Program-made: the position numbers and the translations under genes
The notes under the pieces: generated by a model
Seen by the model: only the letters and a program-made list of their open reading frames with translations
Told to the model about the DNA's origin: nothing
Database searches by the model: none
Assembly: GCA_022842935.1 (NCBI GenBank)
Contig: JALHOP010000010.1
Location: 170,144-234,143 of the forward strand
Source of the DNA: Myxococcota bacterium
GTDB taxonomy: Bacteria > Myxococcota > XYA12-FULL-58-9 > JALHOP01
Length of the DNA: 64,000 bases
Reading direction: 5' to 3'
Shown here: piece by piece, positions 1 to 64,000 of the stretch
Layout: each line of letters opens with the position of its first letter
Position numbering within the stretch: the first letter of the stretch is position 1

Positions 1-251
1 GTGGGCCCAGTCGTCAGCTTGCCCATGAAGTAAATCTGTCCGTCGTCGTGGAGTTCGATGGCGACCTGCTCGGAGGTGAGCGCTGCAGTCGTGACTGTTC
101 CGGTCCGAGGCAACGCGTTGGGCACCTGAAATGTCGCAGCAGGGCTGACGACGAGGAAGATGATGAGAAGAACAAGCACCACATCGACGAGCGGAGTGAC
201 ATTGATGTCTGCTCGCGGGCCGCCGCCACCTGCGCCAACATTCATTGCCAT
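1..251 (-). CDS. exbD: ExbD/TolR-type biopolymer transport protein, second copy (partial)
   Basis: The 3' end of this gene lies outside the left edge; 83 codons are visible. ExbD works with ExbB and TonB in the inner membrane to couple the proton gradient to outer-membrane transport. The visible part begins [11 protein letters not shown], then has the family hallmark [19 protein letters not shown]: a single membrane helix whose Asp (in PLVDV) is the proton-carrying residue. The start at 251 is preceded by a GGGGGAA-type ribosome site. It follows another exbD (403-885) on the same strand after about 150 bases, as the last visible gene of the TonB operon. The N-terminus is much shorter than in the first copy. 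The family call is firm; whether it serves TonB or a Tol/gliding-type motor cannot be decided. Confidence 0.9.
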
Positions 252-402
252 TGATGGTTCCCCCAAAGGCCGACAGCCGACCCTTGTCCATCGAAGACAG
301 TGCCAACGCGCAGAAGCACACCGGCTGGTGTGTACTTACACCACTTCGATCCGAGTACAACGAGGAATCGACGTTTCAGTTCCAATTTTTCGATCGCAAT
401 GC

Positions 403-885
403 TCATTTTTTTTGGGGTGAGCTACCGAGCCCCACGTTCGAAGCGCCGGAGTCGGCGAGCGCCTTGAGCACCGGCCGTACAACGCCGAACTTCAATGAAC
501 GATCAATCTCAAGATAGATCTGTCGGTTCATGTTGCGATTGAGCGCCTGCGACAGCTTCTGCGGCAACAACTCGATCGTCACGGAGTCGGCATCGAGCAT
601 GATCGTGCCGGCCTTGTCGATCGCGACGTTTAGGTCCTCCTCGCCGGTCTTCCATGCATCGGGTTGGTCGACCTCCGGTAGCTTGATGGCGCGTTCAAGC
701 AGCGGTGTGACCACCATGAAGATGATGAGCAAGACCAACACCACGTCCACGAGCGGAGTGATGTTGATGTCCGCTTTGGCTTCCTGCCCCCCATGGCGGT
801 GCCTCTTTCCATCGAACAGAGGCAAGTAGCGAACAAGCCGGCCAGGATGCCCCTCGGGCGGCCGCGTGCCGTGCAGATTACTCAT
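403..885 (-). CDS. exbD: ExbD/TolR-type biopolymer transport protein
   Basis: A 160-aa proton-channel accessory subunit. It has an unusually long cytoplasmic N-terminus of about 37 residues, then the signature [19 protein letters not shown] (membrane helix with the functional Asp), and a periplasmic domain of about 100 residues. Its start overlaps the stop of the exbB-like gene by 4 bases, so the two are translationally coupled and probably form one motor complex. The periplasmic part reads as a normal ExbD fold ending GSSPQKK. A second, different exbD follows downstream, so the operon encodes two non-identical ExbD subunits. Confidence 0.95.
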   Translation of the reverse strand: MSNLHGTRPPEGHPGRLVRYLPLFDGKRHRHGGQEAKADINITPLVDVVLVLLIIFMVVTPLLERAIKLPEVDQPDAWKTGEEDLNVAIDKAGTIMLDADSVTIELLPQKLSQALNRNMNRQIYLEIDRSLKFGVVRPVLKALADSGASNVGLGSSPQKK

Positions 886-1562
886 CGCGCGGCGCGGACG
901 TTTTCCCCGCCCACGACAACGATCTCGACGAGCTCGCTGCCCACCTCTTCCATATCGACGGTGAAGTGCTCAACACTCCCGTTGAACAGGTTGAACAACC
1001 CTACAGCGGGAATCGCAACGAGCAAGCCGAACGCCGTCGTCACCAGAGCTTCGGAAATGCCGGCGCTGACAGTTGCAAGCCCGCCTGAACCCGAAGCCGC
1101 CATGAGTTGGAACGCGTTGATGATACCCAAGACCGTGCCGAAAAGGCCGACGAACGGCGCTGTCGACGCGATGGTCGCGAGGCCCCCGAGACCGCGCTTC
1201 AAGTACGAGGTCTCGCGTGACGTTACGCGCTCGACCGCGCGGTTCATCCCAAGCACCAGCTCCATTGGCTCGCGCCCCGAGCCGCGGCTGACCACAATAG
1301 CGGCGGCTTGAACGACGTGAGCGAGCGGTGCCTTTGGATAGCCGTCAGCGATCGCGGTGGCGGCGCCTAGCGAGGCACGATCATGAACGAGCTTACGTAG
1401 CTGATCGACGAAGCGCGAGGAGGCGCGGCGAGCGCGAGAGAAGTGGATGTAACGCTCAATGGTGATGCCGACGACGTACACCGACATAACGCCCAAAACG
1501 AAAACGACGGCCCGCGCGCCGACGCCCATCGACGCCCAAAGCTCGGAGAATGTAAATTGCAT
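882..1562 (-). CDS. exbB: ExbB/TolQ/MotA-family proton channel subunit
   Basis: A 226-aa inner-membrane protein of the MotA/TolQ/ExbB family, which forms the pentameric proton channel that energises TonB. It has an N-terminal helix (ARAVVFVLGVMSVYVVGITI), a cytoplasmic region, and the typical C-terminal helix pair starting GLGGLATIASTAPFVGLFGT, with the conserved Thr/Pro/GLxGT pattern. It is placed between tonB (68 bases upstream) and exbD (4-base overlap). The length matches the family. Membership is certain; calling it ExbB rather than TolQ rests on the adjacent tonB gene. Confidence 0.95.
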   Translation of the reverse strand: MQFTFSELWASMGVGARAVVFVLGVMSVYVVGITIERYIHFSRARRASSRFVDQLRKLVHDRASLGAATAIADGYPKAPLAHVVQAAAIVVSRGSGREPMELVLGMNRAVERVTSRETSYLKRGLGGLATIASTAPFVGLFGTVLGIINAFQLMAASGSGGLATVSAGISEALVTTAFGLLVAIPAVGLFNLFNGSVEHFTVDMEEVGSELVEIVVVGGENVRAAR

Positions 1563-1629
1563 CTGCGTTTCCTCTCTTTTCGCCGGGCGAGCCTGGGGGC
1601 CCTACCGCGGTGGTCTGTTCTACGAACGG

Positions 1630-2373
1630 CTAGTTGTTACTCTTCAGGGTCGGTGCCTTGAAATTGACGGTCACTGGAAAGCAAGCCGGCGTCGGAATGC
1701 CACCGACGAGGTTGGGGTCATACTTCCAGGTCCGAGCGCACGAATCGAATGACTCGTTGAAGAAGGGGGCACCGCGCATGATCTTCACGTCTGTAACGTT
1801 GCCCGCGATGTCGATGCAGACTTTCGCGGCCAGGATCAGCGTGGTCGCCTGCGACACCATCGCCGACGGGTAGTTAGGCTCGCATCCGGGATGGCGGACG
1901 GGTGCCTTGGGGATAAGCTTCGCCGGGCCCGTCCCGCTCCCACCGACGGTGCCACCGATGACTCCGCCGACAACACCTCCAAGGGTGCCACCGACAACGC
2001 CGCCTTTCACACCGCCCTCGACGCCTCCTTCGACACCGCCGTCGACTTCTTTGGTGGGCTCGGGTTCCTTAATGACGGGCTTCTCGATGATCTCGTTGGT
2101 CGGCGTCTTGGGCTCTTCCTTCGGCTCGATCTTTTCGACTTTGGGTTTCGACTTCCCGCCGCCGGGAGGTGGCGGAGGGGGTGGTGGAGGTGGCGGAGGC
2201 GCGGTCTCGAATAGCTCGACGCTCATCGATGGCGGCTCGACCGCTTGCAGCCGGATGATGGGCGCAATGATGAGGCCGATGATGACGGCTCCGTGCAGCG
2301 CTGCAGCCACGGAGAAAAACGTCGTGCGTCGCAAGATAGGAGTGCGCTGCGCTTCGACGTACGACTCGAACAT
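1630..2373 (-). CDS. tonB: TonB-family energy transducer with a Gly-Gly repeat linker
   Basis: A 247-aa TonB homologue: short cytoplasmic N-terminus, membrane helix at about residues 22-40, a run of 12 prolines (59-70), a Lys/Glu/Pro-rich stretch (75-108), nine GGxx-type units (112-146), then the C-terminal TonB domain (about 155-247) with YPSAM and the beta-strand IDIAGNVTDVKIMRGAPFF. TonB spans the periplasm and contacts outer-membrane receptors. The C-terminal domain carries four cysteines (in PGCEP, KVCID, DSCAR and PACFP), which most TonB domains lack; two disulfides are possible. It sits between a TPR lipoprotein and exbB on the same strand. Confidence 0.93.
   Translation of the reverse strand: MFESYVEAQRTPILRRTTFFSVAAALHGAVIIGLIIAPIIRLQAVEPPSMSVELFETAPPPPPPPPPPPPGGGKSKPKVEKIEPKEEPKTPTNEIIEKPVIKEPEPTKEVDGGVEGGVEGGVKGGVVGGTLGGVVGGVIGGTVGGSGTGPAKLIPKAPVRHPGCEPNYPSAMVSQATTLILAAKVCIDIAGNVTDVKIMRGAPFFNESFDSCARTWKYDPNLVGGIPTPACFPVTVNFKAPTLKSNN
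1939..2040 (-). repeat. Degenerate GGxx-coding repeat inside tonB
   Basis: About eight and a half units of 12 bases encode GGVE-GGVE-GGVK-GGVV-GGTL-GGVV-GGVI-GGTV-GG in the periplasmic linker of the TonB protein. The repeat is in frame, so unit gain or loss would change linker length without a frameshift. Confidence 0.85.
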
Positions 2374-2394
2374 CTAAGCCTCCCCCCTCGCCAA

Positions 2395-2408
2395 ACCGCT
2401 GAAGCGGT
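2395..2408 (-). other. Small inverted repeat between the TPR lipoprotein and tonB
   Basis: ACCGC-TGAA-GCGGT on the plus strand gives a 5-base stem with a 4-base loop in the 47-base gap between the two genes. There is no T-run, so it is not a convincing terminator; it could be an intercistronic stability hairpin. Confidence 0.3.
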
Positions 2409-2420
2409 GTGCAGTAAGCT

Positions 2421-3236
2421 TCAGTGCGGTACCTTCTGAGCAGTCGCGCTCGTGTCGGGCTCGCGCGTTCGCAACAGAGCGGCGATCTCCTCGGCACGTT
2501 TCAGATCAGCCTGTGCATCGACCTCGGTTGCCTGACGCTTCGCTCGCTCCCGGAGAATGAGACCTGCGTAGGTCATCGCATTCGACTGCCCGGCCTTGTC
2601 TGCTTCGAGAGTCGCGTCGTAGGCTGCGGTCGCAACCCTCAGCGCCTCTTCGTTGTCGATCGGTCCGCCTTGACGGAGCCACTCCCAGCTCAGTGTGCCG
2701 ATGGCCAGCTTGAGCGACGGGTCGGTCGGGTTCTTCTGGATGCGCTTTTTGAATGCGGCAAGCGCCGCAGGGTAGTTGGCGCGCTGCGCTTCGACTTGGG
2801 CGACGAGCCGCCAAGCCTCATCGCTGTCTTCACTATTCGCCCAATCGATGAAGAACGCGGCGGCTTGGTCGAGGCGCCCGGCCTCTGTCCACGCCGAGAA
2901 GAGCTGCTCGACCGATTCCTTGTCGGTGCGGTCAGCCTTGACGAGCGGTGTGAGAATCGCAATCGCGCGCACCATGTGCGCGTCGAAGCTCGCGCGGTCG
3001 CCGGTGCCGTTGCGCGCCGCCGCCATGTGAGCGTAGGCGAGGTTCTTCTGGAGCAGCGCGTTGCCCGGTTTTCCCTGAAGGGCTTCGTCGTACTTTACGA
3101 TCGCCTTGTCGTAGTCACGCGCCTTGTAGGCCTTGAAGCCATCGTTTGCGGCGATGTGTGCATCGAGCTCTTTGCACCCAGAGGAGGCAAGGAACGAGGC
3201 AAACGCCAGCAGTGCTACAACGACCCTAGGTTTCAA
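2421..3236 (-). CDS. TPR-repeat lipoprotein, first gene of the tonB operon
   Basis: A 271-aa predicted lipoprotein: N-terminus MKPRVVVALLAFASFLASSGC (first residue read from TTG) with lipobox Cys21, then tetratricopeptide repeats such as AYKARDYDKAIVKYDEAL. The frame stays open to 3314, but a good promoter at 3286-3314 overlaps those upstream ATG codons, so they cannot be used from that transcript. TTG at 3236 places the signal peptide exactly at the N-terminus. TPR proteins scaffold other proteins; one encoded directly ahead of tonB-exbB-exbD may help assemble or regulate the TonB machine (inference). The Shine-Dalgarno is weak, so the exact start is uncertain. Confidence 0.85.
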   Translation of the reverse strand: MKPRVVVALLAFASFLASSGCKELDAHIAANDGFKAYKARDYDKAIVKYDEALQGKPGNALLQKNLAYAHMAAARNGTGDRASFDAHMVRAIAILTPLVKADRTDKESVEQLFSAWTEAGRLDQAAAFFIDWANSEDSDEAWRLVAQVEAQRANYPAALAAFKKRIQKNPTDPSLKLAIGTLSWEWLRQGGPIDNEEALRVATAAYDATLEADKAGQSNAMTYAGLILRERAKRQATEVDAQADLKRAEEIAALLRTREPDTSATAQKVPH

Positions 3237-3285
3237 ACGCCACCCGAGGTGAGTTGGTTCCCAACAAAGTGCAAAAAGTGGAAAG

Positions 3286-3314
3286 AACATAGGAACCCTG
3301 CAACCGGGTGTCAA
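3286..3314 (-). promoter_or_regulatory. Sigma-70-type promoter for the TPR-tonB-exbB-exbD operon
   Basis: Read on the minus strand, TTGACA (3314-3309) is followed by a 17-base spacer and TATGTT (3291-3286): 6/6 and 4/6 matches to consensus at ideal spacing. Transcription would begin near 3279, about 43 bases before the TTG start at 3236. Confidence 0.6.
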
Positions 3315-3384
3315 ACGACCCCATGTCTTTCCAGTGTCTAGATCACTAGGTGTCGTGACGCATCATGTCAAGTCGGTGACGCCT

Positions 3385-3394
3385 GACAGCTGTC
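3385..3394. promoter_or_regulatory. Palindrome GACAGCTGTC in the tonB-operon/sppA intergenic region
   Basis: A perfect 10-base palindrome lies between the divergent operons. It overlaps a -35-like CTGACA (3383-3388) that would face sppA, though the matching -10 around 3404-3411 is poor. It could be an operator half-site pair; nothing in the sequence names a regulator. Confidence 0.3.
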
Positions 3395-3446
3395 CCCTAC
3401 CTCTAAATATGTGCTACCCCGAACGCCGGCGCGTTCTGGGGGCTTC

Positions 3447-5213
3447 ATGCGTGAACATCGCGGTTTTTTCGGAACTCTTTGGCTGATGGTGCGGGCGGTC
3501 GCAGCCACCCTCTTTGTCCTCTCGCTGCTCATCTTCGTGATCGCACTGTTCTCGAACCGTGGCCCCTCCGTCCCGAAGCGCGGCGTCATGCATGTCAAGT
3601 TGTCCGGCCCCCTGCTCGAGCGCGCGGAGGTCGGTCTGAAGACCTTCCTTGGTGACCCGCTCCCCATCACATTGCGCGGCCTCACTGAGAGCATTCGACG
3701 CGCCGCGTCGGACGATCGTGTGGTCGGGATTTTGTTCGAGGTCGTCGACCCCGAGCTTGGCCTCTCACAGGTGCAAGAGCTCGAAGAAGCGATGACTGCG
3801 TTTCGCGCGAGCGGCAAGTGGACCTGCGCTTTCCTCGAGACGGCGGGCGATGGCGGTCGGGGTAACGCCGCCTATGCTGCGGCCATTTTAGCGGACAAGG
3901 TCGTCTTGGCACCGCCAGGCGACGTGAACCTCGTCGGCCTCCGCGGGGAGGCCATGTTCTTCTCCGGCTTGCTCGACAAGCTGGGCATCAAAGTGCACTT
4001 CGAGCAGCGCTACGAGTACAAGAACGCCGCCAACGCGTTCACCGAGCGGGCCTTCACGCCAGCTCACCGAGAGTCGCTGAAGGCCCTCATCGACGACCTA
4101 CAAGCGGACCTCACCCGTCACATCGCTGCTCGCCGCAAGGTCGATGAGGACACCGCTTCGAAGTGGGTACGTGGTGGACCTTTCCTCGGCGCTCAGGCGC
4201 TCGAGCAACGACTCGTCGACCGGCTCGCGTACTGGGACGAGGTCGAGAAAGAGGTCGACGAGCTCACCGGAGGACCGCGGCACTTGTTCGGCGTCGACAC
4301 GTATTGGAACGACGGCCAGCTCCACCAAAGCGGACCCGAGGTGGCGGTGGTCACGGTGGCGGGCGCCATCGTCCGCGGTGACGCTCCCGACGGCGTCGGA
4401 CGTGACGACGTCGGCTCCGAATACATCGCCCGTGGCTTACGCGAGGCACGCGAACAAAAGGTGAAGGGCGTCCTCCTGCGCATCGACAGCCCAGGCGGCT
4501 CCTACATCGCGAGCGATGTCGCGCGGCGCGAAGTTGAAGTGACACGCGCCGCTGGTATCCCAGTCGTTGTCTCGATGGGTTCTCTCGCCGCGTCGGGCGG
4601 CTATTTCATCGCCATGGACGGCGACTACATCGTGGCCGAGCCAGCGACGATTACTGGGAGCATTGGTGTCTACGCCGGCGCATTCGCCATACGCGAGGCG
4701 CTCGACAAGTGGCTTGGCATCAGCGTCGATGCGTACGAATCGACGCCGAACTCGGGGTCCTTCGCCGCCACCGAGCCGCTCGACGAGCGTCGCGTCGCCG
4801 TGCTGAAGGCTGGCGCTGATCACGTGTACCAGGACTTCATCGGCAAAGTCGCAGCGCGCAGAAAAAAAGACGTGTCCGCTATCGACGCTATCGCCAAGGG
4901 TCGCGTCTGGAGCGGTCGCGCCGCCCTCGAACGAGGCCTCGTTGACGAGCTCGGGGGCATGGAGCTCGCCCTCACGCGACTGCGCGAGCGAGCAGGCCTC
5001 GCCGACGCGAAGAACGTTCATCTCGTGGATTTTCCCGCGAGCAAGACCCCGCTCGAGGTCGCGAAGTCCATGTTCAGCGGTGGCGCCCAAGCGAGCTTCG
5101 CGTCGCTCTTCGCGGACGACGCGCTCACTCGCGAGGCGCTCGGCTTGCGACGTCGTCTTCTCGACGAGCAAGGCTTGATGATGATGATGCCGTTAGACCT
5201 TCGAATTCGCTGA
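3447..5213 (+). CDS. sppA: Signal peptide peptidase SppA, long (67K) type
   Basis: A 588-aa inner-membrane serine protease that degrades signal peptides left after secretion. It has an N-terminal helix (FVLSLLIFVIALF) and two tandem S49 domains as in E. coli SppA. The general-base Lys is in YEYKNAANAF (K192) and the nucleophile Ser in SLAASGGYF (S383), with RIDSPGG before it; both catalytic residues are present. The start at 3447 has GGGGG five bases upstream, better than the in-frame ATG at 3411. The end overlaps by 21 bases the convergent ATP-grasp gene. Family and activity are well supported. Confidence 0.95.
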   Translation: MREHRGFFGTLWLMVRAVAATLFVLSLLIFVIALFSNRGPSVPKRGVMHVKLSGPLLERAEVGLKTFLGDPLPITLRGLTESIRRAASDDRVVGILFEVVDPELGLSQVQELEEAMTAFRASGKWTCAFLETAGDGGRGNAAYAAAILADKVVLAPPGDVNLVGLRGEAMFFSGLLDKLGIKVHFEQRYEYKNAANAFTERAFTPAHRESLKALIDDLQADLTRHIAARRKVDEDTASKWVRGGPFLGAQALEQRLVDRLAYWDEVEKEVDELTGGPRHLFGVDTYWNDGQLHQSGPEVAVVTVAGAIVRGDAPDGVGRDDVGSEYIARGLREAREQKVKGVLLRIDSPGGSYIASDVARREVEVTRAAGIPVVVSMGSLAASGGYFIAMDGDYIVAEPATITGSIGVYAGAFAIREALDKWLGISVDAYESTPNSGSFAATEPLDERRVAVLKAGADHVYQDFIGKVAARRKKDVSAIDAIAKGRVWSGRAALERGLVDELGGMELALTRLRERAGLADAKNVHLVDFPASKTPLEVAKSMFSGGAQASFASLFADDALTREALGLRRRLLDEQGLMMMMPLDLRIR

Positions 5214-6086
5214 GCCTCGGAGACGTCGCGCGAGTAGCTCGGCCACGCGCGGCAGCGCTTCAGGAACCGTATCGAGAAACAACCATGGCTCGATCACCTC
5301 GAGCTCCATGAGCACGAGGCGATTGGCGTGTTGAACCATGTCGACGCGGGCGTAGGCGTACTCGTACCCCAGCGTCGTCGTGGTCTCGAGGACCCGCTCG
5401 GCTGCCTCGAGCTCGAGCGGCGTCGGGGTGTGCCGGAGGTTACGTCCGCCAAAGCGTTCCTGCACACGGAAGTCGGCGTCTTTGGGAACCTTGCGGCAGG
5501 CATGCGTGAACAATCCATCCACGTAAACGAACGATAGCTCACCGCTGCTTTCGATCTGGTGACAATACTCCTGAATGATGACGTCGCCATGTTGGTGAAG
5601 AGCACGGTAACGCTCCTCGAAAGCCGCGGCGTCGTCGCGCTCGACCTTGTAGGTCTCGAAGGCTCCACCCGACACGGCGGGCTTCATCACGAGCGCGGAC
5701 CAGCCGTGCTGGGTAAAGAGCGTGGATAGCGACGGCGCTGCGGCGTCCCCGCCCACCATCAGGGTTCCCGGCAGCGGCGCCCCCAGCTCACCGAGCTCGC
5801 GCAGGTAGCCTTTGTGCATGTTCCAGCGCACCGTCCGGACTGGGTTCACGAGTGGCAACCGCATGGTCTCCACGCGGTCCAACCAAGCGGCGAATTCAGC
5901 CGGGCGTCGATAGTAGTCCCACGGAGAACGGATGAGCGCCGCCTGGAAACTTTGCCAAGGCACCGCCGTATTGCTCCACACGGCCGGTTCGGCGTCGATG
6001 CCCAGAGCCTTGAAGGCCTGGGCAAGCGCCTGATCAGCGGGCATGAGCTGGGCATACTCTTCAGAGGTCACGATTGCGAGCCGCAT
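5193..6086 (-). CDS. ATP-grasp domain protein (RimK/cycloserine-ligase-like)
   Basis: A 297-aa protein with an N-terminal pre-ATP-grasp domain (MRLAIVTSEEY, LIRSPWDYY) and an ATP-grasp fold: VMKPAVSGGAFET for nucleotide binding, VIIQEYCHQIESSGELSFVY, and MELEVIEPWLFL for metal binding near the end. The RSPWDYY/SGELSF pattern is that of the DcsG/RimK-like set of ATP-dependent carboxylate-amine ligases, which join an acyl phosphate to an amine. The substrate cannot be read from the sequence. It is monocistronic, divergent from msrA and convergent with sppA. Confidence 0.85.
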   Translation of the reverse strand: MRLAIVTSEEYAQLMPADQALAQAFKALGIDAEPAVWSNTAVPWQSFQAALIRSPWDYYRRPAEFAAWLDRVETMRLPLVNPVRTVRWNMHKGYLRELGELGAPLPGTLMVGGDAAAPSLSTLFTQHGWSALVMKPAVSGGAFETYKVERDDAAAFEERYRALHQHGDVIIQEYCHQIESSGELSFVYVDGLFTHACRKVPKDADFRVQERFGGRNLRHTPTPLELEAAERVLETTTTLGYEYAYARVDMVQHANRLVLMELEVIEPWLFLDTVPEALPRVAELLARRLRGSANSKV

Positions 6087-6099
6087 ACGGCCGGCGATC

Positions 6100-6128
6100 T
6101 TCGCACGCGGCGCGCGCTATCGTATAGA
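6100..6128 (+). promoter_or_regulatory. Candidate msrA promoter
   Basis: TTCGCA (6100-6105), a 17-base spacer and TATAGA (6123-6128) match sigma-70 boxes at 4/6 each; an AGGACAA ribosome site and the msrA ATG follow within about 20 bases. Confidence 0.45.
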
Positions 6129-6148
6129 CCTCGCAACGAGGACAAAGC

Positions 6149-6745
6149 ATGGCTACCGCAATCGCCCTACCCAGAACCCACTTCGTCAACGGCATGCCAC
6201 TCGGCACGGTGCCCCCCGGTCACGAGGTGCTCGATGTTGGTATGGGCTGCTTCTGGGGAGTCGAGCGCAAGTTCTGGCAAGTGCCGGGCGTCTACAGCAC
6301 CTGGGTCGGTTACCAGGGCGGCACGGTCCCGAAGCCAAGCTACAAGGACGTTTGCACGGGCACGACTGGCCATGCCGAGACCGTGCGCATCGTTTACGAC
6401 CCAGCGAAGGTAAGCATCGACGCGTTGCTCAAAGTCTTTTGGGAGAACCACGATCCAACCCAGGGCATGCGCCAGGGCAACGACGTCGGCACACAATATC
6501 GAAGCGCCATTTATTGGCATCTTCCGACGCAAAAAGACGCGGCGATGGCGTCCCGCGAAATCTACCAGGCCAAGCTCCGTGAAAGCGGATACGGGGAGAT
6601 CACGACCGAGATCCGCGAGGCACCAGAGCTCTATCCGGCTGAAGAGTATCACCAGCAGTATCTCGCCAAGAACCCGCAGGGCTATTGCGGAATCGGCGGT
6701 ACCGGCGTCGCGTGCCCGATCGGCCTCAAGGCGAAGGCGAGCTGA
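6149..6745 (+). CDS. msrA: Peptide methionine-S-sulfoxide reductase
   Basis: A 198-aa MsrA that repairs methionine-S-sulfoxide in oxidised proteins. It shows the catalytic GCFWGVE motif (Cys34), the substrate-pocket stretch [13 protein letters not shown], the [18 protein letters not shown] motif and EEYHQQYL. Two C-terminal cysteines ([12 protein letters not shown]180 and C189) fit the usual resolving/recycling cysteines. Length is normal. It stands alone in its transcript. Confidence 0.97.
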
Positions 6746-6835
6746 AGCGAGCGGCTTTCGTCATCGCCAGCACCGCATCGCTTGCCGTTTTGGTCGTTTC
6801 GACAATGGCCGGGCGCTCGGCCCTGGTTTGCGGCC

Positions 6836-7504
6836 CTAATGGGCGTTTGGCTGTGGCCGCGCGGGCGCTGAGCGGGCGATCACCAGGAGCAACGCGTAAA
6901 ACCCCGCCGAGACCAGCACGTGCCAGACGGCGTGCAGCTTCCAGTCTCCGATTGCGCCGCAAAAGCGGATATCGACGAACCACGCGGTGACCGCTACGGC
7001 GTAGGAGAGCATGCCGTAGCGGTAGAGCTTACGAACGGGCGACGGCGCGCCGCGCTGCACGAGATAGGTCTTCGCGAGCGCGAAGACCTCGAGCGCGCCG
7101 AAACCGACCTGGAAGACGTAGAACTGAACCTGACCGCGGGTCCCGCTCGCTAGAACCGTGAGTACGAGCCCCGCCAGCGCGAACGGCCAGCGGACCCTGG
7201 CACCGGTGAGCTCGTAAACGACCAGCAAGACCAGGTACACCATCGGCAGCTCATCGAGCATTTGGGTCTCGAAGCGGAGCGTCGCGTGAAAGGCGACGCT
7301 GCCGATGCCAACGACCACGAGCATGGCTAACGCAACGCGATAGCGTACTGGCAAGGTCCGATGCAGAACGATACCCAGTAGCCCGGCCACCACCATCGCT
7401 AAGCTCGAGGCCGTGTTGAACGGCTCGGCGACCCAAGCGCTCACCAGGTAATTCGGCTCGCACCAATCAACGGTGGAGGTGACAGGGCCCCAAATCGACG
7501 TCAC
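6836..7504 (-). CDS. Alkaline ceramidase-family membrane hydrolase
   Basis: A 222-aa seven-helix membrane protein of the ACER/YDC1/YPC1 family, better known from eukaryotes, which cleaves ceramide into sphingoid base and fatty acid. Every site residue I can recall from human ACER3 has a counterpart at matching spacing: N-terminal calcium site D13-W14-x-E16-x-N18 and E27; catalytic S69; zinc ligands H73, H191, H195; and D84 (GSVAFHATL, QMLDELPM, HAVWHVL). It is therefore probably an active enzyme. It overlaps by 4 bases, and is coupled to, an upstream lipoprotein. Substrates may be the organism's own sphingolipids or those of prey (inference). Confidence 0.9.
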   Translation of the reverse strand: MTSIWGPVTSTVDWCEPNYLVSAWVAEPFNTASSLAMVVAGLLGIVLHRTLPVRYRVALAMLVVVGIGSVAFHATLRFETQMLDELPMVYLVLLVVYELTGARVRWPFALAGLVLTVLASGTRGQVQFYVFQVGFGALEVFALAKTYLVQRGAPSPVRKLYRYGMLSYAVAVTAWFVDIRFCGAIGDWKLHAVWHVLVSAGFYALLLVIARSAPARPQPNAH

Positions 7505-8859
7505 TGGCAGAACGACGACTGGTAGTAGTGATAGCCGGGCAGGAACTGCGACAGACGCAGCTCACGCACTCCCTCGGCATGCGAACGCTCGATGACGACG
7601 GCGTACTTGGGAGCCACGTAGCTCAGTCCCTGACAGGCATAGACCTCGGTGAGATGCGGCTCGAAGCAGCTGCCGTAGGTGTCGATGCAATTGTCCCAAA
7701 AGCCGAGCTGCACGAAGACGTAGTAGCTCGATCGCGAGGAGAATGCATCGACATCGAAATCCTGCGTCTCACCGACCATCACCGTGTCGCCAATGCTCGC
7801 GCGCGGTGATACGGGCGAGAGGCGGTCGGGAGCCGCCGCCGCGGAGTTGATATCGTTGCCGACGCGCAACCGAATGACCTGATTCCAGACGTTCCACGGC
7901 GCACCGGCGGGTAGATCGTTGATGATGCGCAGCACCGAGGGCGCGCGCACGCGGTCAACACGCACCATGGGGCTGTTCGGCGTCATGCCGGCTTGGGTCA
8001 TGGCACGAACGCGATAGTAGTATGTCCCCACGCCACGGTTGAGCACGGTGACCTGGCGACTCACGAGGTTGCCCACGATGCCGTTGTGGATCTGCACGAA
8101 CGGCCCACGAGGGGAGCTCGCCTCTTCGACGATGAACGTGTCGGCGGACCCTTTGAACGGGGGCGGAGCCGAGCCCCAGTTGAGCACGTACGAGAGCGCA
8201 AAGCTCCCCGGCCCCGTGACCTGCGTCGGCGCGTCGAGCTGAGGCACCGGCAGCATGATGGCGGTGATCGTGGTGTCGGCGGTCAGGGTGAGCGTGATGG
8301 ACGCGTCTTCGGAACCTGTCGACCAGCGCGCGAGGGCGAACGACTGTGAGCTTGGGGCGGTCAGCGTTACCACGTCGCCAACTGCGTACATCGCTTTCTT
8401 CGGCGTGATGTCGACGACGCCGGCTTCGGGGATGCTGGCCTTCGCGTCGATGCTCACAGGGATACGCTCGAAGATCGCCGTGATCTCTGTGTCGGCGGTC
8501 AGCGTCACATCGATGGTCGTTGCCGCACCCTCGGCATCCCCTTCCCAGCGCGCGAGCCGAAAGCCGGCCGCCGGCTCGGCCACGATGGTCAGGCTTGTCT
8601 GTGCTGGAAGTCGCTCGTCGGCGGGCTCGCGCACGACCACGCCACCGTTCGCGGGACTAACGCCAGTGCGGACACGATACGTGTCGCGAGCGGTCGGACC
8701 GGTTGGCGACAGCTGACCCCCACTCGAGGCGCCGCCCCCCTCGACGCCGCCGCTGTCGTCGCCGCGACCGCTGTCGCCATCGTGGTTTGGGCCAGCGACT
8801 TCGGTGCCGCAAGCATTGAGGAGGAGCAGGAGGGAAGCAAAAAGGAGCTGGGTACGCAT
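7501..8859 (-). CDS. Lipoprotein with bacterial-repeat and FnIII-like domains
   Basis: A 452-aa predicted lipoprotein (LLLLLNACG, lipobox Cys17). After a Gly/Ser/Asp-rich linker come two tandem repeats of the bacterial surface 'repeat' type: GFRLARWEGDAEG...TADTEITAIFE and FALARWSTGSEDA...TADTTITAIML (residues about 60-210). A fibronectin III-like segment follows (about 215-305, GTYYYRVRAMTQAG), then a unique Cys-containing C-terminal domain with DNCIDTYGSCFEPH. It is probably exposed at the outer membrane. It is the first gene of a two-gene unit with the ceramidase; the functional link is unknown. Confidence 0.8.
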   Translation of the reverse strand: MRTQLLFASLLLLLNACGTEVAGPNHDGDSGRGDDSGGVEGGGASSGGQLSPTGPTARDTYRVRTGVSPANGGVVVREPADERLPAQTSLTIVAEPAAGFRLARWEGDAEGAATTIDVTLTADTEITAIFERIPVSIDAKASIPEAGVVDITPKKAMYAVGDVVTLTAPSSQSFALARWSTGSEDASITLTLTADTTITAIMLPVPQLDAPTQVTGPGSFALSYVLNWGSAPPPFKGSADTFIVEEASSPRGPFVQIHNGIVGNLVSRQVTVLNRGVGTYYYRVRAMTQAGMTPNSPMVRVDRVRAPSVLRIINDLPAGAPWNVWNQVIRLRVGNDINSAAAAPDRLSPVSPRASIGDTVMVGETQDFDVDAFSSRSSYYVFVQLGFWDNCIDTYGSCFEPHLTEVYACQGLSYVAPKYAVVIERSHAEGVRELRLSQFLPGYHYYQSSFCQ

Positions 8860-8886
8860 GGTCGCCGATAGAGCAGGCGGCGTGCC

Positions 8887-8930
8887 GAGTCCTAAGTGAC
8901 TGCAATCGTTGAGATTCGGGAGTAGGACTC
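8887..8930. other. Inverted repeat downstream of malG
   Basis: GAGTCCTA (8887-8894) and TAGGACTC (8923-8930) are perfect 8-base inverted arms around a 28-base loop. They lie between the end of the mal-type operon and the next minus-strand gene. The loop is long and no T-run is present, so a terminator role is only a possibility. Confidence 0.3.
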
Positions 8931-8968
8931 CGTCGCAGAGTCGAACGCGCGTCGCAAATTGCGCCGCG

Positions 8969-9817
8969 CTACTTCACCGCCCCTGCGGCGAGCCCGCCGA
9001 CCAGCTGGCGTTGCAAGGCGAAGAACAGCAGGCAAACAGGGATACTCACGATCAGCGACCCTGCGGCGAAGGCGCCCCAGTCGGCGCCGTAAGCTCCGAC
9101 GTGCCGGAAGAGCGTCACTGGCAACGTGAACTTCTCCTCGTGGGACAAAAAGGTCGCCGCCATGATGAACTCGTTCCAGGCGCTCAAGAACGAGAAGAGC
9201 GCCGTGACCGCGATAGCTGGGCGCGCGAGCGGCAGAATCACCTGGTAGAAGATCCGCACGCGCGAGGCGCCATCGACCAGCGCCGCTTCGTCGAGGTCGG
9301 CCGGGATGGTGTCGAAGTAGCCCTTGAGCATCCACACACAGAACGGCAGCGCCGTGGTCGCATAGACGACGACGAGGCCAACGACGGAATCGAGGAGTCC
9401 AAGCGCAGACATGAGCAGATAGAGCGGCACGATCATCATGGTGGCAGGGAACATCTGCACCACCACGAACGAAGCAATACCGAGTCGATGTCCGGGAAAG
9501 CGGAAGCGACTGAAGGCATAGGCCGCAGTGGTCGCCAGCAGTACGCCGAGTGCAGTCGCTCCTCCAGCGACGACGAGGCTGTTCGCGAGCTGCCGGCCAA
9601 ACAGCCAGCGACCGTTTGCGTCATGGCGGGCGACGAATTTAGCAAGATGCTCGAGCGTGAAGAGCGACGGATCGGGCGACAGCACCACCGAGAAACCGGG
9701 TGCGCGACTCACCGCCATGACCGCGACAGCATAGACCGGAAACATGACGGTAAGCGTCGCCAGAGCGAGCACGAGGTAGGCGCCGAGCCGCACCAAAAAC
9801 GAGGGCCGTTCGCTCAT
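8969..9817 (-). CDS. malG: MalG-type carbohydrate ABC transporter permease
   Basis: A 282-aa inner-membrane permease of the CUT1 carbohydrate family with six predicted helices. The cytoplasmic EAA loop that docks on the ATPase is at residues 177-196 (EAALVDGASRVRIF...LPLARP). The FPATMMIVPLYLL and SAWNEFIMAATFL segments are typical of MalG. It overlaps the upstream binding-protein/permease fusion by 4 bases and is the last gene of the operon. Maltose/maltodextrin-type sugars are likely cargo by family; the exact sugar is unproven. Confidence 0.93.
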   Translation of the reverse strand: MSERPSFLVRLGAYLVLALATLTVMFPVYAVAVMAVSRAPGFSVVLSPDPSLFTLEHLAKFVARHDANGRWLFGRQLANSLVVAGGATALGVLLATTAAYAFSRFRFPGHRLGIASFVVVQMFPATMMIVPLYLLMSALGLLDSVVGLVVVYATTALPFCVWMLKGYFDTIPADLDEAALVDGASRVRIFYQVILPLARPAIAVTALFSFLSAWNEFIMAATFLSHEEKFTLPVTLFRHVGAYGADWGAFAAGSLIVSIPVCLLFFALQRQLVGGLAAGAVK

Positions 9818-11982
9818 ATGGCCTCCGCGACGCGTGAAGCGAGCAAGCGCTTGGTGAGGGCGCTGTAGAGCAACAGGATCGCGAAGATCACCAACGAATA
9901 GGCAGCGGCATAGCCGTACCGACCGTTACGCATGAAGGCCCAGCGGTAGGCTTCCGTCACGAGGATGTCAGTTGCGCCCTCCGGTTGACCTTCGCTCACG
10001 CAGAAGACGACGTTGAACATGTTGAAGGTCCAGATGGTGCCAAGTACGACCGAAGGAACCAGAGCCGGCCCGACGAGCGGCAAAGTGATGCTGGTGAAGC
10101 GACGCCAAGGCCCCGCTCCATCGACGCGCGCCGCCTCGTAGAGGTCGCTTGGGATTGCCTGCAAAGCCCCAAGGATGGTGACCATCATGAATGGGAAACC
10201 CAGCCAGACATTGGTTGCGAGATTGGCCGCGAAAGCAGACGCGAAGTGGTCGAACCAGTTGATGGCTGGGAGTCCCACCTTCATCAACAACGCGTTGATG
10301 GCGCCGAGCTGGGTGTTGAACAGGCCCTTGAAAATGAGCGCCGTAATGTAGTTCGGGATAGCCCACGGCAAGATGAGCAGGACACGGAACACGCCGCGCC
10401 CAAGCAGCCATGTGGGTTGTAGGAGCAACGCGAAACCGAAACCGATGCCGACATGGAGTGCGATGTTGCTCACCGTCCACAATACCGTGACGGCCATCGT
10501 GAAATAGAAGCTCATCGGTTCGAACGGGCTGTAGTCATTCGTACCGAGGATGCTCGCGAAGTTGCCGAGGCCCACGAAACGGACCTGGGAGCCTTCGTAC
10601 TCGAAGAAGCCGAGACCAACGCCCATGACAAATGGGACGCCGACCAAAAGAGCCATACCGATCGCCGCAGGCGCGATGAAAGCGTAGGCGGGTCCGCTAC
10701 GACGGACGTCAGCAAGGACCTGGGCTCGCTTTGCTTGGCGCAGCGCATAAGCGAGACCGGCGACAACCAGTAGGAGGGCGCCGAGCACGTAGAACCGCAC
10801 CGGCGCCGCCTTGGGGAGCGGCCGCGCCAACACGAGAACGCGGGCCGTCGCTTCGCGAAACGCGGCCTCCGGCGATCGTGCACCGCGCTGGATCTGGCGC
10901 AACGCCGACTCGTAAGGGTCCCAGGCGAGCTGCATTACCGGCTGGCTCGGCAACGGCTCGGTCGACGCGAGCTGACGGGCCTGTATGGCGAGGAGCTGGT
11001 CACTCTCGACGACAGGGTCGTGGACGACCGCGACGTTGGCGACAGGCTGGCGCCCGACGCGCGCTCTTATCAACGAGGCGGCGTCGCTAGTGAGAGCATC
11101 GGTCAACACCGCGGCCCCCGCCGAGCCGTCCGCACGCGCCGTGCGATACAGTACATCGAGAGACACGAATGGTCGCGCTGGCATGCCAGTCGCGGTGACG
11201 ACCGGCAGCGGTGCAACGGCCCAAGGGACATCGGCGGCGATTTCGCTCACGAACCATGGTCCATTCATGACCATCGCAGCGCGTCCGCGATTGAAGAGCT
11301 CGGTGGCGAGCGCCCCACTGATGTCCACCGGTGTCACTTTCTCTTCGAAGGTGAGCCGACGCAGAAAGTCGCCTGACGCAATTGCCGCAGGCGACTCGAA
11401 AGGTAGCAAGCGGTCGGCCTCGAAGAGCTTGCCGCCGAAGCCGAAGAGCCATGGCGCGTGATAGTACGGCAGGCTTGCTTGGTAGACGAAACCGTAGCGG
11501 CCGTCGCCTGTGAGCTTCCGGGCCGTAGCGAGCAGCTCGTCGGTGTCGCGCGGCGGCGCGTCCACCATGTCCCGCCGGTAGAAGAGCACCAGGGTCTTGT
11601 AAGCGAGTGGGTAGCCCCAGCTCTCATTCTTGAGCGTGAGGGCGCTCATGAGCCTTGGGTCGAAGCGATCGGCCGGAACCCCACGCGCTGTTGTCACCAG
11701 TTCCCGCTCGATGAAGTCGCGAAGGTGATCATTGGGCGCGATGAACAGATCTGGCCCGGCGCCCTGTGGAATCGCGGTGCGGAGCTTCTGCGGATAGGCG
11801 CCGTAGGGGACTTGCAATACACGCACCTTCACCTCGGGGTGCCGGGCGCGAAAGTCGTCGATCACCAGCTCCAAGGCCTCCGCCTCACCAGCGCGGTAGG
11901 CATGCCAGAGCACGACTTCGCCCTCGGTTGCGGGAGCTGCAACCGCCAGAACGCAAACGACGCTTAGCCAAGGCGACATCAA
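9814..11982 (-). CDS. MalE-MalF fusion: solute-binding protein joined to ABC permease
   Basis: A 722-aa single chain. Residues 1-20 are a signal-type segment. Residues about 20-390 are an extracellular sugar-binding protein (GEVVLWHAYRAGEAEAL, GPDLFIAPNDHL, MVMNGPWFVSEI). An extra helix lies at about 397-415, and residues about 428-722 are a complete MalF-like permease with its EAA loop at 616-635 (EAARVDGAGPWRRF). MalE and MalF are normally separate proteins; here the frame is continuous with no sign of a sequencing join. Fusion would tether one binding domain to each transporter. It is flanked by 4-base overlaps with malK and malG. Confidence 0.93.
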   Translation of the reverse strand: MMSPWLSVVCVLAVAAPATEGEVVLWHAYRAGEAEALELVIDDFRARHPEVKVRVLQVPYGAYPQKLRTAIPQGAGPDLFIAPNDHLRDFIERELVTTARGVPADRFDPRLMSALTLKNESWGYPLAYKTLVLFYRRDMVDAPPRDTDELLATARKLTGDGRYGFVYQASLPYYHAPWLFGFGGKLFEADRLLPFESPAAIASGDFLRRLTFEEKVTPVDISGALATELFNRGRAAMVMNGPWFVSEIAADVPWAVAPLPVVTATGMPARPFVSLDVLYRTARADGSAGAAVLTDALTSDAASLIRARVGRQPVANVAVVHDPVVESDQLLAIQARQLASTEPLPSQPVMQLAWDPYESALRQIQRGARSPEAAFREATARVLVLARPLPKAAPVRFYVLGALLLVVAGLAYALRQAKRAQVLADVRRSGPAYAFIAPAAIGMALLVGVPFVMGVGLGFFEYEGSQVRFVGLGNFASILGTNDYSPFEPMSFYFTMAVTVLWTVSNIALHVGIGFGFALLLQPTWLLGRGVFRVLLILPWAIPNYITALIFKGLFNTQLGAINALLMKVGLPAINWFDHFASAFAANLATNVWLGFPFMMVTILGALQAIPSDLYEAARVDGAGPWRRFTSITLPLVGPALVPSVVLGTIWTFNMFNVVFCVSEGQPEGATDILVTEAYRWAFMRNGRYGYAAAYSLVIFAILLLYSALTKRLLASRVAEAI

Positions 11983-13061
11983 CAGTGCGCCACGGCCAGA
12001 CCACTATCGCGGTCGAAAACCGACATGTTGTCGAACGCGAGAGTAACCGTGCTCCCCGCCGCCACGCGCTCGCCGTCGCTTGCCGTCACACGCGCCACGA
12101 CGGACGACTCGCCCGCCCGAGCGTGGACGTAGCTGTCGCTGCCGGTGCGCTCGACCCAAGCGACCTGGACGTCGAGTCGATGCGGAGCACTCGAATGCTC
12201 CGCCAAGCGCAAGGCCTCGGGTCGAACGCCGAGGACGAGCTCTTCCGGCAAAACATCCCAATCATCGATGCGAAGCCCGCCACGCGCGACGCGCAAGTGC
12301 GGGCTCATCAAGGCGTCAGGCTGCCGCGCCACCGACAAGAAGTTCATCGGCGGACTCCCCATGAACTCGCCAGCAAAGCGGGTGCGCGGCCTCCGGTAGA
12401 GGTCGAGGGGCGTGCCCTGCTGCTCGATATGGCCGTGGTTCAAGAGGACGATCCGGTCGGCGAGCGTCATGGCCTCGTGCTGGTCGTGGGTGACGTAGAT
12501 CATCGTCGCCTTCAGACGCGCGTGCAGCTCGGCGATCTCGGCGCGCATCCGTGTCCGCAGCGCCGCGTCGAGGTTCGAAAGCGGCTCGTCGAACAGAAAG
12601 ACCTTCGGCTCACGCACGATCGCGCGCCCCATGGCGACGCGCTGACGTTGTCCGCCCGAGAGATCACGTGGCCGCCGGTCGAGCAGGTGCGCAAGACCCA
12701 GCATGTCCGCGACGCGGCGGACCCGCTCGTCCAGCTCCGCCGGGCGCACGCGGCGGACCTTCAACGGGAACGCGATGTTGTCGCGCACGCTCATGTGCGG
12801 ATAGAGCGCGTAGCTTTGGAACACCATGGCGATGTCGCGATCGCCAGGCTCGAGTTGAGTGACGTCGCGGCCACCGATACTGATGCGGCCCGCAGTGGGC
12901 GCGAGCAAACCAGCGACCATCCGCAGGAGCGTGCTCTTTCCACAGCCCGACGGGCCCACCAGGACGACGAGCTCGCCGTCGGCGATGGAGAGCGAGATTC
13001 CGTCGACGATGGTCGTTTCGCCGTAACGCTTGGTGACGCTGCTGAGCTCGATGGATGCCAT
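11979..13061 (-). CDS. malK: MalK/UgpC-type ABC transporter ATPase
   Basis: A 360-aa ATPase that powers the neighbouring importer. Walker A GPSGCGKST (36-44), Q-loop in MVFQSYALYPH, signature LSGGQRQR (134-141), Walker B VFLFDEP (154-160) and the switch His in THDQ (192) are all intact. About 120 C-terminal residues form the TOBE/regulatory region typical of MalK. It begins 3 bases after the APC permease stop codon and overlaps the fusion gene by 4 bases. Confidence 0.95.
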   Translation of the reverse strand: MASIELSSVTKRYGETTIVDGISLSIADGELVVLVGPSGCGKSTLLRMVAGLLAPTAGRISIGGRDVTQLEPGDRDIAMVFQSYALYPHMSVRDNIAFPLKVRRVRPAELDERVRRVADMLGLAHLLDRRPRDLSGGQRQRVAMGRAIVREPKVFLFDEPLSNLDAALRTRMRAEIAELHARLKATMIYVTHDQHEAMTLADRIVLLNHGHIEQQGTPLDLYRRPRTRFAGEFMGSPPMNFLSVARQPDALMSPHLRVARGGLRIDDWDVLPEELVLGVRPEALRLAEHSSAPHRLDVQVAWVERTGSDSYVHARAGESSVVARVTASDGERVAAGSTVTLAFDNMSVFDRDSGLAVAHC

Positions 13062-13064
13062 GAT

Positions 13065-14363
13065 TTATGCGAGGCGTTGCTTGACGAGGCGCCAGATGAG
13101 GTAGGCCGGCAAGGCCGCCGACACCAGCGCAACGCCGATGAAGAACCGCTGGGGATTGGCTATCGCAAGGCCGATGCTCATCGCCAGTGCCGTCGCGACC
13201 ACGATCCATGGTGCAAACCACAGCGCCCGAAACCCATGGACCCGCCCACGCCGACGCAGCAGCAGCGCGCTCACCGCGGTGAGCCCATAAAACAACCAGA
13301 TGGTCTGCCCGAAGAACTCGAGGAGGCCTCGGAAGTCCGAGGCCCAGATGTACACGGTTGTGCACGCAACCATGACCGCGATGGTGCGACTCGGCGTATG
13401 GCGACGCGGTGAGAGCTGGGCGAACCAAGGCGGGATGACCCCATCGGCGCTCATGGCGTGCCCAAGCCGCGAGGCGGTCAGAACGATGCCGTTGACCGAA
13501 CCGAACGTACTCACGCAGACGATGGCGGCCAAAAGCGACGCCGCCCCGGTGCCGAGCGCGGCTTGCACCGCATCGGCGAGGACACGTGGCGACGCGGCGG
13601 CTACGGCGGGGGGTAAGAGCGCCATGACGGACAGCTGTACCAACACGTAGACAATGAAGAGCGTCACCACGCCGATACCAACGGCGCGGGCGAGGTTGCG
13701 CTCGGGACGTTCGAGCTCACCGGTGATGAGGGTCACGTCGCTCCACCCGTCGTACGACCACAAGACGCTGACCATGGCCGTGAGCAGTACCGCGAGACTT
13801 GCGGGAGGCGGCGCGGCGGCAACGACCTCTGCGGGCCTCGCGAAGAGCGCGGCGCCACAGACCCCGAGCACGGTGAGAACTTTGAACGCTGTGAGGATGC
13901 GCTGCGCGGTGGCGCCAGTGCGAACCCCGGCCCAGTTCAAGGCGCCTGTCGCGAGCACCGCCACGGTCGCGACCCAGCGTGTCTTGTCCGCTAAAGAAGG
14001 CAGGATGACCCCGCCGTATTGGGCCCCGAGCAACGCGATTGCCGCGGTCGAAGCGGGATACGTGACAAAGGTCGCCGACCACCCCCCCACGAACGCCAGC
14101 GGCTCGCCGTAGACCTCGCGATAGTAAACGTAGAACCCGCCGTTCGCCGGCAGGCGCGCACCACACTCGGCGTAGGTGAACGCCCCACACGCGGCGATGG
14201 TCGCGCCGGCAAGCCACAGGCCGATCGCAGCAAGCGGGGTCGAGGCCGCACCGATGACTTGCGCTGGAGCCACGAACACACCGGAACCAAGGATGATTCC
14301 GACGAAGATGGCGACCGCATCGATGACGTTGAGCTCGCGGCGGAGCCGCGCGGGTGGGGTCAT
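13065..14363 (-). CDS. APC-superfamily amino-acid permease
   Basis: A 432-aa permease with about 12 helices. The first helix carries the APC signature AIFVGIILGSGVFVAP, and the fold continues with LWLAGATIAACGAFTYAE and a helix-6 region VSVLWSYDGWSD typical of LAT-like transporters. The frame is open to 14876, but that upstream stretch is Arg/Cys-rich non-protein-like sequence; ATG at 14363, after a GGTGG ribosome site, begins MTPPARLRRELN directly before helix 1. It is the first gene of the mal-type operon (3 bases before malK). The substrate is not predictable. Confidence 0.9.
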   Translation of the reverse strand: MTPPARLRRELNVIDAVAIFVGIILGSGVFVAPAQVIGAASTPLAAIGLWLAGATIAACGAFTYAECGARLPANGGFYVYYREVYGEPLAFVGGWSATFVTYPASTAAIALLGAQYGGVILPSLADKTRWVATVAVLATGALNWAGVRTGATAQRILTAFKVLTVLGVCGAALFARPAEVVAAAPPPASLAVLLTAMVSVLWSYDGWSDVTLITGELERPERNLARAVGIGVVTLFIVYVLVQLSVMALLPPAVAAASPRVLADAVQAALGTGAASLLAAIVCVSTFGSVNGIVLTASRLGHAMSADGVIPPWFAQLSPRRHTPSRTIAVMVACTTVYIWASDFRGLLEFFGQTIWLFYGLTAVSALLLRRRGRVHGFRALWFAPWIVVATALAMSIGLAIANPQRFFIGVALVSAALPAYLIWRLVKQRLA

Positions 14364-14464
14364 TTGCCACCGTTCAATGCCGGGCCTGGAACCTTGCGCG
14401 CAAGCTCTGCCGTCCCTACCGTCAACAAAGTCGTTGAATGTAATCCGTAGCGTGGGGGAGCATC

Positions 14465-15325
14465 GTGAGCATGGGATGGCTTGAGCGGGCCCTGATCTGC
14501 ATGGTCGCGGCAACGGCGGCATGCAGTACGACCGACCCGACACTCGAAAACGCAAACGAGCTCGAGGGCATTCAACGTTGCGACGCCGATGGAGACTGCG
14601 GCGGACGGACCTGCTGTGATGGGCGTTGCGAAGACGTTTCTCTATCGATGCGTGCCTGTGGCGCATGTGGCAACACCTGCGCGGCACCCACCTATTGCAC
14701 GGGGTCGCGTTGCGCGCCCTTCGCCTTCGAGGCCATTTGCAGCAACGACGAGCTCCGCATCGTGCATCGCGCCGCAAAGCTCGTCGACGGCGAAAACGAT
14801 GACCCCGCCCCCGATAACCAGGCCGCTGACGATCTTGCGGTCGCGCTAGCGGACCTCTGCAACAACACCCTGGCAACGGCCACCGTCATCGGCGAGGACG
14901 ACGTTCTCGAGGGTGCGAACGCAGGCCCGCTCGCCACAGGCCGCGGCACGGGCCTCATCGTCGCCGGCGGGCGCGTTTTCAGCGGGGTCATCGACTATCT
15001 CGACAACGCCGACGTAACGCCAGTCGAGCTGGTCGTTGGAGGTGACGGCGATAGCTTCCAGCTGGTCGTGCGCTCGCAGAGGCGGGTCATCGTGACGGAC
15101 CGGCTAACGGCGCTCTCGCCGAGCCGGGACTACATCATCGGCCAAGCCATCTACGACGACACGAGCGGCACCCAGGTCTTGAACGTCTACGGCATCTTCC
15201 GGGGAGGCACGAGCATGGGGGCCATATATTTCGCCGAGCTCGCCGCCCAATCGAGCGCCGTGGGCGAACGGTGGTTCGTTGCCAAAGCCGAGAACGGCGC
15301 GGTGACTAGGCTCGCGGGCGAGTGA
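14465..15325 (+). CDS. Cys-rich lipoprotein of unknown function
   Basis: A 286-aa predicted lipoprotein (MVAATAACST lipobox). The N-terminal third has a cysteine-dense module, CDADGDCGGRTCCDGRCED and CGACGNTC...YCTGSRC, a disulfide-rich pattern common in myxobacterial envelope lipoproteins. The remaining 200 residues have regular beta-type alternation without a family I recognise. The GTG start has GGGGGAG seven bases upstream; an ATG lies two codons on. It precedes the degenerate ATPase gene, whose start overlaps its stop. Confidence 0.8.
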   Translation: MSMGWLERALICMVAATAACSTTDPTLENANELEGIQRCDADGDCGGRTCCDGRCEDVSLSMRACGACGNTCAAPTYCTGSRCAPFAFEAICSNDELRIVHRAAKLVDGENDDPAPDNQAADDLAVALADLCNNTLATATVIGEDDVLEGANAGPLATGRGTGLIVAGGRVFSGVIDYLDNADVTPVELVVGGDGDSFQLVVRSQRRVIVTDRLTALSPSRDYIIGQAIYDDTSGTQVLNVYGIFRGGTSMGAIYFAELAAQSSAVGERWFVAKAENGAVTRLAGE

Positions 15326-16002
15326 TGCGTTACAATCACGCGGCACAGGTAGTCCGCCCCGTCACCACCATGCCGACGAACGATAGCAAAGCCCTCCTCG
15401 AGCTGCGTCACGGAACGCGTGACTTCGCCCTCGCGCCCTTGCCGGCCATCGAGATCCAACACGCGTGGTTCAAGGTTGCCCGCTCGCGCGCTTGGAATAC
15501 TCTCGCCATCGTCCCGGTCAATGACACGGTAAGCGGCCTCACGCTCGCGCAAGGTATGGGTCAGATGGCCGGGCAGGAGCCTGGAGCACGCGTGCTGGTG
15601 GTCGACGCAAGCATTCGCGGCTGTGAGCCCGGTGGACGCCGCACGAGTCCACTGGACGCTCCAGCGGAGCTCGATGACCTCGGGTCCATTCTTTCCGAAG
15701 GCATCCACGGCCGGTTCGACTTCATGGATTTTTCCCTGTTGCCGGCAGACGACGCCGAGCGCGCGCTTGCGCTCGGGCCACAGCTCCTCGACTACGCTTC
15801 GGGTGAGGGGAGCCGCTACTCGACCGTGATCATGGCGGTCGACTCACCCCTAACGCAAACGCGGTCGATCCCCGCGGCGCGTGCCGCCGACGCCGTCATC
15901 TTGTGCCTGGGCCTGCACGACACGACGTTCAGCGAGTGTGGTGAGGTCATCGAGATGGTCGGTCGCGAGCACATTCTGGGCAGCATCGTCGTCAGGCCTT
16001 GA
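15322..16002 (+). CDS. Degenerate CpsD/Wze-like (BY-kinase-fold) ATPase
   Basis: A 226-aa protein whose layout follows the bacterial tyrosine-kinase/CpsD ATPase fold but lacks its catalytic lysine. After AWFKVARSRAWNTLAIVPV, the Walker A position reads NDTVSGLT where active kinases have GEGKST. Walker A' survives as RVLVVDASIRG, and the Walker B position as YSTVIMAVDSP, followed by the usual ARAADAVILCL. There is no C-terminal tyrosine cluster. It is probably a pseudo-ATPase acting with the polysaccharide copolymerase, whose EpsV-like gene here also lacks a kinase domain. A start at 15370 (MPTNDSK) is also possible; GTG at 15322 overlaps the preceding stop. Confidence 0.75.
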   Translation: MMRYNHAAQVVRPVTTMPTNDSKALLELRHGTRDFALAPLPAIEIQHAWFKVARSRAWNTLAIVPVNDTVSGLTLAQGMGQMAGQEPGARVLVVDASIRGCEPGGRRTSPLDAPAELDDLGSILSEGIHGRFDFMDFSLLPADDAERALALGPQLLDYASGEGSRYSTVIMAVDSPLTQTRSIPAARAADAVILCLGLHDTTFSECGEVIEMVGREHILGSIVVRP

Positions 16003-16025
16003 AAAGCGCGCGCTCGTCGCCGCAT

Positions 16026-16784
16026 TCAACGCCCGCGCACGAGCTGCCGCAGGAAGATCCCCGCGATGGCGCGGTCCCGTACGAGATAGCGATGCGCGAG
16101 CCGCTTCGGGTCCTTTAGCAAACGATACGTCCACTCGAGCCCAACGCGTGACATCCAGGCGGGGGCTCGCGACTGGACGCCAGCGATGAAATCGAGGCTC
16201 GCGCCGATGCCGAGGAGCACCGCCGGGGCGAGCTCACGTGCCGCCATGCGCATGAAGAGCTCCTGTTTGGGACAACCAAGCGCGACGAAGACGAGATGGG
16301 GCTTGGCCGCCTTTGCCGCATCGAGGACTTTCTGCAGGACCTGCGGGTCGCGCTCGAAGCCGAGAGGTGGCGCGTCGTGGCCGCAGATCTGCAGCGTCGG
16401 CAGCTGCGTGAGCAAGGTCGCCGACGCGGCTTCAGCGACTCCTGGCGCGCCACCCAGAAAGTAGACGCGGAGGCCGTCGCGCGCTGCTCGCTCAATGAGC
16501 GGCAACATGATGTCCGAGCCCGAAACCTTCTCCGGGATGCGTGTGCGTAGGAGCTTCGCCATCCACAAAAGCGGCATCCCATCGGCGAGCGACAGTGACG
16601 CATCGGCGTACGCAAGCCGTAGGCCTTCGTCGGTCTCGGCGAGAACGATGTGGTCGACGTTGGGCGTGACCACGTAGCCACCATGACCGTCGCGCACGAG
16701 GTCGACGATGTAGTCGAGGGCTTCGCGGAATGTGACCGCGTCCGCGTGGATCGAGCCGAAACGCACCTTAGTGAGTGAGCGCAT
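16026..16784 (-). CDS. epsA: WecG/TagA/CpsF-family glycosyltransferase
   Basis: A 252-aa GT26 enzyme that adds a sugar, often N-acetylmannosamine or its uronate, to a lipid-linked precursor. Family motifs are TPNVDHIVLAETDEG, SLADGMPLLWMAK, YFLGGAPGVAEAA and VALGCPKQELFM. The frame is open to 16889, but that would overlap the next gene; ATG at 16784 gives the normal family length and lies 17 bases after that gene's stop. By family and setting it resembles M. xanthus EpsA; orthology is inferred. Confidence 0.9.
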   Translation of the reverse strand: MRSLTKVRFGSIHADAVTFREALDYIVDLVRDGHGGYVVTPNVDHIVLAETDEGLRLAYADASLSLADGMPLLWMAKLLRTRIPEKVSGSDIMLPLIERAARDGLRVYFLGGAPGVAEAASATLLTQLPTLQICGHDAPPLGFERDPQVLQKVLDAAKAAKPHLVFVALGCPKQELFMRMAARELAPAVLLGIGASLDFIAGVQSRAPAWMSRVGLEWTYRLLKDPKRLAHRYLVRDRAIAGIFLRQLVRGR

Positions 16785-16800
16785 CGACCGAGAAAGTAAC

Positions 16801-18213
16801 CTAGAACAAGCCGGCGAACGACGATGACTTGTAGAGCTCGAGCGCTTCCGGCGGGGGACGCAGATGCGTTGGTTTCTCGCCGATACCAACTAGCCACTCA
16901 TAGACGGCACGCGTTTTGTCGCGCTTGGCTGGTAGCGAGAATTCGTTGCCAATGCGGGCACGCGCCGCCTCTCCGAGCTTGCGGAGCTCGTCGCCGCTCA
17001 TCTCGACGAGCTTGGTGAGCGTGTCACGCAGCCCAGCGATGACATCTTCGCGGGTGCCGAGCGGCACCCGGAAGCCGCAGCTCGCGTCAACGATCTCATG
17101 GGGTCCGCCATAGCCGACAACAACCGGAATGAGGCCCAGCATCATCGCCTCCATGACGGCGCCACCGCCAAACTCGCGAATGCTCGGGAAGCCAAGGACC
17201 GCCGATTGCATCAGGCGTTCCTGCAGTTCGTGGTGCGGGACCCACCCATCCATGCGGACCGCGTGCATGACGCCCTCGCGCTGGACGAGATCGAGCAGCA
17301 TGGGCTTTTCGGGGCCGTCGCCGATGAGGTCGATGACGACCCGCCCCGCCTTCAAAAGTGGCGCCGCCGCTTTGATGAGCATCTCGATGCCCTTGCAGGC
17401 GACCATACGGCCGACGAAGGCGACCTTGAGGGGGCGCGCGGCATACGCATCAGTGGTCCGCGAGAACTGGCGATCGTCGATGGCGTTTTCCGGGAGATAA
17501 AACATCTTGTCGTCGTAGACGCGCGGCATCTCCCGCCACGCTGCGGCCGAGCCGACCAAAATGGCGGATGCGTGCTCCCGGACAGAGCGGTAATACGGCA
17601 GCAACCGGTAGGCCCCGCGTAGCCGTCCTAGCCACTCGCCTTCACGCTTGCGCTCTTGTTCGAAGCCCTTGGGCCACGGCACCCCGCCGTTGACCGGACC
17701 AAGCACGAAGGGGATCGCGAGATCCGCCGCACGCTTTGCGACGAAGCTCGGAACACCTGGACTTACCGGGGTAATTCGGTGAACGAGGTCGAAGCTACCC
17801 GCCTCGAGCTCGGGCAGAAAGCGGGCCCACGTTTCGCTCTCGAACTGGTAGTAGCAGGGCACGCTCATCGCCGTTTGGGTGATGCCGTTCATCGCCCCGT
17901 TGCTCGCGATCCTCTTCGACACGCCCCAGACGAAATTCTCGATCGACGTCGGGCCGATGAAGGTCACGTCACTCTTGGGAAAGGTGCTTCGCTCGATATC
18001 TTCCCGGTTGCGGTAGTGGGTCGCGACATGGACGTCCGCGAACTGAGCGACGGCCTCGATGTGACGCCAGCCGACCATCGGGACGCTAATCCAATTGGGA
18101 TTGGCCATCTCGGCGAGCAAAAGCACGCGCAGACGCCGGCGCTTTACCGTCCGCGGCGTGTTATGAGAGAGCGATACCGGAGGGTCGCCGGCCAACGAAT
18201 TGTGTGAGCCCAT
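16801..18213 (-). CDS. Glycosyltransferase family 4
   Basis: A 470-aa GT-B glycosyltransferase. The C-terminal donor-binding half shows KVAFVGRMVACKGIEMLIKA, VIDLIGDGPEK, and the GT4 acid-loop region LGFPSIREFGGGAVMEAMM where the Glu in VMEAMM contacts the nucleotide sugar. The N-terminal half has HRITPVSPGVPSF and LGPVNGGVPWP, a pattern seen in exopolysaccharide GT4 enzymes. ATG at 18213 (MGSHNS) is preferred over 18267. It is upstream of, and transcribed with, the WecG-type gene. Confidence 0.88.
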   Translation of the reverse strand: MGSHNSLAGDPPVSLSHNTPRTVKRRRLRVLLLAEMANPNWISVPMVGWRHIEAVAQFADVHVATHYRNREDIERSTFPKSDVTFIGPTSIENFVWGVSKRIASNGAMNGITQTAMSVPCYYQFESETWARFLPELEAGSFDLVHRITPVSPGVPSFVAKRAADLAIPFVLGPVNGGVPWPKGFEQERKREGEWLGRLRGAYRLLPYYRSVREHASAILVGSAAAWREMPRVYDDKMFYLPENAIDDRQFSRTTDAYAARPLKVAFVGRMVACKGIEMLIKAAAPLLKAGRVVIDLIGDGPEKPMLLDLVQREGVMHAVRMDGWVPHHELQERLMQSAVLGFPSIREFGGGAVMEAMMLGLIPVVVGYGGPHEIVDASCGFRVPLGTREDVIAGLRDTLTKLVEMSGDELRKLGEAARARIGNEFSLPAKRDKTRAVYEWLVGIGEKPTHLRPPPEALELYKSSSFAGLF

Positions 18214-18267
18214 CGCAGACGGCCCATTGTACGTACGCTGTGCCACGGCGGCAACCGCCGGCCCCAA

Positions 18268-18551
18268 CCAAGTTGACCGTTCGTGTGAACATTTTCTTCA
18301 TCTCCCCCGATGCCTCTTGGAAAAAATTGCGTACGTTATCTTCGGGATGCCGATACATCGAGAGGCATGGTCAACATGCCAATCGACACTGGGGGACGTG
18401 CGTCGGCGTAGGTTGGGCGGTACAGTGGTGGATGTAATTTGATGTTTCGTTCAGAGATCCCGTTTCGCCTCACCAAAGTCGCTGCAACTCCTTCCCGATA
18501 CTCGAGACTCGGCCCTTCCACTGATTCACTGGCAAGCAGCCGGGTAATGCA
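18268..18551. promoter_or_regulatory. Divergent control region of the polysaccharide locus
   Basis: About 280 non-coding bases separate the minus-strand glycosyltransferases from the plus-strand eps run. A perfect inverted repeat GGCATG-GTCAA-CATGCC lies at 18364-18380 and could bind a dimeric regulator. A -35-like TTGACC is at 18273-18278 without a good -10. Promoters for both directions must lie here, but none is clear. Confidence 0.4.
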
Positions 18552-19943
18552 ATGAACGCGAAGTTCGACAAGCTCACTCCAGGCATCGGCGCGAAGCTCA
18601 ATCTCTTCTTCGATTGTTGCTTCACGGTGCTGACCCTTCTCGCGGCCCTACGCACCCAAGAGATTCTCCAAACCCGCGTCTTCGTGTTGCTGGCAGTCGC
18701 GCTGCTCGCGTGGCTATGCACCGCGGTTTTCCTGCGCCTGTACTCCGCCTGTACGCCCCGCAGCCGCTGGGACAATATGGTTCTCACCGGCATCGCGGCC
18801 ATCACCGTCACCGCGTCGACAGCGATCGTCGACTGGATGCTCTACGGCGACAAGAGTGACGCGGTCTCGTTCCTCACATTCGCCGTCGTGCTGGCGGCGG
18901 CGAGCTGCCTCTGCCGCCTGACCTTCCTCTCGGCGTTCAGCCGTATCGATGAGCCGCTCGAGGACGTGCTCATCGTCGGGACCGGGGCGCTCGGCGTCTC
19001 CACGTACTATCGATTGAACGAAGGCAACAGCGGCCGTCGCGTCGTCGGCTTTCTTCGCTTCAAGAGCGACCCGCCTCTCCCCTACGGCATTCGCGTGCCG
19101 GTCAGCGGCACAGTCGATTCCCTGCTCGATACGTTACAGCAGCGTCCAGTCAACGAGGTCTACATCGCCGGCCGCGTCTTGTCCCAAGGCGGCGAGATGC
19201 AAGAGGTCGCGACCTCGTGCGAGCGTATCGGGATGCCGTTCGCCGTGCCGGTTCACTCGCTGCGTTACGAACGCGCGGCGCTGCTGTCGACATCGCGCAA
19301 CACGGACGGCTACCTCCACTATCTTTCGACCCGAACGGCGCCTGTTCAATACGCAGTGAAGCGCCTCATCGACATCGCGGCCTCGAGCGTCGCGCTCGTT
19401 ATGCTGTCGCCGCTGCTCATCGGCGTGGCGGCGGTCATCAAGATCACCTCGAAGGGCCCGGTCTTCTTCCGCCAGACGCGTGTCGGCCTGCACGGCGCAC
19501 ACTTCAGTCTCCTCAAGTTCCGGTCGATGGTCGTCGACGCGGAGGCCTTGAAAGAGAAGCTGATGAAGATGAACGAGCAGACTGGTCCGGTCTTCAAGAT
19601 GAAGCACGACCCACGCATCACGCCGATCGGCCGCTTCATCCGCAAGTACTCGATCGACGAGCTCCCACAGCTCATCAATATCCTCCGTGGCGATATGACC
19701 ATCGTCGGACCGCGTCCGGCGCTCCCGTCCGAAGTCGCGCAGTACAAGGTTTGGCAGCGTCGCCGCCTCTCGGTACGCCCCGGCCTTACGTGCTACTGGC
19801 AGGTCGGCGGCCGCAACGCCATCGGCTTCGAAGAGTGGATGCGCCTCGACCTGCGCTACGTCGACCACTGGAGCCTCTCGGTTGACATGCGGCTTATTTT
19901 GCAGACATTCCCGGTGGTGCTCGCCGGTCGTGGCGCGAGCTGA
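18552..19943 (+). CDS. epsZ: Polyprenyl-phosphate hexose-1-phosphate transferase (initiating enzyme, EpsZ-like)
   Basis: A 463-aa WbaP/WcaJ-type enzyme that starts repeat-unit synthesis by moving a sugar phosphate onto undecaprenyl phosphate. Four N-terminal helices are followed by a Rossmann-like CoA-binding-type domain (DVLIVGTGALGVSTYYRL) and a fifth helix (ASSVALVMLSPLLIGVAAV). The catalytic domain then has KFRSM, DELPQLINILRGDM and GPRPALPSEV. The length is typical. It heads the plus-strand eps gene run in the same position as epsZ in M. xanthus. Confidence 0.93.
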   Translation: MNAKFDKLTPGIGAKLNLFFDCCFTVLTLLAALRTQEILQTRVFVLLAVALLAWLCTAVFLRLYSACTPRSRWDNMVLTGIAAITVTASTAIVDWMLYGDKSDAVSFLTFAVVLAAASCLCRLTFLSAFSRIDEPLEDVLIVGTGALGVSTYYRLNEGNSGRRVVGFLRFKSDPPLPYGIRVPVSGTVDSLLDTLQQRPVNEVYIAGRVLSQGGEMQEVATSCERIGMPFAVPVHSLRYERAALLSTSRNTDGYLHYLSTRTAPVQYAVKRLIDIAASSVALVMLSPLLIGVAAVIKITSKGPVFFRQTRVGLHGAHFSLLKFRSMVVDAEALKEKLMKMNEQTGPVFKMKHDPRITPIGRFIRKYSIDELPQLINILRGDMTIVGPRPALPSEVAQYKVWQRRRLSVRPGLTCYWQVGGRNAIGFEEWMRLDLRYVDHWSLSVDMRLILQTFPVVLAGRGAS

Positions 19944-19978
19944 GCCAAAACCCTATCGAGCCGTCCGCTAAAGCACAT

Positions 19979-21502
19979 GTGAGCCCGTCTTCCACGGTGG
20001 CTCACGAGACGACCAGGGCACTGCGCAACGCCCTCGTTTTGACCGGCTCGCTCGTCGCAACGCTCGGCGTCGCCATCGCCGTCCGCTTCTGGATGCCGCG
20101 CTATCTCGGCCCCGATCTCTTCGGCCAGGTCTACTTCGCCGAGTCGTTTACCGCCGCCACCGTGGTTTTCCTGAACTTCGGCATCGATGTGTACATCAGC
20201 CGCGAGATCGCGACGCGTCTCGAGCACGCCTCCGATTTCATGGGCGGGATCATCATGCTGCGCGCGGCCGCCACCGTGGTGGTCTTCGTCGCCATGGCGG
20301 TCATCCTCTTTCTAATGGGGAAGAGCGCGTTGGAGTGGCAGCTCGTCGCCATTTTCGGCGTTGGCCAGTTGTTCTTCACCTTCAACAACACCTTACAAGC
20401 CATCCTCAACGCCCGCGGCGAGGTCCGAGAGCTCGCCCTCGTCAATGTTGCGAGCAAGATCATATGGGGCGCCTTGGTCGTCGGCAGCCTCGCTCTTCAT
20501 GGCGCCCTACTCCTCGTCGCCGCCGCCTTCCTCGTGACCGAGGCGGGCAAGATGCTGGCGCTGATCGGCACCTGCCGAAAGTACGTCAAGCTCGAGCTAC
20601 ACTGGCAAACCAAGACCGCTTTTGCGGTCATCGCCGCCTCGCTACCCTTTTACGTGAACTCCCTGGCCCACGACATTTATGCCCGCGTCGACTCCATCAT
20701 GTTGTCGTGGATGATCAGCGATGCGGAAACGGCCTGGTACGGCGCCGCTGTCAACATCAACCTCCTCGCGCTGCTCGTCTTGCCGATCATGAACGCTGTG
20801 CTCATGCCGATGAGCTCCCGCGTCATCAAGGAGTCGCCCGAGGCGCTCGACGCCGTCATGCGCGGTACCCTGCGTATTGTCCTCGTGTTGTCCGTGCCGC
20901 TCACCCTGATGCTGGTGCTGCACGCGCACGCGGTGGTGCTCCTGCTCTTCGGGCCCGAATACGCAGCCTCGGCACGCACCCTGCAGATCCTCGCTCCAGT
21001 CATCCCACTTTCTTACGTCTGCGTGGTCTCGGCGTCGCACCTCGTGCAGCTCGGTAAGGTTTGGCGCGTCACGCGCGTGGCCGTCATCGGGCTCATCGTT
21101 CACCCGTTGCTCAACTTCGTGACGATCCCGAACGGCGGCGATTGGTTCGGCGCCGGCGGAGCCGGAATGGGCGCCGCTGCGGCATCGCTAACGAGCGAGG
21201 CGATGGTCGCCACGTTGTTCTTCCTCGCCCTTGGAAAAGCAGGTCCTGACCGAACGTTCGGCTTCAACATGGCGAAGCTTGCGCTGGTGTGCGCGGCGGT
21301 GACCGGAGTGCATGTTCTCTTGCCCCTTTTTGCACCCGACCCAACCCATGCGATGAGCTTGTGGCGGGTCCCTGTCGAGCTCGTGGTGTATGTCGGCTTG
21401 GGAACCGTGCTCGGGGCCATTCCCTTGCGCGAGATGCTGCAGCATCTTTCGAGTGCATTGTCGCGACGACGTGGAGCCACCGCTCCACACGCAGCAGAAT
21501 AG
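19979..21502 (+). CDS. wzx: Wzx-type polysaccharide repeat-unit flippase
   Basis: A 507-aa multi-helix MOP-superfamily transporter that flips lipid-linked repeat units across the inner membrane. It has the family start LGPDLFGQVYFAESFT, a central FYVNSLAHDIYARVDSIML and about 12-14 helices. It follows epsZ by about 35 bases (GTG start), and its stop lies against the ribosome site of the OPX gene, so the genes are cotranscribed. Confidence 0.92.
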   Translation: MSPSSTVAHETTRALRNALVLTGSLVATLGVAIAVRFWMPRYLGPDLFGQVYFAESFTAATVVFLNFGIDVYISREIATRLEHASDFMGGIIMLRAAATVVVFVAMAVILFLMGKSALEWQLVAIFGVGQLFFTFNNTLQAILNARGEVRELALVNVASKIIWGALVVGSLALHGALLLVAAAFLVTEAGKMLALIGTCRKYVKLELHWQTKTAFAVIAASLPFYVNSLAHDIYARVDSIMLSWMISDAETAWYGAAVNINLLALLVLPIMNAVLMPMSSRVIKESPEALDAVMRGTLRIVLVLSVPLTLMLVLHAHAVVLLLFGPEYAASARTLQILAPVIPLSYVCVVSASHLVQLGKVWRVTRVAVIGLIVHPLLNFVTIPNGGDWFGAGGAGMGAAAASLTSEAMVATLFFLALGKAGPDRTFGFNMAKLALVCAAVTGVHVLLPLFAPDPTHAMSLWRVPVELVVYVGLGTVLGAIPLREMLQHLSSALSRRRGATAPHAAE

Positions 21503-21509
21503 GATCGCC

Positions 21510-22094
21510 ATGAAGCGTTGGCTCTCGGTTTGCGTACTGTTCTTGGGCTGCTCCGCTTGCGCCGCGGGCAAATACGTCTGGGCAGAGCAAATGCCGCTCG
21601 AGCGTCATGAGCCCGAGACGTACGCCATTCGGCCAGGCGACCGCCTCTCGGTGCTCGTCTGGAACCAGCCCCAGCTCTCGGGACCGGTGCGCGTGCGTGC
21701 CGACGGCGTCGCCACGGTGCCCCTTGTTGGTGATCTTGCGGTCTCTGGGCTGACCGCTCCTGACGCTGCGGTTCAAATCAAGCGTCGGCTGCAGGGTCTG
21801 GTCGTCGAGCCCAACGTCACAGTGACGGTCGATGAGGCGCGCGAGGTGACCGTTTCGGTCATCGGTGAAGTGCGGGCCGCGGGCGCCTACCCGGTGCGCG
21901 CCGGCGAGACCGTCTTGCACATCCTCGCACGCGCGGGTGGGCTCACGGAGTTCGCGGACACGAGCTCTATTTTCGTGGTCCGGGGGTCGGGAGACGCAAC
22001 ACGCGTCCGCTTCAGGTATCGCGATCTCGTGGCCGGTCAGAGTCGCTCGCTCGCCTTTGCCTTGCGCGACGGTGACATCATCGTCGTCGAATAG
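21510..22094 (+). CDS. epsY: Short outer-membrane polysaccharide export protein (OPX, EpsY-like)
   Basis: A 194-aa lipoprotein (cysteines at 14 and 17 in the lipobox region) with a PES domain (about 37-115: YAIRPGDRLSVLVWNQPQLSG, RADGVATVPLVGDL) and one SLBB domain (about 118-170: VIGEVRAAGAYPVRAGETVL). It lacks the extra domains and C-terminal amphipathic helix with which Wza crosses the outer membrane. Short OPX proteins of this kind pair with a separate beta-barrel in M. xanthus, and such a gene follows directly. ATG at 21510 has AGGA six bases upstream. Confidence 0.92.
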   Translation: MKRWLSVCVLFLGCSACAAGKYVWAEQMPLERHEPETYAIRPGDRLSVLVWNQPQLSGPVRVRADGVATVPLVGDLAVSGLTAPDAAVQIKRRLQGLVVEPNVTVTVDEAREVTVSVIGEVRAAGAYPVRAGETVLHILARAGGLTEFADTSSIFVVRGSGDATRVRFRYRDLVAGQSRSLAFALRDGDIIVVE

Positions 22095-22138
22095 GCGGGG
22101 CGGATGCGCTGGTCTCTCTCCGCCCGTGAGGCGCCGCG

Positions 22139-23410
22139 ATGCTGAGCTGGGCTCTGGTGACCGCGCTGCAACTCACCTCGGTGGAGCTGCAGATTGGCCT
22201 ACGCAATGAGAACCGCGTCGGCTTCGTCCCGCTAGTCACCACCATCAACGGCGTGCAGGGCGAAAGCCTGGGCACGGCGCGCACCATCTCGGGCGAGCTG
22301 TCGCCAACCATCGCTTTGCGCTTACTGGGTAGCCGCAGCGAGCTGCGCTTGTCGTACACGCCGCAGTTTCTGCTGACCAATGCCTTCGGCAACACCAACA
22401 CGCTGACCCTTCACAACGCGCAGCTCACCGCCGGCTACCGCCTGACCCGCTTCACGACCGTCTACGCCAACGGCAGCGTAACCGCGGGGCAAATCGATTT
22501 CTACCGCGCCCGTCGCCTCCTAAACCCCGAACAAGCGACCATCTTCACCATCCCCGAGAACCGCATTTTGAGCTACGCGTCCTCGCAGGCGTTCGTCGGC
22601 TTCACGCAGCAACTTGGTCGCTTCACGCGCGTTGACGTTCAGGGGCTCGCCGGCCATACGGGCCCCGCCCCCGGCCAGCAGAGTTTTCAGTACTTTCGCA
22701 GACAGGACTTCGTCGGTGGCAGCGTTCGGGTCAGCGAACAGCTCGACCTACGCAACAGCGTCGCTGCCGAAGCCGAATACCGCGAGCTGTGGTTCGAGGG
22801 TGGGCCCTACTACAACTCCGTGACCCCGGCGGTGATCTACGACTATCGGTCTGACCGCCAGGTCACCGTCAACCTCCGCGCCGGTATGCAGTTCTCAGGG
22901 ACCCAATACGGCTCGCGCCAAATTCCCGAGTGGATTGTCGGGGGGGGCCTCTTGCCTCCACGCACGGGTACCGAAGCGCGCGCCATGCCGGTGTTCGGTC
23001 TGGTCGTTGGCGGACTAACCTGGCGCGGGGCTGGGTATCTCTACTCCTCGCGCCTATCGCTCAACCTGCTTCCCTTTTACGACCCCGTGCAGGGTGTACT
23101 GCAGCAGCGCATTGCCTTCGGCATCGGTAACAACGTCGTCTTGTCCCGCCGCTACTCGGCCCGCATCGAGCTGAGCGTTTTCATCCCTGGCGACTTCGAG
23201 CTCACCACCACCAACCAGCCCTACATCGACCAAGACGTCTTCGCGATCCTGAACCCGGTCCTCATCCGCACCCTCTCCCGGACAGCGCAGCTCGAGGCCG
23301 GAGCGTTGATTACCCAGCGACTGGAGGACTACACAGAGGTCGTGGGCACATGGAATCGGCCGGAAGTCATCCTGTACCTCGCCTTCAGCGGCACGACCAC
23401 GGTATGGTGA
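22139..23410 (+). CDS. epsX: Outer-membrane beta-barrel of the EPS exporter (EpsX-like)
   Basis: A 423-aa protein of alternating polar/hydrophobic segments rich in Tyr, Arg, Gln and Asn, with many strands such as RFTTVYANGSVTAGQIDFYRA and VTVNLRAGMQFSG and the C-terminus LYLAFSGTTTVW ending in an aromatic residue. This is the pattern of a large integral barrel. Directly after a short OPX gene, it fits the composite OPX/beta-barrel translocon described for M. xanthus EpsY/EpsX. The N-terminus is only weakly signal-like (MLSWALVTALQLTS), so the start may be misplaced. Confidence 0.8.
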   Translation: MLSWALVTALQLTSVELQIGLRNENRVGFVPLVTTINGVQGESLGTARTISGELSPTIALRLLGSRSELRLSYTPQFLLTNAFGNTNTLTLHNAQLTAGYRLTRFTTVYANGSVTAGQIDFYRARRLLNPEQATIFTIPENRILSYASSQAFVGFTQQLGRFTRVDVQGLAGHTGPAPGQQSFQYFRRQDFVGGSVRVSEQLDLRNSVAAEAEYRELWFEGGPYYNSVTPAVIYDYRSDRQVTVNLRAGMQFSGTQYGSRQIPEWIVGGGLLPPRTGTEARAMPVFGLVVGGLTWRGAGYLYSSRLSLNLLPFYDPVQGVLQQRIAFGIGNNVVLSRRYSARIELSVFIPGDFELTTTNQPYIDQDVFAILNPVLIRTLSRTAQLEAGALITQRLEDYTEVVGTWNRPEVILYLAFSGTTTVW

Positions 23411-23413
23411 GCC

Positions 23414-23596
23414 TTGGAGAAGCTGCTCCTCATCTCGGTGTTGCTAGTCACGTTCGTGATTCCGATCGTCACGTCCTACGATGCGGACCCGAAACGTGGC
23501 TTACGTCGATGTGTCGCGGGCTTTTTGATCTTCATGGGGCTATGGGTTTTCGCGCTACTCTTCATTTACCCACGCCTACTTGCGATGTCGTCGTGA
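23414..23596 (+). CDS. Small two-helix membrane protein in the eps operon
   Basis: A 60-aa protein starting with TTG three bases after the epsX stop. It has two hydrophobic segments, LLLISVLLVTFVIPIV and CVAGFLIFMGLWVFALLFIY, separated by a charged loop DADPKRGLRR. It matches no family I know. Its position between the beta-barrel and receiver genes, with tight spacing on both sides, suggests a real gene whose product may act with the export or chain-length machinery. Confidence 0.7.
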   Translation: MEKLLLISVLLVTFVIPIVTSYDADPKRGLRRCVAGFLIFMGLWVFALLFIYPRLLAMSS

Positions 23597-23621
23597 TACG
23601 GGGAATCAGAGACTTGTCATT

Positions 23622-24011
23622 ATGATGCCTGCCCAGCCACAGAGAAGCCCCCTGGTCATGGTCGCCGAGGACGATATCGACGCCCGTCGCGTCATCGCCG
23701 GCTACTTGAAAACCCTCTCCGTACGCGTGGTCGAAGTCGACGACGGTGTTACGGCCCTCGAGTCCATCGAGAAAGAAATCCCCGAGCTCCTCATCCTCGA
23801 TCTGAACTTGCCGTCCATGAGCGGCTTCGAGCTTTGCGAGCGAATCCGCGAGAAAGAGACGACCGCGAAGGTCCCGGTGCTCGTCGTCACCGGCCGCAAC
23901 AGCCTCGAAGATCACGCGCGAGCCCGCGAGGTCGGCGTCACCAAATACATTTCCAAGCCCTTCAAGAAGAAAGAATTCGTGGAGGCGGTGAGGACGCTGC
24001 TCAAACGGTGA
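23622..24011 (+). CDS. epsW: Stand-alone response-regulator receiver (EpsW-like)
   Basis: A 129-aa CheY-like receiver with no output domain. The acidic pair D17/D18 (VAEDD), phospho-acceptor D60 (LLILDLNLP), T90 (VVTG) and K112 (YISKPFKK) are all present, so it should be phosphorylatable. Position between the barrel and PCP genes matches epsW in M. xanthus. It probably tunes EPS assembly by binding a partner protein. ATG at 23622 is immediately followed by another ATG; either can be the start. Confidence 0.92.
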   Translation: MMPAQPQRSPLVMVAEDDIDARRVIAGYLKTLSVRVVEVDDGVTALESIEKEIPELLILDLNLPSMSGFELCERIREKETTAKVPVLVVTGRNSLEDHARAREVGVTKYISKPFKKKEFVEAVRTLLKR

Positions 24012-24038
24012 TTATCGTGAACGCCTAAGGAGCAAAAC

Positions 24039-25502
24039 GTGGCGCAGCGCCCATCCTATTCCAAGACCGGCGATCTCGAATTCAACCTGGGTAGCGTGAA
24101 GCTCCTGCTTGGCTTCGCGCGACGCTCCATCAAGAGGCATCGCAAGCTGGCGCTCGCAGTCTTCTCCGGGGTCATGGTGCTTACGCTCATGGCTCTGTAC
24201 TTCATGCCGCCGCTGTACCGGGTCCAGTCGCGCATCCTGACGCACACCAACTACATCATCCCGGCGCTCGCGACCCCCGGACGATCGATCCCGTGGCAGG
24301 CACAGTCGGCCGTCGATGGCGCGGTCGAGGTCATCAGGTCGCGCGAGAACCTGCGCGGCATCATCGAAGACGCAGACCTCGCCGGCACGTGGGACACGAC
24401 GCGTACCCCAATCGGGCGCGTCCTCGACAAGATCCGCACCACTATTTTCGGCGAGCTGTCGTACGAGGACAAGCAGCAAGCCCTGATCAGCATCCTCGAT
24501 GACCGCTTCAGCGCTTTCATCGAAGACGAGAAGATCGTGGTCATGACCCTCGACTGGCACGACCCAGGCATGGCCGTGCGCATTCTTGACACTGCTCAGA
24601 AGCGATTCCTCGATGGCCGCAAGCACCGCGAACTCTCCGAGATCAACGAGACCGTGAAGATCCTCGAAAGGCAGGTCACGGAAGGGCAGCCCATGCTCGA
24701 TCGCGCCGCTGACCGTATCCGCGAAGTGGCAATGCGCACACCCGGGGTGCGCGTCGTGCAGCGGGAGAACCCCGAGAGGCCCCGCCCCGCACCAGCGGGA
24801 CGCAGCGGCATCGACAGCGCAGCGCAGCGCGAGCTCGAGGAAGACCTGCGCGTCAAGCGCAACGCCATCGCCGAGCTCGAGCGCGACTACCGCACCCGCC
24901 TGCAAGGCGCCCAAGACCACCTGAACAAGCTGCGTGGGACACTCGGCCCGAACCACCCCGACGTCATCAACGCCAACCGCAACCTCGATCTGCAATCACG
25001 ACCGCCTGAAGAGCTGGCTGGCCTGCGCACCGAAGAAGCGCGTATGGCGATGCAGCTCAACCGTATGTTGATCGCCGCAGGCGCGACGCCTCAAGCAGCG
25101 GCCGCCGCCGCTTCACGGCCGATCGTCACCATGTCGAACGACAAGCAGCCAAACCCCGAGCTCGACCAAGCGATGAGCGAATACGAGCGTGTCGAGCGCA
25201 GTCAGAGTGAGATCTTCCGTCGTCTCGAAGACGCGCGCATCGAGGTGCAGACGGCCACCGCTGGCTTCACGTACCGCTATCTCATCACGCAGCCACCGGT
25301 GTTCCCGCGTAAGCCGGTGAAGCCAAAGAAGCCCATGATCGTCATGTCGGGCTTCATCGCCGCTATCTTTTTGGGAATGGCGCTCGCCATCGCCGCGGAC
25401 ATCGTCTCGGGGCGTATCGTCGAGCCGTGGCAGGTGCCGCGCTTCGTGGGCGTGCCTCTCCTGGGTGAGATCCGCGAGCCGCCGCAGCGCCTACGTTCAT
25501 GA
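24039..25502 (+). CDS. epsV: Polysaccharide copolymerase (Wzz/GumC type, EpsV-like) without kinase domain
   Basis: A 487-aa inner-membrane chain-length protein: helix 1 at about 37-58 (LALAVFSGVMVLTLMALYF), a large periplasmic coiled-coil domain (about 60-430) with LGPNHPDVINANRN typical of GumC-like proteins, and helix 2 (MIVMSGFIAAIFLGMALAIAADIV) after the Pro/Lys motif PRKPVKPKKP. It ends shortly after helix 2, so there is no fused tyrosine-kinase domain. GTG start with AAGGAG upstream. It overlaps epsU by 4 bases. It would bridge to the short OPX in the periplasm. Confidence 0.92.
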   Translation: MAQRPSYSKTGDLEFNLGSVKLLLGFARRSIKRHRKLALAVFSGVMVLTLMALYFMPPLYRVQSRILTHTNYIIPALATPGRSIPWQAQSAVDGAVEVIRSRENLRGIIEDADLAGTWDTTRTPIGRVLDKIRTTIFGELSYEDKQQALISILDDRFSAFIEDEKIVVMTLDWHDPGMAVRILDTAQKRFLDGRKHRELSEINETVKILERQVTEGQPMLDRAADRIREVAMRTPGVRVVQRENPERPRPAPAGRSGIDSAAQRELEEDLRVKRNAIAELERDYRTRLQGAQDHLNKLRGTLGPNHPDVINANRNLDLQSRPPEELAGLRTEEARMAMQLNRMLIAAGATPQAAAAAASRPIVTMSNDKQPNPELDQAMSEYERVERSQSEIFRRLEDARIEVQTATAGFTYRYLITQPPVFPRKPVKPKKPMIVMSGFIAAIFLGMALAIAADIVSGRIVEPWQVPRFVGVPLLGEIREPPQRLRS

Positions 25503-26683
25503 CCATCGCCATATGGGCATCGCTTGCCGTCGCGCTGTTTTTCGTGCCGCTGCTCGTCTACCTGGGCATCCTGTCTGTTTTAGCGAGCGCCCCCCGTAGG
25601 CACGTCTATGGAGGAGCCAGCACCCGCTTCGTAGTCGTCGTGCCCGCGCACAATGAGGAGACAGGTATCGCCGCTACCGTGCAGAGCGCGCTCACGGTCG
25701 ACTACCCGCCCGAGCTGCGCCGGGTGCTGGTGGTCGCGGACAACTGCTCCGACGCCACCGCTGCACGAGCACGCGAGGCAGGCGCCCTCGTACTCACCCG
25801 CGAGAACAAGGAGCTGCGCGGCAAGGGCTACGCGCTCGAGCTCGCCTTCGCACACGTCGCTCGCGAGAAGCTGGGCGAGGCGGTGGTCGTCATTGACGCC
25901 GACAGCCTCGCCTCCCCCAATCTCCTGCGCTCGTTCGACGCTCTGCTAGCCGCCGGCGAGCAGGCCGCTCAAGCGGAGTACGGCGTGCGCAATCCGCAGG
26001 CCTCGTGGCGTACGCGCCTGATGACCGTGGCCCTGGCCATGTTTCATCGCACCCGCTCGCTGGGCCGCGAGCGCTTGAGCCTTTCGTGCGGTCTGCGGGG
26101 TAACGGCATGTGCTTCACCTTGCCGCTCCTCGCAAAGGTGCCGCACGCGGCCTACGGACTCGTCGAGGACGTCGAATACGGCATCTTGCTGGGCAAAAAC
26201 GGAGTGCGCGTTGCATATGCCACCGACGCGTGGGTGCTGGGCGAAATGGTCTCAGGCGGGAAAGCCGCCGTGAGCCAGCGCAAGCGCTGGGAGGGAGGCC
26301 GCGCCCAGATGCGCGCCATGGTGCGGCCGCTGCTCGCGGCGGCCCTCACGCGACGCTCGGCGATGCTCCTCGATCTTGCGATGGATATCATCGTGCCGCC
26401 GCTTGCGACCCTCGGCATCGTGCTATTCGTGTTCACCTTGCTCGAGGCCGCCCTCTGGGCGCTCTCGGGCTACCCTGCGCCGGGGATGTATCTGTGGCTA
26501 GCTGGTTGGGCTGCCCTGTCGATCTACATCGCGCGCGGGATGCAGCACTCGGGGCTAGGCTTTGGCGCGGTCACCGCCCTCGCCTATGCTCCCGTCTACG
26601 TGCTCTGGAAGCTCACGTTCGCGCGGGTCGGAAAGAGCGAAAAGAGCTGGGTGCGGACGGCGCGTGAAGAGCGGTCCGACTAA
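25499..26683 (+). CDS. epsU: Membrane glycosyltransferase family 2 (EpsU-like)
   Basis: A 394-aa processive-type GT2. An N-terminal helix is followed by FVVVVPAHNEETGIAATV, VVADNCSDATAARAREAG, the DxD motif in VVIDADSL, the acceptor-site EDVEYG, and QRKRWEGGR (the QxxRW motif), then two or three C-terminal helices. This layout resembles cellulose/hyaluronan synthase-like enzymes. It ends the plus-strand eps run and is translationally coupled to epsV. Confidence 0.92.
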   Translation: MTIAIWASLAVALFFVPLLVYLGILSVLASAPRRHVYGGASTRFVVVVPAHNEETGIAATVQSALTVDYPPELRRVLVVADNCSDATAARAREAGALVLTRENKELRGKGYALELAFAHVAREKLGEAVVVIDADSLASPNLLRSFDALLAAGEQAAQAEYGVRNPQASWRTRLMTVALAMFHRTRSLGRERLSLSCGLRGNGMCFTLPLLAKVPHAAYGLVEDVEYGILLGKNGVRVAYATDAWVLGEMVSGGKAAVSQRKRWEGGRAQMRAMVRPLLAAALTRRSAMLLDLAMDIIVPPLATLGIVLFVFTLLEAALWALSGYPAPGMYLWLAGWAALSIYIARGMQHSGLGFGAVTALAYAPVYVLWKLTFARVGKSEKSWVRTAREERSD

Positions 26684-26925
26684 GCGGTCGGCGAGCTGCC
26701 GCAACGTCATCCGACCGAGCCGCTTGCAGCTCCCTGTAAGGTCAAAGCGCCGACACTCGTCGTCTGGGGCGCTCGCCGACTATCGCGACCCATCAACCGC
26801 GAGTCGAAACCGGCAAGCTCCCGTTTGGCTCATCTAGACCGAACCCCAGCGCCTCGAAGTAGCGAGCGAGACCGAGCCCGGAACGCAACCGGCACTCTGC
26901 GTCGGTTCAAAGCAGCTGACAGTCA
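26684..26925. other. Intergenic region after epsU
   Basis: About 240 bases between convergent genes. GAGCTGC (26693-26699) and GCAGCTC (26726-26732) form a 7-base inverted repeat, and AGCGCC/GGCGCT (26746-26751, 26768-26773) a 6-base one. Neither has a T-run. They may help end transcription; no gene is seen. Confidence 0.3.
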
Positions 26926-28143
26926 CTAGAATCGTCCGCGAAACCGGACTTGCGCGCCCATCGCCGTCGCATCGAACGAGCCGTTGAGCTCCAACGTTCT
27001 TCGCCCATCATCGCGCATGATGCTAAAGTGCGCCCCGGGCTGGCGACTCACGATATTGACATGCGCCCCGCCGTAGAATCGAAGATTCGAACCATCGGGA
27101 AGACGAAGCTGATCGCTTAGCCCGCCCGTCACGGTCGCGGGCACGCCGATCTCCGGCCTGCCGCGAAACGCTGGATGGGTAACGTACTCGCCTGGGACGA
27201 TGCCGACCACGAGACGACCAAGCCGCGCCGCGACCGACACAGCACCCTCGTCGCTATCGTTACCGCCGGTGATGACATGATTGCCCCCTGCGGCACTCAC
27301 TGTAATCCCAACGTTCGGCGTCCCCAATCGCGCAACGACATGATCAATGTTTCCGGGCATGGCAAAGCGGCGCGCGAACTCGAACATCCGCGCAGGGTCG
27401 TTGGGTTCGGTGTACCGGCGCGAGCGGTGCTCGAAATCAGTGGGTACGTTCCCTAAGTCGACGCCTCGCCTCGTACTGCGGCCCGGCCCGCGCTCCTCCC
27501 CATCCTCACCCTCGTCGCCCTGGTCCTGGCTCGGGCGGTAGTCGGTCGCCAGCACCCGACCACCACGCATGAGGTCGTTGGTTTCATTCGCGATGCGGCG
27601 CAGACCAAGAAGCGTCTCACGAGGCGCGGCACCAAGACGACTCTCCGGAGCCCGACTCGAGACGCCAAGCACCGTGTTCATGCCCCGCTCGAGCGCGATG
27701 GGCACCCGATGATGATCGCCGAGGCGGACAAGCGTCTGATCGCGGAGCAGAGCCAACGCGCCCGAGAGCCCGGCATCATCGCGAGCAGCGGGGGCGAGGG
27801 CATGCACCACGGTGAGCAGGTCGCGGCGAGCCTCGTTGACTCGCCGTGGATCGCGCAGTCGATCGAGAGCGGCACTTTGGAGCGCGCTCAACTCGTGCTC
27901 ACCCAAACGCATCGCGCCACGCAAACGGTCGACCGCGTTCGTTCGGCCGGCGGGTGCGAGGACGAGGCCTACGTTCCGAATACCTCGGTCAGCGCGGTTT
28001 GCGGATGGCGCGTCGGGCTGCCGGAGTGGACGCCCAGCCGGACGCCGAGGCGGCAGCGGTGCCGCTACACGCGCCACTGCCCGCCGGGTCATGGCCATGA
28101 GGTCTATGGGAGCCGCTACAGACATAACTACATCCACGTACAC
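26926..28143 (-). CDS. Protein of unknown function inside the eps locus
   Basis: Up to 405 aa; I recognise no family. The N-terminal 50 residues are Pro/Arg/Ala-rich, so the true start may be an internal Met (MAMTRR or later). A helical middle part (EHELSALQSAALDRLRDPRRVNEARRDLL) is followed by an acidic low-complexity hinge (QDQGDEGEDGEE). The C-terminal 160 residues are beta-like, with NVGITVSAAGGNHVITGG, NLRFYGGAHVNIVSRQPG and an ending VRFRGRF that resembles an outer-membrane strand. No clear signal peptide is seen. It is transcribed opposite to the eps run, separately from the GH44 gene. Confidence 0.6.
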   Translation of the reverse strand: MYVDVVMSVAAPIDLMAMTRRAVARVAAPLPPRRPAGRPLRQPDAPSANRADRGIRNVGLVLAPAGRTNAVDRLRGAMRLGEHELSALQSAALDRLRDPRRVNEARRDLLTVVHALAPAARDDAGLSGALALLRDQTLVRLGDHHRVPIALERGMNTVLGVSSRAPESRLGAAPRETLLGLRRIANETNDLMRGGRVLATDYRPSQDQGDEGEDGEERGPGRSTRRGVDLGNVPTDFEHRSRRYTEPNDPARMFEFARRFAMPGNIDHVVARLGTPNVGITVSAAGGNHVITGGNDSDEGAVSVAARLGRLVVGIVPGEYVTHPAFRGRPEIGVPATVTGGLSDQLRLPDGSNLRFYGGAHVNIVSRQPGAHFSIMRDDGRRTLELNGSFDATAMGAQVRFRGRF

Positions 28144-28483
28144 AACTCATCGCGCGACCGGTTCGGCTAGGTTCCTGCGTCGTGCAACCGTGTTGGTGCC
28201 GCCGTGGCACATCAGTTCGCTGCGCCCAAAAACCGGACAAACAGCATCGCGTTCGTCCCGCGCCCGACGGAACGTTCCCTTTCGTCTATCCAATTTCGAC
28301 AGCGACGCTGGCTCGACGATGGGTCCCTCGTTTCGCTTTGCTTTCACACCGGTGCATCACGCCGGCCCCACGTTCGCCGGACACGTCGAGGCGTGATTCG
28401 CAACCTGCTGGCGCTAGCAGTTGGAGGAGGAGTCCGAGCGATTCAGTGCGAAGACAGGTGCTTTGTTCGCGCCCCCGAGCTCG
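28144..28483. other. Intergenic region between the unknown gene and the GH44 gene
   Basis: About 340 bases with no supported gene, repeat or RNA. It must contain the minus-strand promoter of the 26926-28143 gene and the end of the GH44 transcript; I see no clear boxes or terminator. Confidence 0.4.
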
Positions 28484-30628
28484 TTACTTGCCCTTCGCGA
28501 GCTCGTAAACGGTAATCGACTGCGGCGGCAACACGTCGACGAGCGGCTTGCCGGCGAGGTGCTCACGCGTCGGTTTCGTGGGCGCAAGCGCAGGCGCGAT
28601 TTCTGACATGCGGAAGGTACGCGCCAGCTGAACACCGCCGCAGGTGCTCGTCTGGATGTCAGCCTCGATAGCGTCGCTCGACGTATTCAAGACCACCGCG
28701 ACCACCGTCGACTTTCCGCTATCGCGGCTAGCGAAGATCGACACATCGCGCGCATCACGCGTCGCCACCGACTGTTCGAGGAACCGCGCGTTCTTGCCGT
28801 CATAGTTGCGGAAGGCACGGAAGGCCCAATACGAGGGCGACTGATCTGGCGGGTAAGTCCAATAATACGCCGAGGCCATCACGGGCGACTGGCCGAAGCG
28901 ACCGAGCGTCTCGGCCATCGCGAGCGCGCCGCTGATGTGGTTTTCTGCCCCGAAGCTCCACTCACCAATGGACAACTTGGTGCCAGGATAGTTGTCCGCG
29001 ATGACGCGCTCGAAGCGCGGCAAGAGCTCAATGGCGTCGTTGATCCACGACTCGTCGCGATACACGGGATCCCACAAGGCGTGCGTCGCGCGGAGGCGCC
29101 GCGCGTTGGTGTCTGCGTCAGTGCGCGACCCGCCGTAAATGCCATCACCCTGCGGGTAGAAGTGCACGTCGAGAACGTCGAGAACGCGTGTGCCGGTGCG
29201 CTGCTCATGGTTGCGCAGCTCTTTCAAGTACCAGGCGAGGAAAGGCGTGTCGCCGTGCTTGCGACGGTCGGGCTTGGCCGAAAAACCAGCCACCTGATCG
29301 ACCGCGGAGAAGAAGTAACCTGTCCATCCCCACGAGGCCGGGCCCGCGATTTGCGCCTCCGGATCGGCTTTGCGTACCGCGGTACCGTATTGAACCGTCC
29401 GCTGGAGCAACTCGTCATAGCTTGCTGGCTCGGGGTGCACATCGCGGTGGGTGATGTGCCAAAGGTCGGGCTCGTTATCGAGAATGTACTGGTGCACGCT
29501 ACGGCCACCGGCCTTCTGATCGCGCTCGCGAATACGTGAGACCCAGGCACCGATATCCGCCGGGGTCATGGCAACGCTCGTCCGCGATGGAGGACCAGGC
29601 TGGATGGCCTTACCGGCTTCGTTGGTGCCATTGCCCACGTCGGGCTCACCAGGCTCGACGGCCTTCTGTTTGCCGAAAACCGAGACCGGGAAACTGTAGG
29701 AGCTCGTGTCCTTGGCGACCCAGCCGATCGTCGGCAGGGTGAGCGCCGTCTTGACCCCGCGCTGAGTGTCGGCAGCGAGAAAGTCGGTCCAGTTGAAGCG
29801 CGGATCGGGTGTGTAGTTGACGTTCTTGAAGAACCAATCAGAGGCGGTGTTCCAGGCGTTGCCGAGCTTCCAGTTGTAGCGCGTGGTGTGGTTCCCGCCC
29901 CAGCGCCGGATGGCCGGGTTCATGCTCCAGACGTGCTGATCTTTGTGATCGTTCATGGGGTAATAGGCGATGCCGTAGATCATGTCGTTGATGGCGTGTG
30001 AGGCGCCGTCGCACTCGATGGCGACGTCGACCTTGCGCGCGGCGGTGGCGACCGCTTTGGCGACATCGGCCTGCCGCTTGGCGTCGGTCGAGCCCCACAG
30101 CCCGATGGCGTCGAGCTCGATGAAGCCAGCGGGGATGGGGCGGTGCGCGCGCAGCACCAGCCGATCGAAGGAGCGTCCCTGCGGATTGAGCTCCTTCATC
30201 GACACCATGACCTCGACCTCGCCGCCCTCGAGTTGGCGCAAGTGTTTGCCGCCCACCTTGACGTCGGGGAACTCACCTTGTTTTCCCGCGCTCACCGCGA
30301 CCGTGAAGAAATCGAGAGGGCGAGCGCTGCGTACGCGCAGCAAAACGGCGTCATAGGTACCCGACAGGCCCGGGCGAGCGACAATCCACCCCCCGTAGTC
30401 CGACATGTCGACGCGGGCTGGCGATTCGGCCTTGAGCTCCCGTCGCGACCAGCCAAAGTCTTGCCAGTCGCCCTTGAAGCCACGATCGTAGATGGGCTCG
30501 ACGATGCGAAGACCTTCGTCGGCGGGTCCCTTGGTACGTGTTGGCTGGACCGGCCCTTCGGAGTTGCTTGCGCACGTGAGAGCTACGACACTCCAGAGAG
30601 CGATGAAACCGAACCGTGTTTGCCTCAT
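28484..30628 (-). CDS. epsB: Glycoside hydrolase family 44-like secreted enzyme (EpsB-like)
   Basis: A 714-aa exported protein (N-terminal FIALWSVVALTCASN, possibly a lipoprotein). An N-terminal beta-sandwich-like region (about 40-190) precedes a (beta/alpha)8 domain (about 200-610) and a C-terminal beta domain. GH44 features are RRWGGNHTTRYNWKLGNAWN, the acid/base Glu in YILDNEPDLWH (E386), VLDVHFYPQ, and the nucleophile region LSIGEWSFGAENH (E556). GH44 enzymes are endo-beta-1,4-glucanases/xyloglucanases. In the eps locus it may trim or release the polymer, as proposed for EpsB. Confidence 0.85.
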   Translation of the reverse strand: MRQTRFGFIALWSVVALTCASNSEGPVQPTRTKGPADEGLRIVEPIYDRGFKGDWQDFGWSRRELKAESPARVDMSDYGGWIVARPGLSGTYDAVLLRVRSARPLDFFTVAVSAGKQGEFPDVKVGGKHLRQLEGGEVEVMVSMKELNPQGRSFDRLVLRAHRPIPAGFIELDAIGLWGSTDAKRQADVAKAVATAARKVDVAIECDGASHAINDMIYGIAYYPMNDHKDQHVWSMNPAIRRWGGNHTTRYNWKLGNAWNTASDWFFKNVNYTPDPRFNWTDFLAADTQRGVKTALTLPTIGWVAKDTSSYSFPVSVFGKQKAVEPGEPDVGNGTNEAGKAIQPGPPSRTSVAMTPADIGAWVSRIRERDQKAGGRSVHQYILDNEPDLWHITHRDVHPEPASYDELLQRTVQYGTAVRKADPEAQIAGPASWGWTGYFFSAVDQVAGFSAKPDRRKHGDTPFLAWYLKELRNHEQRTGTRVLDVLDVHFYPQGDGIYGGSRTDADTNARRLRATHALWDPVYRDESWINDAIELLPRFERVIADNYPGTKLSIGEWSFGAENHISGALAMAETLGRFGQSPVMASAYYWTYPPDQSPSYWAFRAFRNYDGKNARFLEQSVATRDARDVSIFASRDSGKSTVVAVVLNTSSDAIEADIQTSTCGGVQLARTFRMSEIAPALAPTKPTREHLAGKPLVDVLPPQSITVYELAKGK

Positions 30629-30694
30629 CCTGTGCTCATCTCGCGTGCGCTATGCTCGCAACTGCTCTACGTTGGCGCAAGCTCGGGGTTGCTG

Positions 30695-31237
30695 GTGATC
30701 TTGCACGACCTCATCGGTGACGCCGAAGAATTGGCGCGCAACGCCTTCGGAAGCAATGACCGCTCGGCAATCGCCCGGGCCGTCATCACCAGTGACTCCT
30801 ACCAGATCACTGCTATTCAACGCGTACGCGAGTTTGCCCGAGCCTGGCACGTTCCCGGTTTGAACCACATGTTGCGGGTCGTGCAGACCGCCTATCACGG
30901 CATCGAAATAGGCAACGCCGTAACGCTCGGCAAGGGCGTGTATTTCGTCCATCCGCTCGGCATCGTCATCGGCGGCGACGCCAAGGTGGGTGACCGGGTG
31001 CGCTTCTATGGCAACAATACGGTCGGCACCGCCAAGGACAACGGCTATCCGGTCATCGAAGACGACGTGGTCATTGGGGCCGGCGCCCGCATCCTGGGTC
31101 CAATTCGGGTCGGTGCCCGCTCGGTCATCGGCGCGAACGCGGTGGTTGTCACCGACGTACCACCGGACAGCTTGGCGGTTGGTGTGCCCGCGAAGATTCG
31201 GCCGCGCGGTCCGAGCGATGATTCGCGTGAAGTCTAG
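30695..31237 (+). CDS. epsC: Hexapeptide-repeat acetyltransferase, serine acetyltransferase-like
   Basis: About 180 aa. A helical N-terminus is followed by a left-handed beta-helix: IEIGNAVTLGKGVYFVHPLG, VIGGDAKVGDRVRFYGNNTV, VIEDDVVIGAGARILGPI, VGARSVIGANAVV. CysE-type enzymes use the His in the FVHP segment. In polysaccharide loci such proteins usually O-acetylate sugars rather than make O-acetylserine. GTG at 30695 follows GGGG by six bases; TTG at 30689 is an alternative. It begins 66 bases from the divergent GH44 gene and 9 bases before a GT2 gene. Confidence 0.85.
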   Translation: MILHDLIGDAEELARNAFGSNDRSAIARAVITSDSYQITAIQRVREFARAWHVPGLNHMLRVVQTAYHGIEIGNAVTLGKGVYFVHPLGIVIGGDAKVGDRVRFYGNNTVGTAKDNGYPVIEDDVVIGAGARILGPIRVGARSVIGANAVVVTDVPPDSLAVGVPAKIRPRGPSDDSREV

Positions 31238-31246
31238 CGAGCAAGA

Positions 31247-32242
31247 ATGAACGTTTCGGTCGTCGTTGCGACATACAATCGTGGTCCCCTGCTCCGGCGA
31301 CTCATCGACGACCTCGAGCGCCAGAGTCTGCCCTCGGAGCGTTTCGACGTCACAGTGGTCGACGACGGCTCGAGAGAACCGGCCACCGCCATTCTCGAGG
31401 GTATGCGACCCCGCTTCTCCTTCAAGGTCGAGCGGCAAGACAACCAAGGTCCCGGTGCCGCCCGCGATCGCGGAGTCCGTTCGTCATCACACCCGCTCGT
31501 CGTCTTCATCGACGACGACATGGAGCTACCCGCCGACTTCCTCGAAGCCCATCTCGCCGCCATTGATGGAGGCTTGACCGTTGTGCAGGGGCTCATCGCG
31601 CCTGACCCCGAGCTTGCGCGTATGCCCATCTTCGAGCGCTTCCACGCCGATCAGCTCGAGCGCTTCGTGCAAGCCGTCGAGAGCGGCACGGCGACCGTGC
31701 GCGGCGTCGACCTGTGCACGGGCAACCTGGGCATGTTGCGCCGCGCCTACGAGGGCGTCGGCGGCTTCGACACGACGCTCGGCCGCAGCGAAGATCGGGA
31801 GCTTGGCGTGCGCCTCGAGACGGCGGGTGAGAAAATCGGGCTCTCGGCCCGCGCCAAGACCACACATCGCTCCGACCACGCGAGCCTCGAGGTCTGGCGC
31901 AAGCGAGCCTTCAACTACGGCATCTACGATCACCGCATCGCGAAGAAACACCAAGCTGTCGAGACGGCCGATCCCTGGCGCTTCTGGTTCATGGTGAACC
32001 CCGTGTCGCGGCCACTCTTGCTGACCGCGGCGACGGTCCCCTTCGCGGGCAAACGACTGGCCGACGTCAGCATCCATGCCGCTATGGCGCTCGATCGTAT
32101 CGGCGCGACGCGCCTTGCGATCGCCGGCACGACCTTGTGTTACGGTCTCGAGTACTTCCGTGGTGTCCGCGAGGACAGCGGCTCGCTCGCTGAATGCGCG
32201 CGTGACTTCATGCGTTACCTGGGAAAGCGGAAGAAAGCTTGA
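31247..32242 (+). CDS. epsD: Glycosyltransferase family 2 (EpsD-like)
   Basis: A 331-aa GT-A enzyme: MNVSVVVATYNRGPLLRRL, VTVVDDGSREPA, GPGAARDRGV, the metal-binding FIDDDMELP, a donor-site loop CTGNLGMLRRAYEGVGGFD and the catalytic-base region GRSEDRELGVRLE. It is probably cytoplasmic, extending the lipid-linked repeat unit. Located between two hexapeptide acetyltransferase genes with 9- and 10-base gaps, it forms a clear three-gene cassette. Confidence 0.93.
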   Translation: MNVSVVVATYNRGPLLRRLIDDLERQSLPSERFDVTVVDDGSREPATAILEGMRPRFSFKVERQDNQGPGAARDRGVRSSSHPLVVFIDDDMELPADFLEAHLAAIDGGLTVVQGLIAPDPELARMPIFERFHADQLERFVQAVESGTATVRGVDLCTGNLGMLRRAYEGVGGFDTTLGRSEDRELGVRLETAGEKIGLSARAKTTHRSDHASLEVWRKRAFNYGIYDHRIAKKHQAVETADPWRFWFMVNPVSRPLLLTAATVPFAGKRLADVSIHAAMALDRIGATRLAIAGTTLCYGLEYFRGVREDSGSLAECARDFMRYLGKRKKA

Positions 32243-32252
32243 GGACGAGGCG

Positions 32253-32885
32253 ATGAGAGCACTCAAACGATTTGCCCGAGCGGCACAACACCTGCTGACC
32301 AACGTCCGCGGCGACTACGAGGCCGTGATGACGTATCGCGGTAAGTACAATGCCGACGCCAAGAGCTGGGGCGAGTTTCCGGTCGATGTCGTCAAGAAAG
32401 TCGGTGTCCAGATGATGGTCGCGGTGCGCGTCATGCACTTCGTCCGCGATGCCGGAGTGCCGCTCGCGCCGCAGGTCGCATCACGCCTCATTCGACACCT
32501 CTACGGCGCCGACATTCACTGGGATGCGCAGATCGCGCCCGGTGTCAGCATCATCCATGGGCAGGGGCTGGTGGTCAGTCATGCAGCCCGTGTCGGCGAA
32601 GGCTGCATCCTCTTTCAGGGGGTGACGCTGGGCGAAGGCCGCGATGGCGACACGCAGGCGGTCGGCTCGCCGATCCTCGAGAAAGACGTGCATGTCGGCC
32701 CCAACGCCGTCATCCTGGGCCCCATCCGCGTGGGCGAGGGCACGAAGGTCATGGCGACCTCGGTGCTAACGCAGTCGGTACCGAAAGGCTCGCTCGTCTC
32801 CTCTGGAGATACGAAGATCACGGCACGCAAGCAGCTCAAGACCAACGACTCGAAAGACACCGCCGGGCGAGGTGAACATGCGTAA
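32253..32885 (+). CDS. epsE: Serine O-acetyltransferase-like hexapeptide protein (EpsE-like)
   Basis: A 210-aa acetyltransferase with a CysE-like core: HLYGADIHWDAQIAPGVSIIHGQGLVVSHAARVGEGCILFQGVTLG, followed by GSPILEKDVHVGPNAVILGPIRVGEGTKVMATSVLT. The His in IIHGQG is the likely catalytic residue. The N-terminal 70 residues are helical and basic. ATG at 32253 has GAGGACGAGG upstream. It overlaps the next lipoprotein gene by 8 bases. It probably O-acetylates the polysaccharide or its precursor. Confidence 0.88.
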   Translation: MRALKRFARAAQHLLTNVRGDYEAVMTYRGKYNADAKSWGEFPVDVVKKVGVQMMVAVRVMHFVRDAGVPLAPQVASRLIRHLYGADIHWDAQIAPGVSIIHGQGLVVSHAARVGEGCILFQGVTLGEGRDGDTQAVGSPILEKDVHVGPNAVILGPIRVGEGTKVMATSVLTQSVPKGSLVSSGDTKITARKQLKTNDSKDTAGRGEHA

Positions 32886-33387
32886 AGCGACGTTACTCGC
32901 GTTCTTCGTGATCGCCGGCTGCGAGCAGCTTGGCGGAGACACTGAGCCGCAGATGCCAGCAGCCGCGGGCGGTGGGGACCCGACTCCGGTCCTCGCGAGC
33001 ACCGAGGTCGACATGTTGGAAGATCCGAATGTGCCGCCTCCGGCCGACTGGGACGGCACCGGCGTGCTGAATCCAAGCGTCGTCGAAGATCGCAAGAACG
33101 CACCTGCCTGGGCGCGCAACGAAGCGGAGGTCATCGACCGAGAGGGTCAGCGCTTCCTGCTTGCTACCGGCGTTGCGCTCGGCATCGACAATCCGTCGCT
33201 GGCGCAAACGACCGCGGAGAACCGAGCCCGCGCGGTGCTAGCCCGCTACCTCAACACCCAGCGCCTGGTGAACGCGCACATCGTCGGTACGTGGCAGGAC
33301 GCGTCGACAGGCGCCTTCTATGCGCGCGCCGAGATCGAGGTGCCGAGCACCTTCATGCCGAAGAACCTGCCGCCCCCAAAGCAGTAG
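32878..33387 (+). CDS. Small lipoprotein, LPP20-like
   Basis: A 169-aa predicted lipoprotein (MRKATLLAFFVIAGCEQ). A Pro-rich linker precedes a compact C-terminal domain with ATGVALGIDNPSLAQTTAENRARAVLARYL, the pattern of LPP20/DUF4136-like envelope lipoproteins (Ala-rich helix after a short strand). ATG at 32878 follows AGGTG by five bases. Its start overlaps the acetyltransferase stop, so it is the last gene of that unit. Function unknown. Confidence 0.75.
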   Translation: MRKATLLAFFVIAGCEQLGGDTEPQMPAAAGGGDPTPVLASTEVDMLEDPNVPPPADWDGTGVLNPSVVEDRKNAPAWARNEAEVIDREGQRFLLATGVALGIDNPSLAQTTAENRARAVLARYLNTQRLVNAHIVGTWQDASTGAFYARAEIEVPSTFMPKNLPPPKQ

Positions 33388-33393
33388 GTCGTC

Positions 33394-34173
33394 ATGTGCC
33401 TCGTCATTTTGGCTTCGCGCGTCCATCGCGAGGTACCGCTCATCGTCGCCGTGAACCGCGACGAGCTGTTGACCCGCCCGGCCGAGCCGGTGCACGAGCT
33501 CGAGCCCGGCATCGTCGGCGGCCGCGATGTGCTTGCGGGCGGCACCTGGCTCGCCGCCAACCGCAACGGCGTCGTCGCGGCGCTCACCAATCAACCGCTC
33601 GCAACCAAGCGTCCCAACACTCCCCAAGGCGGTCGCGATGCAAGCAAACGCTCGCGCGGTGAGCTCCCTCTTGCGCTCGCGCGACACCCCACGGCCGAGC
33701 TCGCCGTGCGAGCGTTCGCCGAGCGCATAACGCCGCGTGATTACAACCCATGCGCCCTTCTCGTTGCCGACGCGGTACGCGTGTTCTACATCGGCATGCT
33801 TGGCGGCGAGCGCCCCGACATCCGTCCGCTACCCGCTGGGATCCATGTGCTCGAGAACCGCCCTCTCGAGGCCATATCGCCGAAAGCCGACCGGGCTCGC
33901 TCCGCCGTAGCGGACTTGGCCCGCTGGCCACGCGCCGAGCTCGTTCACCGACTTGGCGCCGTCCTTGCCGATCGCACCATCCCCGCCGATGCCGAAAGCG
34001 TGCACGCCGCGACCGGCGACTGGCGTCCTCCCGAGGTCGAGGCGGCCTTCGTGGTGGCCGGGCCCTACGGCACACGCACCTCGAACATCGTGCTCGCGGC
34101 TGAGACGGTGACTGTCTACGCGACCAACGCGCCCCCGGGCACCGCGCCTTTCGTCGCGCTGCCGCTCAGTTGA
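33394..34173 (+). CDS. NRDE/TANGO2-family protein
   Basis: A 259-aa Ntn-hydrolase-like protein. It begins MCLVILA with Cys2, the expected N-terminal nucleophile after Met removal, and has the family-naming NRDE motif at residues 21-24 followed by the GGRDVLAGGTWLAANRNGVVAALTN stretch. The end carries TSNIVLA, also conserved. Biochemical function of the family is not settled (links to haem or lipid handling have been proposed). It follows the small lipoprotein by 6 bases and converges with the next gene, overlapping by 8 bases. Confidence 0.92.
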   Translation: MCLVILASRVHREVPLIVAVNRDELLTRPAEPVHELEPGIVGGRDVLAGGTWLAANRNGVVAALTNQPLATKRPNTPQGGRDASKRSRGELPLALARHPTAELAVRAFAERITPRDYNPCALLVADAVRVFYIGMLGGERPDIRPLPAGIHVLENRPLEAISPKADRARSAVADLARWPRAELVHRLGAVLADRTIPADAESVHAATGDWRPPEVEAAFVVAGPYGTRTSNIVLAAETVTVYATNAPPGTAPFVALPLS

Positions 34174-35659
34174 CCACGGCCGCTTCGCGCTCGCGCCCCA
34201 TGGTCATCTCTGGAGCCATGTCGTTGGCGTCGTTCGAGGTTCGCGTCTGGGCAGCGACCAACGCGTGAAGCTCGTCTTCAGCCAAGACGCGGCGGGTGCT
34301 CTTGGCACGTTGCATGATAGTGGCGATGAGGTCTTCATCCGCCGGAAGGCCTTGCGACGCGAGCCAATAGACGACGTTCGACGCCCCGCTCATGTGGCTG
34401 ACTTCGATGGTCTGGCGGCGACCAACCCAGCTCGCTGGTACGCCCGAGTAGACGCGATCGGCGTAGTCCGTGTCGCCTTTGCGCTGCGCCTTGATGATGG
34501 CAGCTGCGTGGACGCCTGTCGCGGTTCGGAAGGCGTCACGGCCGAACACCGGGTAGCTGGCTGGGATCGGTACCTGGCAAGCACTGGCGACCAGCTCGCA
34601 ATAGCGAGCAAGGTTCGACAGGTCGTGATCGTAAGCACCACCGAGCTTCAAGTTGATGAGGAGCTGATCCATCGCGGCGTTGCCAACACGCTCGCCCAGG
34701 CCAAGGCCGGTACCGTGGGCCCGGTCGGCTCCCGCCTCGAGAGCGACGAGCGAGTTGATGACTGCGAGGCCGCGGTCGTTGTGGCCATGCCAGTCGAGAC
34801 CAATATCGGCTCCACAACCAGCGATCAGGTTGCGCGTCCAGCCCACCAGGCCCCGCACGCCGTCAGGCGTCGCATGTCCCACGGTGTCACACAAGCAAAG
34901 GCGGCGAGCGCCCAAGCCAATCGCAGTCCGAAATAACGGGTCAAGGATATCGGGCCGAGCGCGCGTCGTATCCTCGGTGACCAGGCAGACCTCGATACCT
35001 TCCCGCACAGCGAACGTCACGGCGGCCTCGACGTGCCGAAGCAGTGTCGAGAGCGTCCAGCCCTCGGCGAATAGCCGGATCGGGCTCGAGCCGATGAAGG
35101 TATAGGCGGTCACTGCGGCGCCTGTCGCGTGCGCGATGTTTGCGATCGGACGCAGGTCCGCCTCCATGGTGCGGGCTGACAGGTTGATGCGCGCGGGCAG
35201 ACGGGTACGGACGGCCTCACGCACAAGGGCCAGAGAATCGCGGTAGGCACGCTCCCCGGCGCCAGGCAAACCGACGGTAATCGCGCCGATGCCTAGCGAG
35301 CTCATCAAATGCAGCAGCTCGATCTTCTCTTCGACGGTGGGGTCGGTGGCCGACGGCGATTGTAGGCCGTCGCGCAGAGTCTCGTCGCAGAGAGTGAAGA
35401 CGCGGCCCCGCAACGACGAGCTCACGCTCACGGAGTTCCAGTCGTAAATGGCGTGAGAGGTATCCGCGAGCCATTCGCTCGCGCGCCGTGTGTCGGCGAG
35501 GCGGCGCGCATCGGAGAGTCGTCGCGGTACGGCGGGTCCGCGAGAACGGGCGAGACCGCTGAGCGACCGTGTGCCCGTTAACGGACCACCGATAACGTCG
35601 TCACTGGCGGTGAAATGTTTTGCACGTGCAGGGCCGGGGCGTTTCTTTGTGCCGGTCAT
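34166..35659 (-). CDS. Isopropylmalate/homocitrate synthase-family (LeuA-like) enzyme
   Basis: A 497-aa Claisen-condensation enzyme. The TIM barrel begins FTLCDETLRDGLQSPSA (metal Asp and catalytic Arg) and ends with the metal-binding WHGHNDRGLAVINSLVALEAGADRAHGTGLGLGERVGNA signature. These fix the DRE-TIM metallolyase family, acetyl-CoA-dependent branch. An N-terminal extension of about 85 residues is unusual. The C-terminal part is shorter than a full LeuA regulatory domain, and HMSGASNVVYWL is seen. Product identity (isopropylmalate, citramalate, homocitrate) is open. ATG at 35659 is preceded by AAGGGA. Confidence 0.85.
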   Translation of the reverse strand: MTGTKKRPGPARAKHFTASDDVIGGPLTGTRSLSGLARSRGPAVPRRLSDARRLADTRRASEWLADTSHAIYDWNSVSVSSSLRGRVFTLCDETLRDGLQSPSATDPTVEEKIELLHLMSSLGIGAITVGLPGAGERAYRDSLALVREAVRTRLPARINLSARTMEADLRPIANIAHATGAAVTAYTFIGSSPIRLFAEGWTLSTLLRHVEAAVTFAVREGIEVCLVTEDTTRARPDILDPLFRTAIGLGARRLCLCDTVGHATPDGVRGLVGWTRNLIAGCGADIGLDWHGHNDRGLAVINSLVALEAGADRAHGTGLGLGERVGNAAMDQLLINLKLGGAYDHDLSNLARYCELVASACQVPIPASYPVFGRDAFRTATGVHAAAIIKAQRKGDTDYADRVYSGVPASWVGRRQTIEVSHMSGASNVVYWLASQGLPADEDLIATIMQRAKSTRRVLAEDELHALVAAQTRTSNDANDMAPEMTMGREREAAVVN

Positions 35660-36055
35660 GTCGCACATCCCTTGCAGCAATCGCTAACGCGAGTTGCCTG
35701 GCGCCCGTCCTTGGCGGCTTCGCCGCGTTTGCACCGCAGCTTGGCGCGGAACGGTCGGGCTCAACTTGGTTACTTCATCCGCCCCCCAGCGGACCCGCGG
35801 CGTATACGGCATTGGCGCCGAGTACGATACGAGACACCTGTGCTTACCGATCGAAAAGCGATGACCGTCAGCTCTGGCGCAGCCCCGGATAACGCCCTCT
35901 TTTGGCAAAACTTTAGTGGGTATTTGTATGGCGGACGGTGTTGGCGGGCGGTGATGCGGGGAAAGGGGCGACAAAAGCGATGTTCGAACGGGACGTTATG
36001 CGACTCCGCCCGTCGTTCGATTTTTTTTCAGGTTGTGCGTTAGACTGGGGGCGAA
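35660..36055. other. Intergenic region before the PEGA lipoprotein
   Basis: About 390 bases between divergent genes. It holds an AT-rich patch (T8 near 36021-36028), a -35-like TTGGCA (35902-35907) with only a weak -10 at 35925, and a -10-like TAGACT (36041-36046) with no partner. Reading frames here are extensions of the neighbouring gene's antisense and are not supported. Confidence 0.4.
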
Positions 36056-36808
36056 ATGTTAGACCCAATGTCCTCCCCGCGCAGGGCGCGAGCCTCGGCC
36101 CTGCTGGCTGCCATGGTGGCACTATCGGCCTCTGCCTGTGAGAGCCTCCAGAAGCTGCGGGTGTACTTCCGCGGCGAGCCCGGCGCGGCCCGCTTGCGTC
36201 TCGACATCGTGCCGGCCGTTGGGCTCACTATCGCCATCGACGGACGCGTCGTGGGAACAGCCTCGCCGTTCGAAGGCGAAGATCTTGCGCCGGGCGCGCA
36301 CAAGTTATCCATCGCCGCGCCCGACCATTTCACCTTCACCGTACCGATCGAGATCGAGTCGGGCACACCGCTGAAGCTGCGCGTCGCCCTGCGACGCGTG
36401 CCACCCGAGCCTCCAACGCGATTGAAAGTGACGCAGCCGCGCGAGCCCAAAACGCAGCCAGAGGAGACCCCAAAACCCGTCGCCTTGCCTGCGGGAGTCA
36501 CCGCCGTCTCGCTCACGATTGCGGGGGACCCAAGCACCAACGCCCTTCTTGATGGCGAGGTCGTGCCATCGAAGATCCTCAAGATCGACCATGTCACTGG
36601 CGAGCTCGGCATGGGTCGGTTGCGTGTCGGCTATCGCGTTGGCGCGGGTGGCATGCTCGAGCTGCGCATCCCCGACGATGGAACCCAATGGTTCCGCGAT
36701 GGCGAACCAGTCGATCCAGACGCGCGCCTATCCTTCTACCGGGGGAAGACCCGTCTGCAGCAAATCCAGCCGAACGGGGAGACGCAGACGGTTTTTCTCG
36801 CTCGCTGA
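36056..36808 (+). CDS. PEGA-domain lipoprotein
   Basis: A 250-aa predicted lipoprotein (MVALSASACESLQKL lipobox). Residues about 48-115 form a PEGA-like beta domain: LTIAIDGRVVGTASPFEGEDLAPGAHKLSIAAPDHFTF, followed by a Pro/Lys linker (PEPPTRLKVTQPREP) and a second beta domain. PEGA domains are surface or periplasmic binding modules. GGGGGCG precedes the ATG at 36056; ATG at 36068 is an alternative. Function unknown. Confidence 0.8.
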   Translation: MLDPMSSPRRARASALLAAMVALSASACESLQKLRVYFRGEPGAARLRLDIVPAVGLTIAIDGRVVGTASPFEGEDLAPGAHKLSIAAPDHFTFTVPIEIESGTPLKLRVALRRVPPEPPTRLKVTQPREPKTQPEETPKPVALPAGVTAVSLTIAGDPSTNALLDGEVVPSKILKIDHVTGELGMGRLRVGYRVGAGGMLELRIPDDGTQWFRDGEPVDPDARLSFYRGKTRLQQIQPNGETQTVFLAR

Positions 36809-37063
36809 CGCTGGCTAGAGGTCAAGCTCCGCAAAGCCAATGTGGAACTTGACGGCTGCTTGGCAGAGTTTCGCCAGACGCCCGCTGCGCCGTGCCCTGG
36901 CGGCTCCGCGAGCCGTGGATCCTGCTTCGCCGAAATTCGCGGGCGCGGAGGGTGTCTGTTTTTTTGACCAGCGCGATCGCGGACTGTAGAGGAGAAGGCA
37001 CGCCACGATCGTCTGCGGGGTTGCGCGACCCTTCCGACGATCCCGAGCTGGAGGGGTCCGCCA

Positions 37064-37258
37064 ATGGGAGCATTCAACGGCAGAGCATTCTTGCTGGGCA
37101 TCCAGCATCTCGATGCCGCGAGCCGCAGGCTGTTTGACCGGCACGGCAAGAGCATGGATGGACGCTTCCGGCTCATCGAGCAGATCGTCGATGACGCGAT
37201 GGTGCGGCTCGCTGGCGACCAATTGGATTGGGACGACGGTCCGAATAGAAACCGCTGA
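37064..37258 (+). CDS. Small helical protein of unknown function (64 aa)
   Basis: A 64-aa acidic/basic amphipathic protein (LGIQHLDAASRRLFDRHGKSMDG, RLIEQIVDDAMVRLAGDQL), probably two helices. A strong ribosome site GGAGGGG (37050-37056) lies seven bases before the ATG. It is followed after 14 bases by a 53-aa frame and then two more genes on the same strand. No family recognised. The 255 bases upstream hold no supported gene. Confidence 0.6.
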   Translation: MGAFNGRAFLLGIQHLDAASRRLFDRHGKSMDGRFRLIEQIVDDAMVRLAGDQLDWDDGPNRNR

Positions 37259-37272
37259 GCCAGGAAGAAACG

Positions 37273-37434
37273 ATGACGGACAACCACGACAGTGTCTCCG
37301 AGGCGCTCGCCGCAGAGATGCAAGTCACCTTCGACAAAGACGAGCTCGCCAGCTTCTTCGACGGCTTCGAGTCACTCGAGGAAATCGCCCAGGCCCTGTG
37401 TGCCCCGCTCGGGGGCGGCCGCGACGAACCTTGA
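37273..37434 (+). CDS. Small acidic protein of unknown function (53 aa)
   Basis: A 53-aa frame with ribosome site AGGAAG (37262-37267) five bases before the ATG. The product is strongly acidic (VTFDKDELASFFDGFESLEE) with a single Cys near the end (AQALCAPLGGGRDEP). It is too short for most gene finders, but its ribosome site and 14-base spacing after the 64-aa gene support it. A peptide-type precursor, adaptor or antitoxin-like role is possible; none is shown. Confidence 0.55.
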   Translation: MTDNHDSVSEALAAEMQVTFDKDELASFFDGFESLEEIAQALCAPLGGGRDEP

Positions 37435-37447
37435 CCGTACCGTCGGT

Positions 37448-37499
37448 GAGCCGATCGGCTCGCCAGCAAGCGAGCCAGCACTTCGAAGCGCTAGCGCTT
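37448..37499 (+). promoter_or_regulatory. Overlapping hairpins, possible switch, before the Lys-tail gene
   Basis: Segment GGCTC (37457-37461) can pair with GAGCC upstream (37448-37452) or, as part of GGCTCGC, with GCGAGCC downstream (37470-37476); the two hairpins exclude each other. A third palindrome AAGCGCTAGCGCTT follows (37486-37499). The ribosome site of the next gene (GGAGGGAG, 37527-37534) lies about 30 bases further on. No T-run is present. Confidence 0.4.
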
Positions 37500-37536
37500 G
37501 CCCCGTCTGACGAGTGAGGCTACAGCGGAGGGAGTC

Positions 37537-38091
37537 ATGACCAGCTACCTCCGAGCAGGGTGGTTCGACCGCAGCTCCGGCAAGCCGAGCAAAGGTCTAC
37601 GCACCGAAGTCATCGATGGCGCCATGGACGCCGCGGGCTTCCTGCTGCGCGCCAATATCTCCGGCGCGACGATTTTGCGCCTCGCGCTGCGCGTACGCGC
37701 CCTCATGGCCATCGCAGATCCCAGGATGCTCGGGGTGCCACAGTTCGGGGAGCGCGAGCGAGAGCTCGTCATGCGGGGCCTTTCGCGTCACACGGACGCG
37801 GCGCCCGAGCTCTACGCCTTCGTGGCCGACTGCGTCGACGGGGTGAACAACCTCACCGACTTGATGGCGTTCTACCTGCACCTGACGCACGTGGCGCGCA
37901 TGATCGAGCTCCTGTCGGTCGCCGTGCGCAATATGCCTCCCGTGGTATCCGCCCCCGCGCGTCCTGCGGCGCGCCGCACGACCAAGAAGAAAAAAACCGT
38001 GCCCAAGAAGCGCGCCGTCGCGAAGCCGGCCAAGAAAAAACCCGCAGCCAAGAAGAAGAGCGCGCAAGGCCGCGCGAAGCGACGCAAGTAA
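37537..38091 (+). CDS. Protein with a histone-H1-like Lys/Ala/Pro tail
   Basis: A 184-aa protein. Residues 1-140 form a helical domain (EVIDGAMDAAGFLLRANISG, ILRLALRVRALMAIADPRM, LTDLMAFYLHLTHVARMIELL). Residues 143-184 form a basic tail of KKK, AKPAKKKPAAKKK type like eukaryotic histone H1 and bacterial H1-like DNA-binding proteins. It may bind nucleic acid. ATG at 37537 has GGAGGGAG just upstream. The next lipoprotein starts 2 bases after its stop. I know no family for the N-terminal domain. Confidence 0.75.
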   Translation: MTSYLRAGWFDRSSGKPSKGLRTEVIDGAMDAAGFLLRANISGATILRLALRVRALMAIADPRMLGVPQFGERERELVMRGLSRHTDAAPELYAFVADCVDGVNNLTDLMAFYLHLTHVARMIELLSVAVRNMPPVVSAPARPAARRTTKKKKTVPKKRAVAKPAKKKPAAKKKSAQGRAKRRK

Positions 38092-38093
38092 AC

Positions 38094-38717
38094 ATGGGCC
38101 GACGCTACCTCGTCGCGCTCGCCCTGCTGTCGATCGTCGCCTGCCGCAGAGCGCAGAATCAGGATTCATCACCCTTCACCGCACCGGAGATCGGATTCTC
38201 GTTGCCGCACCTCCCCGGTTGGCTGCGCGATCCCGCCGTGAAGCTCGAGGACCCCGCCAAGGGTGGGCTCGTCATGCGTCTCACCCGCGAAGAGCGGGTG
38301 CCGGGTATGCCGCGCATCGATGTCATCATCGATCCGGTGCCTGTGAAGCCGACCTTCCTCGAGGATGTGCTGAGCCGAGCCCTGCGCGACATGGCCGACT
38401 ACGAGCAGCGGGGCGACATCGATATTCAGGCGCTCGATCGCAAACCGATCCGGGTCGGCCCACGTCGTGGCTTCCGCGTGACCCATTCGTACGTGGTGGC
38501 AAGCGACGAAGACCGTGCCATGGTGACCCAGACCTCGGCCCTTTTCGTCCTCGACGGCCGCGGCATTACGGTGACCGCGACCGGCCGTGCCGAGCTCTAC
38601 ACGCCGCTCGCCGAGGAGATCGACCAGATCGTCTCCGGCATGAACGTGGCGCTCACCGGTCCACAGGGTACGAGCGGTCTGACCAAACCCGTCGACCTCA
38701 CGCCTCGCCCGAACTAG
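38094..38717 (+). CDS. Lipoprotein of unknown function
   Basis: A 207-aa predicted lipoprotein (MGRRYLVALALLSIVACRRA). The mature part looks like a DcrB/PsbP-like single domain: FSLPHLPGWLRDPAVKLEDP, MPRIDVIIDPVPVKPTFLED, and a final ITVTATGRAELYTPLAEEIDQIVSGM (a pattern seen in stress-related lipoproteins that end with a helix after a strand). Coupled to the Lys-tail gene by a 2-base gap; last gene of the small-gene cassette. Confidence 0.75.
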   Translation: MGRRYLVALALLSIVACRRAQNQDSSPFTAPEIGFSLPHLPGWLRDPAVKLEDPAKGGLVMRLTREERVPGMPRIDVIIDPVPVKPTFLEDVLSRALRDMADYEQRGDIDIQALDRKPIRVGPRRGFRVTHSYVVASDEDRAMVTQTSALFVLDGRGITVTATGRAELYTPLAEEIDQIVSGMNVALTGPQGTSGLTKPVDLTPRPN

Positions 38718-38765
38718 TGACGAGGTCGTTCTATCGCTGACCTGCCGGGCGCCATCCAGCCCCCC

Positions 38766-40721
38766 TCAGCGAGCGTCGACTTCGCTTGCCGCCTTCAAGA
38801 ATGCACCATCGGCGATGGGCGCAACGTCGCCCGTCTCGGTCGACGCGACGACCAGAGTGTCCCCGTTGTGAAGGGAACCCGACACGTCACGCACGACGGC
38901 CTGTGCCGCATCGCTTTCGATCACCTCGATGTCGCGCGCTAACGCCCGGCCCTGAGCGATGACGTAGACGTGGGTCTTGTTGTCGCCCGTCTTGGCGATC
39001 GACGACATTGGCACGCGGAAGGCTGGGTCGAGCAGCGCCTTCACCAGACGAAATTTTCCCGGCTCCATCATCGCGAATGCCCCGGACGGGTCTGCGATGC
39101 TGACGTCGACGCGCGCTTTGCCCGAGGCGACCTTGACCTCGCTGATTTTGGCGCGACTCGGAGCGCCACGATCCACGGAGATCTGCGCCTGTCCGCCCGC
39201 CGCAAACTGCACGTCGGCGGCGAGCTCGAAGGTCAAGATGGCCTCGGACTCGTCGCGCAGCAGCGCAATGGGCGCTTTGTCGCCTAGCGAATCGCCCACC
39301 TTCACCTTGATGTCCTCGATGGTGCCCGCGAACGGCGCCCGCAGGAGCCGACCCGCGATCTTGCGTTCGAGCTGCTCCGCTCTCGCCTCGGCGCCATCGA
39401 GCTTCTTCTTCGCAGCAGCCTCTGCGGCGCGCGGCGCCTTTTCCTTCTTGGCGTGCGCGGCGAGCTTCTTCATCGCGGCGGCCTTCACACGCTTCCACTT
39501 CTCGAGGTCCCGCTTGGAAACTCCGCCTTGATTGAGGAGTTGTTTCGGCTGCAGCTCCTTGAGCTTCTCGATGGCGGTGTCGCGCTCGTTCTCGATCTTC
39601 TCTCGCTCGGCCGTCAATGCGGTCAGGCGCTCGGCGGCGCTCTCGTGCGCCTCTTTCATGGACGCTACAGTCTTGCGGGCGAGCTCGATTTGCTTCTGCT
39701 GCGGCGGCGGCAGCTCGAGAGTCGCGACGACGTCGCCAAGGTTGACGCGCGCGCCCTTTTGCACCTTGACGGTATCGACCCGGCCGCGCTCCCCGAAGTG
39801 CAGCATCTTCTCCTTCAGCGGGCGCACCGAGGATGGCGACTCTGCGAAAAAGATGGGGATTTGGGTCGCTTCGAGCGTCGTGGTCTGGACGATGATCGGC
39901 GACTCGAAGATGCCGCCCTCACGCGCAAGCCAATAGAGAAGAGCACCCCCGCCGAGCACGACGACGAGCAAGAGAATCGTCCACATGACGCGGGTGCGGA
40001 GGTCTTCCTCACCCGGTAGGCGCGCGGTGTTGCGCTTGCCGGAGAGCTGCGCGGCCGGGCTCTCGGCGCTCAAGCCGCTCGACTTCGCGTCGATGACCTG
40101 ACCGAGCTCGCTAACGATGCTGGGGAAGAGCCGTCTTGCCTGATCCCACAGGTACTCGACCTCGGCCGGACCACTGGCATCACCGATGATCTCGAGGTGA
40201 CTCACGAGCTTGTTCAAGCGGTCATCGGCGGGATCGAGCTCGCGCGCAGCAAGGAAATAGTCGCGCGCGTGTACGATGTAGCCCTGCTTGACGTGCAAGA
40301 GCGCCGAGCGGAGGAGTCTCTCCATCTCCGCGGTATCGGTCGCGGGCGCCTCCAGCTCGATTGGCGTAACGAACATTTCCCCGGTCTTGTTCTCGAGGAG
40401 CTGGCCGTTGGGGTCGCTCGAGGCCACCGGCGCGGTGCTCGCGTCGGCGACTCCCGCGCCACGCTCCAGAAATCCCATCGCATCGAGCTGCGACACGAAC
40501 CGCTGCAGATCAGCGTCGCTGATATCGAAGCTGTAGTCGCTGCGAACTGCTAGGACGACGTCCTCGAGGCTACGGGTACCGTCGAGCTTCGTCGCGATCA
40601 GGTACTCGATCTCATAGAGCCGAAAGTTGGTTTCGCTCTTGGGATCATCGACGCGATAGAACACGACGCCCTGTTGCTCTTCGCGCGAGCAGATGAGGTC
40701 GGGTCTGAAGGTTGGTTGCAT
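38766..40721 (-). CDS. PqqD-like domain fused to HlyD-type membrane-fusion protein
   Basis: A 651-aa chain. Residues 1-85 look like a PqqD/RRE-type winged-helix module (RLYEIEYLIATKLDGTRSLEDVV, ISDADLQRFVSQLDAMGFLE); about 130-180 are TPR-like helices; a single membrane helix lies at 245-265. The rest is a periplasmic adaptor: biotinyl-lipoyl half (VDTVKVQKGARVNLGDVVATLE), a long Lys/Glu coiled coil, the second half (GRLLRAPFAGTIEDIKVKVGDSLGD) and barrel domains. PqqD modules bind ribosomal peptide precursors; HlyD proteins link exporters across the periplasm. No exporter or peptide-modifying enzyme lies beside it. Confidence 0.8.
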   Translation of the reverse strand: MQPTFRPDLICSREEQQGVVFYRVDDPKSETNFRLYEIEYLIATKLDGTRSLEDVVLAVRSDYSFDISDADLQRFVSQLDAMGFLERGAGVADASTAPVASSDPNGQLLENKTGEMFVTPIELEAPATDTAEMERLLRSALLHVKQGYIVHARDYFLAARELDPADDRLNKLVSHLEIIGDASGPAEVEYLWDQARRLFPSIVSELGQVIDAKSSGLSAESPAAQLSGKRNTARLPGEEDLRTRVMWTILLLVVVLGGGALLYWLAREGGIFESPIIVQTTTLEATQIPIFFAESPSSVRPLKEKMLHFGERGRVDTVKVQKGARVNLGDVVATLELPPPQQKQIELARKTVASMKEAHESAAERLTALTAEREKIENERDTAIEKLKELQPKQLLNQGGVSKRDLEKWKRVKAAAMKKLAAHAKKEKAPRAAEAAAKKKLDGAEARAEQLERKIAGRLLRAPFAGTIEDIKVKVGDSLGDKAPIALLRDESEAILTFELAADVQFAAGGQAQISVDRGAPSRAKISEVKVASGKARVDVSIADPSGAFAMMEPGKFRLVKALLDPAFRVPMSSIAKTGDNKTHVYVIAQGRALARDIEVIESDAAQAVVRDVSGSLHNGDTLVVASTETGDVAPIADGAFLKAASEVDAR

Positions 40722-40841
40722 ACGAGAGTTGGCGCGGATCCCAATTTGTAAGCGGGGTCAGTATAGGCAAGCGCCCGAGAGCGCTGCAAAGAAAACGCGA
40801 AAATCTGGCCTCCATGCGGGAGCATCCGGCACGCTTGTGCC

Positions 40842-42410
40842 GTGGCCCGCCCCAAGAGCTTCCGCAAAGAGCTCGTCGAGCTGCATCGCCAGCTCTACAA
40901 GCGCAACCGCGTCCGCATCAACGCACAGGTCTTGGGCTATACGGCCGAGTTTCGCGCCTACGAGCGCGAATACGAACGTGCCGTGCGCACGTACCAACGG
41001 CGCGCCACCTTCGACGAGCTCGATCGCGAGCTCAAGCGCGCCGACCTCGTCTATGTGGGTGACTACCATACACTCAAGCAAGCGCAGCGCGGGTTCGTTC
41101 GACTGCTGCGCAGGCTGCCGGATGACCGGCCGGTCATCGTCGCCCTCGAGTACATCCAGGGCAAACACCAAGCGGTCATCGAACGTTGGATGCGCGGCGT
41201 CGCGCCGGACGCCGAGCTGACCGACACCGTCCGGGGCGAGCAATGGGCACTTGGCGGCTGGCCCTCGTTCAAGCAGATCTTCGAGCTGGCGCGCGAGCGC
41301 GGCTTTTCCGTGCTCGCCATCGACAGCCCTGGCCGACTTGCCGCGCGCGACAAGTACGCGGCCAACCGGATCGCTCGGGCTCTAGCGAAGCAGCCGAACG
41401 CGCGCGTGCTTACCCTGATTGGCGAGCTGCATATCTCCCCGAGTCACCTACCGCGGCAGGTGGATGCCCTCCTCACCAATGCGCGTCGAAGCCTCATCAT
41501 CTACCAGAGCAGCCATGAGATTTACTGGCGACTCGCGGAACGGGGACTCGAACAGGACGTCGAGTTGGTAAAGGTGGCTGAAGCAGCCTATTGCCTGCTC
41601 GGCACCCCGCCCATCGTGGCCCAGCAGTCGTTCCTCAACTGGGTGGACGTCGAAGAGGAGGATGACCTCGAATCTCCCGAGGAGACATTCAAGGAGTACG
41701 CGCGGGTCATTGCCTCGTTCTTCGACATTCCCCTCGGCCAAGCCCTCGACGAGGTGGAAGTCACGACGGTGGTCAACCTGTCCTTCCTCGACCGCCTGCG
41801 CCGCCGCGGCGACTTCTCGGCGAGCGACATGCGCCACATCCGACGCCAAATCTTGAACAGCGAGAGCTATTTCATCCCGCGCGCCAGGATGGTCTACCTC
41901 GGCAAACTCTCGATCAACCACGCAGCGGAAGAGGCCACACACTATATTCGGTATATTTGCACCGGCGCACTCGAGCCGTCCGCTTTAGTGGACGCGTTCT
42001 ATGCACGGTGCATGGAGGAGGCCATCGGCTTTCTCGGCTCCAAGCTTTTGAACCACAGGCGCAAAGCCCCGAGCGACGCTGCCCTCGAGAAGCTCAAGCG
42101 AAGTCGGGACACACACGAACGGGCCCTCGCCCGCGCCGTACTGAAGCACGCACGCCTCGAAGCCGGCGACAAGGTCCGGGGCATGCGCGAGATCTACGAG
42201 TCCAACGCCGATGCCTTCAACGCCATCACCCACGTCATCGGCTATCGGCTCGGCGAACGGCTGTACTATGGCGTCGTCAGCGGCGACCTTTCGAAACGAG
42301 CCATCCGCGACCTGTTCTTCGAGCGCTTCGAGGAGGAGGGCAACGCTTTGATGACGTTCTTTTCCCTGGTCGCGCGCACGCGCAACGTGAAGATGCCCGA
42401 GCGCTTGTAG
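40842..42410 (+). CDS. ChaN/Tiki-like (haem-binding-uptake fold) protein
   Basis: A 522-aa protein. Residues about 60-260 match the ChaN-type fold: DLVYVGDYHTLKQAQRGFVRLL, IVALEYIQGKHQAVIERWM, FKQIFELARERGFSVLAIDS, RVLTLIGELHISPSHLP, with paired Glu/His residues expected for the Tiki/EreA superfamily. The C-terminal 260 residues form an extra helical domain not found in ChaN. There is no signal peptide, so it is likely cytoplasmic. GTG start. It is divergent from the HlyD fusion across 120 bases. Confidence 0.8.
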   Translation: MARPKSFRKELVELHRQLYKRNRVRINAQVLGYTAEFRAYEREYERAVRTYQRRATFDELDRELKRADLVYVGDYHTLKQAQRGFVRLLRRLPDDRPVIVALEYIQGKHQAVIERWMRGVAPDAELTDTVRGEQWALGGWPSFKQIFELARERGFSVLAIDSPGRLAARDKYAANRIARALAKQPNARVLTLIGELHISPSHLPRQVDALLTNARRSLIIYQSSHEIYWRLAERGLEQDVELVKVAEAAYCLLGTPPIVAQQSFLNWVDVEEEDDLESPEETFKEYARVIASFFDIPLGQALDEVEVTTVVNLSFLDRLRRRGDFSASDMRHIRRQILNSESYFIPRARMVYLGKLSINHAAEEATHYIRYICTGALEPSALVDAFYARCMEEAIGFLGSKLLNHRRKAPSDAALEKLKRSRDTHERALARAVLKHARLEAGDKVRGMREIYESNADAFNAITHVIGYRLGERLYYGVVSGDLSKRAIRDLFFERFEEEGNALMTFFSLVARTRNVKMPERL

Positions 42411-42480
42411 TGAAGCTTGCAGCGACCTCGACGACGTTGCACCATGCGTCTAACCCCTCTCACAGACGAGACAAATCTTC

Positions 42481-42864
42481 ATGGCTGACATCGATAGCGC
42501 AGGCGTCATCGGGCGTGGCTTGTTCATCAAGGGCGAGCTGCATGGGGAGGAAAACCTGGTCATCGAAGGCCGGGTCGAAGGCGTCATCACGCTCAAGAAG
42601 CACTTGGTCATCGAGCAAGGCGGCGTCATCCTCGCCGACATCACAACCGAGAACATCACCATCAAGGGTGAGATGCGCGGCAACATGACGGCAACCCAGA
42701 AGGTCGAGATTCACGCGGACGCCCGGGTCGTGGGGGACATCACGGCACCGCGCGTGGTCATCGCTGACGGCGCGAGCTTCAAGGGCCACATCGAAATGAC
42801 CGGTACGACGCTCAAAGAAGGCCCAACTCCGACCGCCCTACCCGGCCGGCGGAGCCGGGGCTAG
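42481..42864 (+). CDS. Bactofilin (polymer-forming cytoskeletal protein)
   Basis: A 127-aa bactofilin: the right-handed beta-helix core (about 10-110) is shown by repeating GxxxIKGELHGEENLVIEGRVEG and MTATQKVEIHADARVVGDI turns, with short, unstructured ends. Bactofilins polymerise without nucleotide and scaffold envelope or chromosome-segregation machinery; M. xanthus has several. Transcribed downstream of the ChaN-like gene after 70 bases. Confidence 0.93.
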   Translation: MADIDSAGVIGRGLFIKGELHGEENLVIEGRVEGVITLKKHLVIEQGGVILADITTENITIKGEMRGNMTATQKVEIHADARVVGDITAPRVVIADGASFKGHIEMTGTTLKEGPTPTALPGRRSRG

Positions 42865-42881
42865 GCCCTCGAGCGCGCCGA

Positions 42882-43235
42882 CTAACCTTCGACCCTGAGA
42901 CTGCGTTCGATGTAGTCGGCCAAGACCCGCATGTCAGCGATGCCGATTTCCATCAAGCGCACGCCGATCCCCCGCTTGCCTTCCGCGGCGCGCGCGTGTT
43001 TGCTGGTCCAGACGACCAATCCACGACACTGGATGGTCCGAGCGGCGACGGGCAGCGCGAACTCGAGGCTAACCTCGGTGCCGAAGGTGAGCGGCTCTTC
43101 CATGTCGATGAAAACGCCCCCCAACGAGATGTTCGTCAGACGCGTGGCCGTGTGGCTAACGCCGCCCGGCACGCGAATCGTTGCTGTGACGCTCGCGGGA
43201 ACGCGTGGATGAGAGCGTCTCTTCGATCGATCCAT
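42882..43235 (-). CDS. PilZ-domain protein
   Basis: A 117-aa single PilZ domain. The c-di-GMP-binding signature is present as KRRSHPRV (RxxxR) and NISLGGVFI ([D/N]xSxxG), so it probably binds the second messenger. ATG at 43235 (MDRSKRR) is preferred to 43244. It faces the HAD nucleotidase gene across about 70 bases. In myxobacteria such proteins affect motility and EPS; its partner is unknown. Confidence 0.9.
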   Translation of the reverse strand: MDRSKRRSHPRVPASVTATIRVPGGVSHTATRLTNISLGGVFIDMEEPLTFGTEVSLEFALPVAARTIQCRGLVVWTSKHARAAEGKRGIGVRLMEIGIADMRVLADYIERSLRVEG

Positions 43236-43308
43236 GCGGTACACTCAAAGTGCCACGCGACCGTCGTGAAAACAACTGAAGCAGTTTCACCAGAGTGAAG
43301 TGATTGTC

Positions 43309-44823
43309 ATGGGTCACACGGAGCTGACGCCCTCTGCGCCAACATCCTCCGCGAAGTACGAGCTGGACGCGCCGCATTTGCCGCCTCCGCATCTGCGCAT
43401 CTTTGTGAACCGCAACCTGCGCATGGACACCGTCGCGGCCATTGGCTTCGACATGGACTACACGCTAGCGCGCTACAAACGCGAACAGCTCGAGCGCTTG
43501 GCCCACAGGCTCACCGTCGAAAAGCTCGTGAAGCGCGGCTATCCCGAGGAGATTCTGAAGCTAGGCTACGACCCGAGCTTCGTCATCCGCGGGCTCATGG
43601 TCGACAAGCAGCTGGGCAACATCCTAAAGATCGACAGGCACAGCCACGTCGGTCGCGTCTTTCACGGTCGTCGCCCACTCAACAAGGACGAGCGGCGCCA
43701 AGTTTACCGCCGCGAACGCATCGCCTTCGTACCGCCACGTTTCGCGCTGGTCGACACGCTCTTCTCACTGCCCGAAATGTGCCTCTACGCCGACCTCGTC
43801 GACTTTTTCGCCACCCGCGGCGACGCGGGGCAGGTGGATACGTGGAAGATCTTCGACGACGTACGTGAAAGCATCGACGAAGCGCATCGCGATGACACGT
43901 TGAAGTCCGTGGTCAAACAGGACCTCGCCAAATACGTCGAGCGGGATCCGCTGATGGCGCGGACGCTCCACAAGCTGCGCTCGAGTGGCAAGAAACTCTT
44001 CCTGCTGACCAACTCTGCGTTTGACTACACCGATCACTTGATGCGGTACCTGCTCGACGGTGAGCTCCCTGAATACGCGCACTGGAGCAGCTACTTCGAG
44101 TGGGTCGTGGTGACTGCCAAAAAGCCAGCCTTCTTCAAGGACCAGGAGCCCTTCGCGCTGCTCGATCCCAAGGGCGTCCCCACCGGCAAGGCGGTCACCG
44201 CGCTCGAGCGCGGCAAGGTCTACGAAGGTGGCAACCTCAAAGACTTCGAGCGCATGACTGGGATGATCGGTGAGCAAGTGCTCTACGTTGGCGATCACAT
44301 CTTCGGCGACATCTTGCGCAGCAAAAAAGCGTCGCTTTGGCGCACCGCCCTCGTCGTCGAAGAGCTCGAAGACGAGATCCGTTACAGCATTGAACACGCC
44401 GAGGACTTGCAGCGATTAGCCGACTTGGAGGTAGAGCGCCGTAACCTCGACGAGCTGACGAGTCTGCAGCGTCAGCACTTAGCCACAATCGAGAAGCGCC
44501 TGGGTGCAGAGGAAGCCCGCGGCTCCGCCGAATTCGAAGCTTTGCGCCTGCGGCGCGACCAAGCCAAGCGCCAACTCAAGTCCGTCATCGCGGCCATCGA
44601 AGCGCTCGAAACCAAAGTGGACGCAAGCTTCAACAGCACCTGGGGCTTCGTCTTCAAGGAGTCGGGCGAAAACTCGCGGTTTGCCGAACAGGTGAAGGAC
44701 CACGCCTGCATCTACACCAGCCGCGTCTCGAACTTCCTCGGCTACTCGACCCACCAATATTTCCGCGCGCCGCGCGATCTTCTGCCACACGAGCGCGACA
44801 TCATGAGCACCGAAGACCTCTAG
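43309..44823 (+). CDS. HAD-IG family 5'-nucleotidase
   Basis: A 504-aa cytosolic purine-type 5'-nucleotidase of the HAD-IG family. Motif I is GFDMDYTLA (nucleophile D48, D50); motif II is in FLLTNSAFDYT; motif IV is YVGDHIFGDILRSKK. A long helical insertion (about 365-445, RRNLDELTSLQRQHLATIEKRL) is typical. It hydrolyses nucleoside monophosphates such as IMP/GMP by family. A GTG at 43300 is the alternative start. Confidence 0.92.
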   Translation: MGHTELTPSAPTSSAKYELDAPHLPPPHLRIFVNRNLRMDTVAAIGFDMDYTLARYKREQLERLAHRLTVEKLVKRGYPEEILKLGYDPSFVIRGLMVDKQLGNILKIDRHSHVGRVFHGRRPLNKDERRQVYRRERIAFVPPRFALVDTLFSLPEMCLYADLVDFFATRGDAGQVDTWKIFDDVRESIDEAHRDDTLKSVVKQDLAKYVERDPLMARTLHKLRSSGKKLFLLTNSAFDYTDHLMRYLLDGELPEYAHWSSYFEWVVVTAKKPAFFKDQEPFALLDPKGVPTGKAVTALERGKVYEGGNLKDFERMTGMIGEQVLYVGDHIFGDILRSKKASLWRTALVVEELEDEIRYSIEHAEDLQRLADLEVERRNLDELTSLQRQHLATIEKRLGAEEARGSAEFEALRLRRDQAKRQLKSVIAAIEALETKVDASFNSTWGFVFKESGENSRFAEQVKDHACIYTSRVSNFLGYSTHQYFRAPRDLLPHERDIMSTEDL

Positions 44824-44892
44824 CCAGTCGAAGGCCGTCCCCTTGCCGGCGCCCCAAGCGCACACCATGTTGATTTGCGGTGGGGAGTGGGG

Positions 44893-45675
44893 ATGAGGGC
44901 GTGTCAGTTCTGCAGCATGGCCGCAGCATTCGCGTGCGTTGCGTGTGGCGGCAACGACGATGGTGAGCGTGACCCGCGGATGACGCTCAGCGGCGGCGGC
45001 GATGACGACGGTTCGGGCCACGGCGAGGCTCCGCCTGCAATGTTAGGACCGCTCGTGCGCATCTGTCCCATGGGCGATTCGATCACCGCGGGCACCGGCG
45101 AGACCGCGAGCTATCGTCGTCCCCTATGGAAGTCGCTGTTGGCCTTGGGCGCAAACGTCGATTTCGTGGGGTCGATGGACGACAACAACACCGGGCCGCC
45201 CCCGTTTGACGACTACGATTGGGACAACGAAGGCCATGGCGGGTATCGGGCTGACCAGCTCGCCGACCGCCTGCCCGAGTGGATCGTCACCTACCCAACT
45301 CCCGACATCGTTCTTCTGCACATCGGCACGAACGACTTGTTGCAGGGTGACAAGGCCGACGATGTGCTCGCGGACATCGACCGCTTACTCGCCGTGATGC
45401 GCGGCAAGAACCCCAGGGTCATCGTCATCATGGCGCGGATCATCGGCATGACCACGCAGCAGTTCACCGACAAGGCACGGTCACTCAACGAAGCAATGCC
45501 AGCCTTCGTCGCAAGCCGAGCGACCAGCGCTTCACCGCTCTACCTGGTCGATCAGATGGCGGGGTTTTCACCCGCGACGATGACCGATGATGGCACGCAC
45601 CCCAACGAGGCCGGGGAGCGGGCCATGGCCGAGGTATGGCTCGCGCGTCTTCGACCGTTGCTCAGCCTCGAGTAA
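44893..45675 (+). CDS. SGNH/GDSL hydrolase lipoprotein
   Basis: A 260-aa lipoprotein (AAFACVACGG, Cys18) followed by an Asp/Gly-rich linker and an SGNH hydrolase domain: block I GDSITAG (Ser63), block II GHGGYRA, block III HIGTNDLLQG and block V DDGTHPNEAG with the catalytic Asp/His. The complete block set predicts an active esterase/lipase or carbohydrate deacetylase anchored in the envelope. ATG at 44893 has GGGGAGTGGGG directly upstream. Confidence 0.92.
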   Translation: MRACQFCSMAAAFACVACGGNDDGERDPRMTLSGGGDDDGSGHGEAPPAMLGPLVRICPMGDSITAGTGETASYRRPLWKSLLALGANVDFVGSMDDNNTGPPPFDDYDWDNEGHGGYRADQLADRLPEWIVTYPTPDIVLLHIGTNDLLQGDKADDVLADIDRLLAVMRGKNPRVIVIMARIIGMTTQQFTDKARSLNEAMPAFVASRATSASPLYLVDQMAGFSPATMTDDGTHPNEAGERAMAEVWLARLRPLLSLE

Positions 45676-45755
45676 CGAACAACCAGGCTTTGAAGACGCT
45701 CGAGGCCCATGTGCTCGGCTCCCGCGCGCGTTCGCTGTCCGAGTAGCGCCGGCGC

Positions 45756-47069
45756 TCAGCCGAGGCTCTTCTCGATGGCGAGCATACGCAGATACTTGGA
45801 CCTGCGCACCCACGTCTTGGGATCCGGGAAGTCGCCCACCGGTTGGGGGTCACCGGTCTTCAGGCCAAGTGCGCCCGTCGCGTACGCGAGGTCCGCGATG
45901 CTGTCGTCGAGCGTTTCGCCCGACCTGTGCGAGACGACGCAGCGCATGTTGGCCTCTTTGGCCTGCTTCATCACGTCGAGCGTACCGCCGACCGTTCCGT
46001 TCTGATTGACCTTGATGAGAATTGCGCTCGCGGAGCGATTCGCGATGCCTTTTTCGAGCCGGGTCCTCTGCGTCACGAAAAGGTCGTCACCGATGGTGAG
46101 CACGCCGCGCTTGTTCATCTCGGCCGTGAGCGTAGCCCAGGCTGCCCAGTCGTTCTCGTCGAGACCGTCTTCAATCGACAACACCTTGCCGCTATAGCGG
46201 TCAACAAACTCAACGAGGTACTTGATCATCTGCTCACTGGTGAGCGCCTCGCCGCGGAATCGGTAACGCTTGGCGGCCGCATCATAAAAGGAGCTGGCGG
46301 CGACATCGAGCGCCATTTTCACATCGCGACCAGCCACGTAGCCGGCGTTTTCGACGGCCTGCCAGACGAGGCCAATGGCTTCGGTGGAGTCCCCGAGGCC
46401 CTTGACCGAGAACCCCGCTTCGTCCGCTCGCGTGACCGCTTTGGCGTCCCACTTGGCAAGCAGCAGGGCCTTCAAGGCCGCATCGATCTTCTCCCCGACA
46501 GCGAGCTGCTCGGCGTACGTCTTGGCCGAAACCGGCACGACCATGATTTCCTGCACGTCGATGCGGTCTTTGCCGAGCACCTCGCCGTCTGCCTTCTTCA
46601 ACGCATGCAGGCCGCCATTGAAGATGTTCATGTAGAAGTGCACGGTGTCTTTGGCGGCGAGCTTGGTCTCGTGTTTTTGAATGTATTGCCAGAGCTCCAT
46701 GCCGCCCAGCTTGGCGGCCGCACGCCACAATGCGCGCGACACTGGTAGCGTCGCGTTGGCGCCAAGGTCTTTGAAGTTCTCGCCGGCGCGGTCGATCATC
46801 ATGTTCTCGAGACTGCGCAAGCCATCGTACGTCGCGAGGTCGAGATTCGCCTTCTTGAACATGGGCAAGATGACGTCGTGCACGTTCCTGATGGCGTCCG
46901 CGACGGGTACGGTCTGGGCCTCGTCTTCCCCTTTGGAGGCGCCCGCAGGCACGTCACCGATGGTCGATACACCGCCAACCGTGGCGGTCACCTCGACGGT
47001 TGGGCGGCCACGGGAGTCCTTGGCCTCGCGAGCTTCAAGACGCAAACCTTCACTCTTCGCAGATGTCAT
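45756..47069 (-). CDS. eno: Divergent enolase
   Basis: A 437-aa enolase, which converts 2-phosphoglycerate to phosphoenolpyruvate. Expected active-site residues are all present: S45 (GAS), H155, E174, E217, metal ligands D254, E300, D328, and K353, S380-H381-R382, K404. Several usually invariant motifs differ: DSRGRPT for DSRGNPT, PAGASKGEDEAQ for SGASTGxxEA with loss of the ELRDGD stretch, NGGLHAL for NGGxHA(G)N, and ADEAGFSV for GDEGGFAP. It may be a paralogue rather than the housekeeping enzyme. ATG at 47069 follows AAGGGGG; 47120 is too far upstream. Confidence 0.88.
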   Translation of the reverse strand: MTSAKSEGLRLEAREAKDSRGRPTVEVTATVGGVSTIGDVPAGASKGEDEAQTVPVADAIRNVHDVILPMFKKANLDLATYDGLRSLENMMIDRAGENFKDLGANATLPVSRALWRAAAKLGGMELWQYIQKHETKLAAKDTVHFYMNIFNGGLHALKKADGEVLGKDRIDVQEIMVVPVSAKTYAEQLAVGEKIDAALKALLLAKWDAKAVTRADEAGFSVKGLGDSTEAIGLVWQAVENAGYVAGRDVKMALDVAASSFYDAAAKRYRFRGEALTSEQMIKYLVEFVDRYSGKVLSIEDGLDENDWAAWATLTAEMNKRGVLTIGDDLFVTQRTRLEKGIANRSASAILIKVNQNGTVGGTLDVMKQAKEANMRCVVSHRSGETLDDSIADLAYATGALGLKTGDPQPVGDFPDPKTWVRRSKYLRMLAIEKSLG

Positions 47070-47164
47070 GGTGCCCCCTTCTTGGAATCCGAGGGCCGCG
47101 TTAAACGCCAGAGTGGCCAATCAATCAAGCGGCGGCACTCGGGCCACGAGCCCTACCGGGAGAA

Positions 47165-48280
47165 CTACTTGAGCCCCAGCCCCGCAATGGCCGCCTTGAT
47201 GTCGGCGATGGGCAGCTCGTACCGCTCGCTCAATTGCTGGGCCACGGTTGGGTTGGCATCGATCTGACCGCCAACCGCGAGGACCTCGATGAGGTGATGC
47301 TCTTGGCTCGCTCCAGCGTCGATGGTTGCGGTCGAGAGCGCCATGGTCGTGTAGGCCTTCACGAGCCCCTCCACGTGGCGGTCGAGCGCTTGCTGCACCA
47401 CGGCAAGGATGCGTTCGGTGATGGCGGCGTTGAGCTGATTGCTACTGCGAACTTCGAGCGGGTCGTCCTTGAGACGAACGGCATCCCCGCCAGCGGTAGC
47501 CCGCGCGTTGCCTTTGTCCTTCGACATCTCCTGCACCTTGAAGGGAAAGACACGACTCTCGATACTCACCTCGCCGTTAGCGAACACCGTCCGCTTTAGC
47601 GTATCGATTTCGTATTCGTAGACGTCGTTGGGGCCTGGCGCTTGCCCTTCGGGCAACACGACTCCAGGTTTGAGCCGCGTTGCGCGCACCTTATCGGGAC
47701 TCTCGAGCTCCTCGATGACGTCCATGCGGACCAGCAAGGTGAGCGGTTGGTCGCCTCCCGCGCACTTGGCGCGGGCCTCCGCGAGCTTCGCTTCTGCCCC
47801 TTCCTTGATCATGGCGATCGCGTCAGAGGGCTTCTTGCGCTTGGTGCGGTCGACCAGATTGAGCTTGGGCTGCCCGAAACAAACCCGCTCTTTCACACGG
47901 GCGTAGAGCTTGTCGATGCGGGTTTGGTCGACCACCGCCCCGTTTGCGCGAGCAAGGGCCAATGGAAACAATGGGCTCGCCCAGGCACCGTCGACCTTCG
48001 CACGCTCCTCAGCGAGGACGAGTTGCTTCGCGGCAAGCTTGGCACGGCGTTGCGTGCGCTCGACCACGGACTCCCTCGGTTCGTCCGCTTTTACGGTTGG
48101 TGGCGTGCTATCGCTGTTGGCGCCTGGCGCACCACCCGCGGTGGAGACATTGCCTACACCGGTCGGCTCGGTGGCCGGCGGTACGGAGGCCTTGGTACAA
48201 CCCGCCAGCACAAGGCAAAAGCAGACCGCCCGCGCGAGCCGCGCTGTGGGCCTTACGGCGTGGTCAACACAGGCGAGCAC
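47165..48280 (-). CDS. Lipoprotein of unknown function
   Basis: A 371-aa predicted lipoprotein (AVCFCLVLAGCTKAS). After a Pro/Thr/Gly-rich linker (to about residue 65) comes a helical, Lys/Glu/Ala-rich region (AKLAAKQLVLAEERAKVDG). A mixed domain follows with LTLLVRMDVIEELESPDKVR and NDVYEYEIDTLKRTVF. No family recognised. It lies 5 bases downstream of the 555-aa membrane-anchored gene, so the two form an operon. Confidence 0.75.
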   Translation of the reverse strand: MLACVDHAVRPTARLARAVCFCLVLAGCTKASVPPATEPTGVGNVSTAGGAPGANSDSTPPTVKADEPRESVVERTQRRAKLAAKQLVLAEERAKVDGAWASPLFPLALARANGAVVDQTRIDKLYARVKERVCFGQPKLNLVDRTKRKKPSDAIAMIKEGAEAKLAEARAKCAGGDQPLTLLVRMDVIEELESPDKVRATRLKPGVVLPEGQAPGPNDVYEYEIDTLKRTVFANGEVSIESRVFPFKVQEMSKDKGNARATAGGDAVRLKDDPLEVRSSNQLNAAITERILAVVQQALDRHVEGLVKAYTTMALSTATIDAGASQEHHLIEVLAVGGQIDANPTVAQQLSERYELPIADIKAAIAGLGLK

Positions 48281-48285
48281 TGGGG

Positions 48286-49953
48286 TTAATATTCCCGCAC
48301 CGTGAGCTGATTGATGCTCTGGAACTTCGAGCTCTTCACGTCGAGTCCGAGCAAGACGATCTCGTCGCTGACGTCGTGAACCTCGCCGTTCTGCTTCGAG
48401 CGCAAAGCGCGCTGCACGATGAGCTCGGGCTTTCCGTCGTGCTGTAGGTCCATGACCGCGAGCAGGCGCGCGGAAGGCGGTGTCGGGCCACCCTCCGGCG
48501 TACCGAAGCCTTGTGCGCTCCAGGGGTCCTCCGCCTTCAAGCGCCAGCGCATCTCGATCGCGGCGGGGCGCACCTCGGCGACGAGATAACCACCCTTCCC
48601 GAGCGAATAAACACGCAAGACAGCGCCAGGGGCTGTGGGCCGCTTGAAGGCCTCCTCGAAGATTTGGGCCTGCACATCCTCTTGGACGTTGGTATGCGGC
48701 ACGAAGACGCCCAGCGGGCGCGACAGAAAGATCACTGGCTCACCGTCGAGCTTGCTAACAACCTGCGCCCAGTCGACATCGTAGCAATATCGCGCACCGC
48801 CCTGGCGGCAGAACGCTCGCAAGGGGTTTGCGGGCAGGCTTTCGCCGAAGCGTTCCGCGAGGTCGTTCAAGGTAACGACCTCGGTCATGCCGACCGCGTC
48901 GCCCGTGCGATTGTAGGCGAACCAAGAGCCAAGCTTCGGTTCCGTTTTGGCGGGCTGAATGCTGTCCGACGAGCCGACATAGTGGGCGACCCCAGCAATG
49001 AGGTCGGCGCGCACGAGTCCGTAGACGATGGGCTCCATGAGAACGGCGACGTCGACGTCGGATGCGAGGGTGAGGTCAGCGCAGGCGACCGTGAACATCC
49101 GAGGCGGCTCGGCGACCGGCCGCACCTCGCACTTCTCGTCATGCGAGCCCAGCAGGAAGACGTCGCTGTTGGCCTCGATGTTCGGGAGTGGTTGCTTGTA
49201 GCGATAGCGCACCAGGACACGGTTCTTGTGATCGCTGGTGCAGCCGATCGCGTTACCCAGCCGAGACTCGGCACCCTTGGCTTCGAGAGTGCAGCCGAGC
49301 TGAGCCGCGGCGACCGGAGTCCACGTCGACAAGAAGCCCGCGACACGCAAGACGTCGAGATCATCGAGCGCGCGTGGTTCCTCGCGCACCCACGCGATCG
49401 CCATGTTGGCGATTTGCTGCATGGCGTTGGGGGGCAGACACTTGAGGCGCGAGGGATCTTCGAGGAGCGCCTTGAGCATGGTCGTGCGGTGCGATGACAA
49501 GCCAGCAAGGACGTCGCCAATTGCAAAGCTCGCATCGCAAACGTCACCTTGGGCCCGTGTGAGCCTCAACAGAGCGAGGACCGGGTGCATCTCGCCGAGC
49601 TCGCGGACGAGACGGATCTGCTCGCACAGTGAACGATCGATGAGGTGCTCGGCGTCGCCAGCGATGAAGGCGGCGCGCGCCTTGGTATCGTCGGTCCCCA
49701 CGATCTCCGTCACGTAGCGTGAGCGCTGCGACACGAGCGCGCTCTGCATGTTGTCATCGAGGACCTCGTCGATCGCTCGAATCTTGGCGAGAGCGGCGCA
49801 GGCGCCTTCTTCACGGGCGATCACCTGCAGGTCCGAAAGGATCTCTTCGCGCTGCGTGGCCGCGCGGAACTCGCGGACGAAATAATAGGTCACGCCGCCG
49901 ACGACAGCCAAAGTGAAGAGGATGATGAGGGACAGCGAGACCCTGGAAGACAT
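48286..49953 (-). CDS. Membrane-anchored protein of unknown function
   Basis: A 555-aa protein with one N-terminal helix (LSLIILFTLAVVGGVTYYF) and a large, probably periplasmic body. The first 200 residues are helical and TPR-like (ALLRLTRAQGDVCDASFAIG); the rest is beta-rich with several cysteines (GCTLEAKGAES, FCRQGGARYCYDVDW). The end (LLAVMDLQHDGKPELIVQRAL) resembles a single FG-GAP-like blade. No family recognised. First gene of a pair with the 371-aa lipoprotein. Confidence 0.75.
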   Translation of the reverse strand: MSSRVSLSLIILFTLAVVGGVTYYFVREFRAATQREEILSDLQVIAREEGACAALAKIRAIDEVLDDNMQSALVSQRSRYVTEIVGTDDTKARAAFIAGDAEHLIDRSLCEQIRLVRELGEMHPVLALLRLTRAQGDVCDASFAIGDVLAGLSSHRTTMLKALLEDPSRLKCLPPNAMQQIANMAIAWVREEPRALDDLDVLRVAGFLSTWTPVAAAQLGCTLEAKGAESRLGNAIGCTSDHKNRVLVRYRYKQPLPNIEANSDVFLLGSHDEKCEVRPVAEPPRMFTVACADLTLASDVDVAVLMEPIVYGLVRADLIAGVAHYVGSSDSIQPAKTEPKLGSWFAYNRTGDAVGMTEVVTLNDLAERFGESLPANPLRAFCRQGGARYCYDVDWAQVVSKLDGEPVIFLSRPLGVFVPHTNVQEDVQAQIFEEAFKRPTAPGAVLRVYSLGKGGYLVAEVRPAAIEMRWRLKAEDPWSAQGFGTPEGGPTPPSARLLAVMDLQHDGKPELIVQRALRSKQNGEVHDVSDEIVLLGLDVKSSKFQSINQLTVREY

Positions 49954-50016
49954 AGGCGCCCACGATTATACGCCGGACCGCACTTGGGCAAAAGAAATGT
50001 AGGCGTCGAACGTCGG

Positions 50017-50967
50017 CTATTTGTCTTGCATTTCCAGCCAACGCTCACAGTCGATCGCAGCCGTGCAGCCGCTACCTGCAGCGGTAACCGCCTGCCGGTA
50101 GGTGTGGTCCTGCACATCGCCACAAGCGAAGACCCCTTCCACGCTCGTGTAAGAGCCCTTGCCCTTCGTCGTGATGTACCCGGTCTCTTCGAGCGCGAGT
50201 TGACCTTCGAAGAGGCCCGTATTGGGCTTATGGCCAATAGCGATGAACACACCGGCGACTGGGCGCTCCATCACCTCGCCGCTCTTCAAGTTCCTGAGCC
50301 GCACGCCGGTGACATGTTTGTCGCCCAGGATCTCATCGATACCCGTGTTCACGATGAACTCGATCTTCGGATTCTTACGGGCCCGATCGCGCATGATCTT
50401 CGAGGCGCGAAACTCATCGCGGCGATGGACGAGCAAGATCTTGCTGGCGAAGCGCGTCAGGAACTGAGCCTCTTCCATGGCGGTGTCGCCACCGCCGACC
50501 ACGACGAGCTCCTTGTTGCGAAAGGCCGGGAGCGCGCCATCGCAAGTGGCGCAGGCGCTCACGCCCGCGTTCGCGAGCCGTCGTTCGCTCTCGATACCGA
50601 GCCACTTGGCTGCGGCCCCCGTCGCAACGATCACCGCATGCGCCTTGTGGACGACGCCGTCGGAGACCACCGTGAACGGGCGCTTGCTGAAGTCGACCTT
50701 CTCGACATCTTGCGTGAGAATGCGGGTGCCGAAGCGCTCTGACTGCTTGCGGAAGTGGAGCATGAGCTCGGGGCCGGTGATGCCCTCGGGAAAGCCAGGG
50801 TAGTTCTCGACCTCGGTGGTGGTCATGAGCTGGCCCCCGGGCAGGCCGCCGGCGCTAAACCCTTCAAACATCAGGGGCTTGAGGTTGGCGCGCGCCGTGT
50901 AAATGGCGGCGGTATGGCCGGCCGGGCCCGACCCGATGATGATGACGTTCTCCACTTCACTGCTCAT
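50017..50967 (-). CDS. trxB: Thioredoxin-disulfide reductase
   Basis: A 316-aa flavoprotein that reduces thioredoxin with NADPH. FAD site [12 protein letters not shown] (GxGxxG, 12-17), redox-active CATC (Cys139/Cys142, then DGA), NADPH site [12 protein letters not shown] and the closing FAD motif [24 protein letters not shown] are all present. Length and order are standard. It is divergent from the FG-GAP lipoprotein gene. Confidence 0.97.
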
Positions 50968-51045
50968 GGCGCCCTCTTATGCTCCAAGGGACCGACAATA
51001 CGGCGCGCGCTGGCGGTCGGCTAGGGTGTAGAATCCGCGCCCAAG

Positions 51046-54000
51046 ATGATGTCCCTCGCCCGCCTCGCTGCCGCCCTCGTGTTCTTCACCGCCGCCTGTG
51101 GCGTCTCGCTCGACGTGCCAGACGGTACGGTCATCAACTGCGAGGTTGATTCCGAATGTCCCGAGGGCTTCCTCTGTAGTGCTGGCACGTGTGAGCAGGT
51201 GCTGGTCAACGTAGCACCCACCGTGTCGGTACGCGCCACGGCTCGCGGGGCCTCGAGCCTCCCGCTCGAGCTGACAGTCGCCGATGCCAACGGCAATATC
51301 GGTCGCACCGAGACGGTCGCCATCGAGCTCGCAAGCATCGTCGGCGGCGCGCGCTGCGCGATCACTGCGCTCGACGCACCGCTCGAGGGCATAGCGACGA
51401 CCCGCAGCGGCACGACGCTGACCGCGACATGGGATGCTTTAGCGGACGCATCGGCCGCGTGCGGGCTCGTGCCGCGTGACGTCGACCGTGACGGTAACGG
51501 CGCGGCCGACACGGCGGTGTTGCCCCGTCTTTCCGGAGTTGTCATCGAGGCGACCGCGATCGACGCGAGCGGCGCGCGTGGCCCCGTGGCGACCGCGAAC
51601 GTCGAGCTCGGCAATGATGCCCCGGTGGTAAGCCTCGCGGCGGTAGCCCCGCGTGTGATTGGCGACGTGGCTTTGGCCTACGCCATCGATGACACGTCAC
51701 TCGACCCGAGCGACCTCGACGTCGAGTTCGCGCTGCCAGACGCTCCTGAAGTCTGGCGCAAAGCCGCCATCAAGTACGGCGCTACCGCCTCCATCGCGAG
51801 CGACGGTTCCGAGCAATTTTTCGTTTGGGACAGCGCCGACCCAACCGGGGGGGTGGGCGCGTTTCGTCTATCCGGGGTGCGCCTGCGCGCCCGAGCGCGA
51901 GACGACGTGGGAGGGTACGACTACGGTGCTTTCGATGAGACCTCGTTCGCGGTCGACAACCAGACAGCGCCAACCATCGAGTCTCTGCAGCTCAGCGGCG
52001 ACGAGTTCGGCCGTCCGAGCGTCGGCTATCTTGCTTACCGCGCCATGGACGAGCAGTCCGACCCCGTCGACCTACGGGTCGAGTTGTCCATTGGGGGCGA
52101 GCCCTTTCTGCCCGCGACCGAGCTGCCGACCGAGCTTCATCACGGTCGCCTGGCTCTCGCCTCTTCGCCGCGCACGAGCAACGGCGGTGGCGTCGAGCAT
52201 CTGTTCGTCTGGGACATCGCCGCCGACATGCGGGGGCGAGCGACGACCGACGTGGTCCTGCGCGTGACGCCGGCCGACCCACGGGCAGGCGTCGGCAACC
52301 CTACGTTCCTCGGGGTGGGCGCACGCATCGCCGCTTCCCCAACCGACACCAACGCCGCAGGCTACCGAATTCTCGGCGCGGTGAGCGCGGACACGCGCCA
52401 CCGGGTCCTCTTGGGCAACGTCGACGGGAGTGCCGGCCTCGACGCCGTGACGGGGGTCAACCAGACAGCGGCTGGCCTTTCGAGCGTCGAGATCTTCCGC
52501 TTTACCGGGCAATCGACTGGCACCGTTCCTGACGGCAGGTTCGGCGCGGCTGTAGCTACCGACATCACCTTCGGAAACTCCGCGCGCGCCTACGCCCTCG
52601 GCCGTCTCAACGGCGACGCCTACGACGACCTCGTGGTCGTGGATCAGGACGACGTCGCCCTGGTCTTCGGCTCCGTGGCAGGCTTCGCGTCGGTCACGCT
52701 ACTCAGCGGTTCCGGCTGCGAGCCGCACACCACGAGCGTTGCCATCGGCGACTTCAACGACGACGGCCAAAACGAGGTCGCCTTGCCCTGCAACGGCCAG
52801 GTGAGGATCATCCGCTTCAGCGGAACATGGCAGGTCGACCCAACGACGTATGCGGTGCCGCAGTCCGTCGTTCGTATCGCCGCCGGGGACGTCAACGGCG
52901 ACGACCGCGATGACGTGGTGATTGCCACCGCGGTGACGGCGGCCGACTTCTTCGACCTCGGGGTACTCCCTGGCCAGGGTGGTGCGGTGCTGCTTGGCGC
53001 CCTCCAGGTCGTCGCCGACGACCTACCCATGAACTACGAAGACGATGCCCTCGTCTTCAACGAGCGCGGCGTCGACGTGGCGGCCGGCGACGTCGATGGC
53101 GACGGCGTCGATGACATCGTGGTCGACACAGCACCACTGCCGACCATCAGCGAGCTTCGCGTCTATCGCGGCGGCACGACCTTCTCGCCCCCCATCATCA
53201 GCGCGTCGATGCCAGAGCTCTCTGACTACTTGAACATCGTCGATGTCGACGGCGACGGTCGCAACGAGGTCATCACCTGGGCATGTATGCGCGCGGGCGG
53301 TGCGCCCTGTCCGTACATCCATGCCTTGCGGGACGGGGCTCTGCCGCTCCTCGCCAACCCCCGTCTGGAAGGCCTTGCGTGCGGCACCGCGACAAACGGA
53401 GCGGCCGCCGACCTCGATGGCGACGGCAAGGCGGAGCTCGTGGTCAACGAGCTATGCAGCCTGCAAGCCGGGGCACTCTTCACGTATTCGCTCGGCGCAG
53501 GCTTCGTTCCTGGCGCACTCGATGACGTCACGACCCTGAGCGCCGTCGAGCCTGCCTCCGACGACTTCGGCCTGTGTGACTACGATCATGACGGCGCGAT
53601 CGACGTCATGACGCTCGAGTACCTCATCACGGGCGCGGAGGTGCAGGCGGGGCGAACCAGCCTGCCCACGACGACACCAGGCCTCACGACCCTCAATGCT
53701 GGCACCTTTTCGGCCTGGGCAAGCAGCCCCTCGTTTTTGCGCAGCAAGCTCGCCGACGTCAACGGCGACGGCATCCTCGACATCTTCACGCACGACAGCG
53801 CCGTCGAGCTCGCCTCCGTCGCACTCGCTTCGTTCGACGCTACGCGCGGCTACGCATTCCGGCCTTACGCAGGCGTCTCCCTGAGCGTCCCGATCGATCA
53901 GCTCATTGCCATCGCCGACGCGAACGAAGACGGACGTGATGACATCATCGGGGTCGACGCGACGCGGTTTCTCGTCTACCGCTCGAACGCGGCGGTGCCG

Positions 54001-55293
54001 CCGCCGCCAAGCAACACGTGGACCTTCACGGCGACGACGGATATCACGACGGGAGCGGAGGTCACGCACGTCGCCCTGGCGGACCTCGACCGCGACGGCG
54101 ATCTCGATATCGCTGCGGGAGCGACAGGCGGCAACTTGTATGTCCTGCTTGGGAACGGCGCGGGAGCTTTCGTCCTTCAGGCCGGATGCAGCCGTACGAC
54201 CGCGTCGACGACTGTTCGCGGCGTCGCGATCGCGGACACAGCGGATGACGGCTACCCAGACGTCATCGTTGCGTCCGGCGACGCTGGCACCACCACCCTG
54301 CAGATCTTGAACCTCACGGCAGGCACGTGCGCGACCGAAGTCTTCACGACGCAACCCGCGACCACCGCTACCGTGGGTCTCATCGCTCCCTCTCGACTCG
54401 TCGCCGCCGATGTCGATGGTGATGGGATCATGGACGTCTCGGCGGTCACGGCCAACGCAGTGGTGACCTGGATCGCCCACATCCAGGGTGGGCTGGCCCG
54501 GGGCTTCATGTCGCCGCCGGTGACCTTGTCGAACGCGTTCATGCGCGCCGATATCGCGGATTTCGATCGCGACGGTACCGCTGATCTCGTCGGCCTTTCG
54601 ACGACCGCGAATACAGTGCGGGTCGCGCACGGCAGGCAGCTCGACTTCGCAACGCCCCGCACGGCGCCTTTGGACCACGTCGGTCTGTCGCTGCCTCAAC
54701 GCGACGCGTTCGGCGCCACGCTGACGCCAAGAGTTCTGCGCAAACCTTACGACGGCTACGGGCGCTGGGACGAGCCCACCGTCGTCGACTTCGAGCTCGC
54801 AGCCGCCGAGGCTGGGGTATTGCCGACGGGCTTGCGAGTACTGACACGACCGTTCGAGATCAACGGCCTATCGTATCTGTTGCGTGACGAAGCAAGCGGT
54901 CGCTATCGCGTACAGATCGTTTACGCGGACGCCGACGCCGCGGCCAATCGCGGGGTGGTCGTCGACCTGCCTATTCCGCCGGCGCGCCAGGGCCTCGACC
55001 TGTCGACCGGGGTCGTCGTCGTCTTTCGTAACGATGACTTCTTGCGAGCGGCCGAGCTCGACGGCGACCCGCTGTTCGGTAGCCCCGCCGGTGCCGACGT
55101 ATTGCCACTCGACGCGCGTGGCGAACCCACCATCGTCCGACGCGTGAGCAGCTGGGAGAGCCTGCCACGTGACGCTGACGGTGACTTCGCGACCGAGAGC
55201 GGTCGACGCTTCTTGGTGGAGAATGCCGGCGGCGTGCATCGCGTCCGCGTTCTCGTCGATGCCCCCGGTGTCGTACAGGCCTTCGTACCGTAG
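51046..55293 (+). CDS. Giant FG-GAP (VCBS-like) repeat lipoprotein
   Basis: A 1415-aa predicted lipoprotein (FFTAACGVS lipobox) with a Cys-rich module (CEVDSECPEGFLCSAGTCEQ). Ig-like stretches run to about residue 440. About 14 FG-GAP calcium-binding repeats follow (about 456-1180), including AGDVDGDGVDDIVVDT, VDVDGDGRNEVITW, LADVNGDGILDIFTHD and IADFDRDGTADLVGLS; fourteen blades would suit two seven-bladed propellers. A unique C-terminal domain of about 200 residues ends the chain. It is probably an adhesin or surface protein. TAGAAT (51029-51034) upstream may be its -10 box. Confidence 0.88.
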   Translation: MMSLARLAAALVFFTAACGVSLDVPDGTVINCEVDSECPEGFLCSAGTCEQVLVNVAPTVSVRATARGASSLPLELTVADANGNIGRTETVAIELASIVGGARCAITALDAPLEGIATTRSGTTLTATWDALADASAACGLVPRDVDRDGNGAADTAVLPRLSGVVIEATAIDASGARGPVATANVELGNDAPVVSLAAVAPRVIGDVALAYAIDDTSLDPSDLDVEFALPDAPEVWRKAAIKYGATASIASDGSEQFFVWDSADPTGGVGAFRLSGVRLRARARDDVGGYDYGAFDETSFAVDNQTAPTIESLQLSGDEFGRPSVGYLAYRAMDEQSDPVDLRVELSIGGEPFLPATELPTELHHGRLALASSPRTSNGGGVEHLFVWDIAADMRGRATTDVVLRVTPADPRAGVGNPTFLGVGARIAASPTDTNAAGYRILGAVSADTRHRVLLGNVDGSAGLDAVTGVNQTAAGLSSVEIFRFTGQSTGTVPDGRFGAAVATDITFGNSARAYALGRLNGDAYDDLVVVDQDDVALVFGSVAGFASVTLLSGSGCEPHTTSVAIGDFNDDGQNEVALPCNGQVRIIRFSGTWQVDPTTYAVPQSVVRIAAGDVNGDDRDDVVIATAVTAADFFDLGVLPGQGGAVLLGALQVVADDLPMNYEDDALVFNERGVDVAAGDVDGDGVDDIVVDTAPLPTISELRVYRGGTTFSPPIISASMPELSDYLNIVDVDGDGRNEVITWACMRAGGAPCPYIHALRDGALPLLANPRLEGLACGTATNGAAADLDGDGKAELVVNELCSLQAGALFTYSLGAGFVPGALDDVTTLSAVEPASDDFGLCDYDHDGAIDVMTLEYLITGAEVQAGRTSLPTTTPGLTTLNAGTFSAWASSPSFLRSKLADVNGDGILDIFTHDSAVELASVALASFDATRGYAFRPYAGVSLSVPIDQLIAIADANEDGRDDIIGVDATRFLVYRSNAAVPPPPSNTWTFTATTDITTGAEVTHVALADLDRDGDLDIAAGATGGNLYVLLGNGAGAFVLQAGCSRTTASTTVRGVAIADTADDGYPDVIVASGDAGTTTLQILNLTAGTCATEVFTTQPATTATVGLIAPSRLVAADVDGDGIMDVSAVTANAVVTWIAHIQGGLARGFMSPPVTLSNAFMRADIADFDRDGTADLVGLSTTANTVRVAHGRQLDFATPRTAPLDHVGLSLPQRDAFGATLTPRVLRKPYDGYGRWDEPTVVDFELAAAEAGVLPTGLRVLTRPFEINGLSYLLRDEASGRYRVQIVYADADAAANRGVVVDLPIPPARQGLDLSTGVVVVFRNDDFLRAAELDGDPLFGSPAGADVLPLDARGEPTIVRRVSSWESLPRDADGDFATESGRRFLVENAGGVHRVRVLVDAPGVVQAFVP

Positions 55294-55318
55294 GTCCTAG
55301 AAGGCATCCTGATACGCT

Positions 55319-55672
55319 CTAGTACTGCACCATGGGCTCGAATCCCCCCCAGATCATGCGCTTCATATCGAAGGGCGAGGTCTTTTCATCGAACACCATG
55401 CGCGGGTCACGCAGGACCTTCGCGTTGATGAAGTCGCGCTCTTGGCGCGAGTTGTAGGTGATGAACGCGAAGACCACGGTCTCGTCGTCTTTCGCCATCA
55501 CCGCCCGAGGGAAAGACGTTAGCTCGCCCTTCGGCACGTCGTCCGCGACGCACTCGACGTACGATAGCGCGCCGTGCTCTCGCCACACCTGCCCGGCAAG
55601 TGAAGCGAGCTTGCGATACTCCTCCATCTTGTTCTTCGGAACCGCCAGCACGAAGCCGTCGACGTACGCCAT
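55319..55672 (-). CDS. DUF1428 (YbaA-like) protein
   Basis: A 117-aa dimeric alpha/beta-barrel-type protein of the DUF1428 family: MAYVDGFVLAVPKNKMEEYRKLA, ALSYVECVADDVPKGELTSFPRAV, FAFITYNSRQERDFINAKV and DMKRMIWGGFEPMV. The family (E. coli YbaA) has no established biochemical function. Single-gene unit just downstream of the SDR gene on the same strand. Confidence 0.92.
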   Translation of the reverse strand: MAYVDGFVLAVPKNKMEEYRKLASLAGQVWREHGALSYVECVADDVPKGELTSFPRAVMAKDDETVVFAFITYNSRQERDFINAKVLRDPRMVFDEKTSPFDMKRMIWGGFEPMVQY

Positions 55673-55787
55673 GGTTCACTCCTTCTTGTGCCCCATGAGG
55701 TAGTGCCACCGTCAGTGCGAAGCAAGCTCCGCCACGCTCGACCGCGTCGCGCCGCAAACGCGTATGTTCGACGGCCCACCCGGGAGA

Positions 55788-56810
55788 TCAGGCGATATTG
55801 TGACGCCTCTGAACATCGCGCACGGTGTCGAGCAACGTCTCCTGCGGGTCACGACAGCGAAAGCCCAACTCGGTCTCCGCCTTGGCGGAGTCGCAGTACC
55901 AGGTGTGCTCGGCCATCTCGATGCTTTGGGCGTCGAGAAGGGGCGCGACGTCGAGCTTCCGGCAAATCGCCTCAATGAGACCCGCGCCGAAACGCATGGT
56001 CTTCGGGCTCACCACGGCGCGCGGCGCGGCATGGCCCGCGATACGGGCGGCACGGCCGAGAAACGTCGCTAGGGTCATGTTGGCGGCTGAGAGCAGGTAA
56101 CGCTCGCCCGATTTGCCCTTCTTCATCGCCAGCACGCAGCCGGCGGCCGCATCGCGGGCGTCGACGAAGGCAACACCACCGCCACGCGGGATGAAGGGGA
56201 GCTTACCCCGAACGACCTTCTCGATGTCGCCGGTCGACGAACCGCGCTCGTCACCTGGCCCCAAGAGTAGCGATGGGTTGACGACAACCACGTCGAGACC
56301 AAGCTCCTTGGCGAGCTGCAACGCGGTCTGCTCCTGGTAGATCTTCGAGAGATAGTAGGGCCAGCGCATCACCACGTCCGTGCGGTATGGGCTCGCCTCC
56401 GTGGAGATCTCGTCTTCGTCTTTGCTCACCGCGATGGTGCCACTGGTCGAGACCACGACAGCCCTGCGCGCTTTGGCGGACGACGCCGCGTTCAGAACGT
56501 TGCGGGTGCCCTCGACGTGCAGGCGAAAGAGCTGGCCGGCTTGCTCGGGGTCCCGGGAGACCTGGCCGGCGAGATGATAGACCTCGCTGACGCCCTGCAT
56601 GGCCTTGGCGCAATCCGCCGGATTGCAGACATCGCCCTGCACCACCTCGACGTCGTTTTTGGAGAGATGCAAGGTTGGCTGACGAACCAATGCGCGCAAA
56701 GGACGCTGAGGCTCTTGGTGACGCAGGGCCTCGATGAGGTGCTTGCCGAGAAAACCGGTGGCACCGGTGATCAAGACGACGCCAGCCTCGCTCTTCTTCT
56801 TAGTCGCCAT
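55788..56810 (-). CDS. Extended short-chain dehydrogenase (NAD-dependent epimerase-like)
   Basis: A 340-aa extended SDR. NAD site VVLITGATGFLGKHL near the N-terminus, DVCNPAD, YHLAGQVSRDPEQA, catalytic Ser in VVSTSGT and the YYLSK catalytic Tyr-Lys pair. It most resembles dihydroflavonol reductase/3-beta-HSD-like SDRs. The ATG at 56810 overlaps by 11 bases the end of the 1490-aa lipid enzyme, so the two are coupled. It may reduce or oxidise an intermediate of the same lipid pathway (inference). Confidence 0.88.
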   Translation of the reverse strand: MATKKKSEAGVVLITGATGFLGKHLIEALRHQEPQRPLRALVRQPTLHLSKNDVEVVQGDVCNPADCAKAMQGVSEVYHLAGQVSRDPEQAGQLFRLHVEGTRNVLNAASSAKARRAVVVSTSGTIAVSKDEDEISTEASPYRTDVVMRWPYYLSKIYQEQTALQLAKELGLDVVVVNPSLLLGPGDERGSSTGDIEKVVRGKLPFIPRGGGVAFVDARDAAAGCVLAMKKGKSGERYLLSAANMTLATFLGRAARIAGHAAPRAVVSPKTMRFGAGLIEAICRKLDVAPLLDAQSIEMAEHTWYCDSAKAETELGFRCRDPQETLLDTVRDVQRRHNIA

Positions 56811-59800
56811 CGTTCTCACCAAGCGCGCGCGCCGACAGCGTCGACCGAGTCGACGAGCGTCCCTTCACAGACTCACGACGAGCTCGCGGCACATCCTCGG
56901 TGTCGTCCTCGGGCTGCGCCGATTTCGTCGGAAGCGCCTCATCGGCGATATCACGCGCTAGCTGCTCGGGCTTGTAGCCACCTTGGTCGCGAAGCGCTTG
57001 GACCGCGCGCTCGACGAGGAGCGTCGCCATCCGATGCGCATCACTACGTGCACAACGGCTGGTGAGCTCCTTCATGAGCTCGGGTCGCAACGCCGGACCG
57101 ATCAGCGCGCCGATATCACGCGTTCGCGGCAACAATGTGCTGCCCTTGGGCATCGCCTCGTAGGTGCCCCAAAGATACATCGGCACCACCGGACGCTCGG
57201 ATGCGACCGCGAGATAGCCGATGGATGCCTTGAAGGGTCTCATGCGGCCGTCCGGGCTACGGGTGCCCTCCGGGAAGATGAGCAAGCTATCCCCACGTTC
57301 GATGACCGCGAGCGCCCGTCGGAGCGACGCGCGCGTGGCGCCGTGGCGCTCGATGGCGAGCAGGTTCGTGAAGTTCTCGAAGTAGGTACGCTTGAGACGC
57401 GAGCCAAAGAAGTAGTCGCGGGCGGCGAGCGACACCAAGCGATCGCCATGGTCGCCGAGCGCGAGCTCGACGAGACCTGCATCGAGGTGACTCGCGTGAT
57501 TCGCGGCGACGATGAAACCCGTGTCTCTCGGCACGTAGTCGCGACCGCGCACCTCGACGTCCATCACGTGTTCGTAGAACTTCTTTTGATTCCAGCGCAG
57601 GAAGGCCTTGCCCGCCTTGGCGATAGGAGACGGCAGTGTGATGGCCTCGGGGTCCGTGGGTCGCTCGTCCTTCTTGACGACCGCTTTGGGCCTCACGGAA
57701 GCCGGGGCTGCCACGAGCAGACGCGCGAGATCGGCGACCCGCTCGATGGACATGAGCTGCTCGCTCGTCACGTCACGCTTCACGTGCGCCTCGAGCGCGG
57801 TCGCGAGCTCGACGAACATCAGCGAATCGAATCCGAGATCGACGAGACGTGCATCGGCTGGCACGTCGTTGACCGAACGCGACAGCAAGCCCGCGACGAC
57901 CTGGCGCGCGAGCATCACGGGTGTCGACTCGTTGTTGGCCGCCTCATGAACGTTTGCAGTCGCCTGCGACAGGCGCAGCAGCTCGGAGACCACTTCGGGA
58001 CGCTTCACCTTGCGCGTCGAGGTCCGAGGCAAGTCGTGATCGACGATGTGCACGACCTTCAGACGCTTGTGATAGGGCAGCGTGTCGCTCGTGCGCTTGA
58101 CGTGGTCGTGGATCTCCCGGCGCACTTCGTCGCGCGGCCGATCGCCGTATGCCGGCACGATGAGACAGGCTACGCGCTCGCGACCGTCGGCGGTGAGCCC
58201 AACCACGGACAGTTCCTTGATGGCGTCGTGCTTGCCGTAGAGCTCCTCGAGCTCGTCCGGGTAAACATTGCGCCCATCAGCGTCGACGATGACGTCCTTC
58301 TTGCGTCCGACCAGGAAGAGGCGGCCCTCGCTGTCAAGTTGACCCAGGTCGCCCGTGTGGAACCAGCCGTCCGTCAAAGCGGGCGGCGCGTCATCGCCCC
58401 AATAGCCAAGCATGACGTTCGGACCCCGCGCGAGAACCTCACCAATGCCGTCTTCGTTGGGCTCGTCGATCTTGATGTCGACGCCGTGCAGGGGCTTGCC
58501 AACACTGCCGGTAATGACGCGATCGAGCGGGTCGGTGACTGTAAGCACCGGCGCCGTCTCGGTGAGTCCGTAGCCTTCGGTCATGTTGAAGCCGACGCCA
58601 CGGAAGAACTCGAGCACCTCGGGAGACAGCGCCGAACCACCGCTCACCAGGTAGCGCAAGCGACCACCCAGGGCACGATGGACCGGGTACGCGAGCAACG
58701 GGCCGAGGTTGAATTCGGTGCGATCGCGAAGGAACGAGTTCACCGCGCGCACCCCGTCCAAGGCGAGACCCGCGAGGTGCGTCGTGTCGTTGAGCCGCGA
58801 CTCGATGCGTCGCTGCAACAGCTGCCACAAGGCTGGAACGCCGATGAGCCCCGTGACACCGCGCTGAAGTGCCCGCTGAAGCGTATCGCCGTTCAGCTCT
58901 GAAAGATAGGTGATGGTAGCACCGCGCGACAGGGGCAAGAGCAGGCCGGCGGTGAACTCAAATGTGTGATGGAGCGGCAATACGCTGAGGAGGTGGTCTT
59001 TCTCGTCGAGCGTGAAGATACCGGCGAGCCGCGACACCTCGAAGGTAAAGTTGCGGTGCGACAGCATGACGCCCTTGGGCGTCCCCGTCGTGCCACTCGT
59101 GAAGATGAGCGATGCCAACCTAGCGGGCGCCTTGGGGACCACTAGCTCTCCGCGGAAGCGGACGGCATCCCGCAGGGACCATACGGCGCAGTCGAGCTTA
59201 CCAAGACGCGCTTGGGCCTTGGGCGACAAGAGCACGCCAGCAGCCTTGGCCGCCTTGGCAATATTGACGATCTCGTTGGCCTTCGCTGCGGAATCGACGG
59301 GCACCACGGTGCAGCCAGCGCGCAAAATACCGAAATACGCCGCGACCCACTCGGGCCTGTTCTCTGACACGAGCAGCACCCGCTGATCGACCTCGCCGCG
59401 GGTCTGCTCGAGGACGAACGCCGAGACGCGCTCGGCGAGCTGCCGCAGCTCTCCGTAGGTAAGGTGCTCGAAGGTGTCGCCGTCGAGGAAACGCAACGCT
59501 AGGCGGTGCCGGTGAGCGTGCGTCGTCGACTCGAACATGTCGACGAGATCGCGATGCATATGGGCGAGCTTGGGCTTCTCGGCGAGCTCTTCCTCGAGCG
59601 CAGGGAAGACCCACTTCTCGAGACCCGGAATATGCGTCTTGATGAAGTAGTCGCGCCAGAGATAGCCCTCGGGCGCCCAGTTGAGGACATCGCGTTCGGC
59701 TTGCGGCACCCGGTGCATGAGCGACCGCGTGTTATCGCAGCGGAACACGTATTTGTTCTCGGCGACGAACGGGATGAATAGGTCGAGCACCATGTTGATG

Positions 59801-61272
59801 CGCGACGAGCTGGTTTCGACGAACTCGGCGATCTCGCGCGTTTTGCTGAGCGGCTCGCGCATCCAGCCCAATCGGTCGGGCCCGATGTCGTCGATCGTCT
59901 TGATGAGCGAGCTGGCCGCCGTCTTCAATCGCGGAGTCGAGATCTTGTTGAACGTCTCGAGCGCCATTGGCTGCGTTTCGTAGTGACGCTTGAACCAGTC
60001 GATGAGCGCGGGCCCGGGACGTGAAGCGCGGAGCTTGGTGACCTTGGCGCGGGCGCGCGTGCGCCCCTCGTATGCGGTGAGCTCGAGAGCCTTCTTGATG
60101 GTGAGTGGATTTACGTCACCCGAGGCGGCTTGGTAGACCATCTTGTTGGTCTTGGTGAGGCAGGCTGCGCCTGCGGCGATAATCGCCGTCGCCACCATGT
60201 CGCAGGGGATGACGTCGAGCAGCAGGTCTTCGGCGAAGGGGAAGTGCAAAAGCCCCTGGCGCACCATCAAGATGAGTGGTGCCGTCGTGGTGAAGCCCTC
60301 GTTCCAACCGGGCAGCGGGAACGAGTGAGCGCTTTCGACAATCGACGGTCGCACGATGGATGCGACGAGGCCGTGATTCTGCGCGGCGTCGGCGATGACC
60401 ATTTCGCCGAGCGCTTTGGTGAACGTGTACGTGTTCGTCCAGCCCCAGAACTTGGCGCGCTCCATGCCGACGCGCTTGAGCTCCTGCGTGAGCCAAACCT
60501 TCTTCTGGCGTAGCACCGCGGCCTTCAGCGCAACACCATCGGAAGCGTCGCGACCCTCTTCAGCCAGCTTGTCGATGGCCTCTTTGCGCCAATGCGCTTT
60601 GGTGACTGGGTCATCGGCGCGGCTACGTACCTCCTGCGCAAGCTCGCCCAATCGGGTGATCTCGCGCTGAAAGTCGAAGTCGCTTGCGCGCTGGTCGCTC
60701 GCATCAGGAAGGCGCCCAAGGATGGGCTCATCTTCGAGGATCTGACCACTGCGCTTGCCGGCCACGAAGCAGGTCGAGACGTGGACCAACGCAGCGCCAA
60801 GATCCCGCGCGAGCTTGACCACGTTCTGAGCGCCGATGGCGTTGATGCTGAGGGCGCTATCGACGGAGGGATCGAAATCGACCAGGCCGGCGCTGTTCAA
60901 GATGAGGTCGAGGCCCTGGATGTCCCGCAAGGCCTCCTCGGACAGTCCGCAGTTCTCCTTGGTGATGTTGCCGTCGACTGGCGTCACCTTTTCGGCGAGG
61001 AACTGTTCGAGGTCGTCGGGGTGAGCGGCGACGACCGGCCCCATGGCCGGCGACGCCATGACCTTCTTGGCGAAACGGTCCTTTGCGCGATCCGAAGGGC
61101 CGGGCCTGATGAGGACGTAGATGCGGCCAATGTCAGGGAAGCGCGTGAGCAAAAACGAAAGGACGACCTTACCGAGAAACCCGGTGGTTCCCGTCAAGAG
61201 GATGCGCTTGCCGGCGTAGGTGGCGCCAATGGGCAAATCTGCCGGCGCTACCGGGCTGTCGGGGGCTGCCAT
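56800..61272 (-). CDS. elbD: Multidomain reductase/AMP-ligase/ACP/PlsC enzyme (ElbD-like)
   Basis: A 1490-aa fusion of four enzyme parts. (1) Fatty-acyl reductase: NADPH site GTTGFLGK (28-35), YTFTK (282-286), sterile-type tail to about 560. (2) Acyl-AMP ligase, about 580-1095: TSGTTGTPKGV (725-735), GYGLTET, TGDLG, and GRKKDVI. (3) Acyl-carrier domain with phosphopantetheine Ser1150 (LGFDSL). (4) PlsC acyltransferase, 1230-1400: NHASHLD (H1259/D1264) and PEGTRS (E1335). This set is what I recall of myxobacterial ElbD, which makes the fatty-alcohol part of ether lipids. It could activate, load, reduce and esterify acyl chains. The symbol is by similarity; orthology is unchecked. Confidence 0.85.
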   Translation of the reverse strand: MAAPDSPVAPADLPIGATYAGKRILLTGTTGFLGKVVLSFLLTRFPDIGRIYVLIRPGPSDRAKDRFAKKVMASPAMGPVVAAHPDDLEQFLAEKVTPVDGNITKENCGLSEEALRDIQGLDLILNSAGLVDFDPSVDSALSINAIGAQNVVKLARDLGAALVHVSTCFVAGKRSGQILEDEPILGRLPDASDQRASDFDFQREITRLGELAQEVRSRADDPVTKAHWRKEAIDKLAEEGRDASDGVALKAAVLRQKKVWLTQELKRVGMERAKFWGWTNTYTFTKALGEMVIADAAQNHGLVASIVRPSIVESAHSFPLPGWNEGFTTTAPLILMVRQGLLHFPFAEDLLLDVIPCDMVATAIIAAGAACLTKTNKMVYQAASGDVNPLTIKKALELTAYEGRTRARAKVTKLRASRPGPALIDWFKRHYETQPMALETFNKISTPRLKTAASSLIKTIDDIGPDRLGWMREPLSKTREIAEFVETSSSRINMVLDLFIPFVAENKYVFRCDNTRSLMHRVPQAERDVLNWAPEGYLWRDYFIKTHIPGLEKWVFPALEEELAEKPKLAHMHRDLVDMFESTTHAHRHRLALRFLDGDTFEHLTYGELRQLAERVSAFVLEQTRGEVDQRVLLVSENRPEWVAAYFGILRAGCTVVPVDSAAKANEIVNIAKAAKAAGVLLSPKAQARLGKLDCAVWSLRDAVRFRGELVVPKAPARLASLIFTSGTTGTPKGVMLSHRNFTFEVSRLAGIFTLDEKDHLLSVLPLHHTFEFTAGLLLPLSRGATITYLSELNGDTLQRALQRGVTGLIGVPALWQLLQRRIESRLNDTTHLAGLALDGVRAVNSFLRDRTEFNLGPLLAYPVHRALGGRLRYLVSGGSALSPEVLEFFRGVGFNMTEGYGLTETAPVLTVTDPLDRVITGSVGKPLHGVDIKIDEPNEDGIGEVLARGPNVMLGYWGDDAPPALTDGWFHTGDLGQLDSEGRLFLVGRKKDVIVDADGRNVYPDELEELYGKHDAIKELSVVGLTADGRERVACLIVPAYGDRPRDEVRREIHDHVKRTSDTLPYHKRLKVVHIVDHDLPRTSTRKVKRPEVVSELLRLSQATANVHEAANNESTPVMLARQVVAGLLSRSVNDVPADARLVDLGFDSLMFVELATALEAHVKRDVTSEQLMSIERVADLARLLVAAPASVRPKAVVKKDERPTDPEAITLPSPIAKAGKAFLRWNQKKFYEHVMDVEVRGRDYVPRDTGFIVAANHASHLDAGLVELALGDHGDRLVSLAARDYFFGSRLKRTYFENFTNLLAIERHGATRASLRRALAVIERGDSLLIFPEGTRSPDGRMRPFKASIGYLAVASERPVVPMYLWGTYEAMPKGSTLLPRTRDIGALIGPALRPELMKELTSRCARSDAHRMATLLVERAVQALRDQGGYKPEQLARDIADEALPTKSAQPEDDTEDVPRARRESVKGRSSTRSTLSARALGENDGD

Positions 61273-61370
61273 GGAGGGGCGAATTGATAAGGTAAGGGCA
61301 CTAAAACGTCAATTCGCGTCGCGGCGAGCCACCGATTGACACCGGAAGGCCTCCGAGACACGGATGCCGC

Positions 61371-62156
61371 ATGCAGGTCACGGCCCCCCTTGGCGTCTTT
61401 GACTCCGGCATCGGCGGCTTGACCGTCGCCGCGGCCCTCATGCGGCGTCTCCCTGGAGAAGCACTCGCCTATCTTGGCGACACCGCAAGGGTGCCATACG
61501 GCACGAAGTCGCCCGAGGTCATTCGCCGCTATGCGCTTCGTTGCGCGCAGTTTTTGGTCGGGCAAGGCGCAAAGCTGGTGGTGATTGCTTGCAACACGGC
61601 GAGCGCGTGTGCCGTCGACGTGGTGCGGGACACCCTGGACATGCCGGTTGTCGGGGTCATCGAGCCCGGCGCGGCACTCGCTGCACGCACCACGAAGAAC
61701 GGTCGTGTCGGCGTCATCGGCACCGAGAGCACCATCAACAGCGGGTCGTACCAGCGCGCGCTCGCCGCCCACGACCCGCACATCGACGTGCTGACTGCGG
61801 CGTGCCCGCTTTTCGTGCCGCTAGCCGAAGAGGGCCTGGCCGGTCACCACGCCACACGCTTGCTCGCCGAAGAATACCTTCGCCCCTTGGTGGCGCGCGG
61901 CATCGACACCTTGGTACTCGGCTGCACGCACTATCCGCTGCTCGTACCCGTCATCGCGGACGTCTGCGGCAGCGGAGTGACCATCGTCAACAGCGCTGAC
62001 GCGGTCGCCGAGGCCGTGGCTACGAAGGTCGGAGCGTCGGGCGGCGGCCACCCGCGCCACAGGTTTTACGCCACGGACGTGAGCGACCGGGTGAAGCGGG
62101 TCGGCGGTGCGTTCCTGGGCAGCGTGCTCGAGCACGTCGAGCTCGTCGATTTGTAG
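61371..62156 (+). CDS. murI: Glutamate racemase
   Basis: A 261-aa racemase supplying D-glutamate for peptidoglycan. The paired acid/base sites are present: FDSGIGGLTV (D11), VIACNTASA (Cys74) and LVLGCTHYPLL (Cys185, H187). Standard length. It is divergent from the lipid enzyme gene across about 100 bases and converges with the next lipoprotein gene. Confidence 0.97.
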   Translation: MQVTAPLGVFDSGIGGLTVAAALMRRLPGEALAYLGDTARVPYGTKSPEVIRRYALRCAQFLVGQGAKLVVIACNTASACAVDVVRDTLDMPVVGVIEPGAALAARTTKNGRVGVIGTESTINSGSYQRALAAHDPHIDVLTAACPLFVPLAEEGLAGHHATRLLAEEYLRPLVARGIDTLVLGCTHYPLLVPVIADVCGSGVTIVNSADAVAEAVATKVGASGGGHPRHRFYATDVSDRVKRVGGAFLGSVLEHVELVDL

Positions 62157-62169
62157 GCTCAGTCGCGCG

Positions 62170-63024
62170 TCACTGTGTTCGTGGAGGAATGACCCGGGCC
62201 GAGACCGCAAACGCGTGGCCGTAGGCTGTGACGAAGTCGTTGTGGCGCTGATTGTCCTCGGGGGACTGCTTGACCATACGCGGCGCCATAAAGGTGATAT
62301 ACGCAGTGAGTGCCGGCGAGGTGGCCTCTTGCAGTCGCTTTTGTTCGGCCGGGTCGTCGCAGACGATATAACGCGCATACTGGTCGCGAATCGTCGCGGT
62401 TGCGGCCTGAACGGCGGGATCGGCGAAGTCCGGAAGCGAAGGCGTCGGCTGGACGCGTCGCACCTTCGCTGGCGGCGCCGGCTCGACCAACTCGGGCACG
62501 CCATAACGACGGCGATAGAACGGCACGAAGTCGGGGGCGGCGAACACCTTGCCGAAGATGTTCCCTCCGCTACTGCCGACAGTCTCGACCTCGGCGAACT
62601 CGTCATGCACCCCGTAGCGCCAGTCCTCATCGATAAACAGGCCGTCGTGAAGCCTGAACGGCCCGGTGAAGCGTTCGTTCCCGATGACGATCTTGTTCTG
62701 GAGCTTCGCGAAACCCTTCGCCGTTCGCGCGTCCGTCGCGTAGATTTCGTTCGCAACAACATAGTCGCCGAGCGTCGGGTTGATGAGCCCACCTTTGCGG
62801 CCCGCATACACGATGAAGTCGAGCTTACCGGTTGCTGGCGCCTCGAGGCTGTGCTTGCCAGGCTTGAGCGTCACCGCTTCGTCGGAACGTGCGGGAATGG
62901 TGTGTTGCGACCCATCGATGGTGACGGTCACCGGCGCATCCGTCGGATTGTCGATGCGGAAGGGAACGCTACCCGCGCAAGCCGTAAGCACCATTGCAAC
63001 GCTGGCTAAACCCACCCTGATCAT
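62170..63024 (-). CDS. Lipoprotein of unknown function
   Basis: A 284-aa predicted lipoprotein; ATG at 63024 (MIRVGLASVAMVLTACAG, lipobox) is preferred to the upstream frame start at 63063, which would bury the signal peptide. A short beta domain (FRIDNPTDAPVTVTIDG, IPARSDEAVTLKPGKHSL) resembles PEGA-like modules. A Pro-rich linker (PPAKVRRVQPTPS) and a helical C-terminal region with HNDFVTAYGHAFAV follow. No family recognised. Confidence 0.8.
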   Translation of the reverse strand: MIRVGLASVAMVLTACAGSVPFRIDNPTDAPVTVTIDGSQHTIPARSDEAVTLKPGKHSLEAPATGKLDFIVYAGRKGGLINPTLGDYVVANEIYATDARTAKGFAKLQNKIVIGNERFTGPFRLHDGLFIDEDWRYGVHDEFAEVETVGSSGGNIFGKVFAAPDFVPFYRRRYGVPELVEPAPPAKVRRVQPTPSLPDFADPAVQAATATIRDQYARYIVCDDPAEQKRLQEATSPALTAYITFMAPRMVKQSPEDNQRHNDFVTAYGHAFAVSARVIPPRTQ

Positions 63025-63083
63025 GTTCGGCACCTCGGTCCGGTCGGAGGAAAACAGAGACATGCTTCGTCGTCGCGCTCTCC

Positions 63084-63089
63084 TATACT
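63084..63089 (+). promoter_or_regulatory. -10-like box before the right-edge gene
   Basis: TATACT (5/6 match) ends 13 bases before the GTG at 63103. No good -35 is seen. If used, the transcript would have a leader of only a few bases. Confidence 0.35.
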
Positions 63090-63102
63090 AGAGTGCGCTC
63101 GC

Positions 63103-64000
63103 GTGGATGAGGGTCTAAGTCGGCGGGCATACGCTGCCATCGTATCAGGAGTTACTGTCTGGTTCGCCATCGCGGCGCTGCATGGCATCGCTGACGTATG
63201 GCTCTGGGGTCACAACGGCTTCAACGGCGCAGCGTTCTTCAACGGCGCGCGCAACAGCTTGCGCTTCGGCCTAGTCGGCCAAGCACTCTACCACTTCGAC
63301 ACCACGCCGCCGCATGCCGCGTCGCTCTACACACACCATCCACTCCTGGTGCATTTCCACCTCGTAGCCATGCAGTGGTTGCTTGGTTCCAGGGAGTGGG
63401 TCGGGCGCGCCGTGCCGGCCTTCTACAGCGTCGCGGACATCGTCGCGCTGGCTTGGGTGACCCGGCGCCACTGGTCACGTGCTGTGTCTGCAATGGCAGT
63501 CACAGCCTACGCGCTCACACCACTCAACCTGATCTTCGCCAACATGATCGACCACGAGCAAGGCTCGATCGCCTTCCTCCTACTGGCGCTCGACGGTGTC
63601 GCAACATGGTTCGCCACGGGGACACGGCGCTCGGCAGTTCAGACCTGTGCCGGCTTCGCGGTGGCGGCGCAGTGGGATTGGCCCGCCTACCCCATCGCCT
63701 TCTTCGTGTTTTGCGTGGCGGCATGGCGCGGTCGTCACCGCCTCCGCGCCGAGCTGTCATTTCTGATGCCGCTAGCGGTCACGATGCTCGTGTCCTTTGG
63801 GGCGTTCTTCGCGTGGATCTGGCGCACACATGGGAGCCTCGCCGATATGCGCGCGGCGCTGGCCATGCGGACTGGTGCCGTCGATGGTTATGCGGCGCGC
63901 CTCTGGGACCGCAGTCTCGACCTCTACGGTCCTGTTCTTCTCGCATTGCTGGCCGGCTGGATGTTGTGGGCAAGCAAGCGGAAGCGAGAGTCTCGCGACA
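63103..64000 (+). CDS. Multi-helix GT-C-like membrane protein (partial)
   Basis: The gene runs off the right edge; 299 codons are visible from GTG at 63103. The product has many hydrophobic helices (AAIVSGVTVWFAIAALHG, FLMPLAVTMLVSFGAFFAWI, GPVLLALLAGWMLW). A first periplasmic-type loop has NGFNGAAFFNGARNSLRFG and YTHHPLLVHF, as in ArnT/PMT-type GT-C glycosyltransferases, where a large loop after helix 1 carries the active site. The usual acidic Asp there is not clear. Frame and codon use are consistent throughout. Sugar transfer at the periplasmic face is a family-level inference. Confidence 0.75.
   Translation, partial: MDEGLSRRAYAAIVSGVTVWFAIAALHGIADVWLWGHNGFNGAAFFNGARNSLRFGLVGQALYHFDTTPPHAASLYTHHPLLVHFHLVAMQWLLGSREWVGRAVPAFYSVADIVALAWVTRRHWSRAVSAMAVTAYALTPLNLIFANMIDHEQGSIAFLLLALDGVATWFATGTRRSAVQTCAGFAVAAQWDWPAYPIAFFVFCVAAWRGRHRLRAELSFLMPLAVTMLVSFGAFFAWIWRTHGSLADMRAALAMRTGAVDGYAARLWDRSLDLYGPVLLALLAGWMLWASKRKRESRD

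Follow-up and report, generated by a model that had tools for sequence, protein, structure and literature searches.

The window analysed here, a stretch of 64,000 nucleotides from a Myxococcota bacterium, raises the question of how a protein with the layout of a BY-kinase (BYK) may serve polysaccharide production when its catalytic motifs are degenerate and the PCP encoded in the same locus carries no kinase domain. Two answers had been offered in a preliminary description, namely a catalytically dead partner that acts by binding alone, and an ATPase that has been repurposed.

The pseudokinase gene and its locus

The features of the locus are collected in Table 1. The preliminary description had placed the gene next to a PCP without a kinase domain; the absence of that domain is borne out, EpsV ending 24 residues after the start of WQV, and both genes do lie in the same contiguous eps locus, but "next to" is loose because the pseudokinase gene is situated about 8 kb from epsV, beside an epsA/wecG-like gene.

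Table 1. Features of the eps locus and of the pseudokinase gene, as positions in the window.
Feature	Position	Strand	Remarks
EcpK-type BY pseudokinase gene	15322..16002	+	226 aa counted from GTG; frame open
Helix before beta-1, residues 44-58, EIQHAWFKVARSRAW	15451..15495	+	two family-invariant Trp (W49, W58)
Degenerate P-loop, residues 65-80, PVNDTVSGLTLAQGMG	15514..15561	+	no Lys or Arg
Walker A' remnant VLVVDASIRG, residues 91-100	15592..15621	+	DxSxR, not DxDxR
Region from Walker A' to Walker B, at BYK length	15622..15825	+	D95 to D174 = 79 residues
Walker B-like VIMAVDSP, residues 169-176	15826..15849	+	Asp-Ser-Pro kept (D174-S175-P176)
EpsA-like WecG/TagA/CpsF glycosyltransferase	16026..16889	-	PF03808, E 3.7e-57; adjoins pseudokinase gene, convergent
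EpsZ-like initiating phosphoglycosyl transferase	18552..19943	+	NF041877, E 3.5e-163
Wzx-type flippase	19979..21502	+	PF01943, E 3.4e-23
EpsY-like OPX export protein	21390..22094	+	NF041843, E 2.2e-47; start likely inside ORF
EpsX position, beta-barrel candidate	22139..23410	+	by position between epsY and epsW only; zero Pfam matches
EpsW-like single-domain response regulator	23580..24011	+	PF00072, E 1e-26; position
EpsV-like PCP-2 without kinase domain, proposed partner	24039..25502	+	NF041864 (EpsV), E 1.2e-74; GNVR
EpsV cytoplasmic tail WQVPRFVGVPLLGEIREPPQRLRS, proposed docking segment	25428..25499	+	WQ[VIL] in 75 of 81 distinct tails
EpsU-like GT2 glycosyltransferase	25499..26683	+	NF041865, E 8.6e-136

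The start of the pseudokinase is more likely to be ATG 15325 or ATG 15370 than GTG 15322. The former is in frame and shares nucleotides with the stop codon (TGA) of ORF 14465-15325 upstream, so that the two genes may be translationally coupled through this TGA/ATG overlap, and the latter is close to where orthologues begin, the conserved sequence starting from about residue 40. The upstream ORF itself (+ strand) gave a weak STIG1-like Cys-rich match.

The motifs reported earlier, including the Walker A' and Walker B-like sequences, are all present in the protein. NDTVSGLT, described as a P-loop without lysine, corresponds to residues 67-74, within a longer stretch equally devoid of Arg. The Walker A' remnant reads D95-A-S97-I-R99, the second Asp having become Ser. 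The claimed loss of the tyrosine tail holds as well: the only Tyr residues are Y4, Y158 and Y166, none lies beyond 166, and no C-terminal Tyr cluster is found in the window protein, whose C-terminus is the last beta-strand. Alignment with BYKs places the helix at residues 44-58 on the site that carries EX2RX2R in active kinases (ECCRTLR in the BYK of the same genome).

Fold and descent from BY-kinases

Searched as a single sequence against Pfam, NCBIfam and PDB, the pseudokinase returned no family matches, and a single-protein scan of the genome contigs with it returned no relatives; a carboxylesterase found by phmmer (E 0.32) was put down to chance. Structure prediction, which the preliminary description had named as a check, yielded a BYK fold rather than one outside the BYK/SIMIBI group. 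The AlphaFold2 model, built on a 25-member family alignment, has a pLDDT of 81 (core > 90), and the best 50 PDB matches obtained with Foldseek are all BYK domains (Wzc, VpsO, CapAB, Etk, BceF), the best with an E of 3.7e-7. A structure search of BFVD gave nothing significant. Profile-profile comparison of the family with Myxococcota BYKs gave an E of 3.4e-12 across the whole domain, and a profile made from pseudokinases only also recovers true GxGK/R BYKs, with E of about 1e-7 to 1e-10. Separately, the BYK-like sequences L134, L135, L136, L104 and L105 carry Arg in place of the P-loop Lys (GEGRT, GDGRS).

Loss of catalytic motifs across the family

The catalytic columns were surveyed in 94 family members, aligned together with seven reference BYKs. 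Not one of the 94 has the P-loop Lys (two partial sequences have a gap at that column), and no orthologue with an intact GKS/T, the finding that would have spoken against a dead kinase, is among them. Tyr is absent from the last 30 residues in 90 of the 94 members, and Asp is kept at the Walker B position in 66. One EcpK relative, in genome G104 (L092:2698-3129, + strand), has a GKS tripeptide in its degenerate P-loop (PAQEGKSILP), but this tripeptide stands about three residues ahead of its place in a canonical P-loop and the GxxxxGK pattern is missing, so it is not counted as an intact P-loop.

Counted from the Asp of Walker A' to that of Walker B, the distance is 79 residues in the window protein, compared with mostly 79-82 in BYKs (one has 100) and exactly 31 in 62 relatives, that is, in most. 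Several parts of the BYK domain, alpha6, alpha7, beta4 and beta5 among them, are missing from the published EcpK (PMC12004946). The window protein and those of genomes G006 and G027 thus retain a segment that most relatives have lost; this long form is probably nearer to the ancestral kinase, a placement that comes from the spacing and not from a rooted tree.

Orthology to EcpK and comparison with known systems

Homologues that align along the core are found in 112 of 195 genomes of the same phylum, so the observation of a pseudokinase is beyond chance; L024, a match from the first phylum search, is a trypsin-like protein that matched by chance and was dropped. The window protein shares 31-34% identity with the deep-branching homologues of G006 and G027 and 23-28% with others, and orthologues without catalytic motifs are conserved in 39 genera, with W49, W58, G214 and G220 invariant in the family. 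The preliminary description had also suggested a survey of eps loci, and in most of the loci read the relatives do sit with EpsA, EpsZ, EpsY, EpsW, EpsV and EpsU, the EpsA-like gene being a neighbour of the pseudokinase gene there too.

In L009, the Myxococcus-type member, an ATG lies 14 codons downstream of a TTG and positions 52, 59 and 131 are Glu, the same start layout and residues (E52/E59/E131) as published for EcpK (MXAN_7447; PMC12004946). With L009 thus matched to EcpK, the window protein is a diverged EcpK orthologue. The three Glu, which line the pockets for EpsV in the published model, correspond to T73, Q80 and D200, of which D200 alone is acidic. Among these Glu only E59 is reported as well conserved (PMC12004946), so acidic pockets are a feature derived from a model and not a strictly defining one, and as T73 and Q80 are not acidic, the details of EpsV docking may differ in the window protein.

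Under its former name WzeX, MXAN_7447 had been presented as a stand-alone kinase (PMC7310880); in 2025 it was published as EcpK, a BY pseudokinase of M. xanthus that stabilises EpsV and binds to it (PMC12004946). The window pair resembles EcpK and EpsV (MXAN_7421) in belonging to an eps locus and in having a BYK fold without catalytic motifs or a Tyr tail, and both EpsV proteins are kinase-less PCP-2 proteins with a short cytoplasmic tail at the end. The window protein differs from EcpK, with which it is about 27-28% identical, in the spacing of its Walker motifs (79 against 31 residues) and in keeping parts of Walker A' and B. It is also without two of the three Glu of the pockets and without a C-terminal helix rich in Lys and Arg. 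An insertion divides the eps genes in M. xanthus, whereas those of the window form one contiguous set. HfsB and HfsA of the Caulobacter crescentus holdfast offer a parallel, HfsB being a stand-alone BY pseudokinase that is essential for, and stabilises, a kinase-less PCP-2 (PMC12004946); they belong, however, to another pathway and lineage, and are likened here by description only. CapB/CapA and Wzc are similar to the window protein in fold and profile but are catalytically active and have GxGKS/T, DxDxR and a tail rich in Tyr, features that are absent or broken in the window protein.

Co-occurrence with EpsV

Co-occurrence with EpsV across the phylum is nearly complete: among the 195 genomes, 110 have both EpsV and the EcpK family, 8 have EpsV alone, 2 have EcpK alone and 75 have neither. 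Counted per genus, 38 have both, 2 EpsV alone, 1 EcpK alone and 49 neither, such that both are present in 38 of the 41 genera with either. These are raw counts, not corrected for phylogeny, and G008, G123, G124 and G192 were excluded from them, their match to the family profile coming only through true BYKs. Genome G006 (L031, L032, L172, L173), of the same order, has two EcpK-type genes and two EpsV genes, so copy numbers match there.

One of the two EcpK-only genomes, G194, has an incomplete assembly. At the locus of the other, G125 (L180), remnants of wzx and epsU are directly joined and ecpK is retained; the stretch from epsY to epsV appears to have been deleted. Among the EpsV-only genomes, G091, G103, G137 and G151 have the conserved tail and assemblies of 800-1240 contigs, from which EcpK may simply be missing.

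How the pseudokinase may act

The ecpK gene of M. xanthus is needed for EPS, EcpK and EpsV are mutually stabilising at the post-transcriptional level and interact in a two-hybrid test, and the published model places the EpsV tail in the EcpK groove, with EcpK proposed as a phosphorylation-independent scaffold (PMC12004946). Since EcpK was published as a pseudokinase that binds and stabilises EpsV, the idea of a partner that has no catalysis and works through binding alone is right and already known, being for EcpK in part demonstrated and in part proposed (Blocher et al., 2025, PMC12004946). It is very probable that the window protein is a diverged EcpK of this kind, which binds no nucleotide in the usual way and, by binding the EpsV tail, stabilises EpsV and governs ring assembly without tyrosine phosphorylation. 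As envisaged here, the protein would not be expected to phosphorylate; it would most likely bind EpsV by the short tail on the cytoplasmic side, which would complete the alpha1-beta1 portion of the kinase-like domain, and binding and release would in turn stabilise EpsV and control ring assembly, and hence polymer production. Alongside the orthology, fold, loss of catalytic motifs, shared locus, co-occurrence and matching tail motif observed here, the EcpK/EpsV pair presumably works in the window organism as it does in M. xanthus, and a cycle of assembly and disassembly of the EpsV ring, proposed in PMC12004946 also, may be part of this.

A repurposed ATPase would bind nucleotide through a non-canonical loop (D95, R99, D174-S175-P176) and act on the polymerase as a MinD/ParA-like switch. 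The window protein does keep the first Walker A' Asp, the Arg and the Walker B Asp-Ser-Pro, and the Walker B Asp is widespread in the family, as counted above; yet the P-loop Lys is missing from every member, with a loop sequence that varies freely, the Asp residues are lost in family members of other genera, and the top structural matches are all BYKs and not MinD or ParA. With its nucleotide-binding loop gone, this second suggestion of the preliminary description finds no support and is considered improbable.

Less probable again is a partnership with a true BYK of the same genome, for example as the non-catalytic subunit of a mixed ring. The genome does encode one Wzc-like BYK with a Tyr-rich tail (G000:C7), but it is on another contig and fused to its own PCP, and M. 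xanthus btkA mutants have wild-type EPS and btkB mutants a slight defect or none (PMC12004946). An active stand-alone BYK beside EpsV was not found, this PCP-fused kinase being the only match in the genome above the BYK family cut-off. That the gene is merely a decaying, non-functional kinase would account for the loss of catalytic motifs, but the frame is open, the motif-less orthologues keep the same invariant Trp and Gly residues across their 39 genera, and EPS in M. xanthus depends on the orthologue (PMC12004946), leaving decay the least probable of these explanations.

The EpsV tail, a natural fusion and an FHA-bearing relative

The set of 81 distinct C-terminal tails holds 75 with WQ[VIL], one with WQA and five without the motif, the last being EpsV of G095, G098, G101 and G102 and one kinase-linked PCP. 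The four EpsV homologues without a WQ tail (L175 in G095, L185 in G098, L183 in G101, L184 in G102) come from genomes without a detected EcpK, representing about two independent losses, and a search for an intact BYK beside these tail-less EpsV genes found none. The corresponding Trp is absent from the tails of the kinase-linked PCPs of the same phylum that were compared.

Tentatively, and with a chance slightly short of even, the E-x-W-Q-[V/I] tail of EpsV could be a docking motif specific to pseudokinase partners, one that stands in for the E/D-rich stretch found in kinase-linked PCPs, packs on the invariant W49/W58 and is lost whenever the pseudokinase is lost with it. As for the window protein, it would represent the ancestral stand-alone kinase in a form that has undergone little reduction, and a change from control by phosphorylation to control by binding could be traced within one phylum. 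The docking model of the EcpK paper emphasises two C-terminal Arg, and no mention of the tail Trp was found in its main text (PMC12004946). These residues, the EpsV WQ motif and EcpK W49/W58, offer concrete points at which to test phosphorylation-free control of the polymerase.

Pseudokinase and EpsV are also found joined. Genome G150 (C22, L109:6851-8872, - strand) has a single frame of 674 codons in which EpsV (residues 38-503) is followed by an EcpK-type pseudokinase (523-673), whose domain has a BYK fold that Foldseek groups with Wzc. The predicted fold of the fusion, made with pseudokinase rows only, leaves the tail unplaced (pLDDT about 35) and has no bearing on docking. A separate EcpK gene lies 2 kb from the fusion.

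The kind of protein is already known, the EcpK-type pseudokinase having been published for M. xanthus. New here are the form with kinase-length spacing, the WQ[V/I/L/A] motif of the EpsV tail, which is lost jointly with EcpK, the fusion to EpsV and the relative with an FHA domain; no mention of the spacing, the motif, a fusion or an FHA relative was found in the main text of the EcpK paper (PMC12004946). These data carry EcpK beyond the myxobacteria in which it has been studied and into deep branches of the phylum, and the co-occurrence, the joint loss with the tail and the natural fusion lend the view of pseudokinase and EpsV as one unit a phylogenomic support that does not depend on the M. 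xanthus experiments.

The FHA-bearing relative (L003:1498-2547, - strand; genome G027, C2, at about 135.7-136.7 kb) is a pseudokinase of the EcpK type that carries an FHA domain at its N-terminus (PF00498, E 4.1e-11), encoded about 17 kb from an epsZ-wzx-epsY-epsW-epsV-epsU cluster on the same contig, and suggests phosphothreonine-dependent control in the G027 lineage.
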